A DNA stretch of 62,225 nucleotides from positions 1-62,225 of the forward strand of contig MGDH01000019.1 in assembly GCA_001790855.1 (NCBI GenBank), read 5' to 3'. Under the pieces are notes generated by a model. The model was given only the letters and a program-made list of their open reading frames with translations. It was not told the DNA's origin and searched no databases. Below are positions 1-62,225 of the stretch, piece by piece (the stretch's first letter is position 1; every line of letters starts with the position of its first letter). The DNA is from Candidatus Schekmanbacteria bacterium RIFCSPLOWO2_02_FULL_38_14. GTDB lineage: Bacteria; Schekmanbacteria; GWA2-38-11. Made by a program: the position numbers and the translations under genes.

Positions 1-83
1 CCATGGAGAAGGAACTGAGGTTTGCAATAAGAGAGGGAGGAAGAACAGTGGGCGCGGGAGTAATAAGCGAAATAATTGCTTAA
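1..83 (+). CDS. tuf: Elongation factor Tu, C-terminal end (partial)
   Basis: The window opens inside this gene. The last 26 codons are visible and contain the FAIREGGRTVGAGV stretch that lies near the C terminus of EF-Tu, the GTPase that carries aminoacyl-tRNA to the ribosome. The stop codon is TAA at 81-83, and rpsJ follows after 9 bases. A tuf-rpsJ junction is the usual link between the str and S10 ribosomal operons. Everything upstream is outside the window. Confidence 0.95.
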   Translation, partial: MEKELRFAIREGGRTVGAGVISEIIA

Positions 84-92
84 GAAGGAAAT

Positions 93-401
93 ATGATAAA
101 CCAAAAAATCAGAATAAGGCTTAAAGCCTATGACCATAGGGTACTGGATAAATCTACAAAGGAGATTGTTGATACTGCTGTAAGAACAGGTGCAAAGATA
201 GCAGGACCAATACCTTTACCAACTACAATAAACAGATATACTGTTCTGCGGTCGCCCCATGTTGACAAGAAATCAAGAGAGCAGTTTGAGATTAGAACTC
301 ATAAGAGGGTAGTTGATATTTTAGAGCCAACACCCCAAACAGTTGACGCTCTTATGAAGCTTAATCTGTCAGCAGGGGTTGATGTGGAAATTAAACTGTA
401 A
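93..401 (+). CDS. rpsJ: 30S ribosomal protein S10
   Basis: S10 is a component of the 30S head and, in many bacteria, also the NusE transcription antitermination factor. The 102-residue length is typical, and the N terminus ([16 protein letters not shown]) and the PIPLPT segment are family hallmarks. The ATG is preceded by an AAGGAA ribosome-binding site. It opens the S10 operon immediately after tuf, so it is probably co-transcribed with both neighbours. Confidence 0.98.
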
Positions 402-415
402 GGCAGGAGAAGATT

Positions 416-1042
416 TTGGCAGTAGAAGGGATTTTTGGAAAGAAAATAGAGATGTCTCAGGTTTTTACCAAGGACGGTGAAGCTGTTCCCATTACTGCTA
501 TTGAACTCTGTCCTTGCAGGATTACTCAGATAAAAAATGCAAAGACTGACGGGTACAATGCGATTCAGATTGCTCTGGGTGTGGTGAAGAAAAAGCCATC
601 AAATCCCATCAAAGGGCACTTTAAAAAAAGCGGAGCAGTCCCAGCTAGATATTTGAAAGAGATACGGGTTGCTGATTTGACAGATGCGAAGCTGGGAGAT
701 GAGCTTAAAATCGATATATTTAAAGAAGGTGAAAAGGTTGATGTTACAGGGGTTTCAAAAGGGAAGGGTTTTGCAGGTGTAATTAAAAGATATAGTTTCA
801 GCGGTGGTCCTGCTACCCACGGCTCAAGATTCCATCGCACTCTTGGTTCAATAGGAAGCCGTAAACCCAAAAGGGTTTTTAAGGGCAAAAAGATGCCCGG
901 AAGAATGGGCGGGGAAAATGTTACTGTTCAAAATTTAGAGGTTGAAAGGATTATTCCTGATAAGAATCTGATTCTGATAAAAGGAGCTGTTCCCGGAGCA
1001 AAGGGAGGCTTAATTTTTATAAAAAAGGCTGTTAAGGTATGA
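416..1042 (+). CDS. rplC: 50S ribosomal protein L3
   Basis: L3 is an early-assembly 50S protein near the peptidyl transferase centre. The 208 residues match the family length. The GGPATHGS segment around residues 130-137 belongs to the conserved central extension that reaches into 23S rRNA. Translation starts at a TTG codon, placed by the GCAGGAGA ribosome-binding site just upstream and by the typical MAVEGIFGKK start. The stop overlaps the rplD start as ATGA, which suggests translational coupling. Confidence 0.97.
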   Translation: MAVEGIFGKKIEMSQVFTKDGEAVPITAIELCPCRITQIKNAKTDGYNAIQIALGVVKKKPSNPIKGHFKKSGAVPARYLKEIRVADLTDAKLGDELKIDIFKEGEKVDVTGVSKGKGFAGVIKRYSFSGGPATHGSRFHRTLGSIGSRKPKRVFKGKKMPGRMGGENVTVQNLEVERIIPDKNLILIKGAVPGAKGGLIFIKKAVKV

Positions 1043-1662
1043 GTTCAATAGCTGTATTAAATTCAGAAAACAAAAAAGTTAAGGAAATTGACTTTCTGCC
1101 AAAGGTTTCACTGGAAAAGGTGAATCTTTCTGTGGTGCAGCAGGCAGTAATAAACAGGCTTGCCAACTCCAGGAAAGGAACAGCATCAACAAAGGACCGT
1201 TCAGAGGTAAATTACAGTACTGTTAAACTCTACAGACAGAAAGGAACAGGCAGAGCAAGAGCAGGCTCCAGAAAGTCTCCTGTGAGGGTTGGAGGCGGAA
1301 CAATTTTCGGGCCAAAGCCAAGGGATTACTCTTACAGCATTCCAAAGAAGGCAAGGAGAAAGGCTGTACGCTCTGTTATATCTGAAAAATACAGGAATGG
1401 GGATATTTTGGTTGTAGAGGATATAAATCTTGGGGAGATCAAGACAAAGGCTTTAAGAAAGATGCTTGACGGATTTGGAGTGAGCAGTTCAGCCTTGATT
1501 CTGATGGGAGAACGGGATGAGATTTTGAGAAAATCGGCAAGGAATCTCCCTGATGTCAGGGTTTTAAATATTAATAATATAAACACCTATGATCTTTTAA
1601 ATCATAAGAAATTAATCATAAAAGAAAAAGACCTTGCTCATTTAGAGGAGATGTTAGGCTAA
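1039..1662 (+). CDS. rplD: 50S ribosomal protein L4
   Basis: L4 lines the peptide exit tunnel, and in enterobacteria it represses its own operon. The 207 residues fit the family. The arginine- and glycine-rich tunnel loop (QKGTGRARAGSRKSP) falls at about residues 68-82. The ATG overlaps the rplC stop by 4 bases, and the stop overlaps the rplW ATG by one base (TAATG), so the three genes are tightly coupled. No L4-dependent leader is visible because the operon reads in from tuf. Confidence 0.97.
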   Translation: MSSIAVLNSENKKVKEIDFLPKVSLEKVNLSVVQQAVINRLANSRKGTASTKDRSEVNYSTVKLYRQKGTGRARAGSRKSPVRVGGGTIFGPKPRDYSYSIPKKARRKAVRSVISEKYRNGDILVVEDINLGEIKTKALRKMLDGFGVSSSALILMGERDEILRKSARNLPDVRVLNINNINTYDLLNHKKLIIKEKDLAHLEEMLG

Positions 1663-1955
1663 TGAAGCTCAATCCCCATAATATAATTAAGTCACCTATA
1701 GTAACAGAGAAGAGCAATATTATTAAGGACAGTTTAAATAAGGTTGTATTTGCTGTTGACAAAGGTGCAAATAAAGTTCAGGTAAAAAATGCTGTTCAGT
1801 ATCTTTTTAAAGTCAAGATTGACAGGGTTCATCTGATGAATGTTAAGGGAAAAACAAAAAATTTCGGAAGATTTCATGGGAAAAGGCCTGACTGGAAAAA
1901 AGCAATTATAACTCTCAAGGAAGGGGAAAAGATAGAGCTTTTTGAGGGAGCGTAA
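1662..1955 (+). CDS. rplW: 50S ribosomal protein L23
   Basis: L23 sits at the tunnel exit and serves as the docking site for trigger factor and signal recognition particle. The product is 97 residues, the usual size. The SPIVTEKS motif near the N terminus and the basic C-terminal half (GRFHGKRPDWKKAI) are typical. The gene overlaps rplD by one base. It is followed by a 110-base gap made of dispersed filler repeat, which is unusually long for this operon. Confidence 0.97.
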   Translation: MKLNPHNIIKSPIVTEKSNIIKDSLNKVVFAVDKGANKVQVKNAVQYLFKVKIDRVHLMNVKGKTKNFGRFHGKRPDWKKAIITLKEGEKIELFEGA

Positions 1956-2065
1956 GGGTTAATCACTGCAAAATCAAAAAATTAAAGATTTAAGTTTTGA
2001 TATGTAATTTTGATTTTTGAACTTTGAATTTAATAAACTTTTAAAATTTATTACAGGAACAAGAT
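1956..2065 (+). repeat. Dispersed AT-rich filler inside the S10 operon
   Basis: The gap between rplW and rplB contains short alternating runs such as AAAATCAAAAATTAAAG and TTTTGAACTTTGAATTT. The same word family recurs at 4981-5040, 35625-35665, 37718-37760 and 55080-55125 in this window. It looks like a genome-wide intergenic repeat that has entered an otherwise compact operon. No gene or clear terminator is seen. Confidence 0.5.
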
Positions 2066-2887
2066 ATGCCATTAAAATCATATAGCCCGACTTCTCCTGG
2101 CAGAAGATTTCAGACTTCGGTTGATTTTGGTGAAATCACCAGGAAAAAACCTGAAAAATCATTGCTTCTTCCAATAAAAAAGACTGGCGGAAGAAACAGT
2201 TATGGAAGAATAACGAGCAGGTATATAGGAGGAGGGCATAAAAGGGCTTACCGCTTAATAGATTTTAAAAGGGATAAAGCAGGAATACCGGGAAGGGTGG
2301 ACTCAATAGAGTATGACCCTAACAGGTCATGCTTCATTGCTCTTATTGTTTATAAGGATGGGGAGAAGAGGTATATTTTGGCTCCGCTAAAACTCAAAGT
2401 CGGAGAGGGAGTGGAATCAGGCTCTGATGCTGAGGTCAAAGACGGCAATGCAATGCAAATTAAAAATATGCCTCTTGGATCTGTCATCCATAATATAGAA
2501 CTTACACCCGGAAAAGGCGGACAGATAGCAAGAAGTGCCGGAAGCTATGCGCAACTTATAGCAAAAGAGGGAAAATTTGCACATTTGAGGCTTCCCTCAG
2601 GAGAGATAAGGCTTGTAAATGCTAATTGCTGTGCAACTTTCGGACAGCTTGGAAACATAGACCACGAAAATGCTTCTATGGGTAAAGCAGGAAGAAACAG
2701 ATGGCTTGGCATAAAACCAAGAAACAGGGGTGTTACAATGAATCCTGTTGACCATCCCCACGGTGGTGGCGAAGGGAAAACTTCCGGAGGAAGGCATCCG
2801 TGTACACCATGGGGTAAGCCAACAAAAGGATATAAAACTGTTAGAAAGAAGAAGACAGATATTTATATTCTGAAAAAGAGAAAATAA
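2066..2887 (+). CDS. rplB: 50S ribosomal protein L2
   Basis: L2 is needed for subunit association and peptidyl transferase activity. The product has 273 residues, as expected. The [13 protein letters not shown] motif, with its functionally important histidine, lies near residues 225-237. The [12 protein letters not shown] and ARSAGSYAQ segments are also conserved family blocks. A CAGGAAC ribosome-binding site precedes the ATG. rpsS follows after 8 bases. Confidence 0.98.
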
Positions 2888-2895
2888 GGAGAGTA

Positions 2896-3186
2896 ATGTC
2901 TAGGTCAATAAAAAAAGGTCCATATATTGATGAAAAGCTTCAGAAAAAAATTAAATCTCTGCAGGATAGCGGGGAACAGAAAGTAATAAAAAGCTGGGCA
3001 AGAAATTCTACAGTCGTGCCTGAGTTTGTTGGTTACACCATTGCCATTCATAACGGCAAAAAATTTATTCCCGTCTATGTGACAGAAAATATGGTTGGAC
3101 ATAAACTCGGTGAGTTTGCTCCAACAAGGATTTTTAAGAGTCATAGCAGCACCAGCAAAACTGAAAAAACAACAAAGGTAAGTTAA
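2896..3186 (+). CDS. rpsS: 30S ribosomal protein S19
   Basis: S19 is a 30S head protein that binds 16S rRNA together with S13. The 96 residues match the family. [11 protein letters not shown] at the N terminus and [11 protein letters not shown] in the C-terminal half are signature blocks. An AAGGAGAG ribosome-binding site precedes the ATG. The C-terminal tail is rich in Ser, Thr and Lys, which is variable in this family. Confidence 0.97.
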
Positions 3187-3209
3187 TATCAAGGGATAGA
3201 AGAGTTTCT

Positions 3210-3593
3210 ATGGAGAATAAGGAAAAAGTTAATATCGAGGCAAGAGCAATACTGCGGTTCATCAGGGTTGCTCCAAGAAAAGCAAGGCTTGTTGTGGACC
3301 TGATAAGAGGGAAGATGGTAAACGAAGCCCTGGCAATCCTGGATTTCTCACCTAAGTATGTTTCTCCTTTGCTTAAAAAAGTACTCAATTCGGCTGTATC
3401 TAATGCTATGAAAATTGCAGAAAACAAGAATTCCAAGATTGATTTGGATAAATTATTTATAAAGAGTGTAAACGTTGATGAAGGACCTATGCTTAAACGC
3501 TATATGCCAAGGGCAATGGGCAGGGCAACTTTAATAAGAAAAAGGACAAGTCATATAAAAATAGTTTTAGGGGAAGTTTCCAGAAGTTCTTAA
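3210..3593 (+). CDS. rplV: 50S ribosomal protein L22
   Basis: L22 is a tunnel-wall protein whose beta-hairpin reaches into the exit tunnel. The product has 127 residues. The N-terminal half contains the conserved ARAILRFIRVAPRKARLV block. The C-terminal hairpin carries RYMPRAMGRATLIRKRTSHI, the region where macrolide-resistance changes map in other bacteria. The first 10 residues are a short charged extension. It sits between rpsS and rpsC in standard order. Confidence 0.97.
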   Translation: MENKEKVNIEARAILRFIRVAPRKARLVVDLIRGKMVNEALAILDFSPKYVSPLLKKVLNSAVSNAMKIAENKNSKIDLDKLFIKSVNVDEGPMLKRYMPRAMGRATLIRKRTSHIKIVLGEVSRSS

Positions 3594-3611
3594 TTTTAAG
3601 AGGAGTTTTGC

Positions 3612-4298
3612 TTGGGACAGAAAGTTCATCCTATAGGTTTCAGATTAGGAATAAACAAGACTTGGGACTCAAAATGGTTTGCTAAAAAGAATTATGCCAA
3701 GTTTTTACACGAAGATTTAAAAATTCGTAAATTCGTAAAAAACAGGCTTGAAAGGGCCGGGGTTTCCAGAGTTGAGATTGAAAGAGCTTCTGACAATTTA
3801 AGAGTGAATATCTACTCTGCAAGGCCTGGGATAATTATTGGGAAAAAGGGTTTAGAGGTTGACAGACTTAAGGAAGACCTCAAAAAGTTTATTTCAAAAA
3901 GCATAAGCATAACCATAAACATTAACGAGATAAAAAGGGCTGAGATAGATGCGCAGCTTGTTGCTGAAAATGTTGCCTTACAGCTTGAGAGAAGGGTTGC
4001 TTTCAGAAGGGCAATGAAAAAAAATGTTTCATCTGCCCTGAGGTTTGGCGCTCAGGGGATAAAGGTGACCTGCGCCGGAAGACTTGGAGGGGCAGAGATA
4101 GCCAGGACCGAATGGTTCAGGGAGGGAAGGGTTCCGCTTCATACAATAAGGGCTGATATTGACTACGGAGTTGCTGAAGCAAGAACAACATACGGTGTTA
4201 TTGGCGTGAAGGTGTGGATTTTCAAGGGAGAAATATTGTCTGAATATACAAAAGAGCCAAAGGTTAAACCCGGTAAAGGAGAAGCCTTTCAGTCTTGA
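3612..4298 (+). CDS. rpsC: 30S ribosomal protein S3
   Basis: S3 forms part of the mRNA entry channel on the 30S subunit. The product has 228 residues. It starts [13 protein letters not shown], followed by a KH domain with the [11 protein letters not shown] loop at about residues 70-80 and the C-terminal domain with [10 protein letters not shown]. The start is a TTG codon 6 bases after a perfect AGGAG site. The C terminus is shorter than in enterobacteria, as in many other phyla. Confidence 0.97.
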
Positions 4299-4319
4299 TT
4301 GGAGGTTTAAAGAGGTAAG

Positions 4320-4739
4320 ATGTTAATACCCAAGAGAACGAAATACAGAAAACAGCAGAAGGGAAGAACACGGGGGAAGGCTTCTTCAGGGGCAACACTG
4401 AGTTTTGGTGAGTTTGGACTGAAAGCCCTTCAACCAGGAAGAATTACAGAAAGACAGATAGAGGCAGCAAGAATTGCAATAACCCGCTGTATGAAAAGAG
4501 GCGGGAAGGTATGGATAAGAATTTTTGCTGACAAACCTATGTCAAAAAAGCCTGCTGAGACAAGAATGGGAAAAGGAAAAGGAACTCCGGAATTCTGGGT
4601 TGCTCCGGTCAAGGCAGGAAGAATACTCTATGAAATGGACGGAGTTGAACTTGAAGTTGCAAAAGAGGCAATGAGATTAGCCTCACATAAACTATCCATA
4701 GCAACCAAGTTTGTATCAAGGCACTCAAAAACCCTGTAA
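4320..4739 (+). CDS. rplP: 50S ribosomal protein L16
   Basis: L16 organises the A-site region of 23S rRNA and is essential for late 50S assembly. The 139-residue length is standard. Family blocks visible are [16 protein letters not shown] at the start, the [13 protein letters not shown] helix and [12 protein letters not shown] in the loop. A GAGGTAAG site precedes the ATG. The order rpsC-rplP-rpmC is canonical. Confidence 0.97.
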
Positions 4740-4769
4740 GCTATAGAAGAATGAGGTTTGAAACCAGAT

Positions 4770-4964
4770 ATGAAATCAAGCGAAATAAGAGAACTGACTC
4801 TTGATGAGATGAAAAAGAAAGAGAAAGACATCAGGGAGGAGATTTTTAACCTGAAGTTCAGATTATCTTCAGGACAGCTTGAAGACCCGTCAAAGATTAA
4901 ATTGGCAAGAAAGGATCTTGCAAGGGTTCTTACTATAATGGAAGAGAAGCAAAAATCCAGTTAA
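4770..4964 (+). CDS. rpmC: 50S ribosomal protein L29
   Basis: L29 lies at the tunnel exit beside L23. From the ATG at 4770 it has 64 residues, starting MKSSEIREL and containing the helical NLKFRLSSGQLEDPSKI segment. An in-frame TTG at 4758 would add four residues. I chose 4770 because it gives the classical N terminus and the GAGG upstream sits only one base from the TTG. The spacing to 4770 is rather long, so the exact start is uncertain. Confidence 0.93.
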   Translation: MKSSEIRELTLDEMKKKEKDIREEIFNLKFRLSSGQLEDPSKIKLARKDLARVLTIMEEKQKSS

Positions 4965-5053
4965 TATGGATTAATGATAAAGCTCAAAGGACAAAATCCA
5001 AATTACAGAAAATTTGAGCCTTGAATTTTGAATTTTTTAAATCAGGTGAATAA
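4965..5053 (+). repeat. Dispersed AT-rich filler between rpmC and rpsQ
   Basis: This 89-base gap carries the same kind of filler words seen elsewhere (AGCTCAAAGGACAAAATCC and TTGAATTTTGAATTTTT) and ends in the rpsQ ribosome-binding site. It is the second invasion of this repeat type into the ribosomal operon. No gene is visible in it. Confidence 0.45.
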
Positions 5054-5320
5054 GTGGAAAAGACAAAAGTTTTAAAAGGGAAAATAGGATTAGTTGTCAG
5101 CGACAGGATGAATAAAACTGTAGTAGTTGCAATAGAGAACCGTGTAATGCATAAAAGGTATAAAAAAATTATTAAAAAGACTTCAAAGTTTAAAGCCCAT
5201 GATGAGAAGAACAAATGCAAGGTGGGCGATAAAGTTCGTATTGTAGAATGCAGACCTTTAAGCAAGGGAAAAAGAACTAGGGTAGTTGAAGTAATAGAAA
5301 GAGCCAAGAGAAATGGGTAA
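5054..5320 (+). CDS. rpsQ: 30S ribosomal protein S17
   Basis: S17 is a primary 16S rRNA-binding protein with an OB fold. The product has 88 residues, with the family motifs [14 protein letters not shown] and [17 protein letters not shown]. Translation starts at GTG, with AGGTGA about 5 bases upstream. Filler repeat separates it from rpmC, but gene order is standard and rplN follows after 24 bases. Confidence 0.97.
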
Positions 5321-5344
5321 TCTGGCTTTGAATGGAGTGTTTTA

Positions 5345-5713
5345 ATGATTCAGTCGCAGACTAATTTAGTTGTTGCAGATAATTCAGGCGCAAAAAGGAT
5401 TCAGTGTATCCTGGTTCTTGGAGGCTCAAGAAGAAGGTATGCTCAGATTGGAGATGTGATAAGGGCTTCAGTAAAAGAAGCAGTTCCTGATAGTACTGTT
5501 AAAAAGGGAGAAGTGGTTTATGCAGTTATTGTAAGAACAAGCAAAGAGTTGGGAAGGCCTGATGGTTCTTATATAAGATTTGATGATAATGCTGCAGTTA
5601 TAATAAATGTCCAGAAGGAGCCTGTAGGTACAAGAATTTTTGGACCTGTTGCGAGAGAGTTAAGGAAAAAAAATTTTATGAAAATAATTTCCTTGGCTCC
5701 AGAGGTACTGTAA
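5345..5713 (+). CDS. rplN: 50S ribosomal protein L14
   Basis: L14 lies at the subunit interface and contacts 16S rRNA. The 122-residue length is typical. [19 protein letters not shown] at the N terminus is almost invariant in bacteria, and the [13 protein letters not shown] block is near the C terminus. A GGAG site precedes the ATG. It is the first of the spc-type genes after rpsQ and is probably part of one long transcript. Confidence 0.98.
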
Positions 5714-5733
5714 GTTTTATTGAGGAGAGATTC

Positions 5734-6063
5734 ATGGCAGTTAGTGCGCCTGTGAGAAAGAATGATTTTGTTGTGGTAATAGCAGGGAAAGAAAAAGGCA
5801 AGAAAGGGAAAGTTTTAAAAGTTTTGCCAAAGAAAGAAAGGGTTGTTGTAGAAAAAGTTAATTTTATAAAAAGGCATACCCGTCCAACTTCTCAGCAGAA
5901 ACAGGGTGGAATAATTGAGAAAGAGGGACCTCTTCACTGGTCAAAGGTTATGATTCTTTGCAATAAATGCGAGAAACCCGTAAGAACCGGAAGAAAAGAA
6001 CTTTCTGATGGAATAAAGGTGAGAATCTGTAAAAAATGCGGGGAAACAATAGAGGCTAAGTAA
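5734..6063 (+). CDS. rplX: 50S ribosomal protein L24 with a four-cysteine C terminus
   Basis: L24 is an assembly-initiator protein of the 50S subunit. The KOW motif ([19 protein letters not shown]) covers residues 9-27. The 109-residue product ends in a domain with two CxxC pairs (CNKC and CKKC), the arrangement seen in the zinc-ribbon-like form of bacterial L24. An AGGAGAG site precedes the ATG. Gene order is canonical, with rplE 16 bases downstream. Confidence 0.96.
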
Positions 6064-6079
6064 TGGTGTTGAAAAGATT

Positions 6080-6619
6080 ATGGCAGTGTTAAAGGAAAAA
6101 TATAAAAAAGAAATTGTAAAAAAAATGATGAAGGACTTTGGTTACAAAAACATTATGGAAGTCCCAAGGCTTGCAAAGATTATTATTAACATGGGTTTGG
6201 GTGAAGCCATTCAGAATGCAAAAGCTGTAGATGCGGCTACTGGAGAACTTACGGCTATCAGCGGGCAGAAACCAATAGTTACTAAGGCAAAAAAATCTAT
6301 TGCCACTTTCAAGCTGAGAGAGGGAATGTCCATAGGATGTAAAGTCACTCTAAGAGGAAAGAGGATGTATGAGTTCTTTGACAGGCTTGTAAATGCATCA
6401 CTTCCAAGAATCAGGGATTTTAAAGGAATTTCAGGAAGGTCTTTTGACGGGAGAGGTAATTTTACTTTTGGACTGAAAGAGCAGATTATCTTTCCTGAAA
6501 TAGATTATGACAAGATAGACAAATTAAGAGGTATGAACATAACGATTGCTACTACAGCCATGAACGATGAAGAAGGAAAGGCGCTTCTAAAATATCTCGG
6601 GATGCCTTTCAGGAATTAA
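6080..6619 (+). CDS. rplE: 50S ribosomal protein L5
   Basis: L5 binds 5S rRNA and contacts P-site tRNA. The product has 179 residues, with the conserved blocks [11 protein letters not shown] (about residues 33-43), TGQKP-like [14 protein letters not shown], and the [18 protein letters not shown] segment. It follows rplX in standard order and precedes the zinc-type rpsN. Nothing is out of place. Confidence 0.97.
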
Positions 6620-6645
6620 TAAGTTTACAGAGGATTAAATCTTTA

Positions 6646-6831
6646 ATGGCAAAAAAATCATTGATTGCAAAGTCTAAGAGGGTCCCGAAGTTCAAGGTCA
6701 GGTTATATAGCAGATGCCGTATATGCGGAAGACCGCGTGCCTATCTTAGAAAATTTGAAATGTGCAGAATATGCTTCAGAAAACTGGCTCTGCAGGGACA
6801 GATACCAGGGGTGATAAAAGCAAGCTGGTAA
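6646..6831 (+). CDS. rpsN: 30S ribosomal protein S14, zinc-binding type
   Basis: At 61 residues this is the short, zinc-binding form of S14. The four zinc ligands are visible as C24-x2-C27 and C40-x2-C43. The protein sits in the 30S head next to S3 and S10. Its gene lies between rplE and rpsH as usual. The presence of the zinc form, together with zinc-type L36, means the core set does not show a zinc-independent substitution here. Confidence 0.97.
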
Positions 6832-6874
6832 TTGTTGCATTTGTAAATCTGTTTTATATAGGAATAAAGAAGAA

Positions 6875-7270
6875 ATGGTAACAGATCCAATAGCAGATAT
6901 GCTGACAAGAGTAAGGAATGCCCTAAGGGCAGGCCATGATAAGGTGGATATTGATGCTTCAACTCTAAAACTTGAGATTGCACGTATTCTTGAAGAGGAA
7001 GGGTTTATTAAGAAATATAAATTCATAAAGGACAACAAGCAGGGATTAATAAGAATAAGCCTCAAATATGATGATGAAGGGCTTCCGGTAATTTCAGGTT
7101 TAAAAAGAATAAGCAAATGCGGACGCCGCATTTATGCTGGGAAAGATGCTATACCTAAAGTTCTTGATGGATTGGGAGTTGCTATTCTCTCCACTTCTAA
7201 AGGAATAATAACTGATAAAAGATGCAGGAAAGAGGGGGTTGGCGGAGAGATTTTATGCGAGGTCTGGTAA
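6875..7270 (+). CDS. rpsH: 30S ribosomal protein S8
   Basis: S8 is a primary 16S rRNA binder and, in enterobacteria, the translational repressor of the spc operon. The product has 131 residues, begins [16 protein letters not shown] and carries the C-terminal [23 protein letters not shown] block that contacts rRNA (positions 7190-7260). The ribosome-binding site is weak (AGAAGAA). I cannot tell from the sequence whether it binds the rplE region of its own mRNA. Confidence 0.97.
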
Positions 7271-7322
7271 ATAGGGCGATTACAGCAATCAGAAAATTTA
7301 TATTAAGAGCGGGAAAGTAAAA

Positions 7323-7859
7323 ATGTCAAGGGTAGGGAAAAAAGTTATTGTATACCCCAAGGAAGTTACAATTGGGATTTCAAAAGACAGGATTGATGTT
7401 CAGGGTCCGCTTGGAAAACTCTCCTGTGAAATTCCTTCAAAAATAAAAATTGAAAAGAATTCTGAAGGGCTATCGATTACTCTTCTCAGTCAGGAAAGGA
7501 CTGACAAACCGATTCACGGATTACTAAGAAGCCTAGTTAATAATATGGTTACAGGCGTTGTTAAAGGATTTCAGAAAAAGCTTGAGATAAGAGGAGTCGG
7601 ATACAAGGCACAGATACAGGGAGGAAAACTGGTTTTAAATCTGGGTTTTTCTCACCCTGTTGTGTATGAAATCCCTGCAGGGATGAAAATTGATGTGGAA
7701 AAGCAGACTGAGCTGACAATCAAGGGGGCGGATAAACAACTTGTAGGTCAAATTGCAGCTGAAATAAGGGGGTTTTTTCCTCCTGAGCCCTATAAGGGTA
7801 AGGGCATAAGATATATAGATGAGGTGGTAAAAACCAAAGTCGGAAAGACTGGCGCTTAA
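7323..7859 (+). CDS. rplF: 50S ribosomal protein L6
   Basis: L6 lies near the factor-binding site and the sarcin-ricin loop. The product has 178 residues in two similar half domains. The C-terminal signature PEPYKGKGIRYIDE is near residues 153-166. The N terminus starts MSRVGKKVI. The 52-base gap after rpsH has no recognisable structure. rplR follows with a TTG start. Confidence 0.97.
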   Translation: MSRVGKKVIVYPKEVTIGISKDRIDVQGPLGKLSCEIPSKIKIEKNSEGLSITLLSQERTDKPIHGLLRSLVNNMVTGVVKGFQKKLEIRGVGYKAQIQGGKLVLNLGFSHPVVYEIPAGMKIDVEKQTELTIKGADKQLVGQIAAEIRGFFPPEPYKGKGIRYIDEVVKTKVGKTGA

Positions 7860-7896
7860 ACTGCTTCATATGAGATTTTAAAAAGAGGGGATTCAT

Positions 7897-8265
7897 TTGG
7901 CTATAAGATTGAATAGAAGAGAAGCAAGGGTATCAAGACACAAGAAGATAAGAAAAAAAATCAGAGGTACATCTGAGGTTCCAAGGCTATCAGTGTTTAA
8001 AAGCTCAAGGCATCTATATGCTCAGATTATCAATGATGATAACGGAAACACAATGGCTGCTTTCTCCACTCTTAAACCTGAGTTCAAAGAGAAAATGAAA
8101 AAGAGCAGTACCATTGAGTCTGCAAAGGTTGTTGGGGAATTTATAGCTGAGCAGGCAAAAAAGTTAGGCATAGAAAAAGTAAGATTTGACAGAGGAGGAT
8201 TCCCTTTTCACGGAAGAATAAAAGCTCTGGCTGACGCAGCAAGAGAAAAGGGTTTAAAGTTTTAG
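7897..8265 (+). CDS. rplR: 50S ribosomal protein L18
   Basis: L18 binds 5S rRNA with L5 and L25. The product has 122 residues, with a basic N-terminal tail ([19 protein letters not shown]) and the conserved C-terminal [23 protein letters not shown] block. It starts at TTG behind a strong AGAGGGG site. It is co-directional with rplF and rpsE and only 7 bases from the latter. Confidence 0.97.
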
Positions 8266-8272
8266 GAGTCAT

Positions 8273-8782
8273 ATGGATTTGAATAAAGCAGATATGATTG
8301 ATGAGATTAAACTGGTAGACAAAGTAGTTCACATAAGCAGGGTAGCCAAGGTTGTAAAGGGAGGAAGAAGGTTTAGTTTTTCTGCCCTTGTTGTGGCAGG
8401 AGATGGTGAGGGGCATATAGGAGTTGGACTTGGGAAGGCAAATGAGGTCCCTGATGCAATAAGAAAGGGGCTTGAAAGAGCAAAAAAGAATTTAACTAAA
8501 ATTGTATTAAAAGGAACTACAATACCTCATAAGGTACTCGGTTGTTATGGCAGCAGCAGGGTGCTTTTGAAGCCTGCAACTAAGGGAACAGGTATAATAG
8601 CAGGCGGGGCAATAAGGTCTGTGCTTGAGAGTGCAGGAGTTTCAGATATTCTTACTAAGTCTCTTGGCTCAAATAACCCGCACAATGTTGTCAAAGCTAC
8701 TCTGGACGGTCTTAAAAAATTAAAAAGTGTTGAAGATGTGGCAAGAAACAGGGGAATAGAAATAGAAAAAATCTTATCTTAG
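8273..8782 (+). CDS. rpsE: 30S ribosomal protein S5
   Basis: S5 takes part in mRNA entry and decoding accuracy. The product has 169 residues. The dsRNA-binding-like N-terminal domain includes [21 protein letters not shown], the loop altered in spectinomycin-resistant bacteria. The C-terminal domain includes [19 protein letters not shown]. An AGGAG site lies directly upstream of the ATG. Order and spacing are standard. Confidence 0.97.
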
Positions 8783-8792
8783 GTGATTTGCT

Positions 8793-8996
8793 GTGGCTAA
8801 GGAACAGAAAAAAAAATTGCGGGTAACACTGATTAAAAGTGTTATAGGAACGACAAAAAACCAGAGAGCAACTGTAATAGGGCTCGGGTTAAAAAAAATA
8901 AACCAGACGGTTGAAAAAAAAAATATTCCGGAGATTAGAGGGATGATAAATAAGATTTCTCACCTTCTTGAGGTAGAGGAAATTAAATTAAAATAG
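8793..8996 (+). CDS. rpmD: 50S ribosomal protein L30
   Basis: L30 is a small 50S protein. The 67-residue product contains the [23 protein letters not shown] block (positions 8824-8892) with the short hydrophobic-basic pattern of the family. Translation starts at GTG behind TAGGTGA. Some bacterial lineages lack L30, but here it is present between rpsE and rplO as in Proteobacteria and Firmicutes. Confidence 0.96.
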
Positions 8997-9005
8997 AGAG
9001 GTAAT

Positions 9006-9452
9006 ATGGAACTTTCATCGCTTCCATGTTCTTATGGAAAAAAGAGAAAAAGAAAAAGAGTAGGAAGAGGTCCTGGTTCAGGCCATGGAAAAACTTCCTG
9101 CCGTGGTCATAAAGGACAGAAGGCTCGCTCAGGAGGAAACATTCGAAAGGGTTTTGAGGGCGGACAGATGCCACTTCAAAGGAGGCTACCCAAAAGAGGT
9201 TTTACAAATATCTTCAGGAAGGAATATGCAATAGTAAACCTTTATGATTTGGAAGATTTGGAAGACAGAAATGAGGTTACCCCTGAGATTCTTTTACAGG
9301 AAAGGAAAATAAGAAAAATCAAAAGCGGTCTAAAAGTTCTCGGAGAGGGAAGTTTGTCAAAACCTCTTACAATACATGCGCACAAGTTCAGCCAGTCAGC
9401 ATTGAAGAAGATTGAGCAGGCAGGCGGCAAGGCAGTGGTTTTAGGGCAATAG
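9006..9452 (+). CDS. rplO: 50S ribosomal protein L15
   Basis: L15 is a late-assembly 50S protein. The product has 148 residues with a long basic N-terminal tail ([22 protein letters not shown]) and the [17 protein letters not shown] block. The C-terminal VHA-like domain ends [10 protein letters not shown]. It is separated from the secY GTG start by a single base, which suggests translational coupling of ribosome and translocon synthesis. Confidence 0.97.
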
Positions 9453-9453
9453 T

Positions 9454-10764
9454 GTGATAGAAACATTCCAAAATATTTTCAAAATACCGGAGTTGAAGAA
9501 GAGAGTTATATTTTCTCTTCTGATGCTAGGAGTATATAGGATTGGGAGCCATATTCCTGTACCAGGCATTGACAGCCATGCTCTGGCAGAGTTTTTTACA
9601 AAGGCTCAGGGAACAATACTTGGCTTTTTTGATATGTTTTCAGGAGGAGGATTGAGCAGACTGACAGTTTTTGCTCTTGGGATAATGCCTTATATTTCCG
9701 CTTCAATTATTCTTCAGCTTTTAACAGTTGTTATTCCGGCCCTTGAAAGGCTTTCTAAAGAGGGTGAGGCAGGGAGAAAAAAGATTACCCAGTATACAAG
9801 GTATGGGACAGTGGCGCTGAGCATTATTCAGGGACTGGGTATAAGCTATGGTCTGGAACAGATGAGAAGCCCTTCAGGAGCTCCTGTTGTGCCTGAAGGA
9901 GGGTGGGCTTTCAGACTGCTGGCAATGATTACTTTAACCGCAGGAACAGCTTTTATAATGTGGCTTGGAGAGCAAATAACTGAGAAGGGGATAGGGAACG
10001 GAATATCCCTTATTATATTTGCAGGTATTGTGGCAAGTATGCCTACTGCTGTCGTGCAGACAATTCAATCGGTAAAGTCGGGGGATTTAAATGTAATTTT
10101 AATAGTATTTTTAATAATCGCAATGATAGCCATTGTAGGATTAATAATCTATGTTGAAAGGGGACAGAGAAAAATACCTGTACAGTATGCTAAAAGAGTT
10201 GTTGGAAGAAAAGTATATGGCGGGCAAAACACCCATATTCCACTGAAAATAAATACAGCAGGAGTAATACCTGTGATATTTGCTTCTTCGATAATAATGT
10301 TTCCGGCAACTATTGCAAGCTTCTACAAGAACAGTATAACACAGGCAATAGCGGGTAGCTTATCTCCGGGTTCACCTCTTTATGAGGTGCTTTATATAGT
10401 TTTCATAGTTTTTTTCTGCTACTTCTATACAGCTATAGTTTTTAACCCTCTGGACCTGGCTGACAATATGCAAAAGTACGGAGGTTTTATTCCGGGAATC
10501 AGACCGGGCAAGCGTACCTCTGATTATATTGATAAGGTGCTGACAAGAATTACCTTTGGAGGAGCAGTCTATTTATCAGCAGTTGCAGTTTTGCCTGATA
10601 TTTTAATCAATTACGGAAGGGTTCCATTCTATTTTGGAGGAACAGCATTGCTCATTGTTGTAGGGGTTGCAATTGATACAATTTCACAAATTGAATCCCA
10701 TCTCCTGACAAGGCATTATCAGGGATTCCTGAAGAAGGGAAGAATGAAGGGAAGAAGGGGATAG
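9454..10764 (+). CDS. secY: Preprotein translocase subunit SecY
   Basis: SecY is the channel-forming subunit of the Sec translocon in the cytoplasmic membrane. The 436-residue product shows about ten hydrophobic segments. It has the plug-region motif PGIDSHALAEFF near residue 40 and conserved MPYISASIILQLL around residue 78. The C-terminal loop contains NMQKYGGFIPGIRPGKRT. It starts at GTG right after rplO. It is followed by adk and map, the usual order in many phyla. Confidence 0.98.
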   Translation: MIETFQNIFKIPELKKRVIFSLLMLGVYRIGSHIPVPGIDSHALAEFFTKAQGTILGFFDMFSGGGLSRLTVFALGIMPYISASIILQLLTVVIPALERLSKEGEAGRKKITQYTRYGTVALSIIQGLGISYGLEQMRSPSGAPVVPEGGWAFRLLAMITLTAGTAFIMWLGEQITEKGIGNGISLIIFAGIVASMPTAVVQTIQSVKSGDLNVILIVFLIIAMIAIVGLIIYVERGQRKIPVQYAKRVVGRKVYGGQNTHIPLKINTAGVIPVIFASSIIMFPATIASFYKNSITQAIAGSLSPGSPLYEVLYIVFIVFFCYFYTAIVFNPLDLADNMQKYGGFIPGIRPGKRTSDYIDKVLTRITFGGAVYLSAVAVLPDILINYGRVPFYFGGTALLIVVGVAIDTISQIESHLLTRHYQGFLKKGRMKGRRG

Positions 10765-10801
10765 TAGTTAGCCAACAGTGAAAAGTAAAAAGTCAGGGAA
10801 A

Positions 10802-11452
10802 ATGAAGAATGTGATTTTGTTGGGAGCTCCTGGAGTAGGGAAAGGGACTCAGGCTAAAATGCTTTCTGAAAAATTTCTGATTCCACAGATATCAACAGGA
10901 GACATACTGAGGAAAGCAGTTAAAGACGGAACAACTCTCGGGATTGAGGCAAAGGGGTTTATGGACAGGGGAGAACTTGTTTCTGACAGGATTGTGATAG
11001 GGATAATAGATGAGAGGATTGAAAGTGAAGACTGCAGAAAGGGTTTTATTCTTGACGGTTTTCCAAGGACTGTTATACAGGCAGAAGAGCTTGACAAGAT
11101 TTTAAAAAATAAGGGATACCCTTTAAGTGTTGTTTTATCAATTAATGCTTCTGAAGAGAAAATTGTCAAAAGGCTTGGAGGCAGAAGAAGCTGTAAGGAA
11201 TGCGGAGAGGTTTTTCATATAAATTTCAATCCTCCTAAAAAAGCTGGTATCTGTGATAAGTGCGGAGCCGGACTTTTTCAGAGAAAAGATGATAATGAGG
11301 ATACAATAAGGGAGAGGCTCAAGGTCTACAACTGTAAGACATTACCGCTGATTAGCTATTATAAGAATAAAGATAAATTAAAGAGTGTTAAAGGGGAGGG
11401 AGATATAAAGGAGATATTCTCATCGCTTTGTGAGATGATTGAGAAAGGTTAG
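10802..11452 (+). CDS. adk: Adenylate kinase, zinc-LID form
   Basis: Adenylate kinase converts ATP plus AMP to two ADP. The P-loop GAPGVGKGTQ lies at residues 8-17. The AMP-binding GFPRT motif follows. The LID domain holds two cysteine pairs (CKEC and CDKC), as in zinc-structured adenylate kinases. I start at ATG 10802 behind TCAGGG because it gives the standard MKNVILLG start. A GTG at 10778 would add eight basic residues. The stop abuts map (TAGTGATG). Confidence 0.96.
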   Translation: MKNVILLGAPGVGKGTQAKMLSEKFLIPQISTGDILRKAVKDGTTLGIEAKGFMDRGELVSDRIVIGIIDERIESEDCRKGFILDGFPRTVIQAEELDKILKNKGYPLSVVLSINASEEKIVKRLGGRRSCKECGEVFHINFNPPKKAGICDKCGAGLFQRKDDNEDTIRERLKVYNCKTLPLISYYKNKDKLKSVKGEGDIKEIFSSLCEMIEKG

Positions 11453-11454
11453 TG

Positions 11455-12201
11455 ATGATTGTGCTCAAGACTCCGGGAGAAATTGAACTCCTAAGAGTTG
11501 TTAACAGAGTTGTAGCAGAAGTTTTGAAAGAGATTGAATCAAGAATTATTCCGGGGATAACAACTTTAGAGCTTGATGAAATGGCAGAAGAGTTTCTGTG
11601 TAAAAAAGACTGTACTCCGGCTTTTAAAGGTTACAAGGGATATCCCAAAAGCATATGTGCCTCAGTAAATGAGGAAGTTGTTCACGGAATTCCTTCCAAG
11701 AAGAGATTAAAGGAAGGAGATATAATAAGCGTAGACATGGGGGCAAAGTACAAAGGTTTTTACGGGGATATGGCAATTACCTGCGCAGTGGGAAAAATTT
11801 CCGAGCAAGCAGGAAAGCTCATAGAGGTTTCAAAAAGAGCGCTTGAAAATGGAATAACAGAAGCAAGGAATGGCAACAGGCTTGGAGACATATCAAGCGC
11901 TATTCAGAGGACAGTTGAGAAAGAAGGTTTTTCGGTGGTGAGGTTCTTTGTAGGGCATGGGATTGGAAGAGAGCTTCATGAGATGCCTCAGATTCCAAAC
12001 TTCGGAGTCCCGGGCAAGGGAGTCAGACTTAAAAGCGGGATGGTTTTTGCAATAGAGCCAATGGTGAATGCCGGAGGAAGCGATGTTGAAATTTTAGAAG
12101 ATGGCTGGACAGCTGTTACCAAAGACAGAAGTTTATCAGCTCATTTTGAGCATACTGTAGTGATAAAAGATGGTAGCCCTGAAATTTTAACAACAGCTTA
12201 A
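11455..12201 (+). CDS. map: Methionine aminopeptidase, type I
   Basis: The enzyme removes the initiator methionine from nascent proteins. The product has about 248 residues. The metal ligands are visible: two Asp in DMGAKYKGFYGD, His in GHGIGRELHE, Glu in IEPM and Glu in FEHTVV. The ATG at 11455 has AAAGGT upstream. An overlapping GTG at 11452 is possible. It is coupled to adk and followed by infA after an 82-base gap. Confidence 0.96.
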   Translation: MIVLKTPGEIELLRVVNRVVAEVLKEIESRIIPGITTLELDEMAEEFLCKKDCTPAFKGYKGYPKSICASVNEEVVHGIPSKKRLKEGDIISVDMGAKYKGFYGDMAITCAVGKISEQAGKLIEVSKRALENGITEARNGNRLGDISSAIQRTVEKEGFSVVRFFVGHGIGRELHEMPQIPNFGVPGKGVRLKSGMVFAIEPMVNAGGSDVEILEDGWTAVTKDRSLSAHFEHTVVIKDGSPEILTTA

Positions 12202-12283
12202 AAAGAGATTTCTGGAAATGTGATTACACTGATTAAAAGCGGGATTACGGAGATTAGATATCTTAAATGGGAGAAATAACCGG

Positions 12284-12502
12284 ATGCCAAAAGAGGCAGC
12301 AATAGAGGTTACAGCTACTGTGGTAGAACCATTACCCAATGCAATGTTCAGGGTTGAGCTTGATAATGGGCATAAGATTCTTGCCCATGTTTCAGGAAAG
12401 ATGAGAATGAATTTTATAAAAATTCTTCCCGGAGATAAGGTTACAGTTGAACTGTCTCCATATGACCTTACAAGGGGAAGAATAATTTACAGACAGAAAT
12501 AA
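12284..12502 (+). CDS. infA: Translation initiation factor IF-1
   Basis: IF-1 occupies the 30S A site during initiation. The product has 72 residues, which is the standard size. It is a single S1/OB domain with the signatures [20 protein letters not shown] and [18 protein letters not shown]. It follows map and precedes rpmJ, as in most bacteria. Confidence 0.97.
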
Positions 12503-12523
12503 CTGCAGGGCTGAGAAAAAAAC

Positions 12524-12637
12524 ATGAAAGTAAGATCATCTGTTAAGAAGATTTGTGAAAAATGCAAGGTAATTAAGAGAAAAGGTGTCGTAAGAGTCAT
12601 CTGTGAGAATCCTAAACATAAACAGAGACAGGGATAA
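12524..12637 (+). CDS. rpmJ: 50S ribosomal protein L36, zinc-binding type
   Basis: This is a 37-residue gene short enough to be missed by routine ORF calling. It starts MKVRSSVKK and carries the zinc ligands C11, C14, C27 and H32. L36 stabilises the 50S subunit near the factor-binding region. It lies between infA and rpsM, the normal position. The ribosome-binding site upstream is weak (GCTGAG). Confidence 0.96.
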
Positions 12638-12697
12638 ATAGTGATTGCTGTAATCTTTATTAAATCTCAGTAATCAAAAAATATAAGAGGTGAATTA

Positions 12698-13081
12698 ATG
12701 GCAAGAATAGGTGGCGTTGACCTGCCAAAAGATAAGAGGATAGAAGTAGCTCTTACTTATATTTTTGGTATTGGTCATTCAAGTTCAAGAAAAATACTGG
12801 AAAAAACAGGGATAAATTCTGACAAGAGAGTAAAGGAGCTGACTGATAATGATGTTAATCTTCTTCGAAAGGAGATTGAACAGAGCTATCAGATTGAGGG
12901 AGATTTGAGAAAGGAGATCTCCATCAATATAAAAAGGCTTATGGATATAGGTACGTACAGGGGATTGCGCCACAGACGTTCTCTGCCGGTAAGAGGGCAA
13001 AGAACCCATACAAATGCAAGGACAAGAAAGGGCCCGAGAAAGGGAGGAGTAGTAAGAAAAGCAAGTCCGAGCGAGAAATAG
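12698..13081 (+). CDS. rpsM: 30S ribosomal protein S13
   Basis: S13 forms the 30S head bridge to the 50S subunit. The product has 127 residues. It begins [21 protein letters not shown] (positions 12698-12760) and has the C-terminal [25 protein letters not shown] block (from about 12958). An AGAGGTG site precedes the ATG. It is the first gene of the alpha-type segment. Confidence 0.97.
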
Positions 13082-13089
13082 AGAACAGA

Positions 13090-13150
13090 CATCGGGTCAG
13101 GAAACCCGGTGCTATCCTGATAGTAACAGGTTTTAAGACCTGCTATTTTC
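13090..13150 (+). promoter_or_regulatory. Two small hairpins between rpsM and rpsK
   Basis: The 95-base rpsM-rpsK gap contains two stem-loops. One pairs CGGGT with ACCCG (about 13093-13108). The other is a near-perfect palindrome CAGGT-TTTAAG-ACCTG at 13127-13142. Neither is followed by a run of T, so a simple terminator is unlikely. S4 is known to regulate the alpha operon in some bacteria. A regulatory role here is only a guess based on position. Confidence 0.3.
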
Positions 13151-13176
13151 AGACAAAATCCTAAGAGAGGAGAAAG

Positions 13177-13602
13177 ATGGCAGAAGAAAAGAAAGAAGAG
13201 AAAAAAGAAGAAAAGAAGGAAGAGAAGAAAATAAAGAAGAAGAAAGAAAAGAGGGTTCTTAAAAACGGTATAGCCCATATTAAGTCAACTTTCAATAATA
13301 CTATTATATCAATTAGCGACACTGACGGCAATGTTGTTGCCTGGGCAAGCAGCGGAAGTCAGGGTTTCAAAGGCTCAAGAAAAAGCACACCTTTTGCTGC
13401 AACAGTTGCAGCTGAAGTAGCCGCAAGAAAGGCTTTGGAATTCGGTCTGAGGCAGGTTGAGGTTTTTGTGAGAGGTCCGGGCTCCGGAAGAGAGGCAGCA
13501 ATAAGAGCCCTTCAGTCAGCAGGTTTATCAATAACAGTTATTAAAGATGTAACTCCTATTCCGCATAACGGGTGCAGGCCACCCAAGAGAAGAAGGGTGT
13601 AA
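13177..13602 (+). CDS. rpsK: 30S ribosomal protein S11 with a Lys/Glu-rich N-terminal extension
   Basis: S11 lines the mRNA exit region of the 30S platform. From about residue 27 the sequence is a normal S11 ([33 protein letters not shown] end). The first 27 residues are almost entirely Lys and Glu. That extension gives 141 residues against the usual 115-130. The strong AGAGGAG site before ATG 13177 supports the long form. It is followed 16 bases later by rpsD. Confidence 0.96.
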
Positions 13603-13618
13603 ATAAAAGGAGAGAAAT

Positions 13619-14248
13619 TTGGCAAGATACAGAGAATCAGTTTGCAGGCATTGCAGGAGAGAAGGAATAAAGCTCTTTTTGAAAAGTGAAAGATGCTATA
13701 CAGAGAAATGTGCTTTTGAAAAAAGAAGCTATGCGCCGGGACAGCACGGACAGTCAAGAAGAAGCAAGCCTTCAGACTACAGAATGCAGCTAAGAGAAAA
13801 GCAAAAGGTAAAAAGAATTTACGGAGTTCTTGAAAGGCAGTTCAGAAAGTATTTTCAGATTGCAGACAGAGAAAAGGGAATTACAGGGGAAAACCTTCTG
13901 AATATTTTGGAAAGAAGGCTTGACAATATTGTTTACAGGTTGAATTTTGCTGGTTCAAGAAAACAGGCAAGACAGCTTATAACACATGGTCACTTCATGG
14001 TAAATGGGAAAAAAGTAGATATTCCTTCTTTTCTGGTCAAAAAGGGGGATGCGATTGAAGTAAAAGAGAAGAGCAAAAATCTTTCAGCAATACTGTCTTC
14101 TCTTGAGCTTGTTAAAAAGAATCCACCTCCTTCATGGCTTATATCTAACATTGATAAACTTGAGGGAAGGATTGCAGCTATGCCAAACAGGGCAGAGATA
14201 CAACTTCCAATTAACGAAAAGTTTATAGTAGAAATTTATTCGAAATAG
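13619..14248 (+). CDS. rpsD: 30S ribosomal protein S4
   Basis: S4 is a primary 16S rRNA-binding and assembly-nucleating protein. The product has 209 residues. The N-terminal part contains the motif [18 protein letters not shown] with several cysteines, as in zinc-type S4. The S4 RNA-binding domain carries [20 protein letters not shown] (about residues 99-118). It starts at TTG behind AAAGGAGAG. In other bacteria it regulates this operon. Confidence 0.97.
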
Positions 14249-14283
14249 TAAAAAATTAAAAACTCTCTTTAGGAGAATTTATA

Positions 14284-15300
14284 ATGAAATTTCAAAGTTT
14301 ACACAGACCTAAAAGGCTTGAATGCGATTTGGAAACTCTTTCTGGCACATATGGAAAGTTTTTCGCGGAGCCATTTGAGCGTGGTTTTGGGGTCACAATC
14401 GGGAATTGCCTGCGAAGGATTCTCCTATCCTCTATAGAAGGCGCTGCTGTTACTATGGTAAAGATTGAAGGAGTGAACCACAAATTTACTTCTCTTCCGG
14501 GAGTCATTGAAGATATTGCAGATATAGTTCTGAACCTGAAGCAGCTTCGTCTCAAGGTTCATTCAGATGAGCCAAAGAAGATATCTCTCTCCTCTTCAGG
14601 AGCCGGAGAAGTAAAGGCTTCAGATATCGAACATAACGGAGATGTTGAGATACTGAATCCTGATTTGCACATTGCAACTCTGGACTCAGACGGAAAACTG
14701 GAGATAGAGATTGAAGTCAGAAAAGGGAGAGGGTATTGTCCTGCAGAGAAGAATGAGGATGAGAGACATCCGATAGGAATGATTGCTGTTGACGCTATTT
14801 TTTCACCTGTCAAAAAAGTGAACTTCAATGTGGAGAGCGCAAGGCTTGGACAGGAGACTGATTATGACAGAATTATATTTGAAGTATGGACTGACGGAAG
14901 TGTCAAGCCGGATGATGCAGTTGCTTATGCTGCCAAAATATTAAAGGACCAGATGTTAATTTTTATAAACTTTGAAGAAGAACCTGAAGCAGAGGAAGAG
15001 GAGAAGGTAGATATTGAAAAGGAAAAAGCTTATTCTAATTTAATGAGAAGCGTTGATGAGCTTGAGCTTTCTGTGAGGTCCCAGAATTGCCTTAAGAATG
15101 CAAACATAAAGACAATCGGAGAACTGGTTCAGAGAAGTGAAGGTGAGATACTCAAGACAAAGAACTTTGGAAGAAAGTCTTTAAATGAGATTAAGGAAAT
15201 ACTTAAGAGCATGAACCTGGCTCTCGGAATGAAGCTTGAGGAATGGCCTCCAAAAGAGCCTGTGAGTGTTAAAGAAGAAACTGTTGAGGAATTCGATTAA
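14284..15300 (+). CDS. rpoA: DNA-directed RNA polymerase subunit alpha
   Basis: This subunit dimerises to nucleate RNA polymerase assembly, and its C-terminal domain binds UP elements and regulators. The product has 338 residues. The N-terminal domain includes [19 protein letters not shown] (about residues 27-45). The C-terminal domain from about 250 includes [15 protein letters not shown] and [10 protein letters not shown]. An acidic linker ([11 protein letters not shown]) joins them. A TTTAGGAG site precedes the ATG. Confidence 0.98.
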
Positions 15301-15347
15301 TTCCTGGAAGATTTAAATTTTTTTTAGTTTAGAGGATTTTAAAGAAA

Positions 15348-15701
15348 ATGCGACATAATATGAAAGGCAGAAAACTCGGAAAAACTACAAGCCACAGACT
15401 TGCCATGTTCCGCAATATGGTTACTTCTCTCTTTGAGCACGAGAGGATAGAAACCACTGTTGAGAAAGCAAAGGAGATTAGAAGTATTGCAGAGAAGATG
15501 GTTACTTTGGCAAAAAAGGAGACACTTCATTCAAGAAGGCAGGCAGCCTGCTGGATAAAAAATAAAGTTGTTCTCAAGAAACTTTTCAATGAAGTTGCAG
15601 GCAAGTATTCTGAAAGAAAAGGCGGTTATACGCGAATAATCAAAACCCGCATCCGCCACGGCGACGGCGCAAAAATGGCGATAATTGAACTTGTGGAGTG
15701 A
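15348..15701 (+). CDS. rplQ: 50S ribosomal protein L17
   Basis: L17 is a tunnel-exit protein and closes the superoperon. The product has 117 residues. It starts [17 protein letters not shown], and the [23 protein letters not shown] end is typical. It converges with the minus-strand gene whose stop is at 15776. The gap between them is AT-rich, with complementary A and T runs that could end transcription both ways, but no strong GC stem is seen. Confidence 0.97.
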
Positions 15702-15775
15702 TATAAACATTGAAAATTGAAAATTGTAAAATAAAAATTTTAATTTGAATTCTTTCCAGTTTCCAATTAAATTCT

Positions 15776-16429
15776 CTACTGTTCCTGTAATGGTTTTTCA
15801 GAGCTTTCCTTTTTAAAACTATCCACATTAAACCTCTCCACAGCCTTATACCATAAAAGCTTTGTGTATTCATAAAAAAGGTTTTTTGCAGAGGGTCTTT
15901 CCCGCCACCATTTGTCAGGATTGTATTCACGGTCTTTTGAGGGATGGGAAAGTATTTTTATACCAGTTCCGTTGAGAACTTTTGAAAAAATCCACTTAGC
16001 CCTTCTTGTGTGGTAACTTGAACTTACAAGAATAAAACTTCTGAAATTCTTTTTCACAAAAATATTTCTGTTGGTTTTTGCTTCTTCTATTGTTGAATTT
16101 CCATCGATTCTGACAGGGATTATGGCAGAATGCGGTACTTTAAGCGAGAGAGCCTGCTTTTCCATGATATCTGCTGCATAGGTGTTCCAGCCAATTTCAT
16201 TGCCGTTAAGAACCAGATATTTTCCATAACCCTCTTTGAAAAGTTTAGCTCCTTCTTTTACCCTTTCTCCTTCACCATTGTCTCCTGCAAGCACAAGAAT
16301 TGCATCACACTTTTCAAGCTTGTCGCTGACAATCAGGTAGTTGCCGATTGCCTTTAAGATGTTTGGATAGAAAAAATATAATCCAATAATAATACCAAGA
16401 ATTATAAGCCATTTTACCAATCGAAACAT
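15776..16429 (-). CDS. YdcF/SanA-like DUF218 membrane-anchored protein
   Basis: The DUF218 fold is recognised by the ILVLAGDNGEGERVKEG stretch, the YLVLNG element, and the SSSYHTRRAKWIF block with its conserved His-Thr-x-Arg. Family members are linked to envelope biogenesis, but the substrate is not known. An N-terminal hydrophobic segment (about residues 5-25) anchors it in the membrane. I start at 16429 because AAAGGT lies upstream and it clears the rarA stop. A longer form starting at 16477 would overlap rarA by 35 bases. Confidence 0.8.
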   Translation of the reverse strand: MFRLVKWLIILGIIIGLYFFYPNILKAIGNYLIVSDKLEKCDAILVLAGDNGEGERVKEGAKLFKEGYGKYLVLNGNEIGWNTYAADIMEKQALSLKVPHSAIIPVRIDGNSTIEEAKTNRNIFVKKNFRSFILVSSSYHTRRAKWIFSKVLNGTGIKILSHPSKDREYNPDKWWRERPSAKNLFYEYTKLLWYKAVERFNVDSFKKESSEKPLQEQ

Positions 16430-16442
16430 AATTTTAACCTTT

Positions 16443-17771
16443 CTATCTTTTCTTTTTAAGCTCTTTCCAGCTTTCAAGCCTTTTCTTTATCTCTTCTTCA
16501 AAACCCCTGTCAGTCGGACTGTAATAAACTCTTCCTTTTAATTCATCAGGCATATAATCCTGCTCAACAATTGCATCTTCGTATTTATGGGCGTATTTAT
16601 AGTCTTTCCCGTAGCCTGCTTCTTTCATAAGTTTGGTCACAGGATTTCTTATGTGCAGAGGAACAGGAATCGTTCCTTTTTCCTGTACATCAGCCTTTGC
16701 AGAAAGATAGGCTTTATAGACCGCATTGCTTTTAGGCGCACAGGCAAGGTATATGGCAGCCTGCGCAAGAGATAAATCACCTTCAGGCATTCCTATAAAA
16801 TCCACGGCATCCTTGGCAGCAACAGCAACCTGAAGCGCTTGCGGGTCTGCATTGCCAACATCCTCTGAGGCAAACCTTACCATCCGCCTTGCAATGAAAA
16901 GCGGGTCTTCTCCTGCTTCAAGCATTCTTGCAAGCCAGTAAAGCGCAGCGTCAGGGTCGCTTCCTCTGAGGGATTTGTGGAAAGCTGAAATGATGTTATA
17001 ATGCTCTTCCCTGTCCTTATCATAGGCAAGGGTTTTCTTCTGCATTGCCTCTGAAGCCAGTTCCCTTGTTATAATCCGCTTCCCTTGCCCATCTGGGGTA
17101 CAGCTAATTACAGCTGCTTCAAGGGTATTGAGGCAAATCCTTGCATCTCCCTGGCAGTTGCTGATAATGAACTGCAATGCTTCTTCTTTTATTTCAGGGT
17201 TATAAGCCTTCAATCCCCTTTCATCTTCAATCGCCCGCCTTAAAATAGTGGCAAGCTCTTCTTCTGCAAGCTGATAAAAAATATAAACCTTTGTCCTTGA
17301 GAGAAGGGGAGAGTTGACTTCAAAAGAGGGGTTTTCTGTTGTTGCGCCAATCAGGATTATTGTCCCGTCCTCCACGTGAGGGAGAAAGGCATCCTGTTGG
17401 GCGCGGTTGAAGCGGTGGATTTCATCAATGAAAATTATGGTTTTTTTATTGTATCTTTCAAGTTCTTTCCCTGCCTGAAAAATCACATCCTTTATCTCCT
17501 TGATTCCTGATGTAACAGCGCTGAAGGAGATAAAATTTGATTTGGTCATATTAGCAATTATCCTTGCAAGGGTTGTTTTTCCTGAGCCCGGAGGTCCCCA
17601 GAAAATCATTGAGCCAACCTTGTCCTCTATGATTGCCCTGCGAAACATCTTGCCTTCGCCCAAGATATGCTTCTGCCCGACAAAGTCATCAAGGGTTTCA
17701 GGGCGCAGGCGGTCTGCAAGGGGTGCAAACTTTTTCTTCTTTCTTTCAGGTTTCTGGTCAAAAAGGTCCAT
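16443..17771 (-). CDS. rarA: Replication-associated recombination protein A (AAA+ ATPase)
   Basis: RarA (MgsA) acts at stalled replication forks and binds SSB. The 442-residue product matches the family. Walker A is GPPGSGKTT at residues 59-67, and Walker B is IIFIDEIHRFN, followed by the sensor-1 motif GATTENPSFE. The C-terminal part carries MRKGD-type helical regions such as ALYWLARMLEAGEDP. It is upstream of the DUF218 gene on the same strand and probably co-transcribed with it. Confidence 0.95.
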   Translation of the reverse strand: MDLFDQKPERKKKKFAPLADRLRPETLDDFVGQKHILGEGKMFRRAIIEDKVGSMIFWGPPGSGKTTLARIIANMTKSNFISFSAVTSGIKEIKDVIFQAGKELERYNKKTIIFIDEIHRFNRAQQDAFLPHVEDGTIILIGATTENPSFEVNSPLLSRTKVYIFYQLAEEELATILRRAIEDERGLKAYNPEIKEEALQFIISNCQGDARICLNTLEAAVISCTPDGQGKRIITRELASEAMQKKTLAYDKDREEHYNIISAFHKSLRGSDPDAALYWLARMLEAGEDPLFIARRMVRFASEDVGNADPQALQVAVAAKDAVDFIGMPEGDLSLAQAAIYLACAPKSNAVYKAYLSAKADVQEKGTIPVPLHIRNPVTKLMKEAGYGKDYKYAHKYEDAIVEQDYMPDELKGRVYYSPTDRGFEEEIKKRLESWKELKKKR

Positions 17772-17983
17772 AGGTGTTTTGGATTTAAACTAAGTTTGTC
17801 AGCAAAATAATACACCACCAAAGGCGTTATTGTCTATGTAAAACATTTGTCCTCAGCCTCTTTAACTTTAAATCCTTTCTTGACTTAGGGAAGATTTTAA
17901 AATAAATTTTAAATTATAAAGATTTTGAATTTTAATTCAGCTTTTTAGCTAAAACAGAAAAAATTCCATGATGGATATTCCTG

Positions 17984-18646
17984 ATGAAGAGAGAAAAAGG
18001 TATTTTTATAACCATAGAGGGAATCGAAGGGTGCGGGAAATCAACACAGGCAAAGATGCTCGGGAAGTATTTAGGAAAAAAAGGTCTTGATGTTATCCTG
18101 ACAAGAGAGCCTGGCGGTACAGAAATAGGAAATCAGATAAGAAAAATTCTGCTTGATAGAAAAAATAAAAAAATTCTCGCTGTTACAGAGCTTCTTTTAT
18201 ATGCTGCAAGCAGAGCACAGCATGTGAATGAGGTTATTGCTCCGGAACTTGCAGAAGGAAAAATAGTAGTTTGTGACAGGTTTAGTGATGCGACAACTGC
18301 ATATCAGGGTTATGGAAGAGGGCTTGATAAAAAAATGATTTCTGTATTGGATAAATTCTCAACCGGAGGGTTGGTTCCTGACCTGACAATTATTTTGGAC
18401 CTTCCTGAGAAAGTTGGTCTGGAAAGAGCGAAGAGGCGTAACAGAGAAATGGGTATTTCCAGAGGCGAAGGAAGGATTGAAGAGGAGGGTTTAGTATTTC
18501 ACAGAAAGGTCAGAAGAGGGTATCTGAAAATAGCAAAAGATGACCAGAAGAGAGTGAAAGTAATTAATGCTCTCAGAAGCATGGAGGAGATTAATGCTGA
18601 AATATGCAAAGAAGCAGATAAACTGATTAAGAGAAATTTTCAATAG
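17984..18646 (+). CDS. tmk: Thymidylate kinase
   Basis: The enzyme phosphorylates dTMP to dTDP. The product has 220 residues. The P-loop IEGIEGCGKSTQ is at residues 11-22. The substrate-binding TREPGG follows, and DRFSDATTAYQGYGRG lies near residue 98. The LID region is in the C-terminal half. It is divergent from rarA and 8 bases from the downstream ricT-like gene, so a tmk-ricT operon is likely. The holB gene often found between them is absent. Confidence 0.95.
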   Translation: MKREKGIFITIEGIEGCGKSTQAKMLGKYLGKKGLDVILTREPGGTEIGNQIRKILLDRKNKKILAVTELLLYAASRAQHVNEVIAPELAEGKIVVCDRFSDATTAYQGYGRGLDKKMISVLDKFSTGGLVPDLTIILDLPEKVGLERAKRRNREMGISRGEGRIEEEGLVFHRKVRRGYLKIAKDDQKRVKVINALRSMEEINAEICKEADKLIKRNFQ

Positions 18647-18654
18647 GCGCTTTT

Positions 18655-19530
18655 ATGGGAAAAATCACAAAAATAAGATATGGAAGCTTTAAAAAGCTTG
18701 GAATCTTTTTAAACAATGAGATTGAGCTTAAAAGAGATGATGTTTGTATAGTTGAAGGTGAAAAGGGAGAGGAACTGGCTGGTGAAGTTGTTATTCCTCC
18801 TTTTGAGCCGCCTCAAGGCTCGGGTTTGGCGCCGTTTAAAAAAATATTGCGCAAGGCGACAAAAGAGGATTTGGATAAAATAGCAGCGAATGAAAAAAGC
18901 GAAGAGGAGATTTTAAAGAAATCAGTTCAGAAGATAAGAGAAAAAGAGCTTAAAATGAAGCTTATCAAGGTTGAAAAATCCTTTGATAGCAGCAAGATAA
19001 TTTTCTATTTTACTTCTGAAGGAAGAGTGGATTTCAGAGAACTTGTAAAGGACCTTGCTTATGAGTTCAGAGCCCGCATTGAGATGAGACAGATAGGAGT
19101 GAGAGATAAGGCGAGGATTATTCAGGGTTATGGTATTTGCGGAAGGGCATTTTGCTGCTGTTATTTTCTGAATGAATTTGACCCTGTTTCTATAAAAATG
19201 GCAAAGGTTCAGAACCTTACTCTTAATCCATCAAAAATTTCCGGAGTATGCGGCAGACTGATGTGCTGCCTCAAATATGAGTATGAAACCTATAAAAGTA
19301 TAAACAGGGATCTTCCCAAATACGTGGAAAAAGTTATTCTTAAAGATGGCAAAAGCGGAAAGGTGAGAAAGGTAAATACTCTTGGACGAACTGTTATAGT
19401 AGAGCTTGAAGACGGAACAAATGTCAATGTAAGCGCAGATGACCTGACTTTTGACAAGACTCAGCACAGTCCCTGCGAGGAAGAAAATGAAGAAATATTG
19501 GAAGATATACCAGAAGAATTAAAGGAATGA
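18655..19530 (+). CDS. ricT: RicT-like (YaaT/PSP1) protein
   Basis: The product belongs to the PSP1 C-terminal family. RicT, with RicA and RicF, promotes RNase Y-dependent mRNA processing in Bacillus through iron-sulfur clusters. The cysteine-rich blocks GICGRAFCCCYF and GVCGRLMCCLKYE are clearly visible in the 291-residue sequence. The N-terminal third has a variable acidic-basic linker. It follows tmk closely, and its stop overlaps the prepilin peptidase start (GAATGA). Confidence 0.85.
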   Translation: MGKITKIRYGSFKKLGIFLNNEIELKRDDVCIVEGEKGEELAGEVVIPPFEPPQGSGLAPFKKILRKATKEDLDKIAANEKSEEEILKKSVQKIREKELKMKLIKVEKSFDSSKIIFYFTSEGRVDFRELVKDLAYEFRARIEMRQIGVRDKARIIQGYGICGRAFCCCYFLNEFDPVSIKMAKVQNLTLNPSKISGVCGRLMCCLKYEYETYKSINRDLPKYVEKVILKDGKSGKVRKVNTLGRTVIVELEDGTNVNVSADDLTFDKTQHSPCEEENEEILEDIPEELKE

Positions 19531-20309
19531 CAGAGCAGTTATTTTTATATTTTATTATTTTTCTTTTTGGGTCTTCAGTTGGCAGTTTTCTTAATGTTTG
19601 CATTTATCGCCTTCCAAGAGAGGAATCAATAATCTCTCCGCGTTCTCACTGTACAATATGCAATAAACCGATTCTGACAAGAGACAATATCCCGATATTG
19701 TCTTACATTTTACTAAGAGGGAGATGCAGAAACTGCGGAGAAAAGTTTTCTGTTATTTATCCTTTTATAGAATTTCTGACAGGAATTATTTTTCTGTATT
19801 TTTTTTATTTCTTCGGGTTCAACCTGAAGATTGTACCATACCTTGTTCTTACATGTTCTCTTATTGTCATAAGCGTCATAGATATTAACTGCCGTATAAT
19901 TCCAAATGAAATATCAATTCCATTCATATTTCTGGGGATTTTATTTACCCCGCTCCTTCCAATAAAATGGTCTGACTCGCTTCTTGGAATTCTCTTTGGA
20001 GGAGGAATCCTTTATTCAATAGCTGTCATCTACGCCTTGGTTGCAAAAAAAGAAGGAATGGGAATGGGAGATGTGAAACTTCTGGCAATGATAGGTGCAT
20101 TTCTTGGAATAAAAGGAGCCGTTGTTACTCTTCTCCTTGGTTCTTTCCTTGGAACTATCGGAGGTTTTGCAGCTATACTCTTAAGCGGCAAGGGAAGGGA
20201 CTATCCAATACCTTTTGGTGTCTTTCTTTCAATAGGCGCAGTCATTTCCTTATTATGGGGAAATGACCTTTTGGATTTTTATCTTGGATTGATGGGTGGA
20301 GTAAGGTGA
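19527..20309 (+). CDS. Type IV prepilin peptidase / N-methyltransferase
   Basis: This polytopic membrane enzyme cleaves and N-methylates type IV prepilins or type II secretion pseudopilins. The N-terminal cytoplasmic loop holds two CxxC pairs (CTIC and CRNC). The aspartate motif GMGDVKL lies near residue 185, and a second catalytic Asp is in VIDINCRIIPNE. The 260-residue length and 7-8 hydrophobic segments fit PilD/GspO. It is coupled to ricT by a 4-base overlap. No pilin genes are in the window. Confidence 0.93.
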   Translation: MTEQLFLYFIIFLFGSSVGSFLNVCIYRLPREESIISPRSHCTICNKPILTRDNIPILSYILLRGRCRNCGEKFSVIYPFIEFLTGIIFLYFFYFFGFNLKIVPYLVLTCSLIVISVIDINCRIIPNEISIPFIFLGILFTPLLPIKWSDSLLGILFGGGILYSIAVIYALVAKKEGMGMGDVKLLAMIGAFLGIKGAVVTLLLGSFLGTIGGFAAILLSGKGRDYPIPFGVFLSIGAVISLLWGNDLLDFYLGLMGGVR

Positions 20310-20467
20310 GAACAGATTTAACTTTTATCACAAACGAGAAAGACAGAAATCTACTTGCTCTTTATAAATCTGCTGATGAGCTTCTTAAGAGCCACTTTTC
20401 AGAAAGTGCAGCACAAACCACTGGTCCACGAGAAGTTATTCTTTCTGAATATTTATTGGGTAAATAA
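20306..20467 (+). CDS. Small 53-residue ORF, possible truncated gene
   Basis: A GTG start overlaps the prepilin peptidase stop, and the frame ends 2 bases before the RhuM-Fic gene. The first residues (LTFITNEKDRNLL) resemble, from memory, the N terminus of PLD-type helicases. The rest (ELLKSHFSESAAQTTG, EVILSEYLLGK) I do not recognise. It is either a remnant left at the edge of the defence island or a small partner of the downstream gene. I cannot decide between them. Confidence 0.4.
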   Translation: MRTDLTFITNEKDRNLLALYKSADELLKSHFSESAAQTTGPREVILSEYLLGK

Positions 20468-20469
20468 AA

Positions 20470-21480
20470 ATGGAAGAAGATAAAGCTAAAGGTAATAAAG
20501 GAGAACTTGTTATTTATCGTTCAAAGGACGGGCAAAGTTCTATATATGTTCATTTGTTTGAAAATACTGTGTGGTTAAATTTAGACCAGATGGCTGTTCT
20601 TTTTTCCAGAGATAAATCAGTTATTTCCAGACACATTAAGAATGTCTTCTATGAAAAAGAATTAAATAAAAAATCAGTTGTTGCAAATTTTGCAACAACT
20701 GCATCTGACGGCAAGACATATCATGTTGATTATTATAATCTTGATGTAATTATTTCAATTGGCTATCGTGTAAAGTCTCAAAGAGGAGTGCAGTTCCGCA
20801 TTTGGGCAACAAAAATACTCAAAGATTATCTTGTTAAAGGATATACATTAAATCAAAAAAGGATTGCTGAATTAAAAGGAAAAGAATTTAAGGAATTTGA
20901 AGAAGCAGTTTTTCTAATTAAAAAGATCATAGAAACAAAGCAGTTAAGCAGCAGTGAATCAACAGGGCTTCTGCATGTCATCACTGATTATGCCAATACA
21001 TGGTTACTCCTTCAGAAATACGATGAAGACAAGCTTGAAATCAGCAGGAAAACCAAGAGTCTGTTTGTTTTTGAATATGATGAGGCGGTTCAAGCTATTA
21101 ATGAATTGAAACACAATTTAATAAGTAAAAAGGAAGCAGGCAATCTTTTTGGGATTGAAAGAAGCGATGGGTTGAAAAGTATTCTTGGTAGTATCAGCCA
21201 GACCTTTGGAGGAGAAGAACTGTATCCAAGCATAGAAGAAAAAGCTGCACACCTTTTGTATTTTATCATCAAAGACCATCCATTTACTGATGGCAACAAA
21301 CGCATTGGTTCATTTCTTTTCATAGTCTTTCTTGCACGTAACAGGTATCTCTTCAAGAAAAACGGAGAGCGAAAGTTTAATGATAATGCCTTAGTAGCAC
21401 TGGCTCTGCTTATTGCTGAAAGTGCGCCAAAACATAAAGATATAATGATAAAACTGATTATGAATTTTTTGGTGAGTTGA
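20470..21480 (+). CDS. RhuM-like N terminus fused to a Fic/DOC domain
   Basis: Residues 1-150 match the RhuM virulence-protein family (TVWLNLDQMAVLFSRDKSVI, FRIWATKILKDYLVKGY). The C-terminal half is a Fic domain with the catalytic motif HPFTDGNKRIG at 270-280. Fic proteins transfer AMP or other phosphate-containing groups to target proteins. The fusion may act as a toxin with a built-in regulatory module. It is the first complete gene of the defence island, only 2 bases after a small ORF. Its targets are unknown. Confidence 0.85.
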   Translation: MEEDKAKGNKGELVIYRSKDGQSSIYVHLFENTVWLNLDQMAVLFSRDKSVISRHIKNVFYEKELNKKSVVANFATTASDGKTYHVDYYNLDVIISIGYRVKSQRGVQFRIWATKILKDYLVKGYTLNQKRIAELKGKEFKEFEEAVFLIKKIIETKQLSSSESTGLLHVITDYANTWLLLQKYDEDKLEISRKTKSLFVFEYDEAVQAINELKHNLISKKEAGNLFGIERSDGLKSILGSISQTFGGEELYPSIEEKAAHLLYFIIKDHPFTDGNKRIGSFLFIVFLARNRYLFKKNGERKFNDNALVALALLIAESAPKHKDIMIKLIMNFLVS

Positions 21481-21545
21481 AGTTAATATGGATAAAGAAG
21501 AGGTATATTAAATAGTTTGTGGAATCTTGAACAATTCTTTTGCTA

Positions 21546-21650
21546 CCAAGAAGTTCTTAAAAGCATCAAACCCCAAATCTTCTTTCCCCATCCATGCTTT
21601 ATGTGCAGGGATTGCAAGTACGGGGAGGATTGCAGGGAGTGGGAAGGGAA
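21546..21650 (+). repeat. Gene remnant R1, cysteine-rich C-terminal end
   Basis: One plus-strand frame reads KSIKPQIFFPHP then CFMCRDCKYGEDCREW before a stop. A second diverged copy lies at 22600-22692. The cysteine pattern resembles the C-terminal iron-sulfur-type cluster of some RecB-like PD-(D/E)XK nucleases, though the catalytic part is missing. Both copies point the same way and bracket the minus-strand MNT-HEPN pair. It is a relic, not a working gene. Confidence 0.6.
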
Positions 21651-21691
21651 ATAAATCCTTTTAATGTAATAGAATAGATTTAAAAAGATAA

Positions 21692-22094
21692 TCAGCTTTT
21701 GATTATTTTTAACAATATTTCTTCTGCTTCTTTTATAAACTCTTTTGCATTTTTAATTTGTCTTTCAGCATCTACTTTAGACACCACAAAGAAATCTTCA
21801 TAATCTCCGGCTTCCCTGAAATCTTTTGCTTCACTCAACTTTTTACCAATTTTTCTGTCCATTATATCTGTTTTTAAAAATTGCTGATTAAACTAAGGAT
21901 ATGACTCCTGAATGTTTGCTGCTATCAAGCTCTTTAGTTGCAAGCAGTGCCCTTGCTGCAGAAAACATGGCATAGTAGGATCTTGAGAGGGAATCTTTAA
22001 ATAATTTTTCTCTCAGAAGCACTTCAGCTGAGTTCAGTTTTTCTTTTGCGTTTTCCAATCTATATCTGGCATAATCTTCCCTTGTTTTCTTCAC
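21692..22094 (-). pseudogene. HEPN-domain toxin gene broken by a frameshift
   Basis: Residues 1-68 end GVISLV and a stop, but shifting the frame by one base near 21888-21892 restores FNQQFLKT and then MDRKIGKKLSEAKDFREAGDYEDFF, followed by the DAERQI region of the family (to 21692). The HEPN motif R-x6-H expected at R38 and residue 45 reads RSYYAMFS, so the histidine is a serine. Both changes suggest an inactive toxin. Its start overlaps the nucleotidyltransferase stop by 4 bases. Confidence 0.8.
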
Positions 22095-22429
22095 AAAGAA
22101 ACACCTTCTTTTGTAATATTCTTATAGAAGAAAGTTTCATAATCTTTTATGCGGTTAAACTCTGCTTCGGAATAGATTTTCAATGATATTTGTGAATTAT
22201 GTTCAATCTCAACATCTATTAACACATCATAAATCTTATCTATTAAATCCCAGCTCTTTTTCTTTAGGACTAAAAGTATATCAATATCAGATTCTTTTCT
22301 GAAATCACCCCTGGCCTTTGACCCAAACAACCTTATATTTACAAGATTTTGTTTTAAAAGAATTTTCATCTTTCCACAAAATTCTTTAACAGCTAAGGTC
22401 TCTTTTTTATTTAACTGTCCTATCTTCAT
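22091..22429 (-). CDS. MNT-type minimal nucleotidyltransferase (antitoxin)
   Basis: This 112-residue protein has the minimal nucleotidyltransferase motif: G36-S37, then D48 and D50 in GSKARGDFRKESDID. In characterised HEPN-MNT pairs the nucleotidyltransferase is the antitoxin and modifies the HEPN RNase. Here the partner is frameshifted, so the pair may be decaying. The nucleotidyltransferase itself looks intact. The upstream 420 bases hold remnant R2 and a terminator on the other strand. Confidence 0.88.
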   Translation of the reverse strand: MKIGQLNKKETLAVKEFCGKMKILLKQNLVNIRLFGSKARGDFRKESDIDILLVLKKKSWDLIDKIYDVLIDVEIEHNSQISLKIYSEAEFNRIKDYETFFYKNITKEGVSL

Positions 22430-22599
22430 AAAATAAATTATACTGTCTAAGAATATAAAAAATCAAGGAGTAAAATACATATTTTATGCTATAATTATTT
22501 TATCCTTAACATACCTATTCAAACTGCATGATTGTGTTTCCCTTCTGCCGACAGCAGAGAGGCTTAATTCCCATAGCTTATTTGGAGTTTTAATAAAAA

Positions 22600-22692
22600 G
22601 AGAGGTTCTAAGCATCAAACCCCAAATCTTCTTTCCCCATCCAGGCTTTATGTGCAAGGATTGCGAGTATGGGGAGGATTGCAAGGAGTAGG
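22600..22692 (+). repeat. Gene remnant R2, direct repeat of R1
   Basis: This copy reads LSIKPQIFFPHPGFMCKDCE then YGEDCKE and a stop, and about 85 bases match R1 with a handful of changes. It lies on the plus strand like R1, about 1.05 kb downstream. The MNT-HEPN genes between them run in the opposite direction. The rest of the 22430-22851 gap contains only AT-rich sequence, a terminator and a promoter. Confidence 0.6.
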
Positions 22693-22720
22693 AAGTGAAT
22701 TAAAACCTTCTAAAAAACTA

Positions 22721-22750
22721 AAAGGAAGCAGAAAAAACTGCTTCCTTTTT
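22721..22750 (+). terminator. Rho-independent terminator
   Basis: An 11-base stem AAAGGAAGCAG pairs with CTGCTTCCTTT across a loop of six A, followed by further T. It lies just after remnant R2 and before the restriction gene promoter. It would therefore end transcription coming from the plus-strand remnant. Confidence 0.75.
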
Positions 22751-22783
22751 GATTTTAGATTGATATTCTATCAATAAACTTTC

Positions 22784-22851
22784 CAAATTGACAATCCAGT
22801 ATGTGATGATATAAAGTCATTTCACCTATCTTTAATATAAAAATAAAAATT
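22784..22851 (+). promoter_or_regulatory. Promoter region of the restriction-modification gene
   Basis: A TTGACA box at about 22795 is followed after 16 bases by TATAAA. The whole 70-base leader is conserved, with changes, upstream of the truncated gene copy at 43177 (TTGACC, then TATAAG). Conservation of the leader in two copies supports a real control element, though it may simply have travelled with the gene. Confidence 0.5.
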
Positions 22852-25800
22852 ATGCTGAAATCATATCTTAAACGAATAACTGAGGTTTCAAAAAGAGGAG
22901 ATGCAAGAGAGGAAAGTTATTATTCCTGCCTTGAGGAACTTTTAAATAATTATGCTGACTCAATAAATAAAAAACAGATAAATGTTACTACCCTGCCTAA
23001 AAAAACTGAGGCTGGAAATCCAGATTTCAGAATATGGGATGGAAAACAACATATTGTTGGTTATATTGAAGCCAAAGCGCCATCAATCGAATACTTAGAC
23101 CAGATAGAAACGACAGACCAGTTAAAACGGTATCTGCACACTTTTCCAAATTTGATATTAACCAACTTTTTTGAATTCAGGCTTTATCGCGATGGTGCTT
23201 TGACAGATAAGGTCAGTATTGCCAGACCTTTTGTTCTGCATAAGCTAAAAACTATTCCAACAGTTGAAAGAGAATCTGAATTTTTCAATTTACTGGAAAG
23301 ATTTTTCTCCTTCTCTCTCCCAAAGGTTTATGATGCCAAAAGCCTTGCAATTGAATTGGCGAAACGTACACGGTTTCTAAAAGAAGAGGTCATTGCAGAA
23401 GAACTAAAAGAGGAAGAAAAAAACGGCAGAGGATTTATCATTGGTTTTTATGAAGCATTTAGAAAATATCTTATAAATACCCTTTCAAAAGAAGAATTTG
23501 CTGATCTCTATTCTCAAACAATAACCTACGGTCTTTTTGCTGCAAGGACACGAACTGAAAATGGATTTAACAGAAAGCTTGCTTATTATAAAATCCCAAG
23601 GACAATTGGAATATTAAGAGATGTTTTTCAGTTTATCTCACTTGGTGAATTACCAAAACAAATGGAATGGATTGTTGATGATATTTCAGAGGTTCTGGCA
23701 GTTGCTGATGTGAACAGTATTCTTCATAAATATTTCCATGAAGGAAAGGGAAAAGACCCAATAATTCATTTCTATGAAACTTTTCTTACAGAATACGATC
23801 CTAAAACCAGGGAAAAGAGAGGTGTTTATTATACTCCAGAGCCGGTGGTGTCCTATATTGTTAATTCTCTGCATAATATTTTGAAAGAGCATTTCAACAA
23901 GCCTGATGGATTTGGAAGCGAATCAGTTACTGTTTTAGACCCTGCCGCAGGAACGCTTACTTTTTTGGCTGAAGCAGCCAAACTGGCAACAGATGAGTTT
24001 ATTTCTAAATATGGCGAAGGCGATAAAGAAAATTTTATTAAAGAGCATATTCTTAAAAATTTCTATGCTTTTGAGTTGATGATGGCTCCTTATGCAATAG
24101 GGCACTTAAAGATGTCATTTTTATTAGAAGAACTTGGTTATAAGCTTCATGATGATGACAGATTTAAACTCTACTTAACTAATACCTTAGAAGTGGAAGA
24201 CCTTGAACAAACAGAACTCCCTGGAATGGCTTCTCTTTCAAAAGAATCTCATTTGGCAGGCAAAGTCAAAAAAGAGCAGTCCATTTTAGTAATTCTTGGA
24301 AACCCTCCATATTCAGTAAGTTCAGTGAATAAATCTGAGTTTATTGAAAAGCAAATGGGAATTTATAAAGAAGATGTTCGCAATGAAAAGAATATCCAAC
24401 CTCTTTCTGATGATTACATAAAGTTTATCCGTTTTGCTCACTGGAAAATAGATGAGTCAGGTAAAGGTGTCATTGGAATGATTACCAATAACTCCTATCT
24501 TTCTGGATTGATCCACAGAGGAATACGTAAAAAATTGTTGGAGAGTTTTAATGAGGTTTATATTTTAAATCTTCATGGGAACAGCCGTATTGGTGAAAAA
24601 TCTCCTGATGGAAGCAAAGATGAAAATGTCTTTGATATACAGCAAGGAGTTTCAATTGCATTATTTATAAAAGATAAAAAACAGAAAGGACTAGGAAAGG
24701 TCTTTTATCAGGATTTTTATGGACTCAGAGAAAAAAAATATGAATATCTGATTAAATATGCTGTTGATTCAACGAAATGGATAAAATTACAACCAACTGA
24801 CCCCTATTATTTCTTTGTAGAAAAGGATTTTAGTGGAGAAGTTAAATATAAAAAATTCTTTTCTGTAAAAGATATATTTCTAGAATATAATGCTGGAACT
24901 GCTACGGGAAAAGATGAAGTATTAGTTGATTTTCAAGAAGATAGCTTAGCAAGAAGGTTGTCAACTAAAGATAAAGACAGTTTCTTAAATCTAATGGAGA
25001 ATTATGGAATAAAAAGTGAATTGATAACTAAATGGTATGAAGAGTTAAAAGGAAAAAATATTAATGAACAAATTATTCTATACACATATAGACCATTTGA
25101 TAATAGATTTATCATCTATAATGCAGGCATTATACAACGATTAAGAGATAACATAATGAAACACTTTTTGAATACTAATTTAGGGTTGGTTTTACAAAAA
25201 AATACTAAGAGTGAATTTTTTAATGAAGTTTTCATTACCCAAAATGTATCTGATAAACATCTTATAGGTCATCAATCATTCATTTTTCCTCTCTATCTAT
25301 ATCCATCAAAAGACAATCCTAAAAAACGCTCTTCAGGGCATATTATGATGCTCTTTGAGTCAGAGGCAGATTATAAAAAGAAAAAACCGAATTTGTCGCT
25401 ACAGTTTATTGAGAGATTAGTTAAGACTTTTAATAAATCAATATCACCTGAACAAATTTTCTTTTATATCTATGCTGTCCTTTACTCAAACATCTATCGT
25501 ACTAAATATGCTGAGTTCTTGAAGATAGATTTTCCAAGGATACCTTTTACCAATAACTACAAACTATTTAACAAGATAGCTGATTATGGGGAAAGTCTTG
25601 TTGAGTTGCATCTACTTAAATCTAAAAAACTTGATTCACCTGTTGCAAGATTCCAAGGCAAAGGTGATAATAGAGTTGAAAAAGTAAAGTATGGAAATGG
25701 GAAACTTTATATAAACAATGACCAACATTTTGAAGATGTAGAACCTCAAGTTTGGGAACACCAAATTGGTGGTTATAGGGTTTGTGACATATGGCTGAAG

Positions 25801-25941
25801 TATAGAAAAGGAAAACCATTGTCACATGATGATATAAAACATTATTGCAAAGTTGTGACTGCTTTAGGGAAAACAATAGAGATTCAAAAAGAGATAGATA
25901 CGTTATATCCAGACATTGAAAAAGAACTTATTGAATTTTGA
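22852..25941 (+). CDS. Single-chain type ISP-like restriction-modification enzyme
   Basis: The 1029-residue protein joins several activities. The N terminus holds a PD-(D/E)xK nuclease core with D58, E73 and K75 (NPDFRIWDG, YIEAKAP). The N6-adenine methyltransferase has motif I DPAAGT from D363 and motif IV NPPYS from N484. The C-terminal 400 residues presumably read the target sequence. I see no separate helicase domain, so a type IIG reading is possible. It has its own promoter, and a fragment of a close relative lies at 43177. Confidence 0.88.
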   Translation: MLKSYLKRITEVSKRGDAREESYYSCLEELLNNYADSINKKQINVTTLPKKTEAGNPDFRIWDGKQHIVGYIEAKAPSIEYLDQIETTDQLKRYLHTFPNLILTNFFEFRLYRDGALTDKVSIARPFVLHKLKTIPTVERESEFFNLLERFFSFSLPKVYDAKSLAIELAKRTRFLKEEVIAEELKEEEKNGRGFIIGFYEAFRKYLINTLSKEEFADLYSQTITYGLFAARTRTENGFNRKLAYYKIPRTIGILRDVFQFISLGELPKQMEWIVDDISEVLAVADVNSILHKYFHEGKGKDPIIHFYETFLTEYDPKTREKRGVYYTPEPVVSYIVNSLHNILKEHFNKPDGFGSESVTVLDPAAGTLTFLAEAAKLATDEFISKYGEGDKENFIKEHILKNFYAFELMMAPYAIGHLKMSFLLEELGYKLHDDDRFKLYLTNTLEVEDLEQTELPGMASLSKESHLAGKVKKEQSILVILGNPPYSVSSVNKSEFIEKQMGIYKEDVRNEKNIQPLSDDYIKFIRFAHWKIDESGKGVIGMITNNSYLSGLIHRGIRKKLLESFNEVYILNLHGNSRIGEKSPDGSKDENVFDIQQGVSIALFIKDKKQKGLGKVFYQDFYGLREKKYEYLIKYAVDSTKWIKLQPTDPYYFFVEKDFSGEVKYKKFFSVKDIFLEYNAGTATGKDEVLVDFQEDSLARRLSTKDKDSFLNLMENYGIKSELITKWYEELKGKNINEQIILYTYRPFDNRFIIYNAGIIQRLRDNIMKHFLNTNLGLVLQKNTKSEFFNEVFITQNVSDKHLIGHQSFIFPLYLYPSKDNPKKRSSGHIMMLFESEADYKKKKPNLSLQFIERLVKTFNKSISPEQIFFYIYAVLYSNIYRTKYAEFLKIDFPRIPFTNNYKLFNKIADYGESLVELHLLKSKKLDSPVARFQGKGDNRVEKVKYGNGKLYINNDQHFEDVEPQVWEHQIGGYRVCDIWLKYRKGKPLSHDDIKHYCKVVTALGKTIEIQKEIDTLYPDIEKELIEF

Positions 25942-26190
25942 ATATAGTTAGAATTTAAAGGGCCGTTTCTCTTTAACCCCACACCACCAAATAAAAACCT
26001 GAACTCTCTGAGGTTTTGATTTTCAGAAAAATCTACCGGTTTTTTTATTTTTAATTCTAATATCTTTTTAATTCCAATAAATCTCTTTACCATTCTTTCA
26101 TGCTTTTTCATTGACCTATTTTCTTGTAAGCTTATTTTGAAATAAAAATATAAGAAAAGAGAGAAATTTTGAAACTTTTGCCTTATTTCC

Positions 26191-27069
26191 TTATTCAATA
26201 TTCTTAAAAATCTCATTCAACGATTCAAGAATCTTTTGAAGATTAAACGCCTTTTTTTCTTCAAGTGGCAAAACATCAAGAAGTTCTGCTTCTATCCTGG
26301 AACTCATCTCCTTAATCTCTGTATCCGAGCGTCCCATATTAATGCGATATTTCTTAAGAGCATTGCCGAAGCCGTCTTCTGCAAGCTTCTGTTTAAATAG
26401 TTGCCATAGCTCTTTGTCTCTGAAATTAAATCCTGCCCTTAGCAAATATCCCAAATCATAAAAATCCCTGCCCGCAATATCCTCTCTTGTGGCAGAGGCT
26501 CTTAATTTCTCAGCAACAAGCTCTTTCAGGGCAAGGCAATTGACACTTCCACAATCAAAAAGCGGTTCTTTTGTGAAAGGGTGAAGAAATTTATGATTAA
26601 CCTTTTTTGTCACAGCAGGCAAAACAGGATTAAACCTTAAACCGATTTCGAGCTTTATTGACTGTTTATTGCTTAAAACTACTGAGTCATAATCAATATA
26701 ATAGATATACTGGGTAGGCTCACTGTGTCCGGATTTTTCCACATCTTCTATGTTCATCCCAAAACTTCTTACGAAGGACTTAATTTTTTCTTTGACAGGT
26801 TTGATCGTATTCCTGCGAATAGTGCGGGTGATTTCACCAGCCGGAAGCCTTAATGAAAAATCCAAATCTTCGCTGAGACGGTAATATGAAAAATAAATCT
26901 TGCTTAAACATGTCCCGCCCTTAAAAATGAGGTTATCGTTAAGCGTATTGATACCAGAAAGGATGAGTGTTATAAAATAATCCTTCTCAAGAAGAAACAA
27001 GGGAAATCCTGTCTGTGCAGAAGTCCTTTCCAGAACTTTTAAGAATTCATCCTTATTGCTGTGAATCAT
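26191..27069 (-). CDS. AbiEii-like nucleotidyltransferase toxin
   Basis: The 292-residue protein belongs to the AbiEii/AbiGii nucleotidyltransferase family. The hallmark FKGGTCLSKIYF and the SEDLDFSL aspartates fall in the first 75 residues. LVAEKLRASATREDIAGRDFYDL is the conserved middle block (positions 26441-26510). Related toxins block growth by modifying tRNA or other targets, often on phage infection. It is translated after the AbiEi-like gene with a 17-base overlap, so the two form a bicistronic pair. Confidence 0.88.
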   Translation of the reverse strand: MIHSNKDEFLKVLERTSAQTGFPLFLLEKDYFITLILSGINTLNDNLIFKGGTCLSKIYFSYYRLSEDLDFSLRLPAGEITRTIRRNTIKPVKEKIKSFVRSFGMNIEDVEKSGHSEPTQYIYYIDYDSVVLSNKQSIKLEIGLRFNPVLPAVTKKVNHKFLHPFTKEPLFDCGSVNCLALKELVAEKLRASATREDIAGRDFYDLGYLLRAGFNFRDKELWQLFKQKLAEDGFGNALKKYRINMGRSDTEIKEMSSRIEAELLDVLPLEEKKAFNLQKILESLNEIFKNIE

Positions 27070-27841
27070 TTAAAATAACCTTCCACTTATTGTTGATAGT
27101 ACCTTTGCGGGATTTTGAGCTGTAAAGGGTGGTTAATGATGCATTCCTGACGCATTTTATTAATGGAGCAAGCAAGGAATCATTTACTCTGCATTGCTCC
27201 AGAGCAAAGCCAATTCTTTTGCGCACTGCCATACATGGAAAAAGTATTGTATACTTAATGAGTTTCTTAACATCAACCTTATTAGAGGTAACCTGTAACC
27301 TAAGTATCTCAAGCGCTTTTTTTAAACCGCCCACTGGATCAGAAAAATAAATCAGGTCAACAAGAGTCCTTTCCCTGTCGCTAATAGTTATTTCCGATTC
27401 CCTGATTTTTACTTTTTCAATGCCGTACATCCTCTTGGGAGAAATTTTTAGTAACTTAAATGGAATGCCACAGATGATACGTTCTCTTTGAAGTGAGGTA
27501 TTTAGAATATAAAACGTCTGGAATATTTGATTCGTGAAGCGATAGTAGTTATACATTGTTGAGTAGCCAACATAGTAGTTTCCTGAGAGAAAAAGAACAG
27601 GAGGAATTAAAAACTCATTTATATGACTGCCCGCTGGCCCAGCCTCAAGAGGAGAATAGTAATAAATCCCTTTTGTAATTGGCTTAAGAATACCTTTCTT
27701 CCTGAGCTGATATATAATTTGCCTTGTTAAAACAGATTGCCCAAAAAGCCTGTCAAACTGCTTTCTGGTGATAATAGTGGTTTTCTCGTAAGATAGGCGA
27801 GAAATAACCTCTGTTTCTTTGGGTCCCAAATATTTTGTCAT
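27053..27841 (-). CDS. AbiEi-like antitoxin / transcriptional regulator
   Basis: This 262-residue protein has an N-terminal winged-helix segment (TRKQFDRLFGQSVLTRQIIYQL), then the KGIYYYSP turn common in AbiEi-type antitoxins and a larger C-terminal domain. In studied AbiE systems this protein represses its own promoter and neutralises the toxin. Upstream is a near-consensus promoter with a palindromic operator. An alternative reading is a general type IV toxin-antitoxin AbiEi domain protein of another subfamily. Confidence 0.85.
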   Translation of the reverse strand: MTKYLGPKETEVISRLSYEKTTIITRKQFDRLFGQSVLTRQIIYQLRKKGILKPITKGIYYYSPLEAGPAGSHINEFLIPPVLFLSGNYYVGYSTMYNYYRFTNQIFQTFYILNTSLQRERIICGIPFKLLKISPKRMYGIEKVKIRESEITISDRERTLVDLIYFSDPVGGLKKALEILRLQVTSNKVDVKKLIKYTILFPCMAVRKRIGFALEQCRVNDSLLAPLIKCVRNASLTTLYSSKSRKGTINNKWKVILNDSQQ

Positions 27842-27854
27842 TGTCTTATATTTT

Positions 27855-27916
27855 ACGATTATCGTTTAATAAACGATTATTGTAAATTATTATACATTGC
27901 TATTGGCACTTGTCAA
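27855..27916 (-). promoter_or_regulatory. AbiE promoter and palindromic operator
   Basis: On the minus strand a perfect TTGACA (27911-27916) is followed after 16 bases by a perfect TATAAT (27889-27894). Just downstream, between -10 and the gene, lies ATCGTTTA-A-TAAACGAT (27861-27877) flanked by a further repeat ACGATTAT. A repressor bound there would block initiation, which fits the autoregulation known for AbiEi proteins. Confidence 0.75.
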
Positions 27917-28102
27917 GATAAGTGTTTCTTTCGAAGTGTTAATTAATTAAACCGGTTCTCTTTTCTCCCACATAGATGATATTATAACATTGCATTAAAT
28001 AGAAGATGGTTTTGAGATCAAAAAGAAAATAGTTTGAAAAAAGTCTGAAAGTTGATAATAGTGAAAAGGGAACGGCAGGTTGTCCCCTTTATTTTATTCT
28101 AT

Positions 28103-29179
28103 ATGAATGAGTTACAAAAATATATTGTAATAATTCCTGTAATTGAGTTGAAGCAAAATTTATGCAGATTCACTGAGCATAAATTTACATGGATTTCGTT
28201 TTGGAATGATTTAAATAAGCTAGATAAAAAAGTTGTATCAGGAACGTATAAGTTCTTTGTTAATCCTAATATTTCTTTAGATTCGCCAACTAAATTGTTT
28301 ATATGTGTAATAGTAGATACGAACAGTAACGATGAGGCATACAAAATTGGAGTAGAGAAAATATTAACCTTAGTCAATGAACTAGTGTGGGTATTTCTAA
28401 CTGGATTCCGGATTATCTATCACGAAGCAATAACAATACCTCTTGTTTCCATAGCTTCTTCAACAATTAAAATAGACAACGTCGACCTTATAATAGAGAA
28501 AGGAATCACAAAGGCAGTGGTGACTCCTTACGAACAACATAAAATTTTATCGCCGTTTTCTATAACGCTTCGAAACAATGGATTTATTACTGCTTATGGC
28601 AAAATTCCTCAGTTTGAAGGCAATGTTAATGCACAAAAACCATTAATTCCTGAGGAAAAAGTTTTAAACCTAGAAGCATATCTTGAAAAAGTAAGACCTA
28701 ATAAACCTAGTATTAATAGTGAGTTGATAGATATGATGGCAATGCTTTATAGTGCTGCTGTTACGACAGAAGATATAGCTATATCGTATTTATTATTATG
28801 GCAAATATTAGAGTCCTTTGGATCCGCCAAAAAAACAACTAATAAATTAATTACTCATGGAACACTCAAAAAGGTAAAATGCTTACTGGATGAAGAAAAA
28901 CAATACAATAAAGATATTGTTAATAGAGTTATCAATTTATTAGGGAATGCAAAAGAAAAAGGAGATGTTCAGCAAATATCAAAAACTCTCAAGGAAAATT
29001 TATATATAACCCAGGACATTAGAGATATAGAGAAAAAAGTTAAAGAATTTAGAAGTATAAGAGGTTCAATTACCCATCCAAATCCTTCAAAGAAGCTGGG
29101 GGTAAGTAAATTAATGGGAAAATATGTAGAATTATTCGAAATCGTAGAACGGTTATTTAAATCATTATTAGAAAAGTAG
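28103..29179 (+). CDS. Unknown protein with a HEPN-like R-x4-H motif
   Basis: I do not recognise the family with certainty. From ATG 28103 it has 358 residues. The C-terminal 120 residues look helical and contain EFRSIRGSITHPNPS. R320-x4-H325 in this stretch matches the RNase motif of ApeA-like and other HEPN proteins. The N-terminal 200 residues form a beta-rich unknown region. It sits between AbiE and a small toxin pair, so a defence role is plausible. The frame extends upstream to a TTG at 28052. Confidence 0.6.
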   Translation: MNELQKYIVIIPVIELKQNLCRFTEHKFTWISFWNDLNKLDKKVVSGTYKFFVNPNISLDSPTKLFICVIVDTNSNDEAYKIGVEKILTLVNELVWVFLTGFRIIYHEAITIPLVSIASSTIKIDNVDLIIEKGITKAVVTPYEQHKILSPFSITLRNNGFITAYGKIPQFEGNVNAQKPLIPEEKVLNLEAYLEKVRPNKPSINSELIDMMAMLYSAAVTTEDIAISYLLLWQILESFGSAKKTTNKLITHGTLKKVKCLLDEEKQYNKDIVNRVINLLGNAKEKGDVQQISKTLKENLYITQDIRDIEKKVKEFRSIRGSITHPNPSKKLGVSKLMGKYVELFEIVERLFKSLLEK

Positions 29180-29206
29180 TACTATATTAAATGGATGGTA
29201 TGAAAA

Positions 29207-29604
29207 ATTAGGGGACGTTGGTGCAGAGAGTGCATTCATTTCCTAAGTCCCTTTAATATTTCATCGTAGGATTTATCCACCTCTCCTGAAGAGATTATTC
29301 TGTGCTAAGCTTAACTGTAACTGATAGAGCAGGTGCAGGTTTGAAGTAATTTGTCAGGCAACCGCATTAATATCTGATGGCAGTTTATGTAGAGTAAGTG
29401 AGTGAATTAGGGGACGTTGGTGCAGAGGATGCATTTATTTCCTAAGTCCCTTTAATATTTCATCGCAGGATTTATCCACTCCTCCTGAAGAGGCTATTCT
29501 GTGCTAAGCTTAACTGTAACTGATAGAGCAGGTGCAGGTTTGAAGTAATTTGTCAGGCAACCGCATTAATATCTGCTGGCAGTTTGTGGAGAGTAAGTTC
29601 TTTA
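29207..29604 (+). repeat. 199-bp tandem duplication
   Basis: Two units start at 29207 and 29406 with the words ATTAGGGGACGTTGGTGCA and match over about 190 bases. Unit 2 contains the true 3' end of the DUF2283 gene. Unit 1 contains a second, diverged copy of that end (LTLHKLPSDINAVA on the minus strand) without a start. The gap 29180-29552 holds nothing else. Copies have separated enough to suggest the duplication is not recent. Confidence 0.85.
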
Positions 29605-29768
29605 AGCTGAACTTTCTTGCTGGCATTGTCAATGTCAATACCCACCAAATTGCCTTCGGCATCGTAATCAAGGTTAATTCCTTCAGAAATTTCTCTGCTC
29701 TCCACGCTTGTCTTCTCAGAGAGATCAATATATAGAGAGTCAGTATTTGGGTAATAATTGAGTTTCAT
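29553..29768 (-). CDS. DUF2283 protein, probable antitoxin
   Basis: The 71-residue product has the DUF2283 pattern: YYPNTDSLYIDLSEK, then EGINLDYDAEGNLVGIDI with the invariant D-x-G. Such proteins often accompany small toxin-like proteins. Its ATG overlaps the stop of the upstream gene by 4 bases (ATGA), so the pair is translationally coupled. Its 3' end is duplicated downstream. The antitoxin role is inferred from context. Confidence 0.75.
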   Translation of the reverse strand: MKLNYYPNTDSLYIDLSEKTSVESREISEGINLDYDAEGNLVGIDIDNASKKVQLKELTLHKLPADINAVA

Positions 29769-30007
29769 TTTTTAAACCCCCTATCAGGAAAAGCATTATG
29801 AATCGTCTTTTTATCATCCAAGGTGATAACTCGTAATACATGACCTTCAATCTCAGCGATTACTCCCCAGAACCGAAAACGATTATGTTCTTGTGGTTCG
29901 GTCTTGAGCGGGTTTTCGATGACTTGAATGCACCATTCTTTTTTCAGATAAGGCCGTTTTCTTAGCACTTCTTTTTCAAAGTATTCAGTAAACTTATATT
30001 CACCCAT
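29765..30007 (-). CDS. Small toxin-like protein paired with DUF2283
   Basis: This is an 80-residue protein with HNRFRFWGVIAEIEGHVLRV, then ITLDDKKTIHNAFPDR, a layout seen in DUF4258- and RelE-fold-like small proteins that lie next to DUF2283 genes. I cannot point to a catalytic residue. The order, toxin-like gene first and DUF2283 second with a 4-base overlap, supports a toxin-antitoxin pair. It marks the right edge of the defence island. Confidence 0.65.
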   Translation of the reverse strand: MGEYKFTEYFEKEVLRKRPYLKKEWCIQVIENPLKTEPQEHNRFRFWGVIAEIEGHVLRVITLDDKKTIHNAFPDRGFKK

Positions 30008-30152
30008 TTTGTAATGATGCTCGGTTTCTCATCAAATTTACTTTCAGTATAACATTTTCTCTAATATCTTAAATGTATTGAGTGTTTTGAACTTTGTCAA
30101 TGTAAAATTCAAGGGAAAAGGGGATGGCTTGCCGTCTACGAAAAATGGAACT

Positions 30153-30896
30153 TTACAAATTCCCAAGTTCATACTGGATTATTGACAGCACAGAAATTGC
30201 AGCGGTTTCAGAGCGCAAGATTCCTCCTTTTAATCCTGTTATGATTAAATTGTTTTCTTTTGCAAAGATGAGCTCTGTTTTTGTAAAGCCTCCGGGGGGT
30301 CCTATTATTACTGATATTTCACTGAATGGCATGAAATTTTTTATTGTTTCACTAAAACTCTTTTCCCTGCAATCTTCAGATAGAAGAAGATTTGGATTCT
30401 TAGAATTTAGCTCAAGTATGGCTTTGCTGAAGAGCTTTGGGCTGTCTATGGAAGGAATGAAACTGCGCCTTGACTGAGAGGTTGCAGATTCTGCAATTTT
30501 TCTCCAGTGTTCCAGTCGGGAGTTAATTTTTTCCTGCGAGAGCTTTATCTCTGACCTTTCTGTAATGAGTGGAATAATCCTGCCAACCCCCAGTTCAGCA
30601 GCCTTTTCTATGACCAGATCCATCTTATCCCTCTTCAGCAACCCCTGAACAAGAATAATCTTTGAGTCGGGTTTATTTTCTTGTTTTATTTTCTGGCTGA
30701 TTCTGCAGGTGATTTTAGTTGCTGAGATATGCTCTATTTCCGAGAGATATTCATCTCCTTTGGAGTCGTAAAAAGAGACCCTGTTTCCTGCTTTTGCCCT
30801 TAGAACTTTTGCGAGGTGTTTATAGGATTTGCCGGAAAGTACTATTTTTCCGCTTAGAGGCTGACCATCAGGTAAGGGAAAGCGCGGAATAGTCAT
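30153..30896 (-). CDS. rsmE: 16S rRNA m3U1498 methyltransferase
   Basis: RsmE is a SPOUT-fold enzyme that methylates U1498 of 16S rRNA. The 247-residue product shows the PUA-like N-terminal part (LSGKSYKHLAKVLRAKAGN) and the knot region with IGPPGGFTKTEL and LGGGILRSETAAI-type LKGGILRSETAAI near the end. ERSEIKL is also conserved. It follows dnaJ by 3 bases, a common dnaJ-rsmE arrangement. Confidence 0.94.
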   Translation of the reverse strand: MTIPRFPLPDGQPLSGKIVLSGKSYKHLAKVLRAKAGNRVSFYDSKGDEYLSEIEHISATKITCRISQKIKQENKPDSKIILVQGLLKRDKMDLVIEKAAELGVGRIIPLITERSEIKLSQEKINSRLEHWRKIAESATSQSRRSFIPSIDSPKLFSKAILELNSKNPNLLLSEDCREKSFSETIKNFMPFSEISVIIGPPGGFTKTELIFAKENNLIITGLKGGILRSETAAISVLSIIQYELGNL

Positions 30897-30899
30897 TTG

Positions 30900-31979
30900 T
30901 TAACGGGATATAGGGGTTTTATTTTCTAATTTTTCTAACTGTAAAAGCAACTCGCGCTGAAAGGATGAAAGGTTAACAGGTGTTTCTACAAGAATTTTAA
31001 CATACTGATTTCCCCTTATGTATGAAGCAGGGTTGATGATTCCCTTACCCTCTAAGGTAAAAACTGAGCTGCTTTGGGTTCCTTCAGGTATTTTTAAATT
31101 TGCAGTTCCTTCGAGTGTTGGAATTTCTATTTCTGAACCGAGTGCAGCCTGTGTAAAGGTGATTGGGATTTCACAGCTTATATCAAAGTTTTCCCGTTCA
31201 AAGATATTGTGCTTTTCAACTCTTATAATTACAAACAGGTCTCCGCTTGGACCTCCCTTGATGCCTGTATTCCCTTGCTCTGAGAGCCTTAATTTGCTGC
31301 CTGTGTCAACCCCGGGAGGTATTTTCACTGTTATTGTGTTCTTTTTTTTCTGCCTCCCGTCGCCGTCACATTTTAAACAGGGATGAACAATGATAAACCC
31401 ATTTCCTTTGCATTGGGTACAGATTCTTTTAACAATGAAAAAACCGTAACTGTAACGTTTCTCTCCTGTTCCATTGCAGGATGGGCATATTGATTCTCCT
31501 ATTCCTGCCTCAGAGCCATTTCCATTGCAGGTATTGCATTTTTCAAGCCGCTCTATTGTAACTTCAGTTTCTTTTCCGAAAGCTGCATCTGCCAGTGAGA
31601 TTTTAAGCTCAGTCTTAATGTCACTCCCTTTTTTTATCCTTGTCCTGTCTCCTGAATATCCTACATCAAAGAAGTCGTGAAATATCTCTTCAAATATATT
31701 TGTAAACCCGCCATAGCTTCTGTATCCGGAACTGAAGTTGCCACGGAAATCGCTGAAGGTTTCTGAGTTTGAAGTGCTGTCATAAATTCTTTTCTTTTGA
31801 TGATTAATCAGTGTTTGATAGGCAACGGAGACCTCTTTAAATTTGTTCTCTGCAAAATGGTTGCCTGGGTTTTTATCGGGATGGAATCTTAAGGCAAGTT
31901 TTCTATAGGCTTTTTTTATTTCTTCTGCTGTTGCATCAGAGTTTAAGCCTAAAATTCTATAATAATCCTGTTTTTTCAT
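30900..31979 (-). CDS. dnaJ: Chaperone DnaJ
   Basis: DnaJ is the Hsp40 partner of DnaK. The J domain has the HPD motif within LRFHPDKNPGNH. A short Gly/Phe region (SSGYRSYGGFTNIF) follows. Four zinc-finger repeats are visible: CNTCNGNG, CPSCNGTG, CTQCKGNG and CLKCDGDG. The product has 359 residues. It lies 7 bases after hrcA and before rsmE. grpE and dnaK are not between them, unlike in many operons. Confidence 0.95.
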   Translation of the reverse strand: MKKQDYYRILGLNSDATAEEIKKAYRKLALRFHPDKNPGNHFAENKFKEVSVAYQTLINHQKKRIYDSTSNSETFSDFRGNFSSGYRSYGGFTNIFEEIFHDFFDVGYSGDRTRIKKGSDIKTELKISLADAAFGKETEVTIERLEKCNTCNGNGSEAGIGESICPSCNGTGEKRYSYGFFIVKRICTQCKGNGFIIVHPCLKCDGDGRQKKKNTITVKIPPGVDTGSKLRLSEQGNTGIKGGPSGDLFVIIRVEKHNIFERENFDISCEIPITFTQAALGSEIEIPTLEGTANLKIPEGTQSSSVFTLEGKGIINPASYIRGNQYVKILVETPVNLSSFQRELLLQLEKLENKTPISR

Positions 31980-31986
31980 TCATTCA

Positions 31987-33030
31987 TTACACGTCTGTAA
32001 ACAGGTTGCTCATCAGAACGGCAGTACAACTGACCAATGGAATTATCTGGGAATAGTCCATCCTTGTTGGACCAATAATCCCAAGGGTTCCTAAAACTCG
32101 GTCTCCGCTTTTATAGACCGAGGTTACAATGCTTAAGTCCTGAATCTCTTTTACCGGGTTTTCAGTGCCAATGAAAATCTGCATTCCTTTGCTGTTAACA
32201 CATTTATCCAGCAGTTGAAGAAGGAGATTTTTCTGCTCAAAGGCAGCAAATATTCTTTTCATTTCTTCAACATCTGAGAATTCAGGCTGGTTTAAAATGT
32301 TGGCTGTGCCGTCAAAGTAGATTTCCTCTTCTTCAGCGTTTGAAAAAGCCAGACTGCTCAATGTCAATGCCCTGGCAACCAGTTTGTCATAAAGCCTTTT
32401 TTCTTCTAACATCATTTCCCGCAGTTTTTCTCTGATTTCGCAGAGCGTCATTCCCTGAAACTGTTCATTCAGGTACCTGGTAATTTTATCAAGAGTATCC
32501 TGAGAAAGGTCTTCATCAAATTTGATTAATTTATTCTGAATCATCCCTGATTTTGTCACAAAAATTGCAAGAACCCGCTTTTCCCTTAAATTTATAAACT
32601 CAATATGTTTAAAAGTAGTGAAGGAAAACTTTGGTGCAAGTATTATTCCGACCTGATTGGAAATCTGAGACAAGCGGTGTGAAATCCTTTTCATTATATC
32701 TTCAACGTTTACTGCTTCGTTGCTTTCCTTTAATTCATCACCAAACTGAAACTGGATTGGTAATTGGCTGTTAAAAGCATTTTCGCTCAAAATCGAATCA
32801 ACATAGAACCTGTATGCTTTATTTGTAGGAACCCTGCCTGCTGAAGTGTAGGGATGGGAAAGAAAGCCCATTTCTTCAAGGTCAGACATAATGTTTCGTA
32901 CAGTGGCAGGACTTAAGTCGAGCTTGAATTTTTTTGTAATAGTCCTTGACCCCACCGGTTCAGCAGTTGATACATAACTTGTTATCACTGCTTTTAAAAT
33001 CTGTTTGTTTCTGATGCTTAGTTCTTCCAT
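31987..33030 (-). CDS. hrcA: Heat-inducible transcription repressor HrcA
   Basis: HrcA represses heat-shock genes by binding CIRCE elements. The 347-residue product begins with a winged-helix domain (ILKAVITSYVSTAEPVGSRT, LSPATVRNIMSDLEEMGFL) and has the GAF-like central and C-terminal dimer regions, ending GIIGPTRMDYSQIIPLVS. I found no CIRCE inverted repeat upstream (33031-33178), so self-regulation by the usual site is not evident. dnaJ and rsmE follow. Confidence 0.94.
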   Translation of the reverse strand: MEELSIRNKQILKAVITSYVSTAEPVGSRTITKKFKLDLSPATVRNIMSDLEEMGFLSHPYTSAGRVPTNKAYRFYVDSILSENAFNSQLPIQFQFGDELKESNEAVNVEDIMKRISHRLSQISNQVGIILAPKFSFTTFKHIEFINLREKRVLAIFVTKSGMIQNKLIKFDEDLSQDTLDKITRYLNEQFQGMTLCEIREKLREMMLEEKRLYDKLVARALTLSSLAFSNAEEEEIYFDGTANILNQPEFSDVEEMKRIFAAFEQKNLLLQLLDKCVNSKGMQIFIGTENPVKEIQDLSIVTSVYKSGDRVLGTLGIIGPTRMDYSQIIPLVSCTAVLMSNLFTDV

Positions 33031-33065
33031 AGTTTTATATTCTTCATGTTATAGATATCATTTTT

Positions 33066-33094
33066 AAAATAGCCACAGAAATATAATTTGTCAA
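33066..33094 (-). promoter_or_regulatory. Probable hrcA promoter
   Basis: On the minus strand a perfect TTGACA (33089-33094) is followed after 17 bases by TATTTT (33066-33071), 36 bases upstream of the hrcA ATG. No CIRCE element is visible between it and the gene. The -10 box is only a partial match. Confidence 0.45.
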
Positions 33095-33178
33095 GGGGAA
33101 TAAGCTTTTCCAATAACCTTGACTAACAACTCAGGTTCATAGTAGAAATATTAAATAAAATCAGGGCACTATTCGCAA

Positions 33179-34744
33179 ATGATAAAAATAAAAAATCCTG
33201 TTTCTCGCATTATAATTCTTTTAGCTGCAGCGTTATTTGTTTTCCAGTTCCTTTTCTGCTCAAAGCCAGAAATCACAAACCGGAATTCCATTACAATAGC
33301 CTTTGAAAGCGCTCCTACAAATCTTGACCCGAGAAAGGCAACTGATGTTCCTTCATCAAGAATTGCCCAGATTATATACAGTAGTCTGGTCAAATTTAAT
33401 GAGAAAAGCGAAATAGTTCCGGACCTTTCTTATAAATGGGATATACCGGACAGCAATACATATATCTTTCATCTTAGAAAAGGAGTTAAGTTTCACAACG
33501 GAGAGGATTTAAAAGCAGAGGATGTGGAGTATACTTTTAAAAGTATCATGGATTCAGGCTTTAAATCTCCTCTAAGGGGGTCTTATACTTTTTTAAAAGA
33601 GGTTAAGGTTTTGGATGATTACACAATCAGGTTTGACCTTAATGCGCCTTATGCTCCGTTTCTTTCAAGCATGTGTGTCGGAATAGTGCCGAAAAGATAT
33701 GCGCAAAAATCAGGAGAGGACTTTGGCTTAAAGCCTGTTGGAAGCGGTCCTTTCAGGATAGTTGAGATTTTACCTGATGAGAGGATAATCCTTGAAGCCA
33801 ATGAATCCTATTTTGGAGGCAAGCCGGGGATAAAGAGAATAGTTTTCAAGGCGGTGAAGGATGAGACTGTCAGGGCGCTTGAGCTTGAAAAGAGGGAGAT
33901 TAATTTCCTTGAGAATGCCTTTTCACCTGATACAATTGAGATATTTAAAAACAATTCCGAGATTGAAATTTTCCACGGTGAAGGAACAGACTACTATTAC
34001 ATAGGACTGAACCTGAAAGATTCTGTTCTTGAAAATAAGAAAGTAAGGCAGGCAATAGCGTACGCAATTGACAGGGATATTATAATAAAAAGCATTGAAA
34101 GGGGAATGGCAAGAAAAGCCACTGGAATGGTTCCTTCTTCTCACTGGGCATACGAAAAGGAAGTGAAAGATTATGATTATAATCCTGAGCGGTCAAAGAA
34201 ATTGTTGGATGAAGCAGGGTTTGGCGACCCTGATGGTGATGGTCCAAAGGCAAGGTTCAAGCTTGTGTACAAGACAACTTATGAGGAAAGAAGCAGAAAA
34301 TTTGGAGAGGTGCTGCAGGAATTTTTAAGAAAAGTCGGGATAAGCCTTGAGATTAAGATGTATGAGTGGGGAACGTTTTATGATGATATTAAAAATGGAA
34401 ATTTTCAGATTTACAGATTGAAATGGGTGGGTATAACTGACCCTGATCAGTATTATGAGGTTTTTAATTCAAAAAATTTTCCTCCAAACGGAAAAAACCG
34501 TGGATTCTACAGCAATTCTGAAATAGACTATTTAACAAAGCTTGGCAGAAAAACTATGAATATTGATGAGAGAAAAAAGATTTACAGCAGAATCCAGAAA
34601 ATCATCGCTGAAGAACTTCCGTATATAAGCCTGTGGCATTCAGATAATGTAGCTGTAATGAGCAAAGGGCTTAAGGGGTTTATTCTGTATCCAAGAGGAG
34701 AATTTAATTCAATAAAAGATATGTGTTGGGAGGGAATAAAATAA
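33179..34744 (+). CDS. Peptide/oligopeptide ABC transporter substrate-binding protein
   Basis: This 521-residue protein is an SBP_bac_5 family solute-binding protein. It has a hydrophobic leader (residues 10-26) and a cysteine at 27, so it may be lipid-anchored, although the lipobox (FLFC) is not canonical. The core includes [16 protein letters not shown] and [12 protein letters not shown]. Its usual role is binding peptides or similar ligands for an ABC importer. No permease or ATPase genes are adjacent. Its stop overlaps the argB start. Confidence 0.88.
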
Positions 34745-35622
34745 TGGAAAAATTTATTGAAAAGGCAAATACCCTGATAGAGGCGATTCCTTATATAAGG
34801 AATTTCTACGGGAAGACATTCGTGATTAAGTATGGCGGAAATGCCATGATTGATGAGGACCTGAAGGAAAACTTTGCCCTTGATATAATACTTTTAAAAT
34901 TCATTGGAATTAATCCTGTCATTGTTCATGGCGGTGGTCCGCAGATAGGAAGTTTTTTGAAAAAAATCGGCAAGGATACGAAATTTTTTGAAGGCTACAG
35001 GATAACGGATGATGAAACAATGGATGTTGTTGAGATGGTTCTTGGCGGGATAATAAACAAGAGCATTGTAGCGCTGATTAATAAACACGGAGGAAAGGCA
35101 ATAGGGCTTACAGGGAAGGATGGAAATTTTATCAAGGCAACCAAGATGGTGATGAAGAAGAAAAAACCTGATAAAAACAACACGGAGCTAATTGACCTTG
35201 GCAGGGTTGGAGAGATAGAAGAAATTGACCCGACAGTCATTGATGCCATTGACAAGAGTTTTATTCCTGTAATCGCTCCAATAGGAGTTGATTGCCACGG
35301 GAGCTCACTTAATATCAATGCAGACCTTGTTGCAGGAGCAATTGCATGGGCTTTAAAGGCTGAAAAGCTTGTTCTGCTGACAGATGTCAAAGGAATTATG
35401 GACAGGAAAAACAAGTTAATCAGGACGCTGACTGAAAAACAGGTGAAAAAGCTCATAAAAGATGGAGTCATCAAGGGTGGAATGCTTCCAAAGCTAAGGT
35501 GCTGTCTTGAAGCGCTTGACCAGGGTGTTTCCAAGGTACATATGGTTGACGGCCGCGTAAAACACGCCCTTCTCCTTGAAATTTTTACTAACAAAGGGGT
35601 AGGAACAGAGATAGTAAAATAA
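34744..35622 (+). CDS. argB: Acetylglutamate kinase
   Basis: ArgB phosphorylates N-acetylglutamate in arginine synthesis. The product from ATG 34744 has 292 residues. It shows the family motifs [29 protein letters not shown] and [13 protein letters not shown] joins it to the upstream solute-binding protein gene, so the two are translationally linked. An in-frame ATG at 34723 inside the upstream gene is less likely. No other arginine genes are nearby. Confidence 0.95.
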
Positions 35623-35715
35623 TGTCAAATGCCAAAGCTCAAAGTTCAAATGAAATCCAAAGCTAAAATAATAAAAACAGTTGTAAGCTTATAGCTTAAG
35701 GTTTACAGCTTATAA

Positions 35716-37599
35716 CTATTTTATGCTTTGATCCTCGATATGTGAATCGACCAGTCCTTTACTTTCCCCGCCCTCATATTCAATAATAAAATTATATTCA
35801 GGAAAAAGTTTTGGAAGCCTCATGATGCTGAAAATCATGACTCCTATTGAAGCCCTGTCTATCCATGATGACATGGGCCAGCCAAAGTGGACCACAATTT
35901 TTTTATCAGGAAACTCATACTTTACAGTATAAAGAATACTCAGGATTTCGCTGTACAGGTTTCCTGCGCGCTCCATTGTAAACCGGAAATGGTTTTCTGC
36001 AATTTTTTTTGGGATTCCGGTTCGCGGAGAAAAAAAGCTGATAAAGGCTTTTGTTGTTTCCTTATCCTCTAAAAGATTTTCCTGAGGACGTATGAAATAC
36101 AGATGATATTCGCTTGTATCTTTTTCCGCCATGTAAAAAATCAGTTCCATTGGGGTATCGGTTTGTTCAATGAGTTTTATTTCAGGCGCATGTTTTTTTG
36201 CTATCCTCAACCCTACAATCAGAACTGAAACAGTTGAAAGTGCCCAGAGCATTGTTCCGTAAGGTTTATGTGAAGCAAGGTATATAAAACAACTCAGAAG
36301 GATGACAAATAGAATTGCTGTTCCGGTTCTTGATGTGTAATATGTGTAAATCTCTTTTGTTCCCTTGAAATAGCGGTATATCATCAGACTGAACATATTT
36401 ATGCAGAAGCTTGCAAGAAGCCCGATTGCATACATGTCAGCAAGAGTTTTCTGGCTTCCTGAAGTTATAAGGATAATTACTGTAAAGAGTATTGCATTGC
36501 ATATGTGGATGCGGTAAAGAGACTGTCTGCGGTTGACTTTAATAAACCATTCAAATTTATACCTGTGAGCTATTCTTTCCATCAGCTCACTTGAAGCAAA
36601 ATAAGCAGTGTTTACTGCCATAATCAGCGCAATGCTTGCCAGCAGCCCGACTATTAATCCGAATGGCGCACCGTTAACGAGGGTTGCATAATGGGTTATG
36701 AGGTCGCCTTCATGGGCTGCAAAGTCAATATTCTTAGATGAAAGCGCAAGGGCTGTGACCAGTGGTGTGGCGATTCCTACTGTGAGAGCGAGAAACAGAT
36801 ATGCTTTGGCAATTTCCTTCCAGCTTTTTACAAGCCCTGCTGTTTGAATAACAGATTCAATCCCTGAATAAGCAAGCACGCAGCTTGCAATGCTGATTAC
36901 GATAATTCCGTAACCTTTAAATATACCAGCGGTTGCAACATCTTTACCTATAGTTTTTGCGCTTCCGGTTATGACATTCAGGTTTTCCATTTTGAAATCG
37001 AGTATTCCTGAAGCTATTAGGGTTAAAAACACTATTGCAGCGACAAAAAATACTCCAAAAGTAAATTTTGCATTTTCTTTTATTCCAATTATATTAAGCA
37101 AGCAGACACCCCAGATGATGGCGAGCTGAAAAATAAAGGTTGCAAATCCGGATAGATTAATAAAGGACATTCCGTTTGATACTGCGCTTACTGTTGAGAT
37201 AGATGCTGTAAGAATGTATGTTACATAGATAGAGGCAACTGCAATAAAGGAAGCTGTGGGACCAAGGACAAGGTATGAAAATGAATAAACCCCTCCTCCT
37301 TTGATTCCATTAAACTCCAGTATTTCTGCTATTTCAACCATTCTTGTAGAAAGAAACCGCATAATAATGGATGTTACAGCAATAAAAAGTATAGCATTTG
37401 CCCCAATGAACCTGAAGGCTTCAATTGGTGCATAAAAAATGGAGGTGAGTTCATCCATCAGGGTAATAATTGCAACAGAAAACCAGGTGAGCCACCATTT
37501 CCCGCCACTGAAATAGGAAAGAGTGTTTTTCTTTCTTAAAATATGGATGAATATAGCTGCAATAGCTATATTCATAATTAGAAGCACAAAAAATTTCAC
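35716..37599 (-). CDS. APC-superfamily amino acid permease with a C-terminal extension
   Basis: The 627-residue protein has about 12 hydrophobic segments, then some 140 soluble residues at the C terminus. The N-terminal half shows GGVYSFSYLVLGPTASF, similar to the early membrane part of APC amino acid permeases. The soluble tail (from about residue 480) has no catalytic motif I recognise. A 231-base gap upstream is filled with dispersed repeat. It converges with argB. Confidence 0.8.
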   Translation of the reverse strand: MKFFVLLIMNIAIAAIFIHILRKKNTLSYFSGGKWWLTWFSVAIITLMDELTSIFYAPIEAFRFIGANAILFIAVTSIIMRFLSTRMVEIAEILEFNGIKGGGVYSFSYLVLGPTASFIAVASIYVTYILTASISTVSAVSNGMSFINLSGFATFIFQLAIIWGVCLLNIIGIKENAKFTFGVFFVAAIVFLTLIASGILDFKMENLNVITGSAKTIGKDVATAGIFKGYGIIVISIASCVLAYSGIESVIQTAGLVKSWKEIAKAYLFLALTVGIATPLVTALALSSKNIDFAAHEGDLITHYATLVNGAPFGLIVGLLASIALIMAVNTAYFASSELMERIAHRYKFEWFIKVNRRQSLYRIHICNAILFTVIILITSGSQKTLADMYAIGLLASFCINMFSLMIYRYFKGTKEIYTYYTSRTGTAILFVILLSCFIYLASHKPYGTMLWALSTVSVLIVGLRIAKKHAPEIKLIEQTDTPMELIFYMAEKDTSEYHLYFIRPQENLLEDKETTKAFISFFSPRTGIPKKIAENHFRFTMERAGNLYSEILSILYTVKYEFPDKKIVVHFGWPMSSWIDRASIGVMIFSIMRLPKLFPEYNFIIEYEGGESKGLVDSHIEDQSIK

Positions 37600-37830
37600 T
37601 TCTTATCTGTTTCCCTCAAGCCTTGAAAGAAAAGCTTCTACTAATATTTTTTAATTGTATCAGCTATAAAATTTTCAAGAAAAAATTATTTGTAAACTAT
37701 AAAAGGTTGGTTGATTAATGTCAAATATCAAAACTCATTATACTAAGAACAAATTTTAGAGTTTGTCATTTTATTTGACATCTGGTATCTGAACTTATGA
37801 CTAATTTTTCACTAATAAGGATAATTTTCT

Positions 37831-38448
37831 GTGTATAATCCCAGGGATTCCTACTGGCGCAGGGCAAAAAAAGAAGGATACAGGTCAAGGGCTTCTTATA
37901 AATTAATTGAGCTTAATGAAAAGTTTAAACTTTTGAAGCGCGGAGACAGGGTTCTTGATGTGGGGTGTGCGCCGGGAGGCTGGATGCAGGTGGCACTTGA
38001 GATTGTTGGAGAAAAGGGTTTTGTATATGGCGTTGATATAGAAAAGGTTGAGAGTTTCCACAAATCCAATGCAGAGATTATAATTGCTGATATTTCAAAG
38101 GCTGAAGGAAGAGAATTGATTTTAAATAAAGCAGACGGAATGCTTGATGCTATAATATCAGATATTGCCCCGCATACTACAGGAGTAAAAATTGCTGACC
38201 AGGCTAAATCCCTTGAGCTTTCAAAAGAGGCTTTTCGTATTTCAAAAATTCTTTTAAAGGAAAGCGGGAATTTTCTGGTAAAAATTTTTCAGGGAAGTGA
38301 TATCAAAAAATTTCTGGAGGAATTGAAGTTAAATTTCAGAGAAGTAAAAATTACAAAGCCAGAAGCTACAAGAAAAGGCTCTGCTGAAGTATATATTGTT
38401 GGAAAGGGATTCATGGGTAATAGTAAGTGTATAGTGAACAGTGAATAG
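37831..38448 (+). CDS. rlmE: 23S rRNA 2'-O-methyltransferase (FtsJ/RlmE family)
   Basis: The enzyme methylates the ribose of U2552 in 23S rRNA. The 205-residue product shows SYKLIELNEKF with its catalytic Lys, the SAM-binding motif VLDVGCAPGGWMQ, and SDIAPHTTG with Asp. It starts at GTG. It is preceded by repeat-filled intergenic sequence and followed by a short gap with a GTGAACAGTGAATAG-type repeat. A heat-shock link is known in E. coli but not shown here. Confidence 0.94.
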   Translation: MYNPRDSYWRRAKKEGYRSRASYKLIELNEKFKLLKRGDRVLDVGCAPGGWMQVALEIVGEKGFVYGVDIEKVESFHKSNAEIIIADISKAEGRELILNKADGMLDAIISDIAPHTTGVKIADQAKSLELSKEAFRISKILLKESGNFLVKIFQGSDIKKFLEELKLNFREVKITKPEATRKGSAEVYIVGKGFMGNSKCIVNSE

Positions 38449-38504
38449 TATTTAGCAGAAAAGAAAGATTTTGAAACTATTGACTATTCACTAACGACAA
38501 GTGG

Positions 38505-38756
38505 CTAGCGAGCAGAGACAACGGTTTTATCATTATGGCATTTGACGCAGTTCTCGGTTTTTATTGGATGTTTTTTGCCAAGAGGTTTTTCTTTATCTTC
38601 ATTCTTGTTGTGACATTCTAAGCAGGCTTTATCACTTGAATAAGATTTGTGGGTTTCATCAATTGGTATTTTTGTCGGATGCTTTTTGGGAAGATAATTG
38701 AGTATTACAAACAAAAGAATAACTCCAATAATCAACACATAAGTACTCTTTTTCAT
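38505..38756 (-). CDS. Small membrane-anchored diheme c-type cytochrome
   Basis: The 83-residue protein has an N-terminal membrane segment (residues 6-22) and two heme-binding motifs, C45-LE-C48-H49 and C70-VK-C73-H74. Histidines at 26, 36 and 63 could serve as axial ligands. The size is close to a truncated NapB-like or multiheme module, but it may be a complete small electron carrier. Its partner reductase is not in the window. It indicates periplasmic electron transfer. Confidence 0.8.
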   Translation of the reverse strand: MKKSTYVLIIGVILLFVILNYLPKKHPTKIPIDETHKSYSSDKACLECHNKNEDKEKPLGKKHPIKTENCVKCHNDKTVVSAR

Positions 38757-38898
38757 CTGCCTTAAACTCCAAAAAAAATTTTGTAATTTTTATATTATAT
38801 AATTAATAAAGTAAAGAGTTTTCAAAGGAAATTTTAATTTTGTTGAAATATTATTTATAAGTTGTAGATTAAATAAATAATCTATCAGGAGCTTACCT

Positions 38899-40410
38899 AT
38901 GGCATCTGTTAAAGCCTTAAATATTTTTATTTTATTCTTTCTTTTAATTCCTATTGCCTGTTCCAGGGGAGCAACCTCAAACCAGCAGAAAATCCAGGAA
39001 CCTGTCATAAGCGGCTCTTGGTATCCGGCAGATAAGGAGGGGCTCAAGAGAGAAATTAATTTATTCCTCGATAGTACAGAGCCTGAAAAAATTGATGGCG
39101 ACATAGTTGCTTTAATTGAACCTCACGCCGGATACAGTTATTCAGGAAAGGGCGCTGCTTTTGGTTACAAGGCTATAAAAGGAAAGAATTACAAAAGGGT
39201 GATAATGCTGGCGCCAAGCCATTATGCATGGTTTAACGGCGTAGCAGTTCTTGATGCGACACATTACAGAACCCCTTTAGGGCTTATCAGCATTGATACT
39301 GATGTGTGTAAAAAACTTTTGCAGGAGCCGTATTTCAAGACAGTTCCGGAGGCTTATAAAAAAGAGCATTCCATTGAAATCCAGCTCCCGTTCATCCAGC
39401 AGAGTTTAAAAGATGTCAGTCTGGTCCCATTGCTCGTTGGAGAAGTAAACGGAGATGAGTACAGAAAAATTGCTTCAAGTATCAAAAAGTTTATTGATAA
39501 GGAAACTTTAGTAATTGCAAGCTCGGATTTCACCCATTACGGATTTAATTTTGGCTATATCCCTTTTAAGAAAAATATCAGGAAGAATTTAAAAAAGCTT
39601 GACAGCGGAGCAGTTGAGAAAATTCTTAAGATAGATTCTGAAGGATTTATAAAATACGTGGATAAAACCGGAATAACTATCTGCGGAAGAAAACCCATAG
39701 CAATTCTCCTTGAAATTCTTCCAAAAAATATTAATGCAAGACTCATAAGCTACTATACTTCAGGTGACCTTATTGGAAATTACTCAACATCAGTGAGCTA
39801 TGTGACAATGGCTTTTTTTAAAAAAAAAGAGAAGAATAATTTTCAGGCTTCAGATGAAGATAGCCTGAATAAGGAGGAAAGAGAAACCCTTGTAAAGCTT
39901 GCAAGAAAAACTCTTGACAGTTTTTTAAACGGAGGGAATCTGGATGATGTTACCAAAGGACTAAACCTGACTCCAAAGTTGAAGGAAAAGAGGGGAGTTT
40001 TTGTTACAATTAAAAAGCACGGAAATTTAAGAGGCTGCATTGGTTATATTGAAGGGATAAAACCCCTTTATGAAGCAGTTATTGATAACACTATAAATGC
40101 CTGTTCACGGGATTATCGCTTTGTGTCAATGGTAAAAGGCGAGGATAAGGAAGTAGCGCTTGAGATTTCTGTGATGACTCCATTAAAAGAGATTAAAAGT
40201 GTTGATGAGATAGTTGTCGGGAAACACGGGCTTGTAATACAAAAAGGATTTAGCAAAGGGCTTTTGCTGCCGCAGGTAGCAACTGAGTACGGATGGGACC
40301 GCGAGACATTTCTTAATCAGGTTTCTCTTAAAGCCGGATTGCCATATAATGCATGGAAAAGCGGCTCAACTATCTGGACATTCAGCGCACAGGTGTTTGG
40401 GGAGGAATAG
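38899..40410 (+). CDS. AmmeMemoRadiSam B-A fusion (MEMO1-like plus AMMECR1)
   Basis: Residues 30-300 are a MEMO1-like domain with H76 (EPHAGYSYSG), H108 (APSHYAWF), H213 (SDFTHYGF) and C262, matching the known metal-ligand pattern of MEMO1. Residues 320-503 are an AMMECR1 domain with R378-G-C380 in LRGCIGY. An N-terminal hydrophobic leader ends in a cysteine (IPIACS), so export is possible. The fused pair and the adjacent radical SAM gene define the AmmeMemoRadiSam locus. The overall chemistry is unresolved. Confidence 0.9.
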   Translation: MASVKALNIFILFFLLIPIACSRGATSNQQKIQEPVISGSWYPADKEGLKREINLFLDSTEPEKIDGDIVALIEPHAGYSYSGKGAAFGYKAIKGKNYKRVIMLAPSHYAWFNGVAVLDATHYRTPLGLISIDTDVCKKLLQEPYFKTVPEAYKKEHSIEIQLPFIQQSLKDVSLVPLLVGEVNGDEYRKIASSIKKFIDKETLVIASSDFTHYGFNFGYIPFKKNIRKNLKKLDSGAVEKILKIDSEGFIKYVDKTGITICGRKPIAILLEILPKNINARLISYYTSGDLIGNYSTSVSYVTMAFFKKKEKNNFQASDEDSLNKEERETLVKLARKTLDSFLNGGNLDDVTKGLNLTPKLKEKRGVFVTIKKHGNLRGCIGYIEGIKPLYEAVIDNTINACSRDYRFVSMVKGEDKEVALEISVMTPLKEIKSVDEIVVGKHGLVIQKGFSKGLLLPQVATEYGWDRETFLNQVSLKAGLPYNAWKSGSTIWTFSAQVFGEE

Positions 40411-40480
40411 AAGAGTTTAAAAATCATTTTTTTATTTTCCTTGAACCCTAGCAGATTGTTGAAATAGTCCTTTTTTGACC

Positions 40481-40655
40481 GTCATTGCGAGGAACGTAGT
40501 GACGAAGCAATCTCAGTTTTCTCCCCCTTTACTTGCCTACCGGCAGGCAGGGAAAAGGGGAATAGAGGGGAATTTGAGATTGCCACCTGCCTGCCGGCAG
40601 GCAGGTGATCCCGGAGCCTGTCCTGAGCAATGCCGAAGGAGTCGTTCGCAATGAC
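40481..40655 (+). repeat. Dispersed palindromic element with terminal inverted repeats
   Basis: The ends GTCATTGCGAGGAACG and CGTTCGCAATGAC (40643-40655) form an imperfect inverted repeat. Inside lies a 24-base palindrome around CTGCCGGCAG (40584-40607). Related pieces occur at 41877-41905 and 48608-48629. The 324-base gap between the MEMO fusion and the DUF362 gene contains only this element and short AT-rich ends. Confidence 0.7.
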
Positions 40656-40734
40656 AACATGAGAATTGTGACACAGGCGTAATGACATTTATTGAGCTTT
40701 TTATCATTCTGCTAGAATCCTTTTTTTATATGTT

Positions 40735-41772
40735 ATGTTCAGAAGAAAATTTTTAAAAAGATTTTTAGGAATCGGAGCAGCTCTTTTATCTTTTAATGGC
40801 TTTAAAAAAAATGCCCATGGTGAACTTCCTGAGTGGTTATGGGGAAATAAAAAGAACACGCCCTCAAAAATTAAAAAAATTTCAAAATCTGGAGCAAAGG
40901 CTAAGGTCATTATTGGACAGGATAAAGAAATACTGGATAAAGAGGGCAGGGCAAGAAAAGATTTAGCAAGAAAAATAATTTCAGAATCCATAAAAGCCCT
41001 TGCAGGAGAAAAAGATGTAGCAAATGCATGGAAGGCTCTTTTTAATAAAGACGATACTGTTGGAATTAAATTAAACTGCCTTGCAGGCAGGGGATTATCT
41101 CCCAGAAAAGAGGTTGTTGATTTAATAATTGAGGGGTTAAAGCTTGCAGGATTAGAAGATGAGCAGATTATAGTCTGGGACAAGGTTGACATAGACCTTC
41201 AAAAGGCAGGCTATGCCATTAACTATTACAGCAAGGGTGTGAAGTGTTTTGGCACAAACAGAGATTATGAGCCAGAGCCTGAAATAACCGGTTCAGTTGG
41301 AAGCTGTTTCAGCAGGATAATTTCAAAAAGATGTTCAGCAATAATCAATGTTCCTGTGCTAAAAGACCATGACCTTGCAGGTGTTTCAATCGGGATGAAA
41401 AATTTTTATGGAGCAATTCATAATCCAAATAAATATCACGACAGCAACTGCAACCCCTATGTGGCAGACCTTAATTCCCATCCCTATATAAAAGATAAAT
41501 TAAGACTAATAATCTGTGATGCAATCACTGCCCAGTACCACGGTGGACCTGCATACAATCCTCAATGGGTATGGAATTTTAACGGAATAATCATGGCGAC
41601 TGACCCTGTTGCGCTTGACAGAATTGGAGCAAAGATTATCGAAGATAAAAGAAAGGAAAAGGGTTTGTCTTCTTTTAAGGAAGCTAAAAGAGAGCCAAAA
41701 TACATAGAAACTGCAGCGGATTTGAAGCTTGGCAATTGTGATTCTGGAAAGATTGAAGTGGTGAGGGTGTAA
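40735..41772 (+). CDS. Tat-exported DUF362 domain protein
   Basis: The 345-residue protein starts with a twin-arginine signal (RRKFLKRFLG from residue 3). The DUF362 body includes the VGIKLNCLAGRG and VPVLKDHDLAGVSIGMKNFYG blocks. Many DUF362 proteins carry iron-sulfur ferredoxin domains, but no such cysteine cluster is evident here. Its place between the MEMO-AMMECR1 fusion and the radical SAM gene suggests a part in the same process. Confidence 0.85.
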   Translation: MFRRKFLKRFLGIGAALLSFNGFKKNAHGELPEWLWGNKKNTPSKIKKISKSGAKAKVIIGQDKEILDKEGRARKDLARKIISESIKALAGEKDVANAWKALFNKDDTVGIKLNCLAGRGLSPRKEVVDLIIEGLKLAGLEDEQIIVWDKVDIDLQKAGYAINYYSKGVKCFGTNRDYEPEPEITGSVGSCFSRIISKRCSAIINVPVLKDHDLAGVSIGMKNFYGAIHNPNKYHDSNCNPYVADLNSHPYIKDKLRLIICDAITAQYHGGPAYNPQWVWNFNGIIMATDPVALDRIGAKIIEDKRKEKGLSSFKEAKREPKYIETAADLKLGNCDSGKIEVVRV

Positions 41773-41922
41773 GAAGAGTGAATAGTGAACAGTGAATAGT
41801 AGATAGTAGCTGCCTGTCCCAGCCTGCGGTTGGCAGGTGCCGAACAGGCAGGCAGAGCCTTGCTCTGCTCTTTTCTGTCATTGCGAGCGAAGCGAAGCAA
41901 TCTCAATAAAGAGATTTTTTAT
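41773..41922 (+). repeat. Repeat-filled gap before the radical SAM gene
   Basis: This gap contains GTGAATAGTGAACAGTGAAT, found also in part at 38425, then CTGCCTGTCCCAGCCTGC-type palindromic pieces, then GTCATTGCGAGCGAAGCGAA at 41877. A reading frame crosses it into the gene, but the ribosome-binding site and Tat signal place the true start at 41923. Confidence 0.55.
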
Positions 41923-43074
41923 ATGAAAAGCAGAATCTCAAGAAGAAAGTTTTTAGCAAACACAATCAAAGGTGGCTGCGCATTAAGTCTTCTCTCTTCT
42001 GTCCACTCTGCCTCAACACCATCTTATGCAGGGATATTCGGCGAGGAGAAGAAGAAAGAGATAAAGCTTAAGGAGTGCATGTTCTATGACAAGAAACCTG
42101 AAATGAAGGTTGAGTGCCAGATTTGTCCCAAAAAATGCTCGATTGCAAACCAGGAAAGAGGTTACTGCGGTGTCAGGGAAAATCACAAAGGAACATATTA
42201 TACCCTTGTCCATTCCTATCCATGTTCAATCCATACAGACCCCATAGAGAAAAAACCGTTTTTCCATTATCTGCCGGGCACTCTTGCCTATTCGCTTGCT
42301 ACGGCGGGTTGCAATATTGAATGCAAATTCTGCCAGAACTGGGAGATAGCCCAGTTTCGGCCTGAACAGGTTGACAGCATCTATCTTCCACCTTCTGAAG
42401 TTCACAAGAACGCAAAGGCTGACAATGCATTAACTATTGCCGGAACTTATTCTGAACCTGTTGTCTTTTATGAGTATATGTATGATATTGCAAGACTGAG
42501 CGCAAAGACCGGGATAAGGACAGTGATGGTCTCCAATGGCTTTATTCAGGAAAAACCTCTGAAGGAAATATGCAGGTATCTGGCTGCCATAAAAATTGAT
42601 TTAAAGGGCTTTACAGAGAAGTTCTACAAGGAAACCTGTTCAGGCGAGTTAAAGCCTGTTCTTGAAACACTTGTCAGGTTGAAAAATATTGGCATCTGGT
42701 TTGAAATTGTCGTACTGATTGTCCCAACCTTAAATGACAGCGAAAAAGAATTTAAAGAGATGACAAAATGGATTGTTGCAAACCTTGGGAAAGATGTGCC
42801 TGTACATTTCACAAGATTTCATCCAACCTATAAGATAAAAAACCTTCCTCCAACCCCTGTAACAACCCTTGAAAAGGCAAGGGAGATTGCATCATCTGCA
42901 GGGATAAATTTTCCCTATGTTGGAAATGTCCCGGGACACCCTTGGGAGAACACCTACTGCCCCAAATGCAAGAGTATTGTTATAAACAGGGTTGGCTTCT
43001 ACATAAGAGAGAATAATCTTAAAGCTGGCAGATGTGGCAAATGTAAAGAAAAGATTCCGGGTGTGTGGAGCTGA
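41923..43074 (+). CDS. AmmeMemoRadiSam system radical SAM enzyme, Tat-tagged
   Basis: The 383-residue protein is a radical SAM enzyme with the cluster ligands C130, C134 and C137 in CNIECKFC. A cysteine-rich N-terminal block (CQICPKKCSIANQERGYCG) precedes it, and a C-terminal CPKC/CGKC pair may bind metal. The N terminus reads SRRKFLAN, a twin-arginine signal, which is odd for an oxygen-sensitive radical enzyme. It works with the MEMO-AMMECR1 fusion by definition of the family. The substrate is unknown. Confidence 0.9.
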   Translation: MKSRISRRKFLANTIKGGCALSLLSSVHSASTPSYAGIFGEEKKKEIKLKECMFYDKKPEMKVECQICPKKCSIANQERGYCGVRENHKGTYYTLVHSYPCSIHTDPIEKKPFFHYLPGTLAYSLATAGCNIECKFCQNWEIAQFRPEQVDSIYLPPSEVHKNAKADNALTIAGTYSEPVVFYEYMYDIARLSAKTGIRTVMVSNGFIQEKPLKEICRYLAAIKIDLKGFTEKFYKETCSGELKPVLETLVRLKNIGIWFEIVVLIVPTLNDSEKEFKEMTKWIVANLGKDVPVHFTRFHPTYKIKNLPPTPVTTLEKAREIASSAGINFPYVGNVPGHPWENTYCPKCKSIVINRVGFYIRENNLKAGRCGKCKEKIPGVWS

Positions 43075-43094
43075 AAAAGGAAAATTTGTCTGCC

Positions 43095-43408
43095 ATAAAC
43101 TTCTTAAATTGACCATCCTGCATTTATGATATAAGGTTACATCACCCATCCTTAAATGTAATTAAAAATATAAATTATGCTGAAATCATACCTTGAACGA
43201 ATATTAGATGTTGCAAAAAGAGGAGATGCAAGAGAGAAAAGTTATTGTTCCTGCCTTGAGGAACTTTTTAAAAATTATGCTGAGTCAGTAAATAAGAAAC
43301 AGATAAATGTTACTACCCTACCTAAAAAAACTGAGGCTGGAAATCCGGATTTGAGAATATGGGATGGGAAACAACATATTGTTGGGTATGTTGAAGCTAA
43401 AGCGCCTA
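43095..43408 (+). pseudogene. Truncated second copy of the restriction-modification gene
   Basis: The leader from about 43095 and codons 1-77 from 43177 match the gene at 22852 closely (MLKSYLERI, RGDAREKSY, KKTEAGNPDLRIWDG, YVEAKAP). The similarity stops at about 43407, where the next gene's stop codon lies on the other strand. The nuclease core residues D, E and K remain, but the methyltransferase and target-recognition parts are gone. The frame continues briefly with unrelated residues. Confidence 0.88.
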
Positions 43409-45727
43409 TTTTTTCTGTGAAACCAACCACATCCCCACTGCCACAAAGTTCAAGACGGCTATAAAGAGGCAGGTTTTTGAAATTCCGAAGATTGGCACGA
43501 AAAATACTCCTGTGAGAATGGCGCTTAAGAATGCTCCGAGATGGTCAGCACTGTTAATAATTCCTGCGGTTTTTCCTGTATTTCCTGAGGCTGAAAAGTA
43601 GGTTTTTGAAGCACACGGGAAAGCAGTTCCTGTTAAAAGCCCTGCAATAAAAAGGAATGCTGAAAAAGAAATCTCAACTGGCAAGAGGCTTCCTGCCTGA
43701 ACTCTTGTGAAAAACAGTATGAGAGGGGAAAGAGACAGGGAAAATATTATAATGAGGATGAGGTTTGCAAAGAGAATCCTTTCTGCTTGAATCTTTTTTG
43801 TTAGCAGGGTTTTAATAAAATAGCCACCAATTGCAAGACCGAGCATGAAGGTTGCGACTATCAAGCCAATCTTCTGATAGACATAGCCAAAGATATTCTG
43901 AAAGGCGAAAATTAAAATTATACTGAAAGCCATTCCTGCAAAACCAGCAGCAAATATAGAAAATGCAGAGTTAAATTTTTTAATATCTTCAGTGCCTTTC
44001 TTGGAAACAGAAAGATAAGCAAGCCTTAGCATAAGGAAAAAGAGCAGAGGAAGCAGATACCAGTAAAATTTTATTTTGCTTAAAAACTTCACATAGTCTG
44101 CAAACTGAAACTGAGATGATTTTTTCCAGCCAGAGAGCCTGTCCCATAAGAGCAGGCTGTAAAAATATGTCACAGGCTTTTCATCTGTGTTTACAGGGAT
44201 ATCTTTCAGTTCAGAAAGTTTCTTTCTTGCAAACTCCACCCTTTCCCTGGGCAGGAGCAGTTCAAAGTGAAATGGGGTGAAGTAGTATGAACTGATATTT
44301 TTTGAAGAAAACCGCGAAGCAAGGATTTTTCTATCAAAGGTTATTGACCTGTTACTGTCAGAAGAAAAAAATATATTTTTTTCACCCGGAGAAACAAGGA
44401 CAAATCTGAATGCTTCTTTCAGGGTTTTATAAAGCGAGCCGGTATAGCTTAAAATCTCTTTTCCAAAATAATTTACTTCAGAGGTTATTGATGTGACAAT
44501 TACTCCTTCAGGGGTTAAGAGCTTTTTTAAATCAGAGAAAAATTCCCTTGTATAGAAGCGGTTAATCATTGCTGTTGATGGGTCAGGAAGGTTCAGGATT
44601 ATCAGGTCATAGGTTTTTCTGCAGTTTTTTACATAATATCTTCCATCAAACGGGAAAATTGCAAGTCTTCTGTCTGCAAGGGCATTTCTGTCTTCTTCAG
44701 GAAGGAAGTCTTTTAGAGATTCTATCTCTCTGAAGTCAAGCTCAAGATAATCAAGTCCTGTAATCTCATATCTTAGAATATTTTTAATTATCCCTGTTAC
44801 TCCGCCTCCAATCAATAAGAGATTTTTGGGATTTGGATGCTCTGCCATTGCAAGGTGCGCAAAGAGAGCCTGCTGATACTCATCAGGGAATGAAGAGGTA
44901 TAATTGCCATTTAAAAAAAGGCTGTACTGGTTTTCTGATTTGCCAATTGCAATATTCTGATATTTGGAATCAACAGATGATAGAAGTTTTAAGCCGCTGG
45001 TAAAGGAGGTCCATCTTTTTTGAACAGTAAAATCTTCTATCTTTTTTATCAGTCCAAAGTTAAGGCACAGGAGAAGTACAATGCAGAGCGAGGCGGGTAT
45101 TAAAAAAGCTGAAACCCTGGAAGATTTTTTTTGAAATTCTGCTGATAAAACTGCAAGTACTGCAAACGCAATTGAGTTGGCTATTGTTATTGTTGTAAAT
45201 GAGGAAAAGTAGGGGACAAAAAGGAATGTGAAAAGAAGCCCGCCAAGGATACTTCCAAAAGCCTCGAAAATAAAAACATTTGCAATTCCATCTGCAGGCT
45301 TTCCCTCGTCATTTGCTTTTGCAAGGCAAATGAGCGGGAATGTAAAGCCTATAAAGGCGCTTCCGGGTGAAACAGCGAGGAATATAAAAAGAACCATTTT
45401 TAAAAAAGGCATATATTCTCCGGGAGGCACTTCCAAGATGGTTCTGCCTGTTCTTATGAAATATATTAATCCTGAAAAGACAAAAGTTAACAGGATTGCT
45501 AAAAAGAAAAATAATTTTAAAGGTTCTGAAACCCTGATGGAGATTTTACTGCCGCCATAGGCGCCTGCAGAGATTCCAAAAAGCCAGAAACCGAGAATGA
45601 GACCAAGACAGAGCTCATTGCCATAGCAGACTACAAGAATCTCTCTTATGTATGTAACCTGCATTATGAGAGCATAGAAACCTGTAAATGTGATGGCAAG
45701 GAAGAGAATCCCTTTTTGCTTGATCAT
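43406..45727 (-). CDS. Spermidine synthase-like fused membrane protein
   Basis: The 773-residue protein has two membrane regions (about residues 1-215 and 530-773, each with 6 or more hydrophobic segments) around a spermidine-synthase-like methyltransferase fold. The fold includes LLIGGGVTGIIKNIL and LDYLELDFREI, then DLIILNLPDPSTAM. Similar fused proteins occur in many bacteria without a proven substrate, and polyamine synthesis is not assured. Its stop codon overlaps the breakpoint of the truncated restriction gene. Confidence 0.75.
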   Translation of the reverse strand: MIKQKGILFLAITFTGFYALIMQVTYIREILVVCYGNELCLGLILGFWLFGISAGAYGGSKISIRVSEPLKLFFFLAILLTFVFSGLIYFIRTGRTILEVPPGEYMPFLKMVLFIFLAVSPGSAFIGFTFPLICLAKANDEGKPADGIANVFIFEAFGSILGGLLFTFLFVPYFSSFTTITIANSIAFAVLAVLSAEFQKKSSRVSAFLIPASLCIVLLLCLNFGLIKKIEDFTVQKRWTSFTSGLKLLSSVDSKYQNIAIGKSENQYSLFLNGNYTSSFPDEYQQALFAHLAMAEHPNPKNLLLIGGGVTGIIKNILRYEITGLDYLELDFREIESLKDFLPEEDRNALADRRLAIFPFDGRYYVKNCRKTYDLIILNLPDPSTAMINRFYTREFFSDLKKLLTPEGVIVTSITSEVNYFGKEILSYTGSLYKTLKEAFRFVLVSPGEKNIFFSSDSNRSITFDRKILASRFSSKNISSYYFTPFHFELLLPRERVEFARKKLSELKDIPVNTDEKPVTYFYSLLLWDRLSGWKKSSQFQFADYVKFLSKIKFYWYLLPLLFFLMLRLAYLSVSKKGTEDIKKFNSAFSIFAAGFAGMAFSIILIFAFQNIFGYVYQKIGLIVATFMLGLAIGGYFIKTLLTKKIQAERILFANLILIIIFSLSLSPLILFFTRVQAGSLLPVEISFSAFLFIAGLLTGTAFPCASKTYFSASGNTGKTAGIINSADHLGAFLSAILTGVFFVPIFGISKTCLFIAVLNFVAVGMWLVSQKK

Positions 45728-45938
45728 AAATTCATATTACTCCCATGTGGCAAGTTTTACTCTGTCTATAAATTATCACAATGATTAATTTATTCCTTCA
45801 TAGTATCATTATGATTCTTTCCAAAGAAAGTTAGCCACAAAAAGATCAAAGAAAAAATTCAGATGAATTTTATATTGTATTTACAGGTTTATTATTATAA
45901 ATAAAGTCCAAAGCCGCAGATTATCAAGGAGATTTTTT

Positions 45939-46049
45939 ATGGAAAAAGTCTTTTTCTCTTCATTAGAGGAAAAAATAAATCCACTCCACACAGCAATACT
46001 GGTAGTTGATGTCCAGAATATTTTTTGCCATCAAAAAAGCGCAGTTTAA
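45939..46049 (+). pseudogene. N-terminal remnant of an isochorismatase-family hydrolase
   Basis: Only 36 codons remain. NPLHTAILVVDVQNIFCH is the family's N-terminal block with the catalytic Asp at 24. The frame then stops at 46047-46049. An AAGGAG site precedes the ATG, so the start was functional. Full-length members have about 180-200 residues with a catalytic Cys that is absent here. A NUDIX gene follows 14 bases later. Confidence 0.65.
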
Positions 46050-46063
46050 AAAAAGGAATCTAA

Positions 46064-46513
46064 GTGACTAAGAAAGTTATAGAAATATCTTCAGGGGGTG
46101 TGATTTTTAAAAAGAGCGGGAACTCTTTTGAAATAGCCCTTATTTCAAAAAGGAAAGGAAAAATCTGGTGTCTGCCAAAGGGGCATGTCGAAGAAGGAGA
46201 GCATTTAACAGAAACTGCTGTCAGGGAAGTAAAGGAAGAAACAGGGTTGACCGGAGAGGTATTGGATAAAATCGGAGATATTATTTATTGGTATTCAAAT
46301 AAAGATAAAAAGGGCGATTTGATAAAAATTTTCAAGAGAGTATATTTCTTCCTTATTAAGTATATTAATGGTGAGACACAAAACCATGACTTAGAGGTTG
46401 AAGATGTTCAGTGGGTTACTATTGAAAAGGCATGCAAGATATTAAGTTATAATACTGAAAAGGGCATAGTTGAAAAAGCAGAAAAGATTCTTAAGGAAAA
46501 GTTTAATCCTTAA
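46064..46513 (+). CDS. NUDIX hydrolase
   Basis: The 149-residue protein carries the full NUDIX box (Gly, then Glu, then REVKEETGL) at about residues 41-63. It starts at GTG. NUDIX enzymes hydrolyse nucleoside diphosphate derivatives. The SGGVIFKKSG and WCLPKGHVEEGE stretches are close to diadenosine polyphosphate (Ap4A-like) hydrolases, but the substrate cannot be set by sequence alone. It follows the isochorismatase remnant. Confidence 0.9.
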   Translation: MTKKVIEISSGGVIFKKSGNSFEIALISKRKGKIWCLPKGHVEEGEHLTETAVREVKEETGLTGEVLDKIGDIIYWYSNKDKKGDLIKIFKRVYFFLIKYINGETQNHDLEVEDVQWVTIEKACKILSYNTEKGIVEKAEKILKEKFNP

Positions 46514-46618
46514 TCAAAATGATAAATGAAGGGATTAAAGAGAGGCTGTTTGTTAGGGGATGAGCAATCTCTTTATCTCCCTTCAATTTATCAACTAAAC
46601 CTGAATGATTTAAAATTT

Positions 46619-46816
46619 TTAATTCCATTTTGTTTCTTTAATCATTTCGTTTACGCTGGATCTTACTGCCTTCCAGGCAAACTGAATAGACCTTTCTTTG
46701 TTGCCCTTATACAGCGCCCATGCAAACTTATAGGCTTTTTTATAAACTTCAAGGGCTACATCTGGAAGGATTTCCCTGAACCTTCTTGGAATATTAATGA
46801 CTCCCGGATAAGACAT
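46619..46816 (-). CDS. ChaB-like small protein
   Basis: The 65-residue protein matches the ChaB pattern: IPRRFREILPDVALEVYKKA, then FAWALYKGN and the AWKAVRSSV end. ChaB-type proteins are small and of unclear role. The start at 46816 is chosen for its strong AAAGGAGG site. The frame runs upstream to 46867 but without a ribosome-binding site. It is convergent with the NUDIX gene. Confidence 0.7.
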   Translation of the reverse strand: MSYPGVINIPRRFREILPDVALEVYKKAYKFAWALYKGNKERSIQFAWKAVRSSVNEMIKETKWN

Positions 46817-47167
46817 TCTACACCTCCTTTTTTTATCTTTAAAACGTTCTGTAATTATATATAGCAAAATCTATGCCAAAATATTTCTTCTGGATTGTGG
46901 AAGAGGTTTGCAAAGAAGTTTTGCAGGTTTAAATTCAGGAATTAATGAATGAATACAGAAAGTTATAATTTTTGAAAGGGTTTCAAAAGAGGTTTTTATG
47001 CTAAAAGTAATTTTTATTTTTTGTATCTAAGTTAAGCATTAAGTTGAAAACTTTTTTACACAAAAAGACCATATCGACAAATAATTGCCGGTTGAAAAAT
47101 TCTACAAAACAAGGATATCCTGCCTGTAAATATAGACGGGGGTTTTCTGCCCCGCCTACTAAAAAAA
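46817..47167. other. Intergenic gap with one palindromic word
   Basis: This 350-base stretch contains no gene I can support. It has AT-rich sequence and a GC-rich patch near 47130-47160 (GACGGGGGTTTTCTGCCCCGCC) of the kind seen in dispersed repeats. Open frames across it have no ribosome-binding site or family match. Confidence 0.4.
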
Positions 47168-47380
47168 TTACTTCCACGTTTCAATAAATTTTTTAAAGGA
47201 TCTGTCCCATGTTTTTTCAACCTCAGGAGGAAAAAAGCAGGCTGGAATTTCATTGCGCTTCCTGTGGTACTGGATGCACTGACAGCACAGACCATGTTTT
47301 TCACAGCCTGAATAGGAACAATTGCATTTAATGTTTGAGTTTAAGTTAGGACATTTTTTTTTCATTTCATCAAAATTCAT
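47168..47380 (-). CDS. DUF6485-like cysteine-rich small protein
   Basis: The 70-residue protein has the pattern CPNLNSNIKCNCSYSGCEKH, then GLCCQCIQYHRKRNEIPACF, with eight cysteines and several histidines. It resembles the DUF6485 family, whose role is unknown. The cysteine spacing suggests a zinc or iron-sulfur site. A GGAG site precedes the ATG. No partner gene is adjacent. Confidence 0.65.
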   Translation of the reverse strand: MNFDEMKKKCPNLNSNIKCNCSYSGCEKHGLCCQCIQYHRKRNEIPACFFPPEVEKTWDRSFKKFIETWK

Positions 47381-47855
47381 TTGTTTTTCTCCTTTTGCTA
47401 ATCATAACTCCATATAAATCCAAGTCCAAATGGACATTTGATTTTAGCCCGCTTACTGATTAGCGAAACATTCCTGTAACAGCTAAAACCTATCCATCAA
47501 AACTAATACTGGTATTTTATGAAATGTCAAGGTTTAAGCCAATGCTTCTGAAAGGTTTTTATTCTGAGTGTTTTTATTTAAGAAATCTTAATAACTATAA
47601 TAAAAACAGTATATTATAGTTTGGAATGTTTGTGTAAAACTTGTTTGACAGGCTGTTGAAAATGCGTAGCGAACGCAATACCCACAGCAAGTTGTGGGTA
47701 TTGCGATAGAATCAATAACATTTATGCTTAACTCTTCGATTTGCTGATAGATATATCAACTCAGCTATTTTTTGCACTCGCGCAATATTCAGTTTCATCG
47801 CAGAGTGTTACAATAGTTACATAGTAAGATGGCAACAGCTTGAATTAATTAATCA
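47381..47855. other. 475-base gap with a perfect 13-bp hairpin
   Basis: I see no gene here. The one structure is CGCAATACCCACA (47674-47686) with its exact inverse at 47693-47705 around a 6-base loop. It lacks a following T run, so a classical terminator is unlikely. The words around it (GGCTGTTGAAAATGCG) look like an old insertion end. Confidence 0.6.
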
Positions 47856-48062
47856 TTACTTTTTTTCAGGTTTTTTCCTGTGCCAGGCACCAAGGTCTTT
47901 TCCTGTTTTCTTTACCAACCAGTCTTCCAAAACTTCTTCCAGAATTCTCCAGTTTCTTCCAACTCTTATAGCAGGAATTTTCCCTTCTTTGGAATACCTG
48001 TAAGCAGTATGCATGTTGATTTTTAATATCTTGGCTGCCTCTCTAATTGTTAATATTTTCAT
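47856..48062 (-). CDS. Excisionase-family helix-turn-helix protein
   Basis: The 68-residue protein is a short MerR-like or AlpA-like DNA-binding domain (LTIREAAKILKINMHTAYRY, GRNWRILEEVLEDW). Such proteins are typical of mobile elements or of short regulators. No integrase lies beside it. The IS256 relic is 140 bases away on the same strand. It may be a leftover of a lost element. Confidence 0.75.
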   Translation of the reverse strand: MKILTIREAAKILKINMHTAYRYSKEGKIPAIRVGRNWRILEEVLEDWLVKKTGKDLGAWHRKKPEKK

Positions 48063-48199
48063 TTCCTCCCTCTCTAAAAAAAGTGTTTAGTTTCCATTAT
48101 TGTAAAAGTAGTTTTTAGACTTTAACAATGCATTTTTAATCAATAATGTGAGATAGTCCCTTCCTTTAGTTGAAGTAGAAAGGACCCTTTGACCATATC

Positions 48200-48649
48200 T
48201 TAAGCAACCATCTCCTTTCTGTCAAGAGATTTTTGTCCTAATGCAGCAACGAGTTTTGGTATTTCTCTCTCTGTAGCCTTAACCCTCTTGGACTTCTTCT
48301 CTGCCCTTAAGAGAGCTGCTACCGCCCATCTTTGAACCATGTCTCCACCGCTCCACCTTTTGACCCGTCCAGTGATAGTCCTGGTTACGGAGAAACAGGA
48401 CTCAATAGGGTTTGTAGTGGAAAGGGTCTTCCTTAAAAGCCCTGTTACACCTAAGTGATGCACAGTAAGGGTTTCCTCAAGACCTTTCCTAAGACTCGCT
48501 GCAGCAGAGGGGTTTATCCTCTCAATATCATCCAGCAGATTGTTGCAGACTGTGGAGTTCTCAGTTGCCCCTTGCCATAGCCCAAGTATATGCTTCTTGT
48601 CACTCTTACCTGCCTGCCGGCAGGCAGGTCCCGCCTGTCCTACTTTCAT
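48200..48649 (-). pseudogene. IS256-family transposase, C-terminal relic
   Basis: The last 120 or so residues match the C-terminal part of IS256-type (mutator) transposases (VTGLLRKTLSTTNPIESCFS, RWSGGDMVQRWAVAALL). Full-length members have about 400 residues, so most is missing. The N-terminal end of the frame contains the CTGCCGGCAG palindrome translated as PACRQAG, so a dispersed repeat has landed in it. It is not active. Confidence 0.8.
48608..48629. repeat. Palindromic repeat inside the IS256 relic
   Basis: A 22-base perfect palindrome centred on CCGG has the same core as 40584-40607. It lies where the transposase relic loses similarity. In other frames such repeats read as LPAGRQ- or ACRQAG-like peptides. 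Confidence 0.75.
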
Positions 48650-48748
48650 GTCCCTATGTGAGCCAATGGTTTGTAGTGATTTTCGCGAAAAGGGGAATCC
48701 AAACTTTTTCCCGAACAGTTCTGAAAGTTGTCATTTTTAGAACAGGGC

Positions 48749-49861
48749 TTAACCAATTGAGAAATTGGTTAGCTTTATATTTTTTAAATCACTGTTTCCA
48801 AGGCCTAAGTCCTGTGCAGCTTTGATGTGCAAGGCAAATTCCGCTGCTAAAGTCTTTCCCATCTCCTTAGCTTTTTTATCAATGATGCTGAGCCCTACAG
48901 CATCGTGGGCTACTAAATCCCTGCTTGCAATAATCTGGTTATTTATAAATTGTGGAGGTCCAAAAGGACCGTTTTCACAGATTCCCATAATGGCGTCGCA
49001 TAGAACCAGCTTGGTTTTATTTTTTATTTGAGGGTGAAGATTTAATTCAGCAATCTGAGGATTTGCCGTATGGTTATGCATTTTCTGGATAACTATTCCT
49101 GCATTTACTTCATCAGGTTTAAAGAAAAATGGTCCGTCTCCAAGGGGAATATAACCGTAAGCGCTCTTAAGAGAGAGAGTTACACCTGCCTTGGAAGCTC
49201 CGCTGCTTGATTGATTCAGGCAGTTTTTCAGGACAGGGACATTTATGATATAGTCGCAGTACTGAGTTAAGAGTTTTGAAAGGTAAAGCTCAAGGTCAAC
49301 GCTTGGAATCTTGACTTTAGTATTTTTATCATAGCCAATATTGTTATGGTTATGCCCAAAACATCTGTAACCATCATTCCCGTCATTGATAATATAGCCT
49401 GCTTTTTCCAGACTCCGGTCAAGCTTGTCCCATATCAGAATATTATTTTTCTTTATCCCTGATTCTGACAGGCTGTCAGCAATTGCATAGGCAACTTCAG
49501 GGTGGGTTGGAAGTTGGTGGTTTGTTACATTTACCTTAAACCCTATAATTTCTTTTTCTTTAAGGTTTGGGAATATATTGTGCCATGCATCTTTGATATT
49601 TTTTTCACCGGTCAGGCTTATTACAGCCTTGTCAACCATTTCCCTTGCAATGGCAGGGCTGATTTTTCCGGCTTCATTCATCACCTTTGAATGTGTGATT
49701 GTAAATACATCAGAAATGGTTATTGCGCTTTGTTTGGCTGTTTCTGCAAAGGCATTTGTGACAGAGTTTTTAAGTGCTGAAGAAAGAGGGATAGAGGCAG
49801 TGGCAAAACCTGCTGCCTTTATAAAAGAGCGCCGTGAGATTCTTTTCTTTTTGTTAAGCAT
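48749..49861 (-). CDS. Second Tat-exported DUF362 domain protein
   Basis: The 370-residue protein has a clear twin-arginine signal (SRRSFIKAAG from residue 9) and DUF362 blocks (IIGFKVNVTNHQLPTHPEV, VPVLKNCLNQSSSGASKAG). It resembles the protein at 40735 in layout. The amidohydrolase lies upstream on the same strand, so the two may form a unit. Its substrate is unknown. Confidence 0.85.
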   Translation of the reverse strand: MLNKKKRISRRSFIKAAGFATASIPLSSALKNSVTNAFAETAKQSAITISDVFTITHSKVMNEAGKISPAIAREMVDKAVISLTGEKNIKDAWHNIFPNLKEKEIIGFKVNVTNHQLPTHPEVAYAIADSLSESGIKKNNILIWDKLDRSLEKAGYIINDGNDGYRCFGHNHNNIGYDKNTKVKIPSVDLELYLSKLLTQYCDYIINVPVLKNCLNQSSSGASKAGVTLSLKSAYGYIPLGDGPFFFKPDEVNAGIVIQKMHNHTANPQIAELNLHPQIKNKTKLVLCDAIMGICENGPFGPPQFINNQIIASRDLVAHDAVGLSIIDKKAKEMGKTLAAEFALHIKAAQDLGLGNSDLKNIKLTNFSIG

Positions 49862-49954
49862 TAAAGTTTTCCTTTCATTTTTTCAGCATTAAGTAAAAAG
49901 AATTAAGAATTAATTTTTTGCTTAATACTTACTGCTTAATCCTTAATACTGTAT

Positions 49955-50770
49955 TTATGTTTCTCCAAAAAGCTTGACTGCGTTTTTGTAAAAAATTTTA
50001 TCAAAGTCTTTTGAATGAATCTTAAGCCTATTTATGAACTCCAGATATTCTCTGTGCGACACAAGCGAGTAATCCGTGCCAAAGAGAAGCTTATCAGGTC
50101 CAGCATAATATATCACATCTTCTATCTGTTCCAGCAACTTTTTCTTCAGCTCTTCTTTGTATGGAATATTTTTTCCGGGGAATAAGCCTGAGAGGTCAGC
50201 ATAGACATTTGGGTTTTTTGCAATGATTTCTTTTGTGTCAGTTATCCATGGATTTCCAAGATGGGAGATGACTATCCGCAGTTTCTGGAATTTGCAGGCA
50301 AGCTCATCAATGTTAAAGGGATGGGCATATTTAAGCATTGCATTTGGAAAGGATGTGTCGCCTGAATGAAAATAGACCGGAATTTTATATTTTATCGCAA
50401 GCTTGTATATGGGGCTGCATATTTCATCTGCCGGATAGAACTTAAGATAACCGGGGTATAATTTTATAGCTTTGAAAAAACCATTTTTAAAATCATTATC
50501 CAGTTTTTCCAAATCTTTTTTTTTGTAATCAAGAGGATTTATTGTTGCCGCTGCCCAGAAATATTTTGAATTTTTTCTTACGAACTCTTTGGCAAAGTCG
50601 TTGCTGAAGGTGCTCATAATAACCGCTTTTACTATATTGTTCTCCTTCAGGTCATTCATAAGCCCTTTAGGAGAATAATTAATCCCTATTTTTTTTGCAT
50701 CCTTGACAGAGCGGTTAAAATTAAAGTGAATGTGAATATGTGCATCAATGATTTTTTGTTCCTGTTTCAA
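49955..50770 (-). CDS. Amidohydrolase-family (TIM-barrel) metal-dependent hydrolase
   Basis: The 271-residue protein has the N-terminal metal site IIDAHIHIHF, then PVYFHSGD, VISHLGNPW and the C-terminal LLFGTDYSL with its conserved Asp. This is the amidohydrolase_2-like pattern. The substrate cannot be named. It lies 93 bases upstream of the second DUF362 gene on the same strand. Confidence 0.88.
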   Translation of the reverse strand: MKQEQKIIDAHIHIHFNFNRSVKDAKKIGINYSPKGLMNDLKENNIVKAVIMSTFSNDFAKEFVRKNSKYFWAAATINPLDYKKKDLEKLDNDFKNGFFKAIKLYPGYLKFYPADEICSPIYKLAIKYKIPVYFHSGDTSFPNAMLKYAHPFNIDELACKFQKLRIVISHLGNPWITDTKEIIAKNPNVYADLSGLFPGKNIPYKEELKKKLLEQIEDVIYYAGPDKLLFGTDYSLVSHREYLEFINRLKIHSKDFDKIFYKNAVKLFGET

Positions 50771-51045
50771 ATGAAAATCCTTTTGCTTGCAGGTCAGGAG
50801 ACCTGCTGCTACCCGGGTAGAATCAGGTCTCCTGACCTGCTGCTACTGATTGTCAAATTGCGGGATTGGAAAATCCCGCCTATCGATTAGGAGGGAGATT
50901 CCTCTCCTGCTGATTTTTCTTTTTAAATGAGTAATAAAAATAAATAGTTTAGGCAAGAAGAAAAATATGAGGAGTATAAATTTACAATTCTAAGTAGGTT
51001 ATTTTAACCTACATGGATGGAAAGAGTCTGAAACTTACATTTAAA
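50771..51045. repeat. Gap with paired palindromic repeats
   Basis: Two related palindromes, around AGGTCAGGAGACCTG (50790-50806) and CAGGTCTCCTGACCTG (50824-50839), each end in CTGCTGCTAC. A third stem GCGGGATTGGAAAATCCCGC follows at 50860. Near 50994-51012, GTAGGTT and AACCTAC form a short inverted repeat that may belong to the downstream control region. No gene is seen. Confidence 0.6.
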
Positions 51046-51082
51046 TTGACATATGTAAAGTTATCAAATAAACTTTACATAT
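51046..51082 (+). promoter_or_regulatory. Promoter and operator of the Fic gene
   Basis: TTGACA (51046-51051) and TAAACT (51069-51074) are 17 bases apart. They are overlapped by a near-perfect inverted repeat ATATGTAAAGTT (51051-51062) and AAACTTTACATAT (51070-51082). A repressor bound there would cover both boxes. Fic proteins with a C-terminal DNA-binding domain often control themselves, and the encoded protein ends in such a domain. Confidence 0.7.
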
Positions 51083-51105
51083 AAAAATCTTAATGTAATA
51101 AAACC

Positions 51106-52239
51106 ATGCCAAAAATATTTTTCAAAACAGGGACTTTTAAACAGCAGCGTAGCTATAAAAGTTTCTCGCCATCTTTTATTAATGTTCCCTTCAGATGGAA
51201 TGACAGGGAAATTGATATCCTGTTGGAAAATGCAACAAGGCTTTTAGGTGAATTAAACGCTTACTCCCTCCTTGTTCCTGATGTGGACTTTTTTATCCAT
51301 ATGCATGTGATGAAAGAGGCAACAACTTCAAGCAGAATTGAAGGGACAAAAACGGGTATTGATGAAGCAGTCCTGCCTATAGAAGAGATAAAGCCTGAAA
51401 GAAAGGATGACTGGGTTGAGGTACAGAATTATACAAAGGCAATGAATTCTGCAATTAATCAATTAAAAAAGCTACCGCTTTCAATTAGGCTGCTCAAAGA
51501 GGCACATAAAACCTTACTTGAAGGAGCACGAGGCAAACATAAAAACCCCGGTGAAATCAGGAGAAGTCAGAACTGGATTGGAGGTGCAACTCTCAAAGAT
51601 GCATCTTTTGTTCCACCTCACCATAACGAGGTTCCAGCTCTGCTGAGTGACCTTGAGAAATTCTGGCATAATGATAATCTTAAAATACCACATTTAATAA
51701 AAAATGCTATCAGCCATTACCAATTTGAAACAATTCATCCTTTCTTAGATGGAAACGGACGTATTGGGCGCCTGTTCATTACTCTTTATCTTATTGAAAA
51801 AGGTATGCTAAGCAAGCCAACGCTCTATCTATCAGATTTTTTTGAACGTAATAAGGGAACCTATTATGATTCTCTGACTATGGCGCGTGTTTCAAATAAC
51901 ATTGAGCAGTGGATTAAGTTTTTTCTGGTTGGTATTACAGAAACCGCTAAAAAGAGTAAAATGACCTTTGAGCAAATCATAGCATTACGGCATAAGTGTG
52001 AAGCTGAAATTATGACATTGGGAAGAAAAGCTAAAATTGGACAGAGTCTGCTAAGATTTCTCTATTCAGAACCCATTATGAGTGCAAAAAAAGTTGGGGA
52101 AAGATTACAAATTACTCACCCTGCAGCGAATCAGCTTATAAAGGACTTTCAGAAAATAGGTATTTTAAAAGAAATAACAGGTTTCAAAAGAAACAGACTT
52201 TTTGTCTTCAAAGAATATCTGAGGTTGTTTGAGAAATGA
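51106..52239 (+). CDS. Fic-family AMPylase with N-terminal inhibitory motif
   Basis: The 377-residue protein has the Fic motif [12 protein letters not shown] at 211-222. The inhibitory motif (S/T)xxxE(G/N) is present as S75-SRI-E79-G80, placing it in the class with an N-terminal inhibitory helix. The C-terminal 100 residues form a winged-helix domain ([20 protein letters not shown]). It could modify a target protein and control its own promoter. Its stop overlaps the DUF1016 start. Confidence 0.92.
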
Positions 52240-52895
52240 AAAAAATGAAAAGTAAAGATAAAGCATTAGTGACTCTTAAAGGTAAAAAATCAGAAGTAAC
52301 TGGTCAGATTTTAATAGATATTCGCTTAATGATAGAGCAATCACGTCATCGCTTTTCACGGATGATTAATACTGAGCTGGTGGTGCTTTACTGGAATATT
52401 GGCAAGAGGATTCAACAGGATATTCTTAAAGAAAAACGAGCCGAATACGGGAAGGCAATTGTGCAGACACTATCTGCACAATTATCTACCGATTACGGCA
52501 AAGGCTTCACAGCACGCAACCTCTTTAGTATGATACGTTTTGCAGAAGTATTTTCGGACAGGCAAATTGTGCACGCATTGAGTGCACAATTAAGTTGGAC
52601 TCATTTACGGGAAATAATTTATCTTGAAGATTTCCTTAAACGAGACTTCTATACCGAGATGTGCCGGGTTGAGCGCTGGAGTACCCGTACCCTGAAAGAG
52701 AAGATAAACAGTCTGCTTTTTGAGCGCACTGCCATTTCTAAAAAACCTTCCGAACTCGCTCGACAGGAACTTCAATCTTTGAGGGAAGAAGACAAAATGA
52801 CCCCTGACCTTGTTTTCCGTGACCCATACCTGCTTGATTTCCTCGGACTGACTGATACATACAGCGAGAGCGATCTTGAACGTCCTGATGACTGA
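52236..52895 (+). pseudogene. DUF1016 (YhcG-like) protein cut after its N-terminal domain
   Basis: Residues 20-210 match the DUF1016 N-terminal domain (LVVLYWNIGKRIQQDI, YGKGFTARNLFSMIRF, LSWTHLREI). The nuclease-like C-terminal domain that normally follows DPYLLDFLGL is missing. The last family-like residues are D-L-E at 52880. The final R-P-D-D and stop come from the adjacent integron cassette. It overlaps the Fic stop by 4 bases. Confidence 0.85.
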
Positions 52896-53007
52896 CGAGT
52901 GCCACTGTATCTTAACAACATACCTAAAACTGATTTGCATATCTTAAAACAATGCATCCTAAAAAAGCGTCGTATGGCACTCGTTCACTCCAATGACTTG
53001 TTATATC
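52879..53007 (-). other. attC2 recombination site
   Basis: On the minus strand it opens GATATAAC, then has the arm ACGAGTGCCA, a long AT-rich middle and the arm TGGCACTCGT, and ends at a GTT. The inner arms pair perfectly and have one extra base next to the left arm. The end core GTTCAAG comes from the flanking DUF1016 gene. At about 129 bases it is within the known attC size range. Confidence 0.7.
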
Positions 53008-53675
53008 TCTATCTCCTTCTTGTAAGAATGACCTTTCAGTAATTCTCTTATAATTTCTCTGAGAAGATTTAAAAATTTGCTCGTTTCTTCTATAGCTCTT
53101 TCCTGAATCCAATCTATCTTGTGTTTTTCTGGAATATCTGGAACAATCTCAGCGATATATAAAAACTCAAAAGTATATGGTTCTGTCAAAAGAAAATCTA
53201 TGTAACGTTTATCATCTGCTATGCCAATCAGTAGGTCTTTAGATTCAGATCCGTTTTTTATGTAATTTTTGTATATATGTGGTTTCAAGTGAAATCTTAG
53301 GGAATTGCGTATCCTATCAACCACTTTTAAGTACTCGTCTTTTTTCCAATTCGATAGCCATTCAGTATATTGTGAAATACGGCTCTTTAGATCATTAGAA
53401 AGGTTCATATCTAAAAGGAGCGTTGCAAGGTGATTATCGAACTCTTTTATCGACTCTTTATAAATGCTTATCAGCGCAAAGTACAGTTCCATACGGTTTC
53501 TGAAATCAAATACTTTATTTCGCTCTTTGGGTATTAAGAGATGTAATCGCATCCAAAACTCAAGTGAATTAGTTATCCGAAAAATCTGGAAGAGCACAAC
53601 TGTCTCGTCCTCAGACATCTGTGATAATAAATCACTCTGTATGTATATGCCGGTAGTTTTCATTCAGTGATATAA
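52881..53675 (-). mobile_element. Integron gene cassette 2
   Basis: Read on the minus strand, the cassette starts TTATATC after the recombining G, carries one gene (53663 to 53001) and ends with attC2. Its opening core GTTATATC is the exact reverse complement of the GATATAAC that opens its attC. The junction at 52880/52881 is a G^TT point inside DUF1016. The gene stop TAA is embedded in the attC core, typical of cassettes. Confidence 0.82.
53001..53663 (-). CDS. Cassette 2 protein, unknown, R-x5-H motif
   Basis: I do not recognise this 220-residue protein. It is largely alpha-helical in appearance. VDRIRNSLRFHLKPH contains R119-x5-H125, which matches the HEPN RNase motif R-x4-6-H, and the IRN-x-L-x-FH pattern is common in cassette-borne unknown proteins. 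Its ATG lies 5 bases from the attC1 end core. A defence or toxin role is possible but unproved. Confidence 0.7.
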   Translation of the reverse strand: MKTTGIYIQSDLLSQMSEDETVVLFQIFRITNSLEFWMRLHLLIPKERNKVFDFRNRMELYFALISIYKESIKEFDNHLATLLLDMNLSNDLKSRISQYTEWLSNWKKDEYLKVVDRIRNSLRFHLKPHIYKNYIKNGSESKDLLIGIADDKRYIDFLLTEPYTFEFLYIAEIVPDIPEKHKIDWIQERAIEETSKFLNLLREIIRELLKGHSYKKEIEI

Positions 53676-53740
53676 CGTTCCGGATGACCGGCGACAAAAG
53701 CGCCAGCTTTTGGAGTCCGAGTCGATCCGGTAGTTAGGCG
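53669..53740 (-). other. attC1 recombination site
   Basis: On the minus strand it opens with CGCCTAAC, then ACCGGATCGAC, an inner hairpin around CAAAAGCTGGCGCTTTTG, then GTCATCCGG, and ends at GTTATATC. The arms CCGGATCGAC and GTCATCCGG pair with one unpaired base in the left arm, a hallmark of attC. The site is 72 bases, typical in size. Confidence 0.85.
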
Positions 53741-54066
53741 AAAGCCCCATGTCATGGGGTGTACCCACTTTGATGAGTGCATTCTCACATCAACTACCTT
53801 GAATCACTTTCGTAACTCCGCCTGCGAAGTGTTAATAGCGATATGGGTCTGTTACTATTCTGACATTGGTAGCTTCCACATATGGGTCATCCACTTCCCG
53901 GACATTATCAGCCTCTACATATGGGTCGGTAGCGAGACGAACCTCCTCCGCTTCTACATAGGGATCAGTAACAATTCGGATATTCTTAGCCTCCACGTAT
54001 GGATCGGTTACTATTCGGATATTTTTCATTTTGCTACATCTCCTGTCATTTGTAGACCTCGCCTAA
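53676..54066 (-). mobile_element. Integron gene cassette 1
   Basis: On the minus strand this cassette starts after a G^TT point at 54067/54066 with TTAGGCG, encodes the 65-residue repeat protein and ends in attC1. Its opening core GTTAGGCG is the exact reverse complement of CGCCTAAC in attC1. No attC lies beyond 54067, so that point is either an attI remnant or a secondary target. No integrase gene is in the window. Confidence 0.83.
53832..54029 (-). CDS. Cassette 1 protein of five 13-residue repeats
   Basis: The 65-residue protein is almost wholly made of repeats with the pattern x-N-V/I-R-x-V-T-D-P-Y-V-E-A (residues 2-14, 15-27, 28-40, 41-53 and a shorter last one at 54-65 ending PYRY). 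Each repeat is 39 bases. An AGGAG site precedes the ATG. No signal peptide, cysteine or catalytic motif is seen. I do not recognise the family. A small repetitive solenoid or binding peptide is one guess. Confidence 0.8.
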   Translation of the reverse strand: MKNIRIVTDPYVEAKNIRIVTDPYVEAEEVRLATDPYVEADNVREVDDPYVEATNVRIVTDPYRY

Positions 54067-54067
54067 C

Positions 54068-54306
54068 ATTTACTTTTAAACTTATTCTACATATAAAAAC
54101 ATTTTATATTGAAATAATTTAGTGTCAAGATTTTTGTCGCAAAAATTAGCAAAAATTATATTATTCTTTTCAAGATGGACTTTTCTGTTTTACCCAAGTA
54201 AAATAAAATCAAAATTATTTGAAGTTTTTCATTTATTATATTTCGCTCGCTAAACCCTGCATTGAGTTGCAGGGAATGCGCTCGTTTTGCATTTTCAATA
54301 ACAATA
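54068..54306. other. AT-rich gap beyond the cassette array
   Basis: This stretch holds no gene I can support. It contains GCATTGAGTTGCAGGGAATGCGCTCG near 54258 and long AT-rich runs. No attC-like hairpin and no integrase fragment is visible. It separates the array from the collapsed transporter genes. Confidence 0.4.
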
Positions 54307-54447
54307 ATGACATTTAGAATAAAAAATCTTTTTTCACTGATATTCATTCTTTATCTGCTCCTGATTTTTCCAATTTTTTTATCCCCTGTTTTTGCAGAGA
54401 ACACCTTGAGCGACATTAAAAAAAGAGGCTATATCCTCCTCCCTTGA
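54307..54447 (+). pseudogene. N-terminal remnant of an amino acid ABC solute-binding protein
   Basis: The 46 residues comprise a signal peptide (FRIKNLFSLIFILYLLLIF and a following AFAE-like VFAEN site) and the start of a mature binding protein (TLSDIKKRGYI). The similarity then ends and the next sequence comes from an ABC ATPase in another frame. It is what remains of the first gene of a polar amino acid importer. Confidence 0.75.
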
Positions 54448-54670
54448 CCCTGAGCTTGCAGTTGAAGTGCTTGAGGTTATCAGGAATCTTGCAACAGAAG
54501 GAAAGACAATGATGATTGTCACACACCAGATTTCGTTTTTAAAAAATATCTGCCACAGGGTTCTGGTTTTTGACGAGGGGAGGATAATTGAGGATGGAAG
54601 CCCTGAACAGGTTTTCTCAAATCCCAAAAACCAGAGAACAGAAAGCTTTCTGAGGCATCTGAGGGGTTAA
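54434..54670 (+). pseudogene. C-terminal remnant of a polar amino acid ABC ATPase
   Basis: The frame reads SSSLDPELAVEVLEVIRNLA, the D-loop and beyond, then MMIVTHQISFLKNICHRVLV with the H-loop His and ends FLRHLRG. Walker A, signature motif and Walker B are missing. It joins the solute-binding-protein remnant at about 54434-54442, so a deletion removed the rest of the operon. Confidence 0.78.
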
Positions 54671-54721
54671 GTATACTTGTTTGCTGTAGGTTGCTCGTAT
54701 GCCGTATTCCAAAACTCCGGG

Positions 54722-54982
54722 CTAAAGCAATCCCTTGGTTTTAAGATCTTCGCAGGTTTTTTTTATTTCACTGGCTACATTTTTGTCATCCGAAACTTTA
54801 AACTTCTTTCTTATCTCTTCTTCAATCTCATCAAATGAGCAGTTTTTTTGAATAAGTTCAAAGACGAGTTTTGCTGTGCCATTCAGAAAATGGGCATTAT
54901 CAGATTGTGAGTCATAGATAAGCAGTTCATCTCCAAGGTCCTTGAAAACGAAGCGTTCTTTTTTTTCTTCTGTCTTTTCCAT
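54722..54982 (-). CDS. PqqD-like peptide-binding protein (orphan)
   Basis: The 86-residue protein resembles PqqD-family chaperones: VFKDLGDELLIYDSQSDNAH, then FLNGTAKLVFELIQKN, then an acidic helix. PqqD-like domains bind precursor peptides for radical SAM enzymes. No precursor or radical SAM gene lies beside it. The radical SAM enzyme at 41923 is 11 kb away. The role here is open. Confidence 0.75.
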   Translation of the reverse strand: MEKTEEKKERFVFKDLGDELLIYDSQSDNAHFLNGTAKLVFELIQKNCSFDEIEEEIRKKFKVSDDKNVASEIKKTCEDLKTKGLL

Positions 54983-55124
54983 ATCTTTTCTAAAATATCA
55001 GATAGGGTTCAAGGGGTCAAGCAATCAATTCGTCGTTCGTGATTCGTTGTTCGTATCACGAGCCAAGAGCCACTATGTTTTGGATTTTGAATTTTATTTG
55101 AACTTTGAGCTTTGTCATTTGACA

Positions 55125-55763
55125 TTATTTTTTTACCCTGTCAACAACTCTTACCGCCTCTATAAACCTTCTCATCTTTTCATAATCTTTTTTCCCGGGT
55201 TTTGATTCAACACCACTGCTTACATCAACTGCGTAAGGGTTTACCTTTAAGATTGCATCTTTTACATTTTCAGGATTAAGCCCGCCTGCAAGAATAATCC
55301 TGCCATATTTTTTTGCCCTTACTGCTAAATCCCAGTTAAAGGTTTTTCCTGTGCCTCCCGGTATCTCTTCAGAGAAGGCATCAAGAAGAAATGCTGACAC
55401 TTTATATTCTTTGATTTTTTCAATGCTCTTTTCATCACTCACCTTTACACTTTTTATAATCTTAGTCCTGAATTTACTGCAAAATTTTTCATCCTCATCA
55501 CCGTGAAGCTGGACAATTCCAATACCACACTCATCAACTGTTTTCTGGATGTTCTCAAAGGTTTCGTTTACAAAAACTCCAACAGTTGGAATAAATGCTG
55601 GGAGATGAGAAATTATCTCATGCGCCTTTGAAATTTCAACATATCTCGGGCTTTTTTTATAAAAGACAAATCCCAGCGCATCAGCTCCATATTTTACTGC
55701 TGCCAGTGCATCCTCTGAGTTTGTAATCCCGCAGATTTTGATTTTAGTTAGAAGATGGCTCAT
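55125..55763 (-). CDS. trpF: Phosphoribosylanthranilate isomerase
   Basis: TrpF catalyses the third step of tryptophan synthesis. The 212-residue product is a TIM barrel with the catalytic Cys in KICGITN and Asp in [14 protein letters not shown], and the C-terminal phosphate-binding DVSSGVES. It stands alone here, without other trp genes. A small membrane-anchored protein gene lies upstream on the same strand. A repeat-rich gap follows its stop. Confidence 0.93.
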
Positions 55764-55803
55764 ATTTTTATAATTAAAAACTAAATTGTGTTAAATTTTC
55801 TTC

Positions 55804-56301
55804 CTATTCTATTTCCTTTAACATGCCCTTTCTGGATTTAAGGAAGTTTTTCTTCTCGATTTTTTCCTCTATTACTTCCTTGTAAAGAGAGGCGCGCTCT
55901 CCCTTATTTTTTATCCTTTCCACCCTTTCAAGTTCATTGTTTAAAAGGTTGATAGAGATATCTATAAATTTTCCCTGAATATATTTTCTCACAAAACTTG
56001 CTGATTTCAATTTTTCTTTTTCTTTTAACAATCCTTCTCTTTTTATTTTTATTTGATATTTATCAAAATACTGATAGTTGTTTAATACATCTTTTACGAG
56101 TCCCTCTGTTTTGATATAGTCAGAAAACTTTCTGCCAAAACTTGTTTTTTCAAAATATTTATAAAAAGTTCCGGTTATCCTCGCTAAACTTTTATAAACA
56201 AAAGAAACCTTGCTTCCATTCTCGTTGTCTTTTTTTAAAGTTTCAGAATAGAGAAAATAAAGGATGAAAAAAACCACTATAAATGCCAAAATTTTTTTCA
56301 T
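55804..56301 (-). CDS. Hypothetical membrane-anchored protein
   Basis: I do not recognise this 165-residue protein. It has one N-terminal hydrophobic segment (residues 4-20) and then a lysine- and glutamate-rich, probably coiled-coil body. Codon use resembles its neighbours. It ends 41 bases before the trpF start on the same strand, so the two may be co-transcribed. Confidence 0.6.
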   Translation of the reverse strand: MKKILAFIVVFFILYFLYSETLKKDNENGSKVSFVYKSLARITGTFYKYFEKTSFGRKFSDYIKTEGLVKDVLNNYQYFDKYQIKIKREGLLKEKEKLKSASFVRKYIQGKFIDISINLLNNELERVERIKNKGERASLYKEVIEEKIEKKNFLKSRKGMLKEIE

Positions 56302-56552
56302 AAGCCTTTTAAAAATACTTGTAAATCAATTTTATAAAACAATAGTAATCTGTGTAATCTTTTTAAAATTTCTTTAATCTAAACATACACTATATTCCTT
56401 TTCAAAAATTCTCAACTTTTTTCCTTGACTTTTTTCCTCAGAGGTGGTGAGAAAAGCCTTATTTGAAAGGTGAGTTCAGAGCTTTGACATAACCTTAGCA
56501 TTGAAGCTTCTCAGAAATATTTTTTAAAACTACTCCTTTGGAGAATATGATT

Positions 56553-57602
56553 ATGAAGGCTGCTGTATGGTATGGTCAGAAGGATGTGAGAGTTGTTGAT
56601 GTGCCGGAACCAAAGGTTGCTGCCGGCACAGTTAAGATAAAAGTTACATACTGCGGAATCTGCGGTTCGGATTTGCATGAATATCTCAAAGGTCCTGTTA
56701 TCATCCCGTCAAAACCACACCCCCTTACAGGGAAAATGCCTCCTGTTACTTTGGGGCATGAATTCTGCGGGCCTATTGTTGAAGTTGGGGAAGGCATTAA
56801 AAACTTTAAAACAGGTGACCGTGTAACCGTTGATGCCTGCCTTGTGTGCCATGAATGCCACTGGTGCAAAAAGGCGCAGTATAATCTCTGCGCAAAACTT
56901 GGAAGCACAGGGCTTTGTGCAGACGGGGCATTTGCAGAATATGTAGTTGTTCCTGCCTATACCTGCTATAAGCTCCCTCAGGAGATGTCAGATGAGGCAG
57001 GGGCGTTTGTTGAGCCTTTGGCTGTTGCAACACATGCTGTAAAGAGGGGAAAGATTGTACCCGGTGATGTTGTGGCAATTGTGGGAGGAGGTCCTATCGG
57101 GCTTCTTGTAATGCAGGTTGCAAAGGCGTCAGGCGCAAGCAAGGTTTTTGTTATTGAGCCAATGGAAAGCAGAAAAAAGCTTGCTGCTGAGCTTGGAGCA
57201 ACAAAGGTTTATGACCCGGCGCAGGGTGATGTTGGAAAGATGATTCACGAGGATACAAACGGTCTGAGGGCTGACCTTGTGTTTGAGTGTGTTGGGAAGG
57301 CTGAGACAGTTGACTCTGCAATAAAGCTTTCAGGCAAAGGCGCAAGAATTGTAATTGTTGGAATCTTCTCGGCTCCTGCACAATTCCATTTTGCAAGGAT
57401 GCAGGCGCACGAGAAGGAACTTATTGGCAGCTCTGCATATCCAAATGAGTTTCCTGCGGCAATCTCTTTTCTTGCAGACGGAAGGGTGAATATAAAGCCT
57501 TTAATAACCGGAAGAATTAAACTGAGTGAAATAATAGATAAAGGATTTAATGAGCTTATTTCTCACCCTGAAAAAAATATAAAGATTCTGGTTTCAATGT
57601 AA
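56553..57602 (+). CDS. Zinc-dependent alcohol dehydrogenase (butanediol dehydrogenase-like)
   Basis: The product has 349 residues from ATG 56553. The catalytic zinc site is in CGICGSD and GHEFCGP. The structural zinc loop has CLVCHECHWC with a following Cys. The NAD-binding motif GGGPIGLLV is present. It resembles 2,3-butanediol and related medium-chain dehydrogenases. A GGAG site is 9 bases from the chosen ATG, and upstream TTG 56538 and ATG 56547 are alternatives. It opens the catabolic-looking cluster. Confidence 0.9.
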   Translation: MKAAVWYGQKDVRVVDVPEPKVAAGTVKIKVTYCGICGSDLHEYLKGPVIIPSKPHPLTGKMPPVTLGHEFCGPIVEVGEGIKNFKTGDRVTVDACLVCHECHWCKKAQYNLCAKLGSTGLCADGAFAEYVVVPAYTCYKLPQEMSDEAGAFVEPLAVATHAVKRGKIVPGDVVAIVGGGPIGLLVMQVAKASGASKVFVIEPMESRKKLAAELGATKVYDPAQGDVGKMIHEDTNGLRADLVFECVGKAETVDSAIKLSGKGARIVIVGIFSAPAQFHFARMQAHEKELIGSSAYPNEFPAAISFLADGRVNIKPLITGRIKLSEIIDKGFNELISHPEKNIKILVSM

Positions 57603-57650
57603 TCAGCTATAAAAAAGTCTTTGGCATTTATTTAAAAACTGGAGGAATTA

Positions 57651-58586
57651 ATGGCAAAAAAACCAAGTGAGAAAGTAAAAATTCCCACCTGCTGTCCGGT
57701 CCCACCATATCCGGGAGAAAGAGAAAAAGGAAAGGAGAGCCTTATAAAAGTTGCTGCCCTTCAGATGGAGCCAAGAATTTCTGACAAGGATAGAAATGTG
57801 AATGAATCCCTGCGGCTCATTCATAAGGCTGCTGACAAGGGGGTTAAGCTTGCAGTCCTTCCCGAGCTTTGCAATACAGGCTACATTTATAATTCAAGGG
57901 AGGAAGCCTTTGCAAATGCGGAATATGTTCCTGACGGGCCAACAACAAAGGCATGGATGAAGGCTGCAAAGGAAAGAGATATCTATATCTGTGCCGGAAT
58001 TACTGAAAGAGAAGAGAACAGGCTCTATAACAGCGTTGCTGTTGTTGGACCAGACGGGTTTATAGGAATATACAGGAAAACTCATCTCTGGAATGAAGAG
58101 AAGATGTGGTTTACTCCTGGGGATGCAGGGTTCCCGGTATTTGAGCTTCCTTTCGGAAAAATTGGCAACAGAATCTGTTATGACGGATGGTTTCCGGAGG
58201 TAACAAGAATTTATATGGCTCAGGGTGTTGATATCATATGCGACTCGACAAACTGGGTTATTGTTCCAGGAATCCAGACGCCTGAGAAGCCTGCTGCGGC
58301 ACATACTGCAAGCGCCCTTTCGCTTATGAGCAGTGTTTTTACAATATGCGCTGACAGAATCGGGATTGAAAGGGGATGCACCTATCTTGGAAACAGCTGT
58401 GTAATTGATACTGCAGGAAACTTTGTGGCAGGTCCTGCATCTTTTGATAAGCCGGAGATTGTTGTTGCTGAAATAAATGTGATGGCTGCAAGATACCGCC
58501 ACTGGTCTGAATTTAACAACCCCTTTGCTGACAGAAGGACTGATGTGTACGACAATTTGTTAGGATACAGACCAAAGGAAAAATAA
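57651..58586 (+). CDS. Nitrilase-superfamily carbon-nitrogen hydrolase
   Basis: The 311-residue protein has the Glu-Lys-Cys catalytic set: E72 in LPELCNTG, K143 in YRKTHLWNEE and C176 in NRICYDGWFPE. Such enzymes cleave amides or nitriles. The first 30 residues form an extension with two prolines and a CC pair not needed for the fold. GGAGGAA precedes the ATG. It is second in the cluster and could release ammonia from an amide. Confidence 0.92.
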   Translation: MAKKPSEKVKIPTCCPVPPYPGEREKGKESLIKVAALQMEPRISDKDRNVNESLRLIHKAADKGVKLAVLPELCNTGYIYNSREEAFANAEYVPDGPTTKAWMKAAKERDIYICAGITEREENRLYNSVAVVGPDGFIGIYRKTHLWNEEKMWFTPGDAGFPVFELPFGKIGNRICYDGWFPEVTRIYMAQGVDIICDSTNWVIVPGIQTPEKPAAAHTASALSLMSSVFTICADRIGIERGCTYLGNSCVIDTAGNFVAGPASFDKPEIVVAEINVMAARYRHWSEFNNPFADRRTDVYDNLLGYRPKEK

Positions 58587-58636
58587 AACAAAGTGCAAAA
58601 CTGAAAGCATAACACTTTATATTATAGGAGGAAAAT

Positions 58637-59203
58637 ATGACAGAAAAAATACAGGAAGACCTTCCCCTGAAATATATGAAGGAGACAGGTCGGGAAAATT
58701 TTGAGGATTTCTGCCTTGATGCAACAAGGGCAATTTTTGCCCATGTCTATTATACATGGAAGACTCTGAAAAGCGCTCTTGGGCCAAAAGAAGCGCTTGA
58801 AGTCTACTGGAAGGTATGGGAAGGGCTTGCAGAGGTTTCATTTGCGCAGGCAAAGCAAGTGCTTGGGATAAATGAAGTAAAGGATATTCCAACCCTTGGA
58901 AAAATCTTTCAGTTCTGCTGGCTTGCATATCCGTGCATATACAATATTCAGGAAGAGAGTCCGGACAGCCATGTGGGGATAATTGATTTCTGTCCAAACC
59001 CAGCCTATGGGCCCACGGATAACCACCTCGACAGGCTTGATTACTACAAGCAGGAAGCAGAACTTTCAAGGAAATTTGTGTGGAAGCTTGTGGATTTAGC
59101 CGGAATGACAGGAAAGGTTGATGCAGACCAGGATTTGTTTCTTTGCAGAGATGGCTGTACAGATGTATGCAGAGTCTTTGTAAGAAAGAAAAAGGAGGCA
59201 TAA
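58637..59203 (+). CDS. Small cysteine-containing protein, thiazoline hydrolase-like (paralog 1)
   Basis: The 188-residue protein weakly resembles L-2-amino-thiazoline-4-carboxylate hydrolase-type proteins. Features are GKIFQFCWLAYPCIYNIQEE, the LAGMTGKVDADQDLFLC block and an end with CRDGCTDVC. The neighbouring gene 59207 shares the LGRI-type helix, an AGM motif and a Cys-rich end. I cannot assign an activity. It has a GGAGG site and is 50 bases after the nitrilase gene. Confidence 0.6.
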   Translation: MTEKIQEDLPLKYMKETGRENFEDFCLDATRAIFAHVYYTWKTLKSALGPKEALEVYWKVWEGLAEVSFAQAKQVLGINEVKDIPTLGKIFQFCWLAYPCIYNIQEESPDSHVGIIDFCPNPAYGPTDNHLDRLDYYKQEAELSRKFVWKLVDLAGMTGKVDADQDLFLCRDGCTDVCRVFVRKKKEA

Positions 59204-59206
59204 AAA

Positions 59207-59785
59207 ATGTCAAGATTTTTAGAACCATTCAAAACAATCGAAGGCGAAGAAGAACCTCTTTTTGGGGCTTTAAAGAGGATAAAAAGAAGCATTGAAGAGC
59301 AGGGGAGAGCAAACTTTAACAGCTTCGTGGCAGTTGATTACTTTTTGTATAATGGAATGGAAAAGGGAGTTGGAAAGGAAAAGGCTCAAAAGCTTCACGC
59401 TAACCTCTGGAAAAATTACCCTCCGGAATGGGTAAAGGATGCAAAGGTTATATTAAAGATTGGAGAGATTAAGAAGCTATCTGACCTTGGAAGGATTATT
59501 GAATATTGCCAGACTGCGAGGTTCTGCAATTTCAATGCAAGGAAACAGGCAAAGACAGAACTTGTAGGCAAAATAACTCTTTGCCCCTTTGTTGAAGTTG
59601 CGCAGAAGACATTCGGAGCAAAGAAGAAGGAGAACTATTTCGAGTCGCTCCACGGCGTTACCAAGGGTTTTATTGAAGGGATAGTTAAAGCAGCAGGAAT
59701 GGCAGACAGCGTGAGCGTAGATGTTCCAAAAGCAATGTGTAGAGGGGACAAATACTGTCAGGTTATCTGCTCTAAAAAGAAGTAA
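59207..59785 (+). CDS. Small cysteine-containing protein (paralog 2)
   Basis: The 192-residue protein shares with the upstream gene the pattern LSDLGRIIEYCQTARFCNFN, the AAGMADSVSVDVPKAMC stretch and a CRGDKYCQVIC end. Gene spacing is 3 bases, so the two are translated together and may form a hetero-complex. The family is probably the thiazoline-hydrolase-like group. Function is unknown. Confidence 0.6.
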   Translation: MSRFLEPFKTIEGEEEPLFGALKRIKRSIEEQGRANFNSFVAVDYFLYNGMEKGVGKEKAQKLHANLWKNYPPEWVKDAKVILKIGEIKKLSDLGRIIEYCQTARFCNFNARKQAKTELVGKITLCPFVEVAQKTFGAKKKENYFESLHGVTKGFIEGIVKAAGMADSVSVDVPKAMCRGDKYCQVICSKKK

Positions 59786-59913
59786 TCTTTGGAAGAATAT
59801 AGAGGTGCATTCCAGATTCTATTGGAAATGCGGGTGTATATAAAAGAGATTTAGTTCATTATATTTGTAGATTTCCATGCAAATTACAGAAAGCTGCAAA
59901 GGAGTTAAGGAAT

Positions 59914-60561
59914 ATGGTTGTAAAAAAGGCTAAATCAAAGAAACTCTCAAAGTCCAGAAAGGCTAAAAAGAAACCTTTAAAAAAAATTAAGAAAAAGGCA
60001 GTATCAAAAAAAGCATCAGTAAAAGTTAAGAAAAAAGCAGTACAAAAAAAAGTATCAGTTTCAGCAGCAAAGAAGGGAATGGTTTCAAAAGCTGATTATG
60101 AAAAGCTGAAGGCTGAATACAAAAGGATGCAGAATGATTATGCTGAATGCCTTTGGGCTTTTGTAAAATGGTGCGGAGTTGCTTTTAACTATGTTGGCAA
60201 AGAACTTGGTGAGGAAGAGGTAAAAAAATATTCTGAATACATAGCTGAAGTTTTTGCAAGACCTATGTTTGAAAAAGGTGGAGTCCATACGCTGAAAACC
60301 CTTAAATGGTTTGTTGATGTCCTTGGAAGCGACTTCAAATGGGTTGAGGATGATGAAAAGATAATTCTTAAAGGGGTTTGTAATTCAGGCGGAAGGCTTG
60401 AAAGAGAAGGGATAAGCAAAAGGAACAAAGAGGGAGTATCCTATTATTGTTCCCATTGCAAGCAGTGGTATGAGGATTTGGCAAAGCAGTGGTATGACCT
60501 TGATATCAAGTTTCAATATAAACCAGGCGGACAGGGGTGTACTTTTACATTTATGAAATAA
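59914..60561 (+). CDS. Lys-rich tailed protein with a CxxC C terminus
   Basis: The first 55 residues of this 215-residue protein are mostly lysine with serine and valine, a low-complexity basic tail. From residue 57 it has a helical domain and then GVCNSGGRLEREG, YYCSHCKQWYEDL and a GCTFTFMK end. It could be a distant relative of the two preceding proteins, but similarity is slight. The tail might bind nucleic acid or a membrane. Function is unknown. Confidence 0.5.
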   Translation: MVVKKAKSKKLSKSRKAKKKPLKKIKKKAVSKKASVKVKKKAVQKKVSVSAAKKGMVSKADYEKLKAEYKRMQNDYAECLWAFVKWCGVAFNYVGKELGEEEVKKYSEYIAEVFARPMFEKGGVHTLKTLKWFVDVLGSDFKWVEDDEKIILKGVCNSGGRLEREGISKRNKEGVSYYCSHCKQWYEDLAKQWYDLDIKFQYKPGGQGCTFTFMK

Positions 60562-60596
60562 TAAACGGTTAAATGGTTAATCAGGGGAGGATGAAG

Positions 60597-61745
60597 ATGG
60601 ATTTTAAACTTACTGAAGAACAGCAGATGCTCAAGGATATGTGCAGGGATTTTGCTGAAAAGGAGATAATGCCAAAGGCTGACACATGGAATAAGACAGG
60701 AGAATTCCCAACAGAAATTTTCAAAAAAATGGCAGAGCTTGACCTGATGGGGCTTCTGATTTCTGAGGAATACGGAGGAAGCAATGCCGGTATGGTTGCC
60801 TATGTTGCGGCAATGGAAGAGATTGCAAGGGCTGACCAGTCGGTTGCGGCAACGTGGAATGCTCACATTACAATAGGCTCTGTTGCATTTATGATTTTTG
60901 GGACTGAGGAGCAGAAGAAAAAATATCTTATTCCTCTTGCAAAGGGTGAAAAACTTGGGGCTTTTGGTCTTACAGAGGCAAATGCCGGCTCTGATGCAAG
61001 GGGCATAAAAACAAAGGCTGTGCTTGAAGGGAATGAGTGGGTTATAAATGGGACAAAATGCTTTATAACAAATGTAGGAACTCCATTGAGTTATGGCGTA
61101 ATAATACTCGCTGTTACAGGAGAGGATGCAAAGGGAAACAAAAAATTCAGCGCTTTTATTGTTCCAAAAGAAGCCAAGGGGTTTACCGTTGGCAAGAGAT
61201 ATGAAAAGATTGGATGGCATGCTGTTGATACAAGAGAGCTTGTGTTTGAAGATTGCAGGATTCCAAAAGACAACCTGATTGGCAAAGAGGGGGAGGGACT
61301 GAAGCAGTTTCTTGAAGCCCTTGATGTCGGAAGGATAAGCATTGCAGCGCTTGGTATTGGACTTGCACAGAGGTCTTTTGAGCTTGCCCTTGCCCATAGC
61401 CAGCAAAGGGTGCAGTTTGGCAAGCCTATTTGCAAAAATCAGGCGATACAGTTCAAGCTTGCAGATATGGCAACAAAGATTGAGCTTGCAAGGCTTATAA
61501 CATACAAGGCTGCATGGCTTTGCGACAACAAGCTTCCATTTGCAAAGGAAGCCGCAATGGCGAAGACCTTTGCCTCAGAGGCTGCGGTAAGGGTTTCAGA
61601 GGAAGCAGTCCAGATTCATGGCGGCTATGGATTTACTGAGGAATATGTTGTTTCAAGATTTTATATGGATTCAAAGGTTTTGACCATTGGCGAAGGTACC
61701 AACGAGATTCAGAGAATGGTTATTGCAAGATTGATTGGATGCTGA
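60597..61745 (+). CDS. Acyl-CoA dehydrogenase
   Basis: The 382-residue flavoprotein oxidises an acyl-CoA to the enoyl-CoA. Conserved blocks are FGLTEANAGSDARGI-type AFGLTEANAGSDA, the FITNVG FAD-contact region and the C-terminal IHGGYGFTEEYVVSRFYMD with IGEGTNEIQ carrying the likely catalytic Glu. I start at ATG 60597 with AGGGGAGG upstream. It precedes enoyl-CoA hydratase, the next step of beta-oxidation. Confidence 0.95.
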   Translation: MDFKLTEEQQMLKDMCRDFAEKEIMPKADTWNKTGEFPTEIFKKMAELDLMGLLISEEYGGSNAGMVAYVAAMEEIARADQSVAATWNAHITIGSVAFMIFGTEEQKKKYLIPLAKGEKLGAFGLTEANAGSDARGIKTKAVLEGNEWVINGTKCFITNVGTPLSYGVIILAVTGEDAKGNKKFSAFIVPKEAKGFTVGKRYEKIGWHAVDTRELVFEDCRIPKDNLIGKEGEGLKQFLEALDVGRISIAALGIGLAQRSFELALAHSQQRVQFGKPICKNQAIQFKLADMATKIELARLITYKAAWLCDNKLPFAKEAAMAKTFASEAAVRVSEEAVQIHGGYGFTEEYVVSRFYMDSKVLTIGEGTNEIQRMVIARLIGC

Positions 61746-61846
61746 GTGGGGTAATAGTAATAGTGCCCCGTGCCTCGTGGCTCGCTAATTAAATACGAGT
61801 CACCAGTCACGAGCAACGAGTCACTTTCAAGATTGTGAGGGAAATT
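61746..61846. repeat. Dispersed CACGAG repeat between two beta-oxidation genes
   Basis: The 101-base gap contains GTGCCTCGTGGCTCGC and CACGAGCAACGAGTCAC, related to the CGTTCGTGATTCGTTG run at 55031. It is dispersed filler, not a gene. A GTGAGGG ribosome-binding region ends it. Confidence 0.45.
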
Positions 61847-62225
61847 ATGAGCTGGGAATTTTTTAATGTTGAAATGGTTGAGGAAGGGATTTCACTTGTA
61901 ACAATCAACCGCCCAAAGGTGCTCAATGCGGTTGACTTTCCAACAATAAAAGAGCTTGGAAAAATTTTTGATTCACTTGAAGAGGATAAAAGTGTGCGGG
62001 CTGTGATATTTACAGGGGCAGGCGAGAAGGCTTTTATTGCAGGTGGAGATATTGCTGCCATGAATTCCCTTAAATGGCCCGATGAGGCAAGAGATTTTGT
62101 TGCAACAGGACATAGGGTAATATCAGGTATTGAACGGAGCAGCAAAATCACAATAGCTGCAATCAACGGGTTTGCGCTTGGCGGAGGGACCGAGATAGCC
62201 CTTGGATTTGATATAAGAATCGCTT
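61847..62225 (+). CDS. Enoyl-CoA hydratase/isomerase (partial, runs off the window)
   Basis: The first 126 codons are present. The crotonase signature begins with ISLVTINRPKVLNAVDF, then AFIAGGDIAAMNS with an oxyanion-hole glycine, then INGFALGGGTEIALGFDIRIA. It would hydrate the enoyl-CoA made by the upstream acyl-CoA dehydrogenase. The window ends within the conserved core, so the catalytic Glu pair and C terminus are not seen. Confidence 0.93.
   Translation, partial: MSWEFFNVEMVEEGISLVTINRPKVLNAVDFPTIKELGKIFDSLEEDKSVRAVIFTGAGEKAFIAGGDIAAMNSLKWPDEARDFVATGHRVISGIERSSKITIAAINGFALGGGTEIALGFDIRIA

What the first reader, a model, noticed from the sequence alone, without database searches (positions are those of the whole stretch)
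38899..43074. AmmeMemoRadiSam locus with export signals on every component
The MEMO1-AMMECR1 fusion has a possible lipoprotein-type leader, and both the DUF362 protein and the radical SAM enzyme have twin-arginine signals. Known: the three-part system is widespread but its reaction is not settled, and MEMO1 binds metal with three His and a Cys, all present here (H76, H108, H213, C262). Inference: the whole pathway may act outside the cytoplasm, which would be odd for radical SAM chemistry.
Basis: partly seen in the sequence, partly recalled or inferred. Interest (0 to 1): 0.65.

Follow-up and report, generated by a model that had tools for sequence, protein, structure and literature searches.

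The report
Exported twin of the AmmeMemoRadiSam system
A poorly understood three-enzyme system, normally found inside the cell, has a second, separately inherited version in many bacterial phyla whose members, including a radical-SAM enzyme not expected outside the cytoplasm, carry export signals, together with two further linked partners found here.

Summary
In this Schekmanbacteria genome, 38899-43074 encodes a MEMO1-AMMECR1 fusion with a Sec-type leader, then a DUF362 protein and a radical SAM enzyme (TIGR04337), both with twin-arginine leaders. Upstream in-frame starts cannot remove the leaders. The genome also holds a signal-less MEMO, AMMECR1 and radical SAM set elsewhere, so this is an exported paralogue, not a mis-called gene.

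In 211 sampled TIGR04337 enzymes, all 128 signalled ones fall in one well-supported clade; 0 of 52 members closer to the cytoplasmic paralogue carry a signal. All keep CxxxCxxC. DUF362 has a LarA-like (nickel-pincer racemase) fold and is Tat-signalled in 40 of 47 cases. A 14-helix membrane protein with a spermidine-synthase-fold domain, predicted to face outward, lies next to many signalled loci and occurs in 45 of 47 sampled genomes with a signalled enzyme, against 12 of 64 others.

Corrections: MEMO1 binds metal with two His and one Cys, not three His; the lipobox is borderline. Radical chemistry outside the cytoplasm is inferred, not shown. A new variant of a known system whose reaction is unknown.

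The parts
38899..40410 (+). MEMO1-AMMECR1 fusion (AmmeMemoRadiSam proteins B and A in one chain), 503 aa
   Evidence: TIGR04336, TIGR04335, PF01875, PF01871 all over cut-off
38899..38961 (+). Sec-type leader of the fusion (residues 1-21), borderline lipobox IPIAC
   Evidence: sequence; same-order relatives keep a hydrophobic leader
39001..39816 (+). MEMO domain; metal ligand equivalents H76, H108, C262 (= human H49, H81, C244)
   Evidence: alignment to 7kq8; H49/H81 equivalents 58/58 and C244 equivalent 56/56 of homologs with the column filled; ligands from PMC11081632
39886..40404 (+). AMMECR1 domain with LRGCIGY motif
   Evidence: TIGR04335/PF01871, 1zq7 match E 1.6e-37
40735..41772 (+). DUF362 protein with LarA-like fold, 345 aa
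   Evidence: PF04015; AF2 pLDDT 89.1; the 11 Foldseek hits below E 1e-3 are all LarA-family enzymes, best 7s91 E 2.8e-6
40735..40821 (+). Twin-arginine leader of DUF362 (MFRRKFLKRFLGIGAALLSF...)
   Evidence: sequence; RR nearly invariant in 32 homologs; 40/47 DUF362 beside Tat-signalled rSAM enzymes carry Tat leaders
41368..41421 (+). Invariant H212-x2-AGxSxGxK222 with conserved H229, matching the LarA catalytic His / cofactor Lys / Ni-ligand His spacing
   Evidence: H200 of LarA as Ni ligand PMC11851776
41923..43074 (+). AmmeMemoRadiSam radical SAM enzyme (TIGR04337), 383 aa from ATG 41923
   Evidence: 353.9 bits against cut-off 220
41923..42030 (+). Twin-arginine leader (SRRKFLANTIKGGCALSLLSSVHSASTPSYAG)
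   Evidence: sequence; all signalled homologs in one clade
42310..42333 (+). Radical SAM cluster motif CNIECKFC (C130, C134, C137)
   Evidence: CxxxCxxC in 116/116 Tat-signalled and 12/12 TM members; invariant
43406..45727 (-). Membrane protein, 7 TM + spermidine-synthase-fold domain + about 7 TM, linked partner of the exported set
   Evidence: NF037959; AF2 pLDDT 88.1, seven helices before the domain; spermidine synthase fold; domain predicted outside by the positive-inside rule; association
40483..40514 (+). Interspersed repeat copy between MEMO-AMMECR1 and DUF362 (not coding)
41879..41904 (+). Interspersed repeat copy just upstream of the radical SAM start

Best explanation
The locus is an exported paralogue of the AmmeMemoRadiSam system. 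Shown by sequence comparison: export signals on all three proteins, a distinct clade, linked partners, and a second signal-less set in the same genome. Inferred: the radical SAM enzyme and the LarA-like DUF362 protein fold and take up their cofactors (Fe-S clusters; possibly a nickel-pincer nucleotide) in the cytoplasm and cross by Tat as folded proteins, while MEMO1-AMMECR1 crosses by Sec and takes up iron or copper outside. They then work together at the outer face of the cytoplasmic membrane with a 14-helix protein whose spermidine-synthase-fold domain faces outward. That domain has lost the acidic residue of spermidine synthases, so it is more likely a SAM-binding methyltransferase-type domain than a polyamine synthase, and may be how SAM is used or delivered outside. 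The substrate is unknown, but must be something that exists outside the cytoplasm (small molecule, lipid, glycan or exported protein), not RNA.
For: Families and leaders. Signal-less second set in the same genome. One supported clade for all signalled enzymes (99/98; SH-aLRT 99) spanning Planctomycetota, Acidobacteriota, Myxococcota, Omnitrophota, Calditrichota, Sumerlaeota, Hydrogenedentota, Latescibacterota and others. All radical-SAM cysteines kept, plus clade-specific near-invariant residues W140, P147, W283, R298, W382. Operon MEMO-AMMECR1 / DUF362 / rSAM recurs with leaders on each. In anammox-type genomes the signalled fusion is unlinked but present beside a signal-less MEMO. DUF362 fold LarA-like. 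Membrane partner adjacent in 44 of 92 signalled loci with enough flank and present in 45/47 genomes with a signalled rSAM against 12/64 others; topology N-in, domain out. Tat genes present.
Against: No export, activity or localisation was measured. Signal calls rest on a home-made rule; Pfam's short TAT_signal model hits 8 of 43 signalled members and is not among the listed families in 43 signal-less ones. One subgroup (L155, L157, L160, L162, L188, L197) has a signal-less rSAM enzyme next to a signalled fusion, so export of the rSAM enzyme is not universal even in the clade. SAM and a low-potential reductant are not known to be available outside. The co-occurrence count is not corrected for phylogeny, and the independent-pairs test has no power because the signal arose essentially once.
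Confidence: 0.68

Rival explanations
1. The leaders are real, but the radical SAM enzyme does its chemistry in the cytoplasm, on a Tat partner such as DUF362 or a cofactor, just before export. Its own export is incidental or a co-export step.
For: SAM and reductant are cytoplasmic (established knowledge). One subgroup has a signal-less rSAM enzyme beside an exported fusion.
Against: Most members carry their own Tat signal and keep it across many phyla. Its partner MEMO-AMMECR1 uses Sec in most loci, so it would be unfolded before export. The membrane partner's SAM-fold domain is predicted outside.
Confidence: 0.2
2. The N-termini are uncleaved membrane anchors that hold the enzymes to the inner face of the membrane; nothing is translocated.
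For: Some clade members have plain TM segments instead of RR leaders. Conserved Cys in the rSAM leader h-region (91 of 116) suggest the leader may do more than target.
Against: RR nearly invariant in the aligned signalled set and in DUF362 leaders. Many fusion leaders end like cleavable Sec signals.
Confidence: 0.1
3. Start-codon error: the proteins really begin after the leader and are cytoplasmic.
For: A Met at residue 53 of the rSAM enzyme could serve as a start.
Against: Leaders conserved at the protein level over many phyla. The 83%-identical relative keeps RISRR, GGCA and PSYAGIF in the leader, with 15 synonymous codon differences among the first 40 codons.
Confidence: 0.02

Closest known systems
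AmmeMemoRadiSam system (TIGR04335/04336/04337)
   Same: All three protein types, all over the curated cut-offs, catalytic motifs intact
   Different: Export leaders on all components, MEMO and AMMECR1 fused, with DUF362 and a membrane partner. The ordinary version in the same genome has no leaders.
Human MEMO1 (7KQ8, 7L5C)
   Same: Sequence family and metal ligands H49, H81, C244 conserved
   Different: Exported, fused to AMMECR1, with a radical SAM partner that human MEMO1 lacks
LarA nickel-pincer racemase superfamily (Pfam clan CL0471)
   Same: DUF362 model matches only LarA-family structures; H..AG.S.G.K motif and Ni-ligand His position kept
   Different: No H108 equivalent, no significant sequence-profile match, Tat-exported; cofactor unknown
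Fungal NHMT, a seven-TM spermidine-synthase-like methyltransferase of secreted proteins (PMC10349129)
   Same: Seven TM then a spermidine-synthase-fold domain; the acidic residue of GxG(D/E)G replaced by a hydrophobic one
   Different: Bacterial, about seven further TM after the domain, no known substrate; direct relatedness not tested
Pyruvate formate-lyase activating enzyme (3c8f)
   Same: Radical SAM core, best solved sequence match (E 2.7e-5)
   Different: Extra Cys groups, no glycyl radical partner noticed beside it, exported

Membership tests
AmmeMemoRadiSam system | Protein B (MEMO) over cut-off | tested here: met
   TIGR04336 237.6 bits, cut-off 26
AmmeMemoRadiSam system | Protein A (AMMECR1) over cut-off | tested here: met
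   TIGR04335 169.3 bits, cut-off 99
AmmeMemoRadiSam system | Radical SAM enzyme over cut-off with CxxxCxxC | tested here: met
   TIGR04337 353.6 bits, cut-off 220; C130/C134/C137
MEMO1 metal-binding protein | Two His and one Cys ligand | tested here: met
   H76, H108, C262 align to H49, H81, C244
Tat substrate | Twin-arginine leader conserved in homologs | tested here: met
   Pfam TAT_signal 8/43
Tat substrate | Tat translocase encoded in the genome | tested here: met
   TatC E 1.6e-68, TatA-type ORF beside it
Tat substrate | Protein found outside the cytoplasm, export Tat-dependent | not testable with these tools
   needs experiment
LarA superfamily | LarA fold | tested here: met
   prob 1.00, E 2.8e-6, TM 0.45
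LarA superfamily | Lys/His for NPN and nickel | tested here: met
   K222, H212, H229
LarA superfamily | Second catalytic His (H108) | tested here: not met
   WDR at that place instead of the ATGxHR of LarA
LarA superfamily | Significant sequence-profile similarity | tested here: not met
   hhalign probability 0.8%, E 0.07; the LarA profile held only 3 sequences
LarA superfamily | NPN synthesis genes in carriers | tested here: inconclusive
   LarC in 11/13 genomes, but true LarA (Lar_N) over cut-off in 11/13 too; G289 has neither
Spermidine synthase | Acidic residue in GxG(D/E)G | tested here: not met
   M, V, I, A, L or P in 45 of 48 aligned homologs; V in the window
Spermidine synthase | First Asp of DxxDP | tested here: not met
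   Asn in 34/48, Asp in 2/48
NHMT-type 7TM methyltransferase | Seven TM before the domain and a non-acidic residue in GxGxG | tested here: met
NHMT-type 7TM methyltransferase | Methyl transfer to a secreted substrate | not testable with these tools
   no assay

The most novel reading that the evidence does not exclude
A complete SAM-dependent radical pathway runs outside the cytoplasm: Tat-exported radical SAM enzyme, LarA-like enzyme and MEMO1-AMMECR1, with SAM reaching the outer face through, or being used by, the 14-helix protein with an outward spermidine-synthase-fold domain.
Probability: 0.35. Interest if true: 0.92.

Novelty: new variant of a known kind. Interest (0 to 1): 0.74.

Why it matters
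Radical SAM enzymes are regarded as cytoplasmic because they need SAM and low-potential electrons. A conserved Tat-exported clade spread over many phyla would be an exception. It also narrows the unsolved question of what the MEMO1/AMMECR1 pair does: if one set works outside the cytoplasm, its substrate cannot be tRNA, rRNA or another strictly cytoplasmic molecule. The gene set gives a short, testable parts list (five domains on four proteins), and the cytoplasmic twin in the same genome is a natural control.

Tried and rejected
Start-codon artefact: rejected (leader conserved; upstream TTG reading lies in a repeat). Chance twin arginines: rejected (0 of 52 members closer to the cytoplasmic paralogue). 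Dead enzyme: rejected (all clusters and SAM-site residues kept). Linked multihaem cytochromes as electron source: only 2 of 127 signalled loci, no association. DUF362 as a proven nickel-pincer enzyme: not established. Membrane partner as a true spermidine synthase: rejected by the missing acidic residues. Sequence search of PDB for DUF362: no hit; fold search needed. Phylogenetically independent test of the signal/partner association: no power. Literature: only incidental mentions of AmmeMemoRadiSam and no report found of a Tat-exported radical SAM enzyme in the held library. The library lacks most subscription journals.

Full report
What is there. The three genes are real and correctly named. 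The fusion at 38899-40410 scores over the curated cut-offs for both AmmeMemoRadiSam B and A, the radical SAM enzyme scores 353.6 bits against a cut-off of 220, and the middle gene is DUF362. The fusion starts with a Sec-type leader (MASVKALNIFILFFLLIPIAC). DUF362 starts MFRRKFLKRFLGIG, and the radical SAM enzyme, from ATG 41923, starts MKSRISRRKFLANTIKGGCALSLL. The longer TTG reading of the third gene runs through one of 73 genome-wide matches to an interspersed repeat, so the ATG is the better start. No upstream start can remove the leaders. Human MEMO1 binds iron or copper through H49, H81 and C244; H192 is not a ligand (PMC11081632). The equivalents here are H76, H108 and C262. The lipobox is borderline.

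The same genome contains an ordinary set. MEMO (273 aa) and AMMECR1 (188 aa) stand side by side on contig 42 and a radical SAM enzyme (340 aa) on contig 11, none with a leader. The genome encodes TatC and a TatA-type protein. The locus in the window is therefore a second, exported set.

The leaders are conserved. Among 211 distinct TIGR04337 enzymes from 80 close relatives and a broad sample of genomes, 116 carry a twin-arginine leader, 12 a TM or Sec-type leader and 83 none; all have CxxxCxxC. The 80 relatives are biased towards the window protein, so these are not population frequencies. Of 52 members closer to the cytoplasmic paralogue, none is signalled. In a careful tree all signalled rows fall in one clade (bootstrap 99, SH-aLRT 98; two changes of state on the tree), and the cytoplasmic paralogue of this genome groups elsewhere with that of a same-order relative. 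A larger quick tree agrees. That quick tree was built without the window row itself, which was dropped as a duplicate; its 83%-identical sister stood in for it. Named carriers include Planctomycetota (Brocadiae, Phycisphaerae), Acidobacteriota, Myxococcota, Omnitrophota, Calditrichota, Sumerlaeota, Hydrogenedentota and Latescibacterota. The two classes share all cluster and SAM-site residues. The exported class has its own near-invariant residues (W140, P147, W283, R298, W382), so it is a distinct subfamily and not decaying.

The partners are exported too. Beside Tat-signalled rSAM genes, 40 of 47 DUF362 neighbours carry Tat leaders and 29 of 32 MEMO-AMMECR1 fusions carry Sec, Tat or lipoprotein leaders; several of the exceptions are genes cut by contig ends. 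In same-order relatives the three genes are tightly packed in the same order. In anammox-type genomes, where the genes are scattered, a signalled MEMO-AMMECR1 fusion is still present beside a signal-less MEMO: nine of ten long fusions examined have a leader, while the ten short MEMO show no clear one.

DUF362 has a LarA-like fold. A confident model (pLDDT 89.1) matches only LarA-family nickel-pincer enzymes below E 1e-3. The motif H-x2-A-G-x-S-x-G-x-K is kept with the LarA spacing, and a downstream, nearly invariant His aligns with the nickel ligand (PMC11851776). DUF362 and LarA share a Pfam clan (PMC11770544). The second catalytic His is missing, the sequence-profile comparison is not significant, and carriers usually also have true LarA, so use of the nickel cofactor is possible but unproven.

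A fourth part. The gene at 43406-45727 on the other strand encodes a fused membrane/spermidine-synthase-fold protein. Relatives lie next to 44 of 92 signalled radical SAM genes with at least 2.5 kb downstream, in varied orientation and order, and next to 2 of 35 signal-less ones, both of which (L161, L162) belong to the exported clade in the larger tree. Full-length relatives occur in 45 of 47 sampled genomes with a signalled enzyme and in 12 of 64 without. This count ignores phylogeny, and the independent-pairs test has no power. The model has seven helices, the domain, then about seven more. Charge distribution averaged over 48 homologs puts the N-terminus inside and the domain outside. The acidic residue of GxG(D/E)G and the first Asp of DxxDP are lost. 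The same acidic loss marks the fungal enzyme NHMT, a seven-TM protein of the ER that methylates secreted enzymes and is not a spermidine synthase (PMC10349129). The likeness to NHMT is of architecture and motif; direct relatedness was not tested.

Most likely working. Shown: conserved leaders, intact catalytic motifs, linked partners, separate cytoplasmic twin. Inferred: Tat carries the radical SAM and LarA-like proteins out folded with cofactors in place, Sec carries MEMO1-AMMECR1, and all act at the outer face of the cytoplasmic membrane with the membrane partner. Unknown: substrate, electron source and SAM supply. The main weak point is a subgroup of the same clade with a signal-less radical SAM gene next to a signalled fusion (L155, L157, L160, L162, L188, L197). 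Either that enzyme is co-exported with a Tat-signalled partner, which could apply only where the fusion has a Tat leader, or the radical step is cytoplasmic there.

Novelty. The system is known and its reaction is not. No account of an exported version, of its DUF362 and membrane partners, or of a Tat-exported radical SAM enzyme was found in the held papers; most subscription journals are not in that library. It is a new variant of a known kind.

Noticed in passing
48749-49861 (-): A second DUF362 protein in the window with a strong twin-arginine leader (RISRRSFIKAAGFATASIPLSS), a few kb beyond the membrane partner.
   Followed up: partly
rSAM leaders in L012-L231: The Tat leaders of the radical SAM enzymes are rich in Cys in the hydrophobic region (91 of 116 have one, peaks at RR+12 and RR+15), unlike DUF362 leaders (13 of 54). 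Reason unknown; perhaps an uncleaved leader with a metal or disulfide role.
   Followed up: partly
40483-40514 and 41879-41904: Two copies of an interspersed repeat (CATTGCGAG...GAAGCAATCTC), 73 matches genome-wide, sit in both intergenic gaps of this operon; same-order relatives have the genes tightly packed.
   Followed up: partly
38505-38756 (-): Short membrane-anchored protein with two CXXC haem-type motifs (CLECH, CVKCH), divergent from the operon; such cytochromes are not conserved at other loci.
   Followed up: partly
L155, L157, L160, L162, L188, L197: Subgroup of the exported clade in which the radical SAM gene has no leader while the adjacent MEMO-AMMECR1 fusion is Sec- or Tat-signalled: possible Tat hitch-hiking.
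   Followed up: partly
L101, L150, L154, L166, L182: Clade members with a plain N-terminal TM or Sec-type leader instead of a classical twin-arginine leader on the radical SAM enzyme.
   Followed up: no
L290 3029-3922 (+): In a same-order relative a further radical SAM/SPASM-like gene lies directly upstream of the membrane partner.
   Followed up: no
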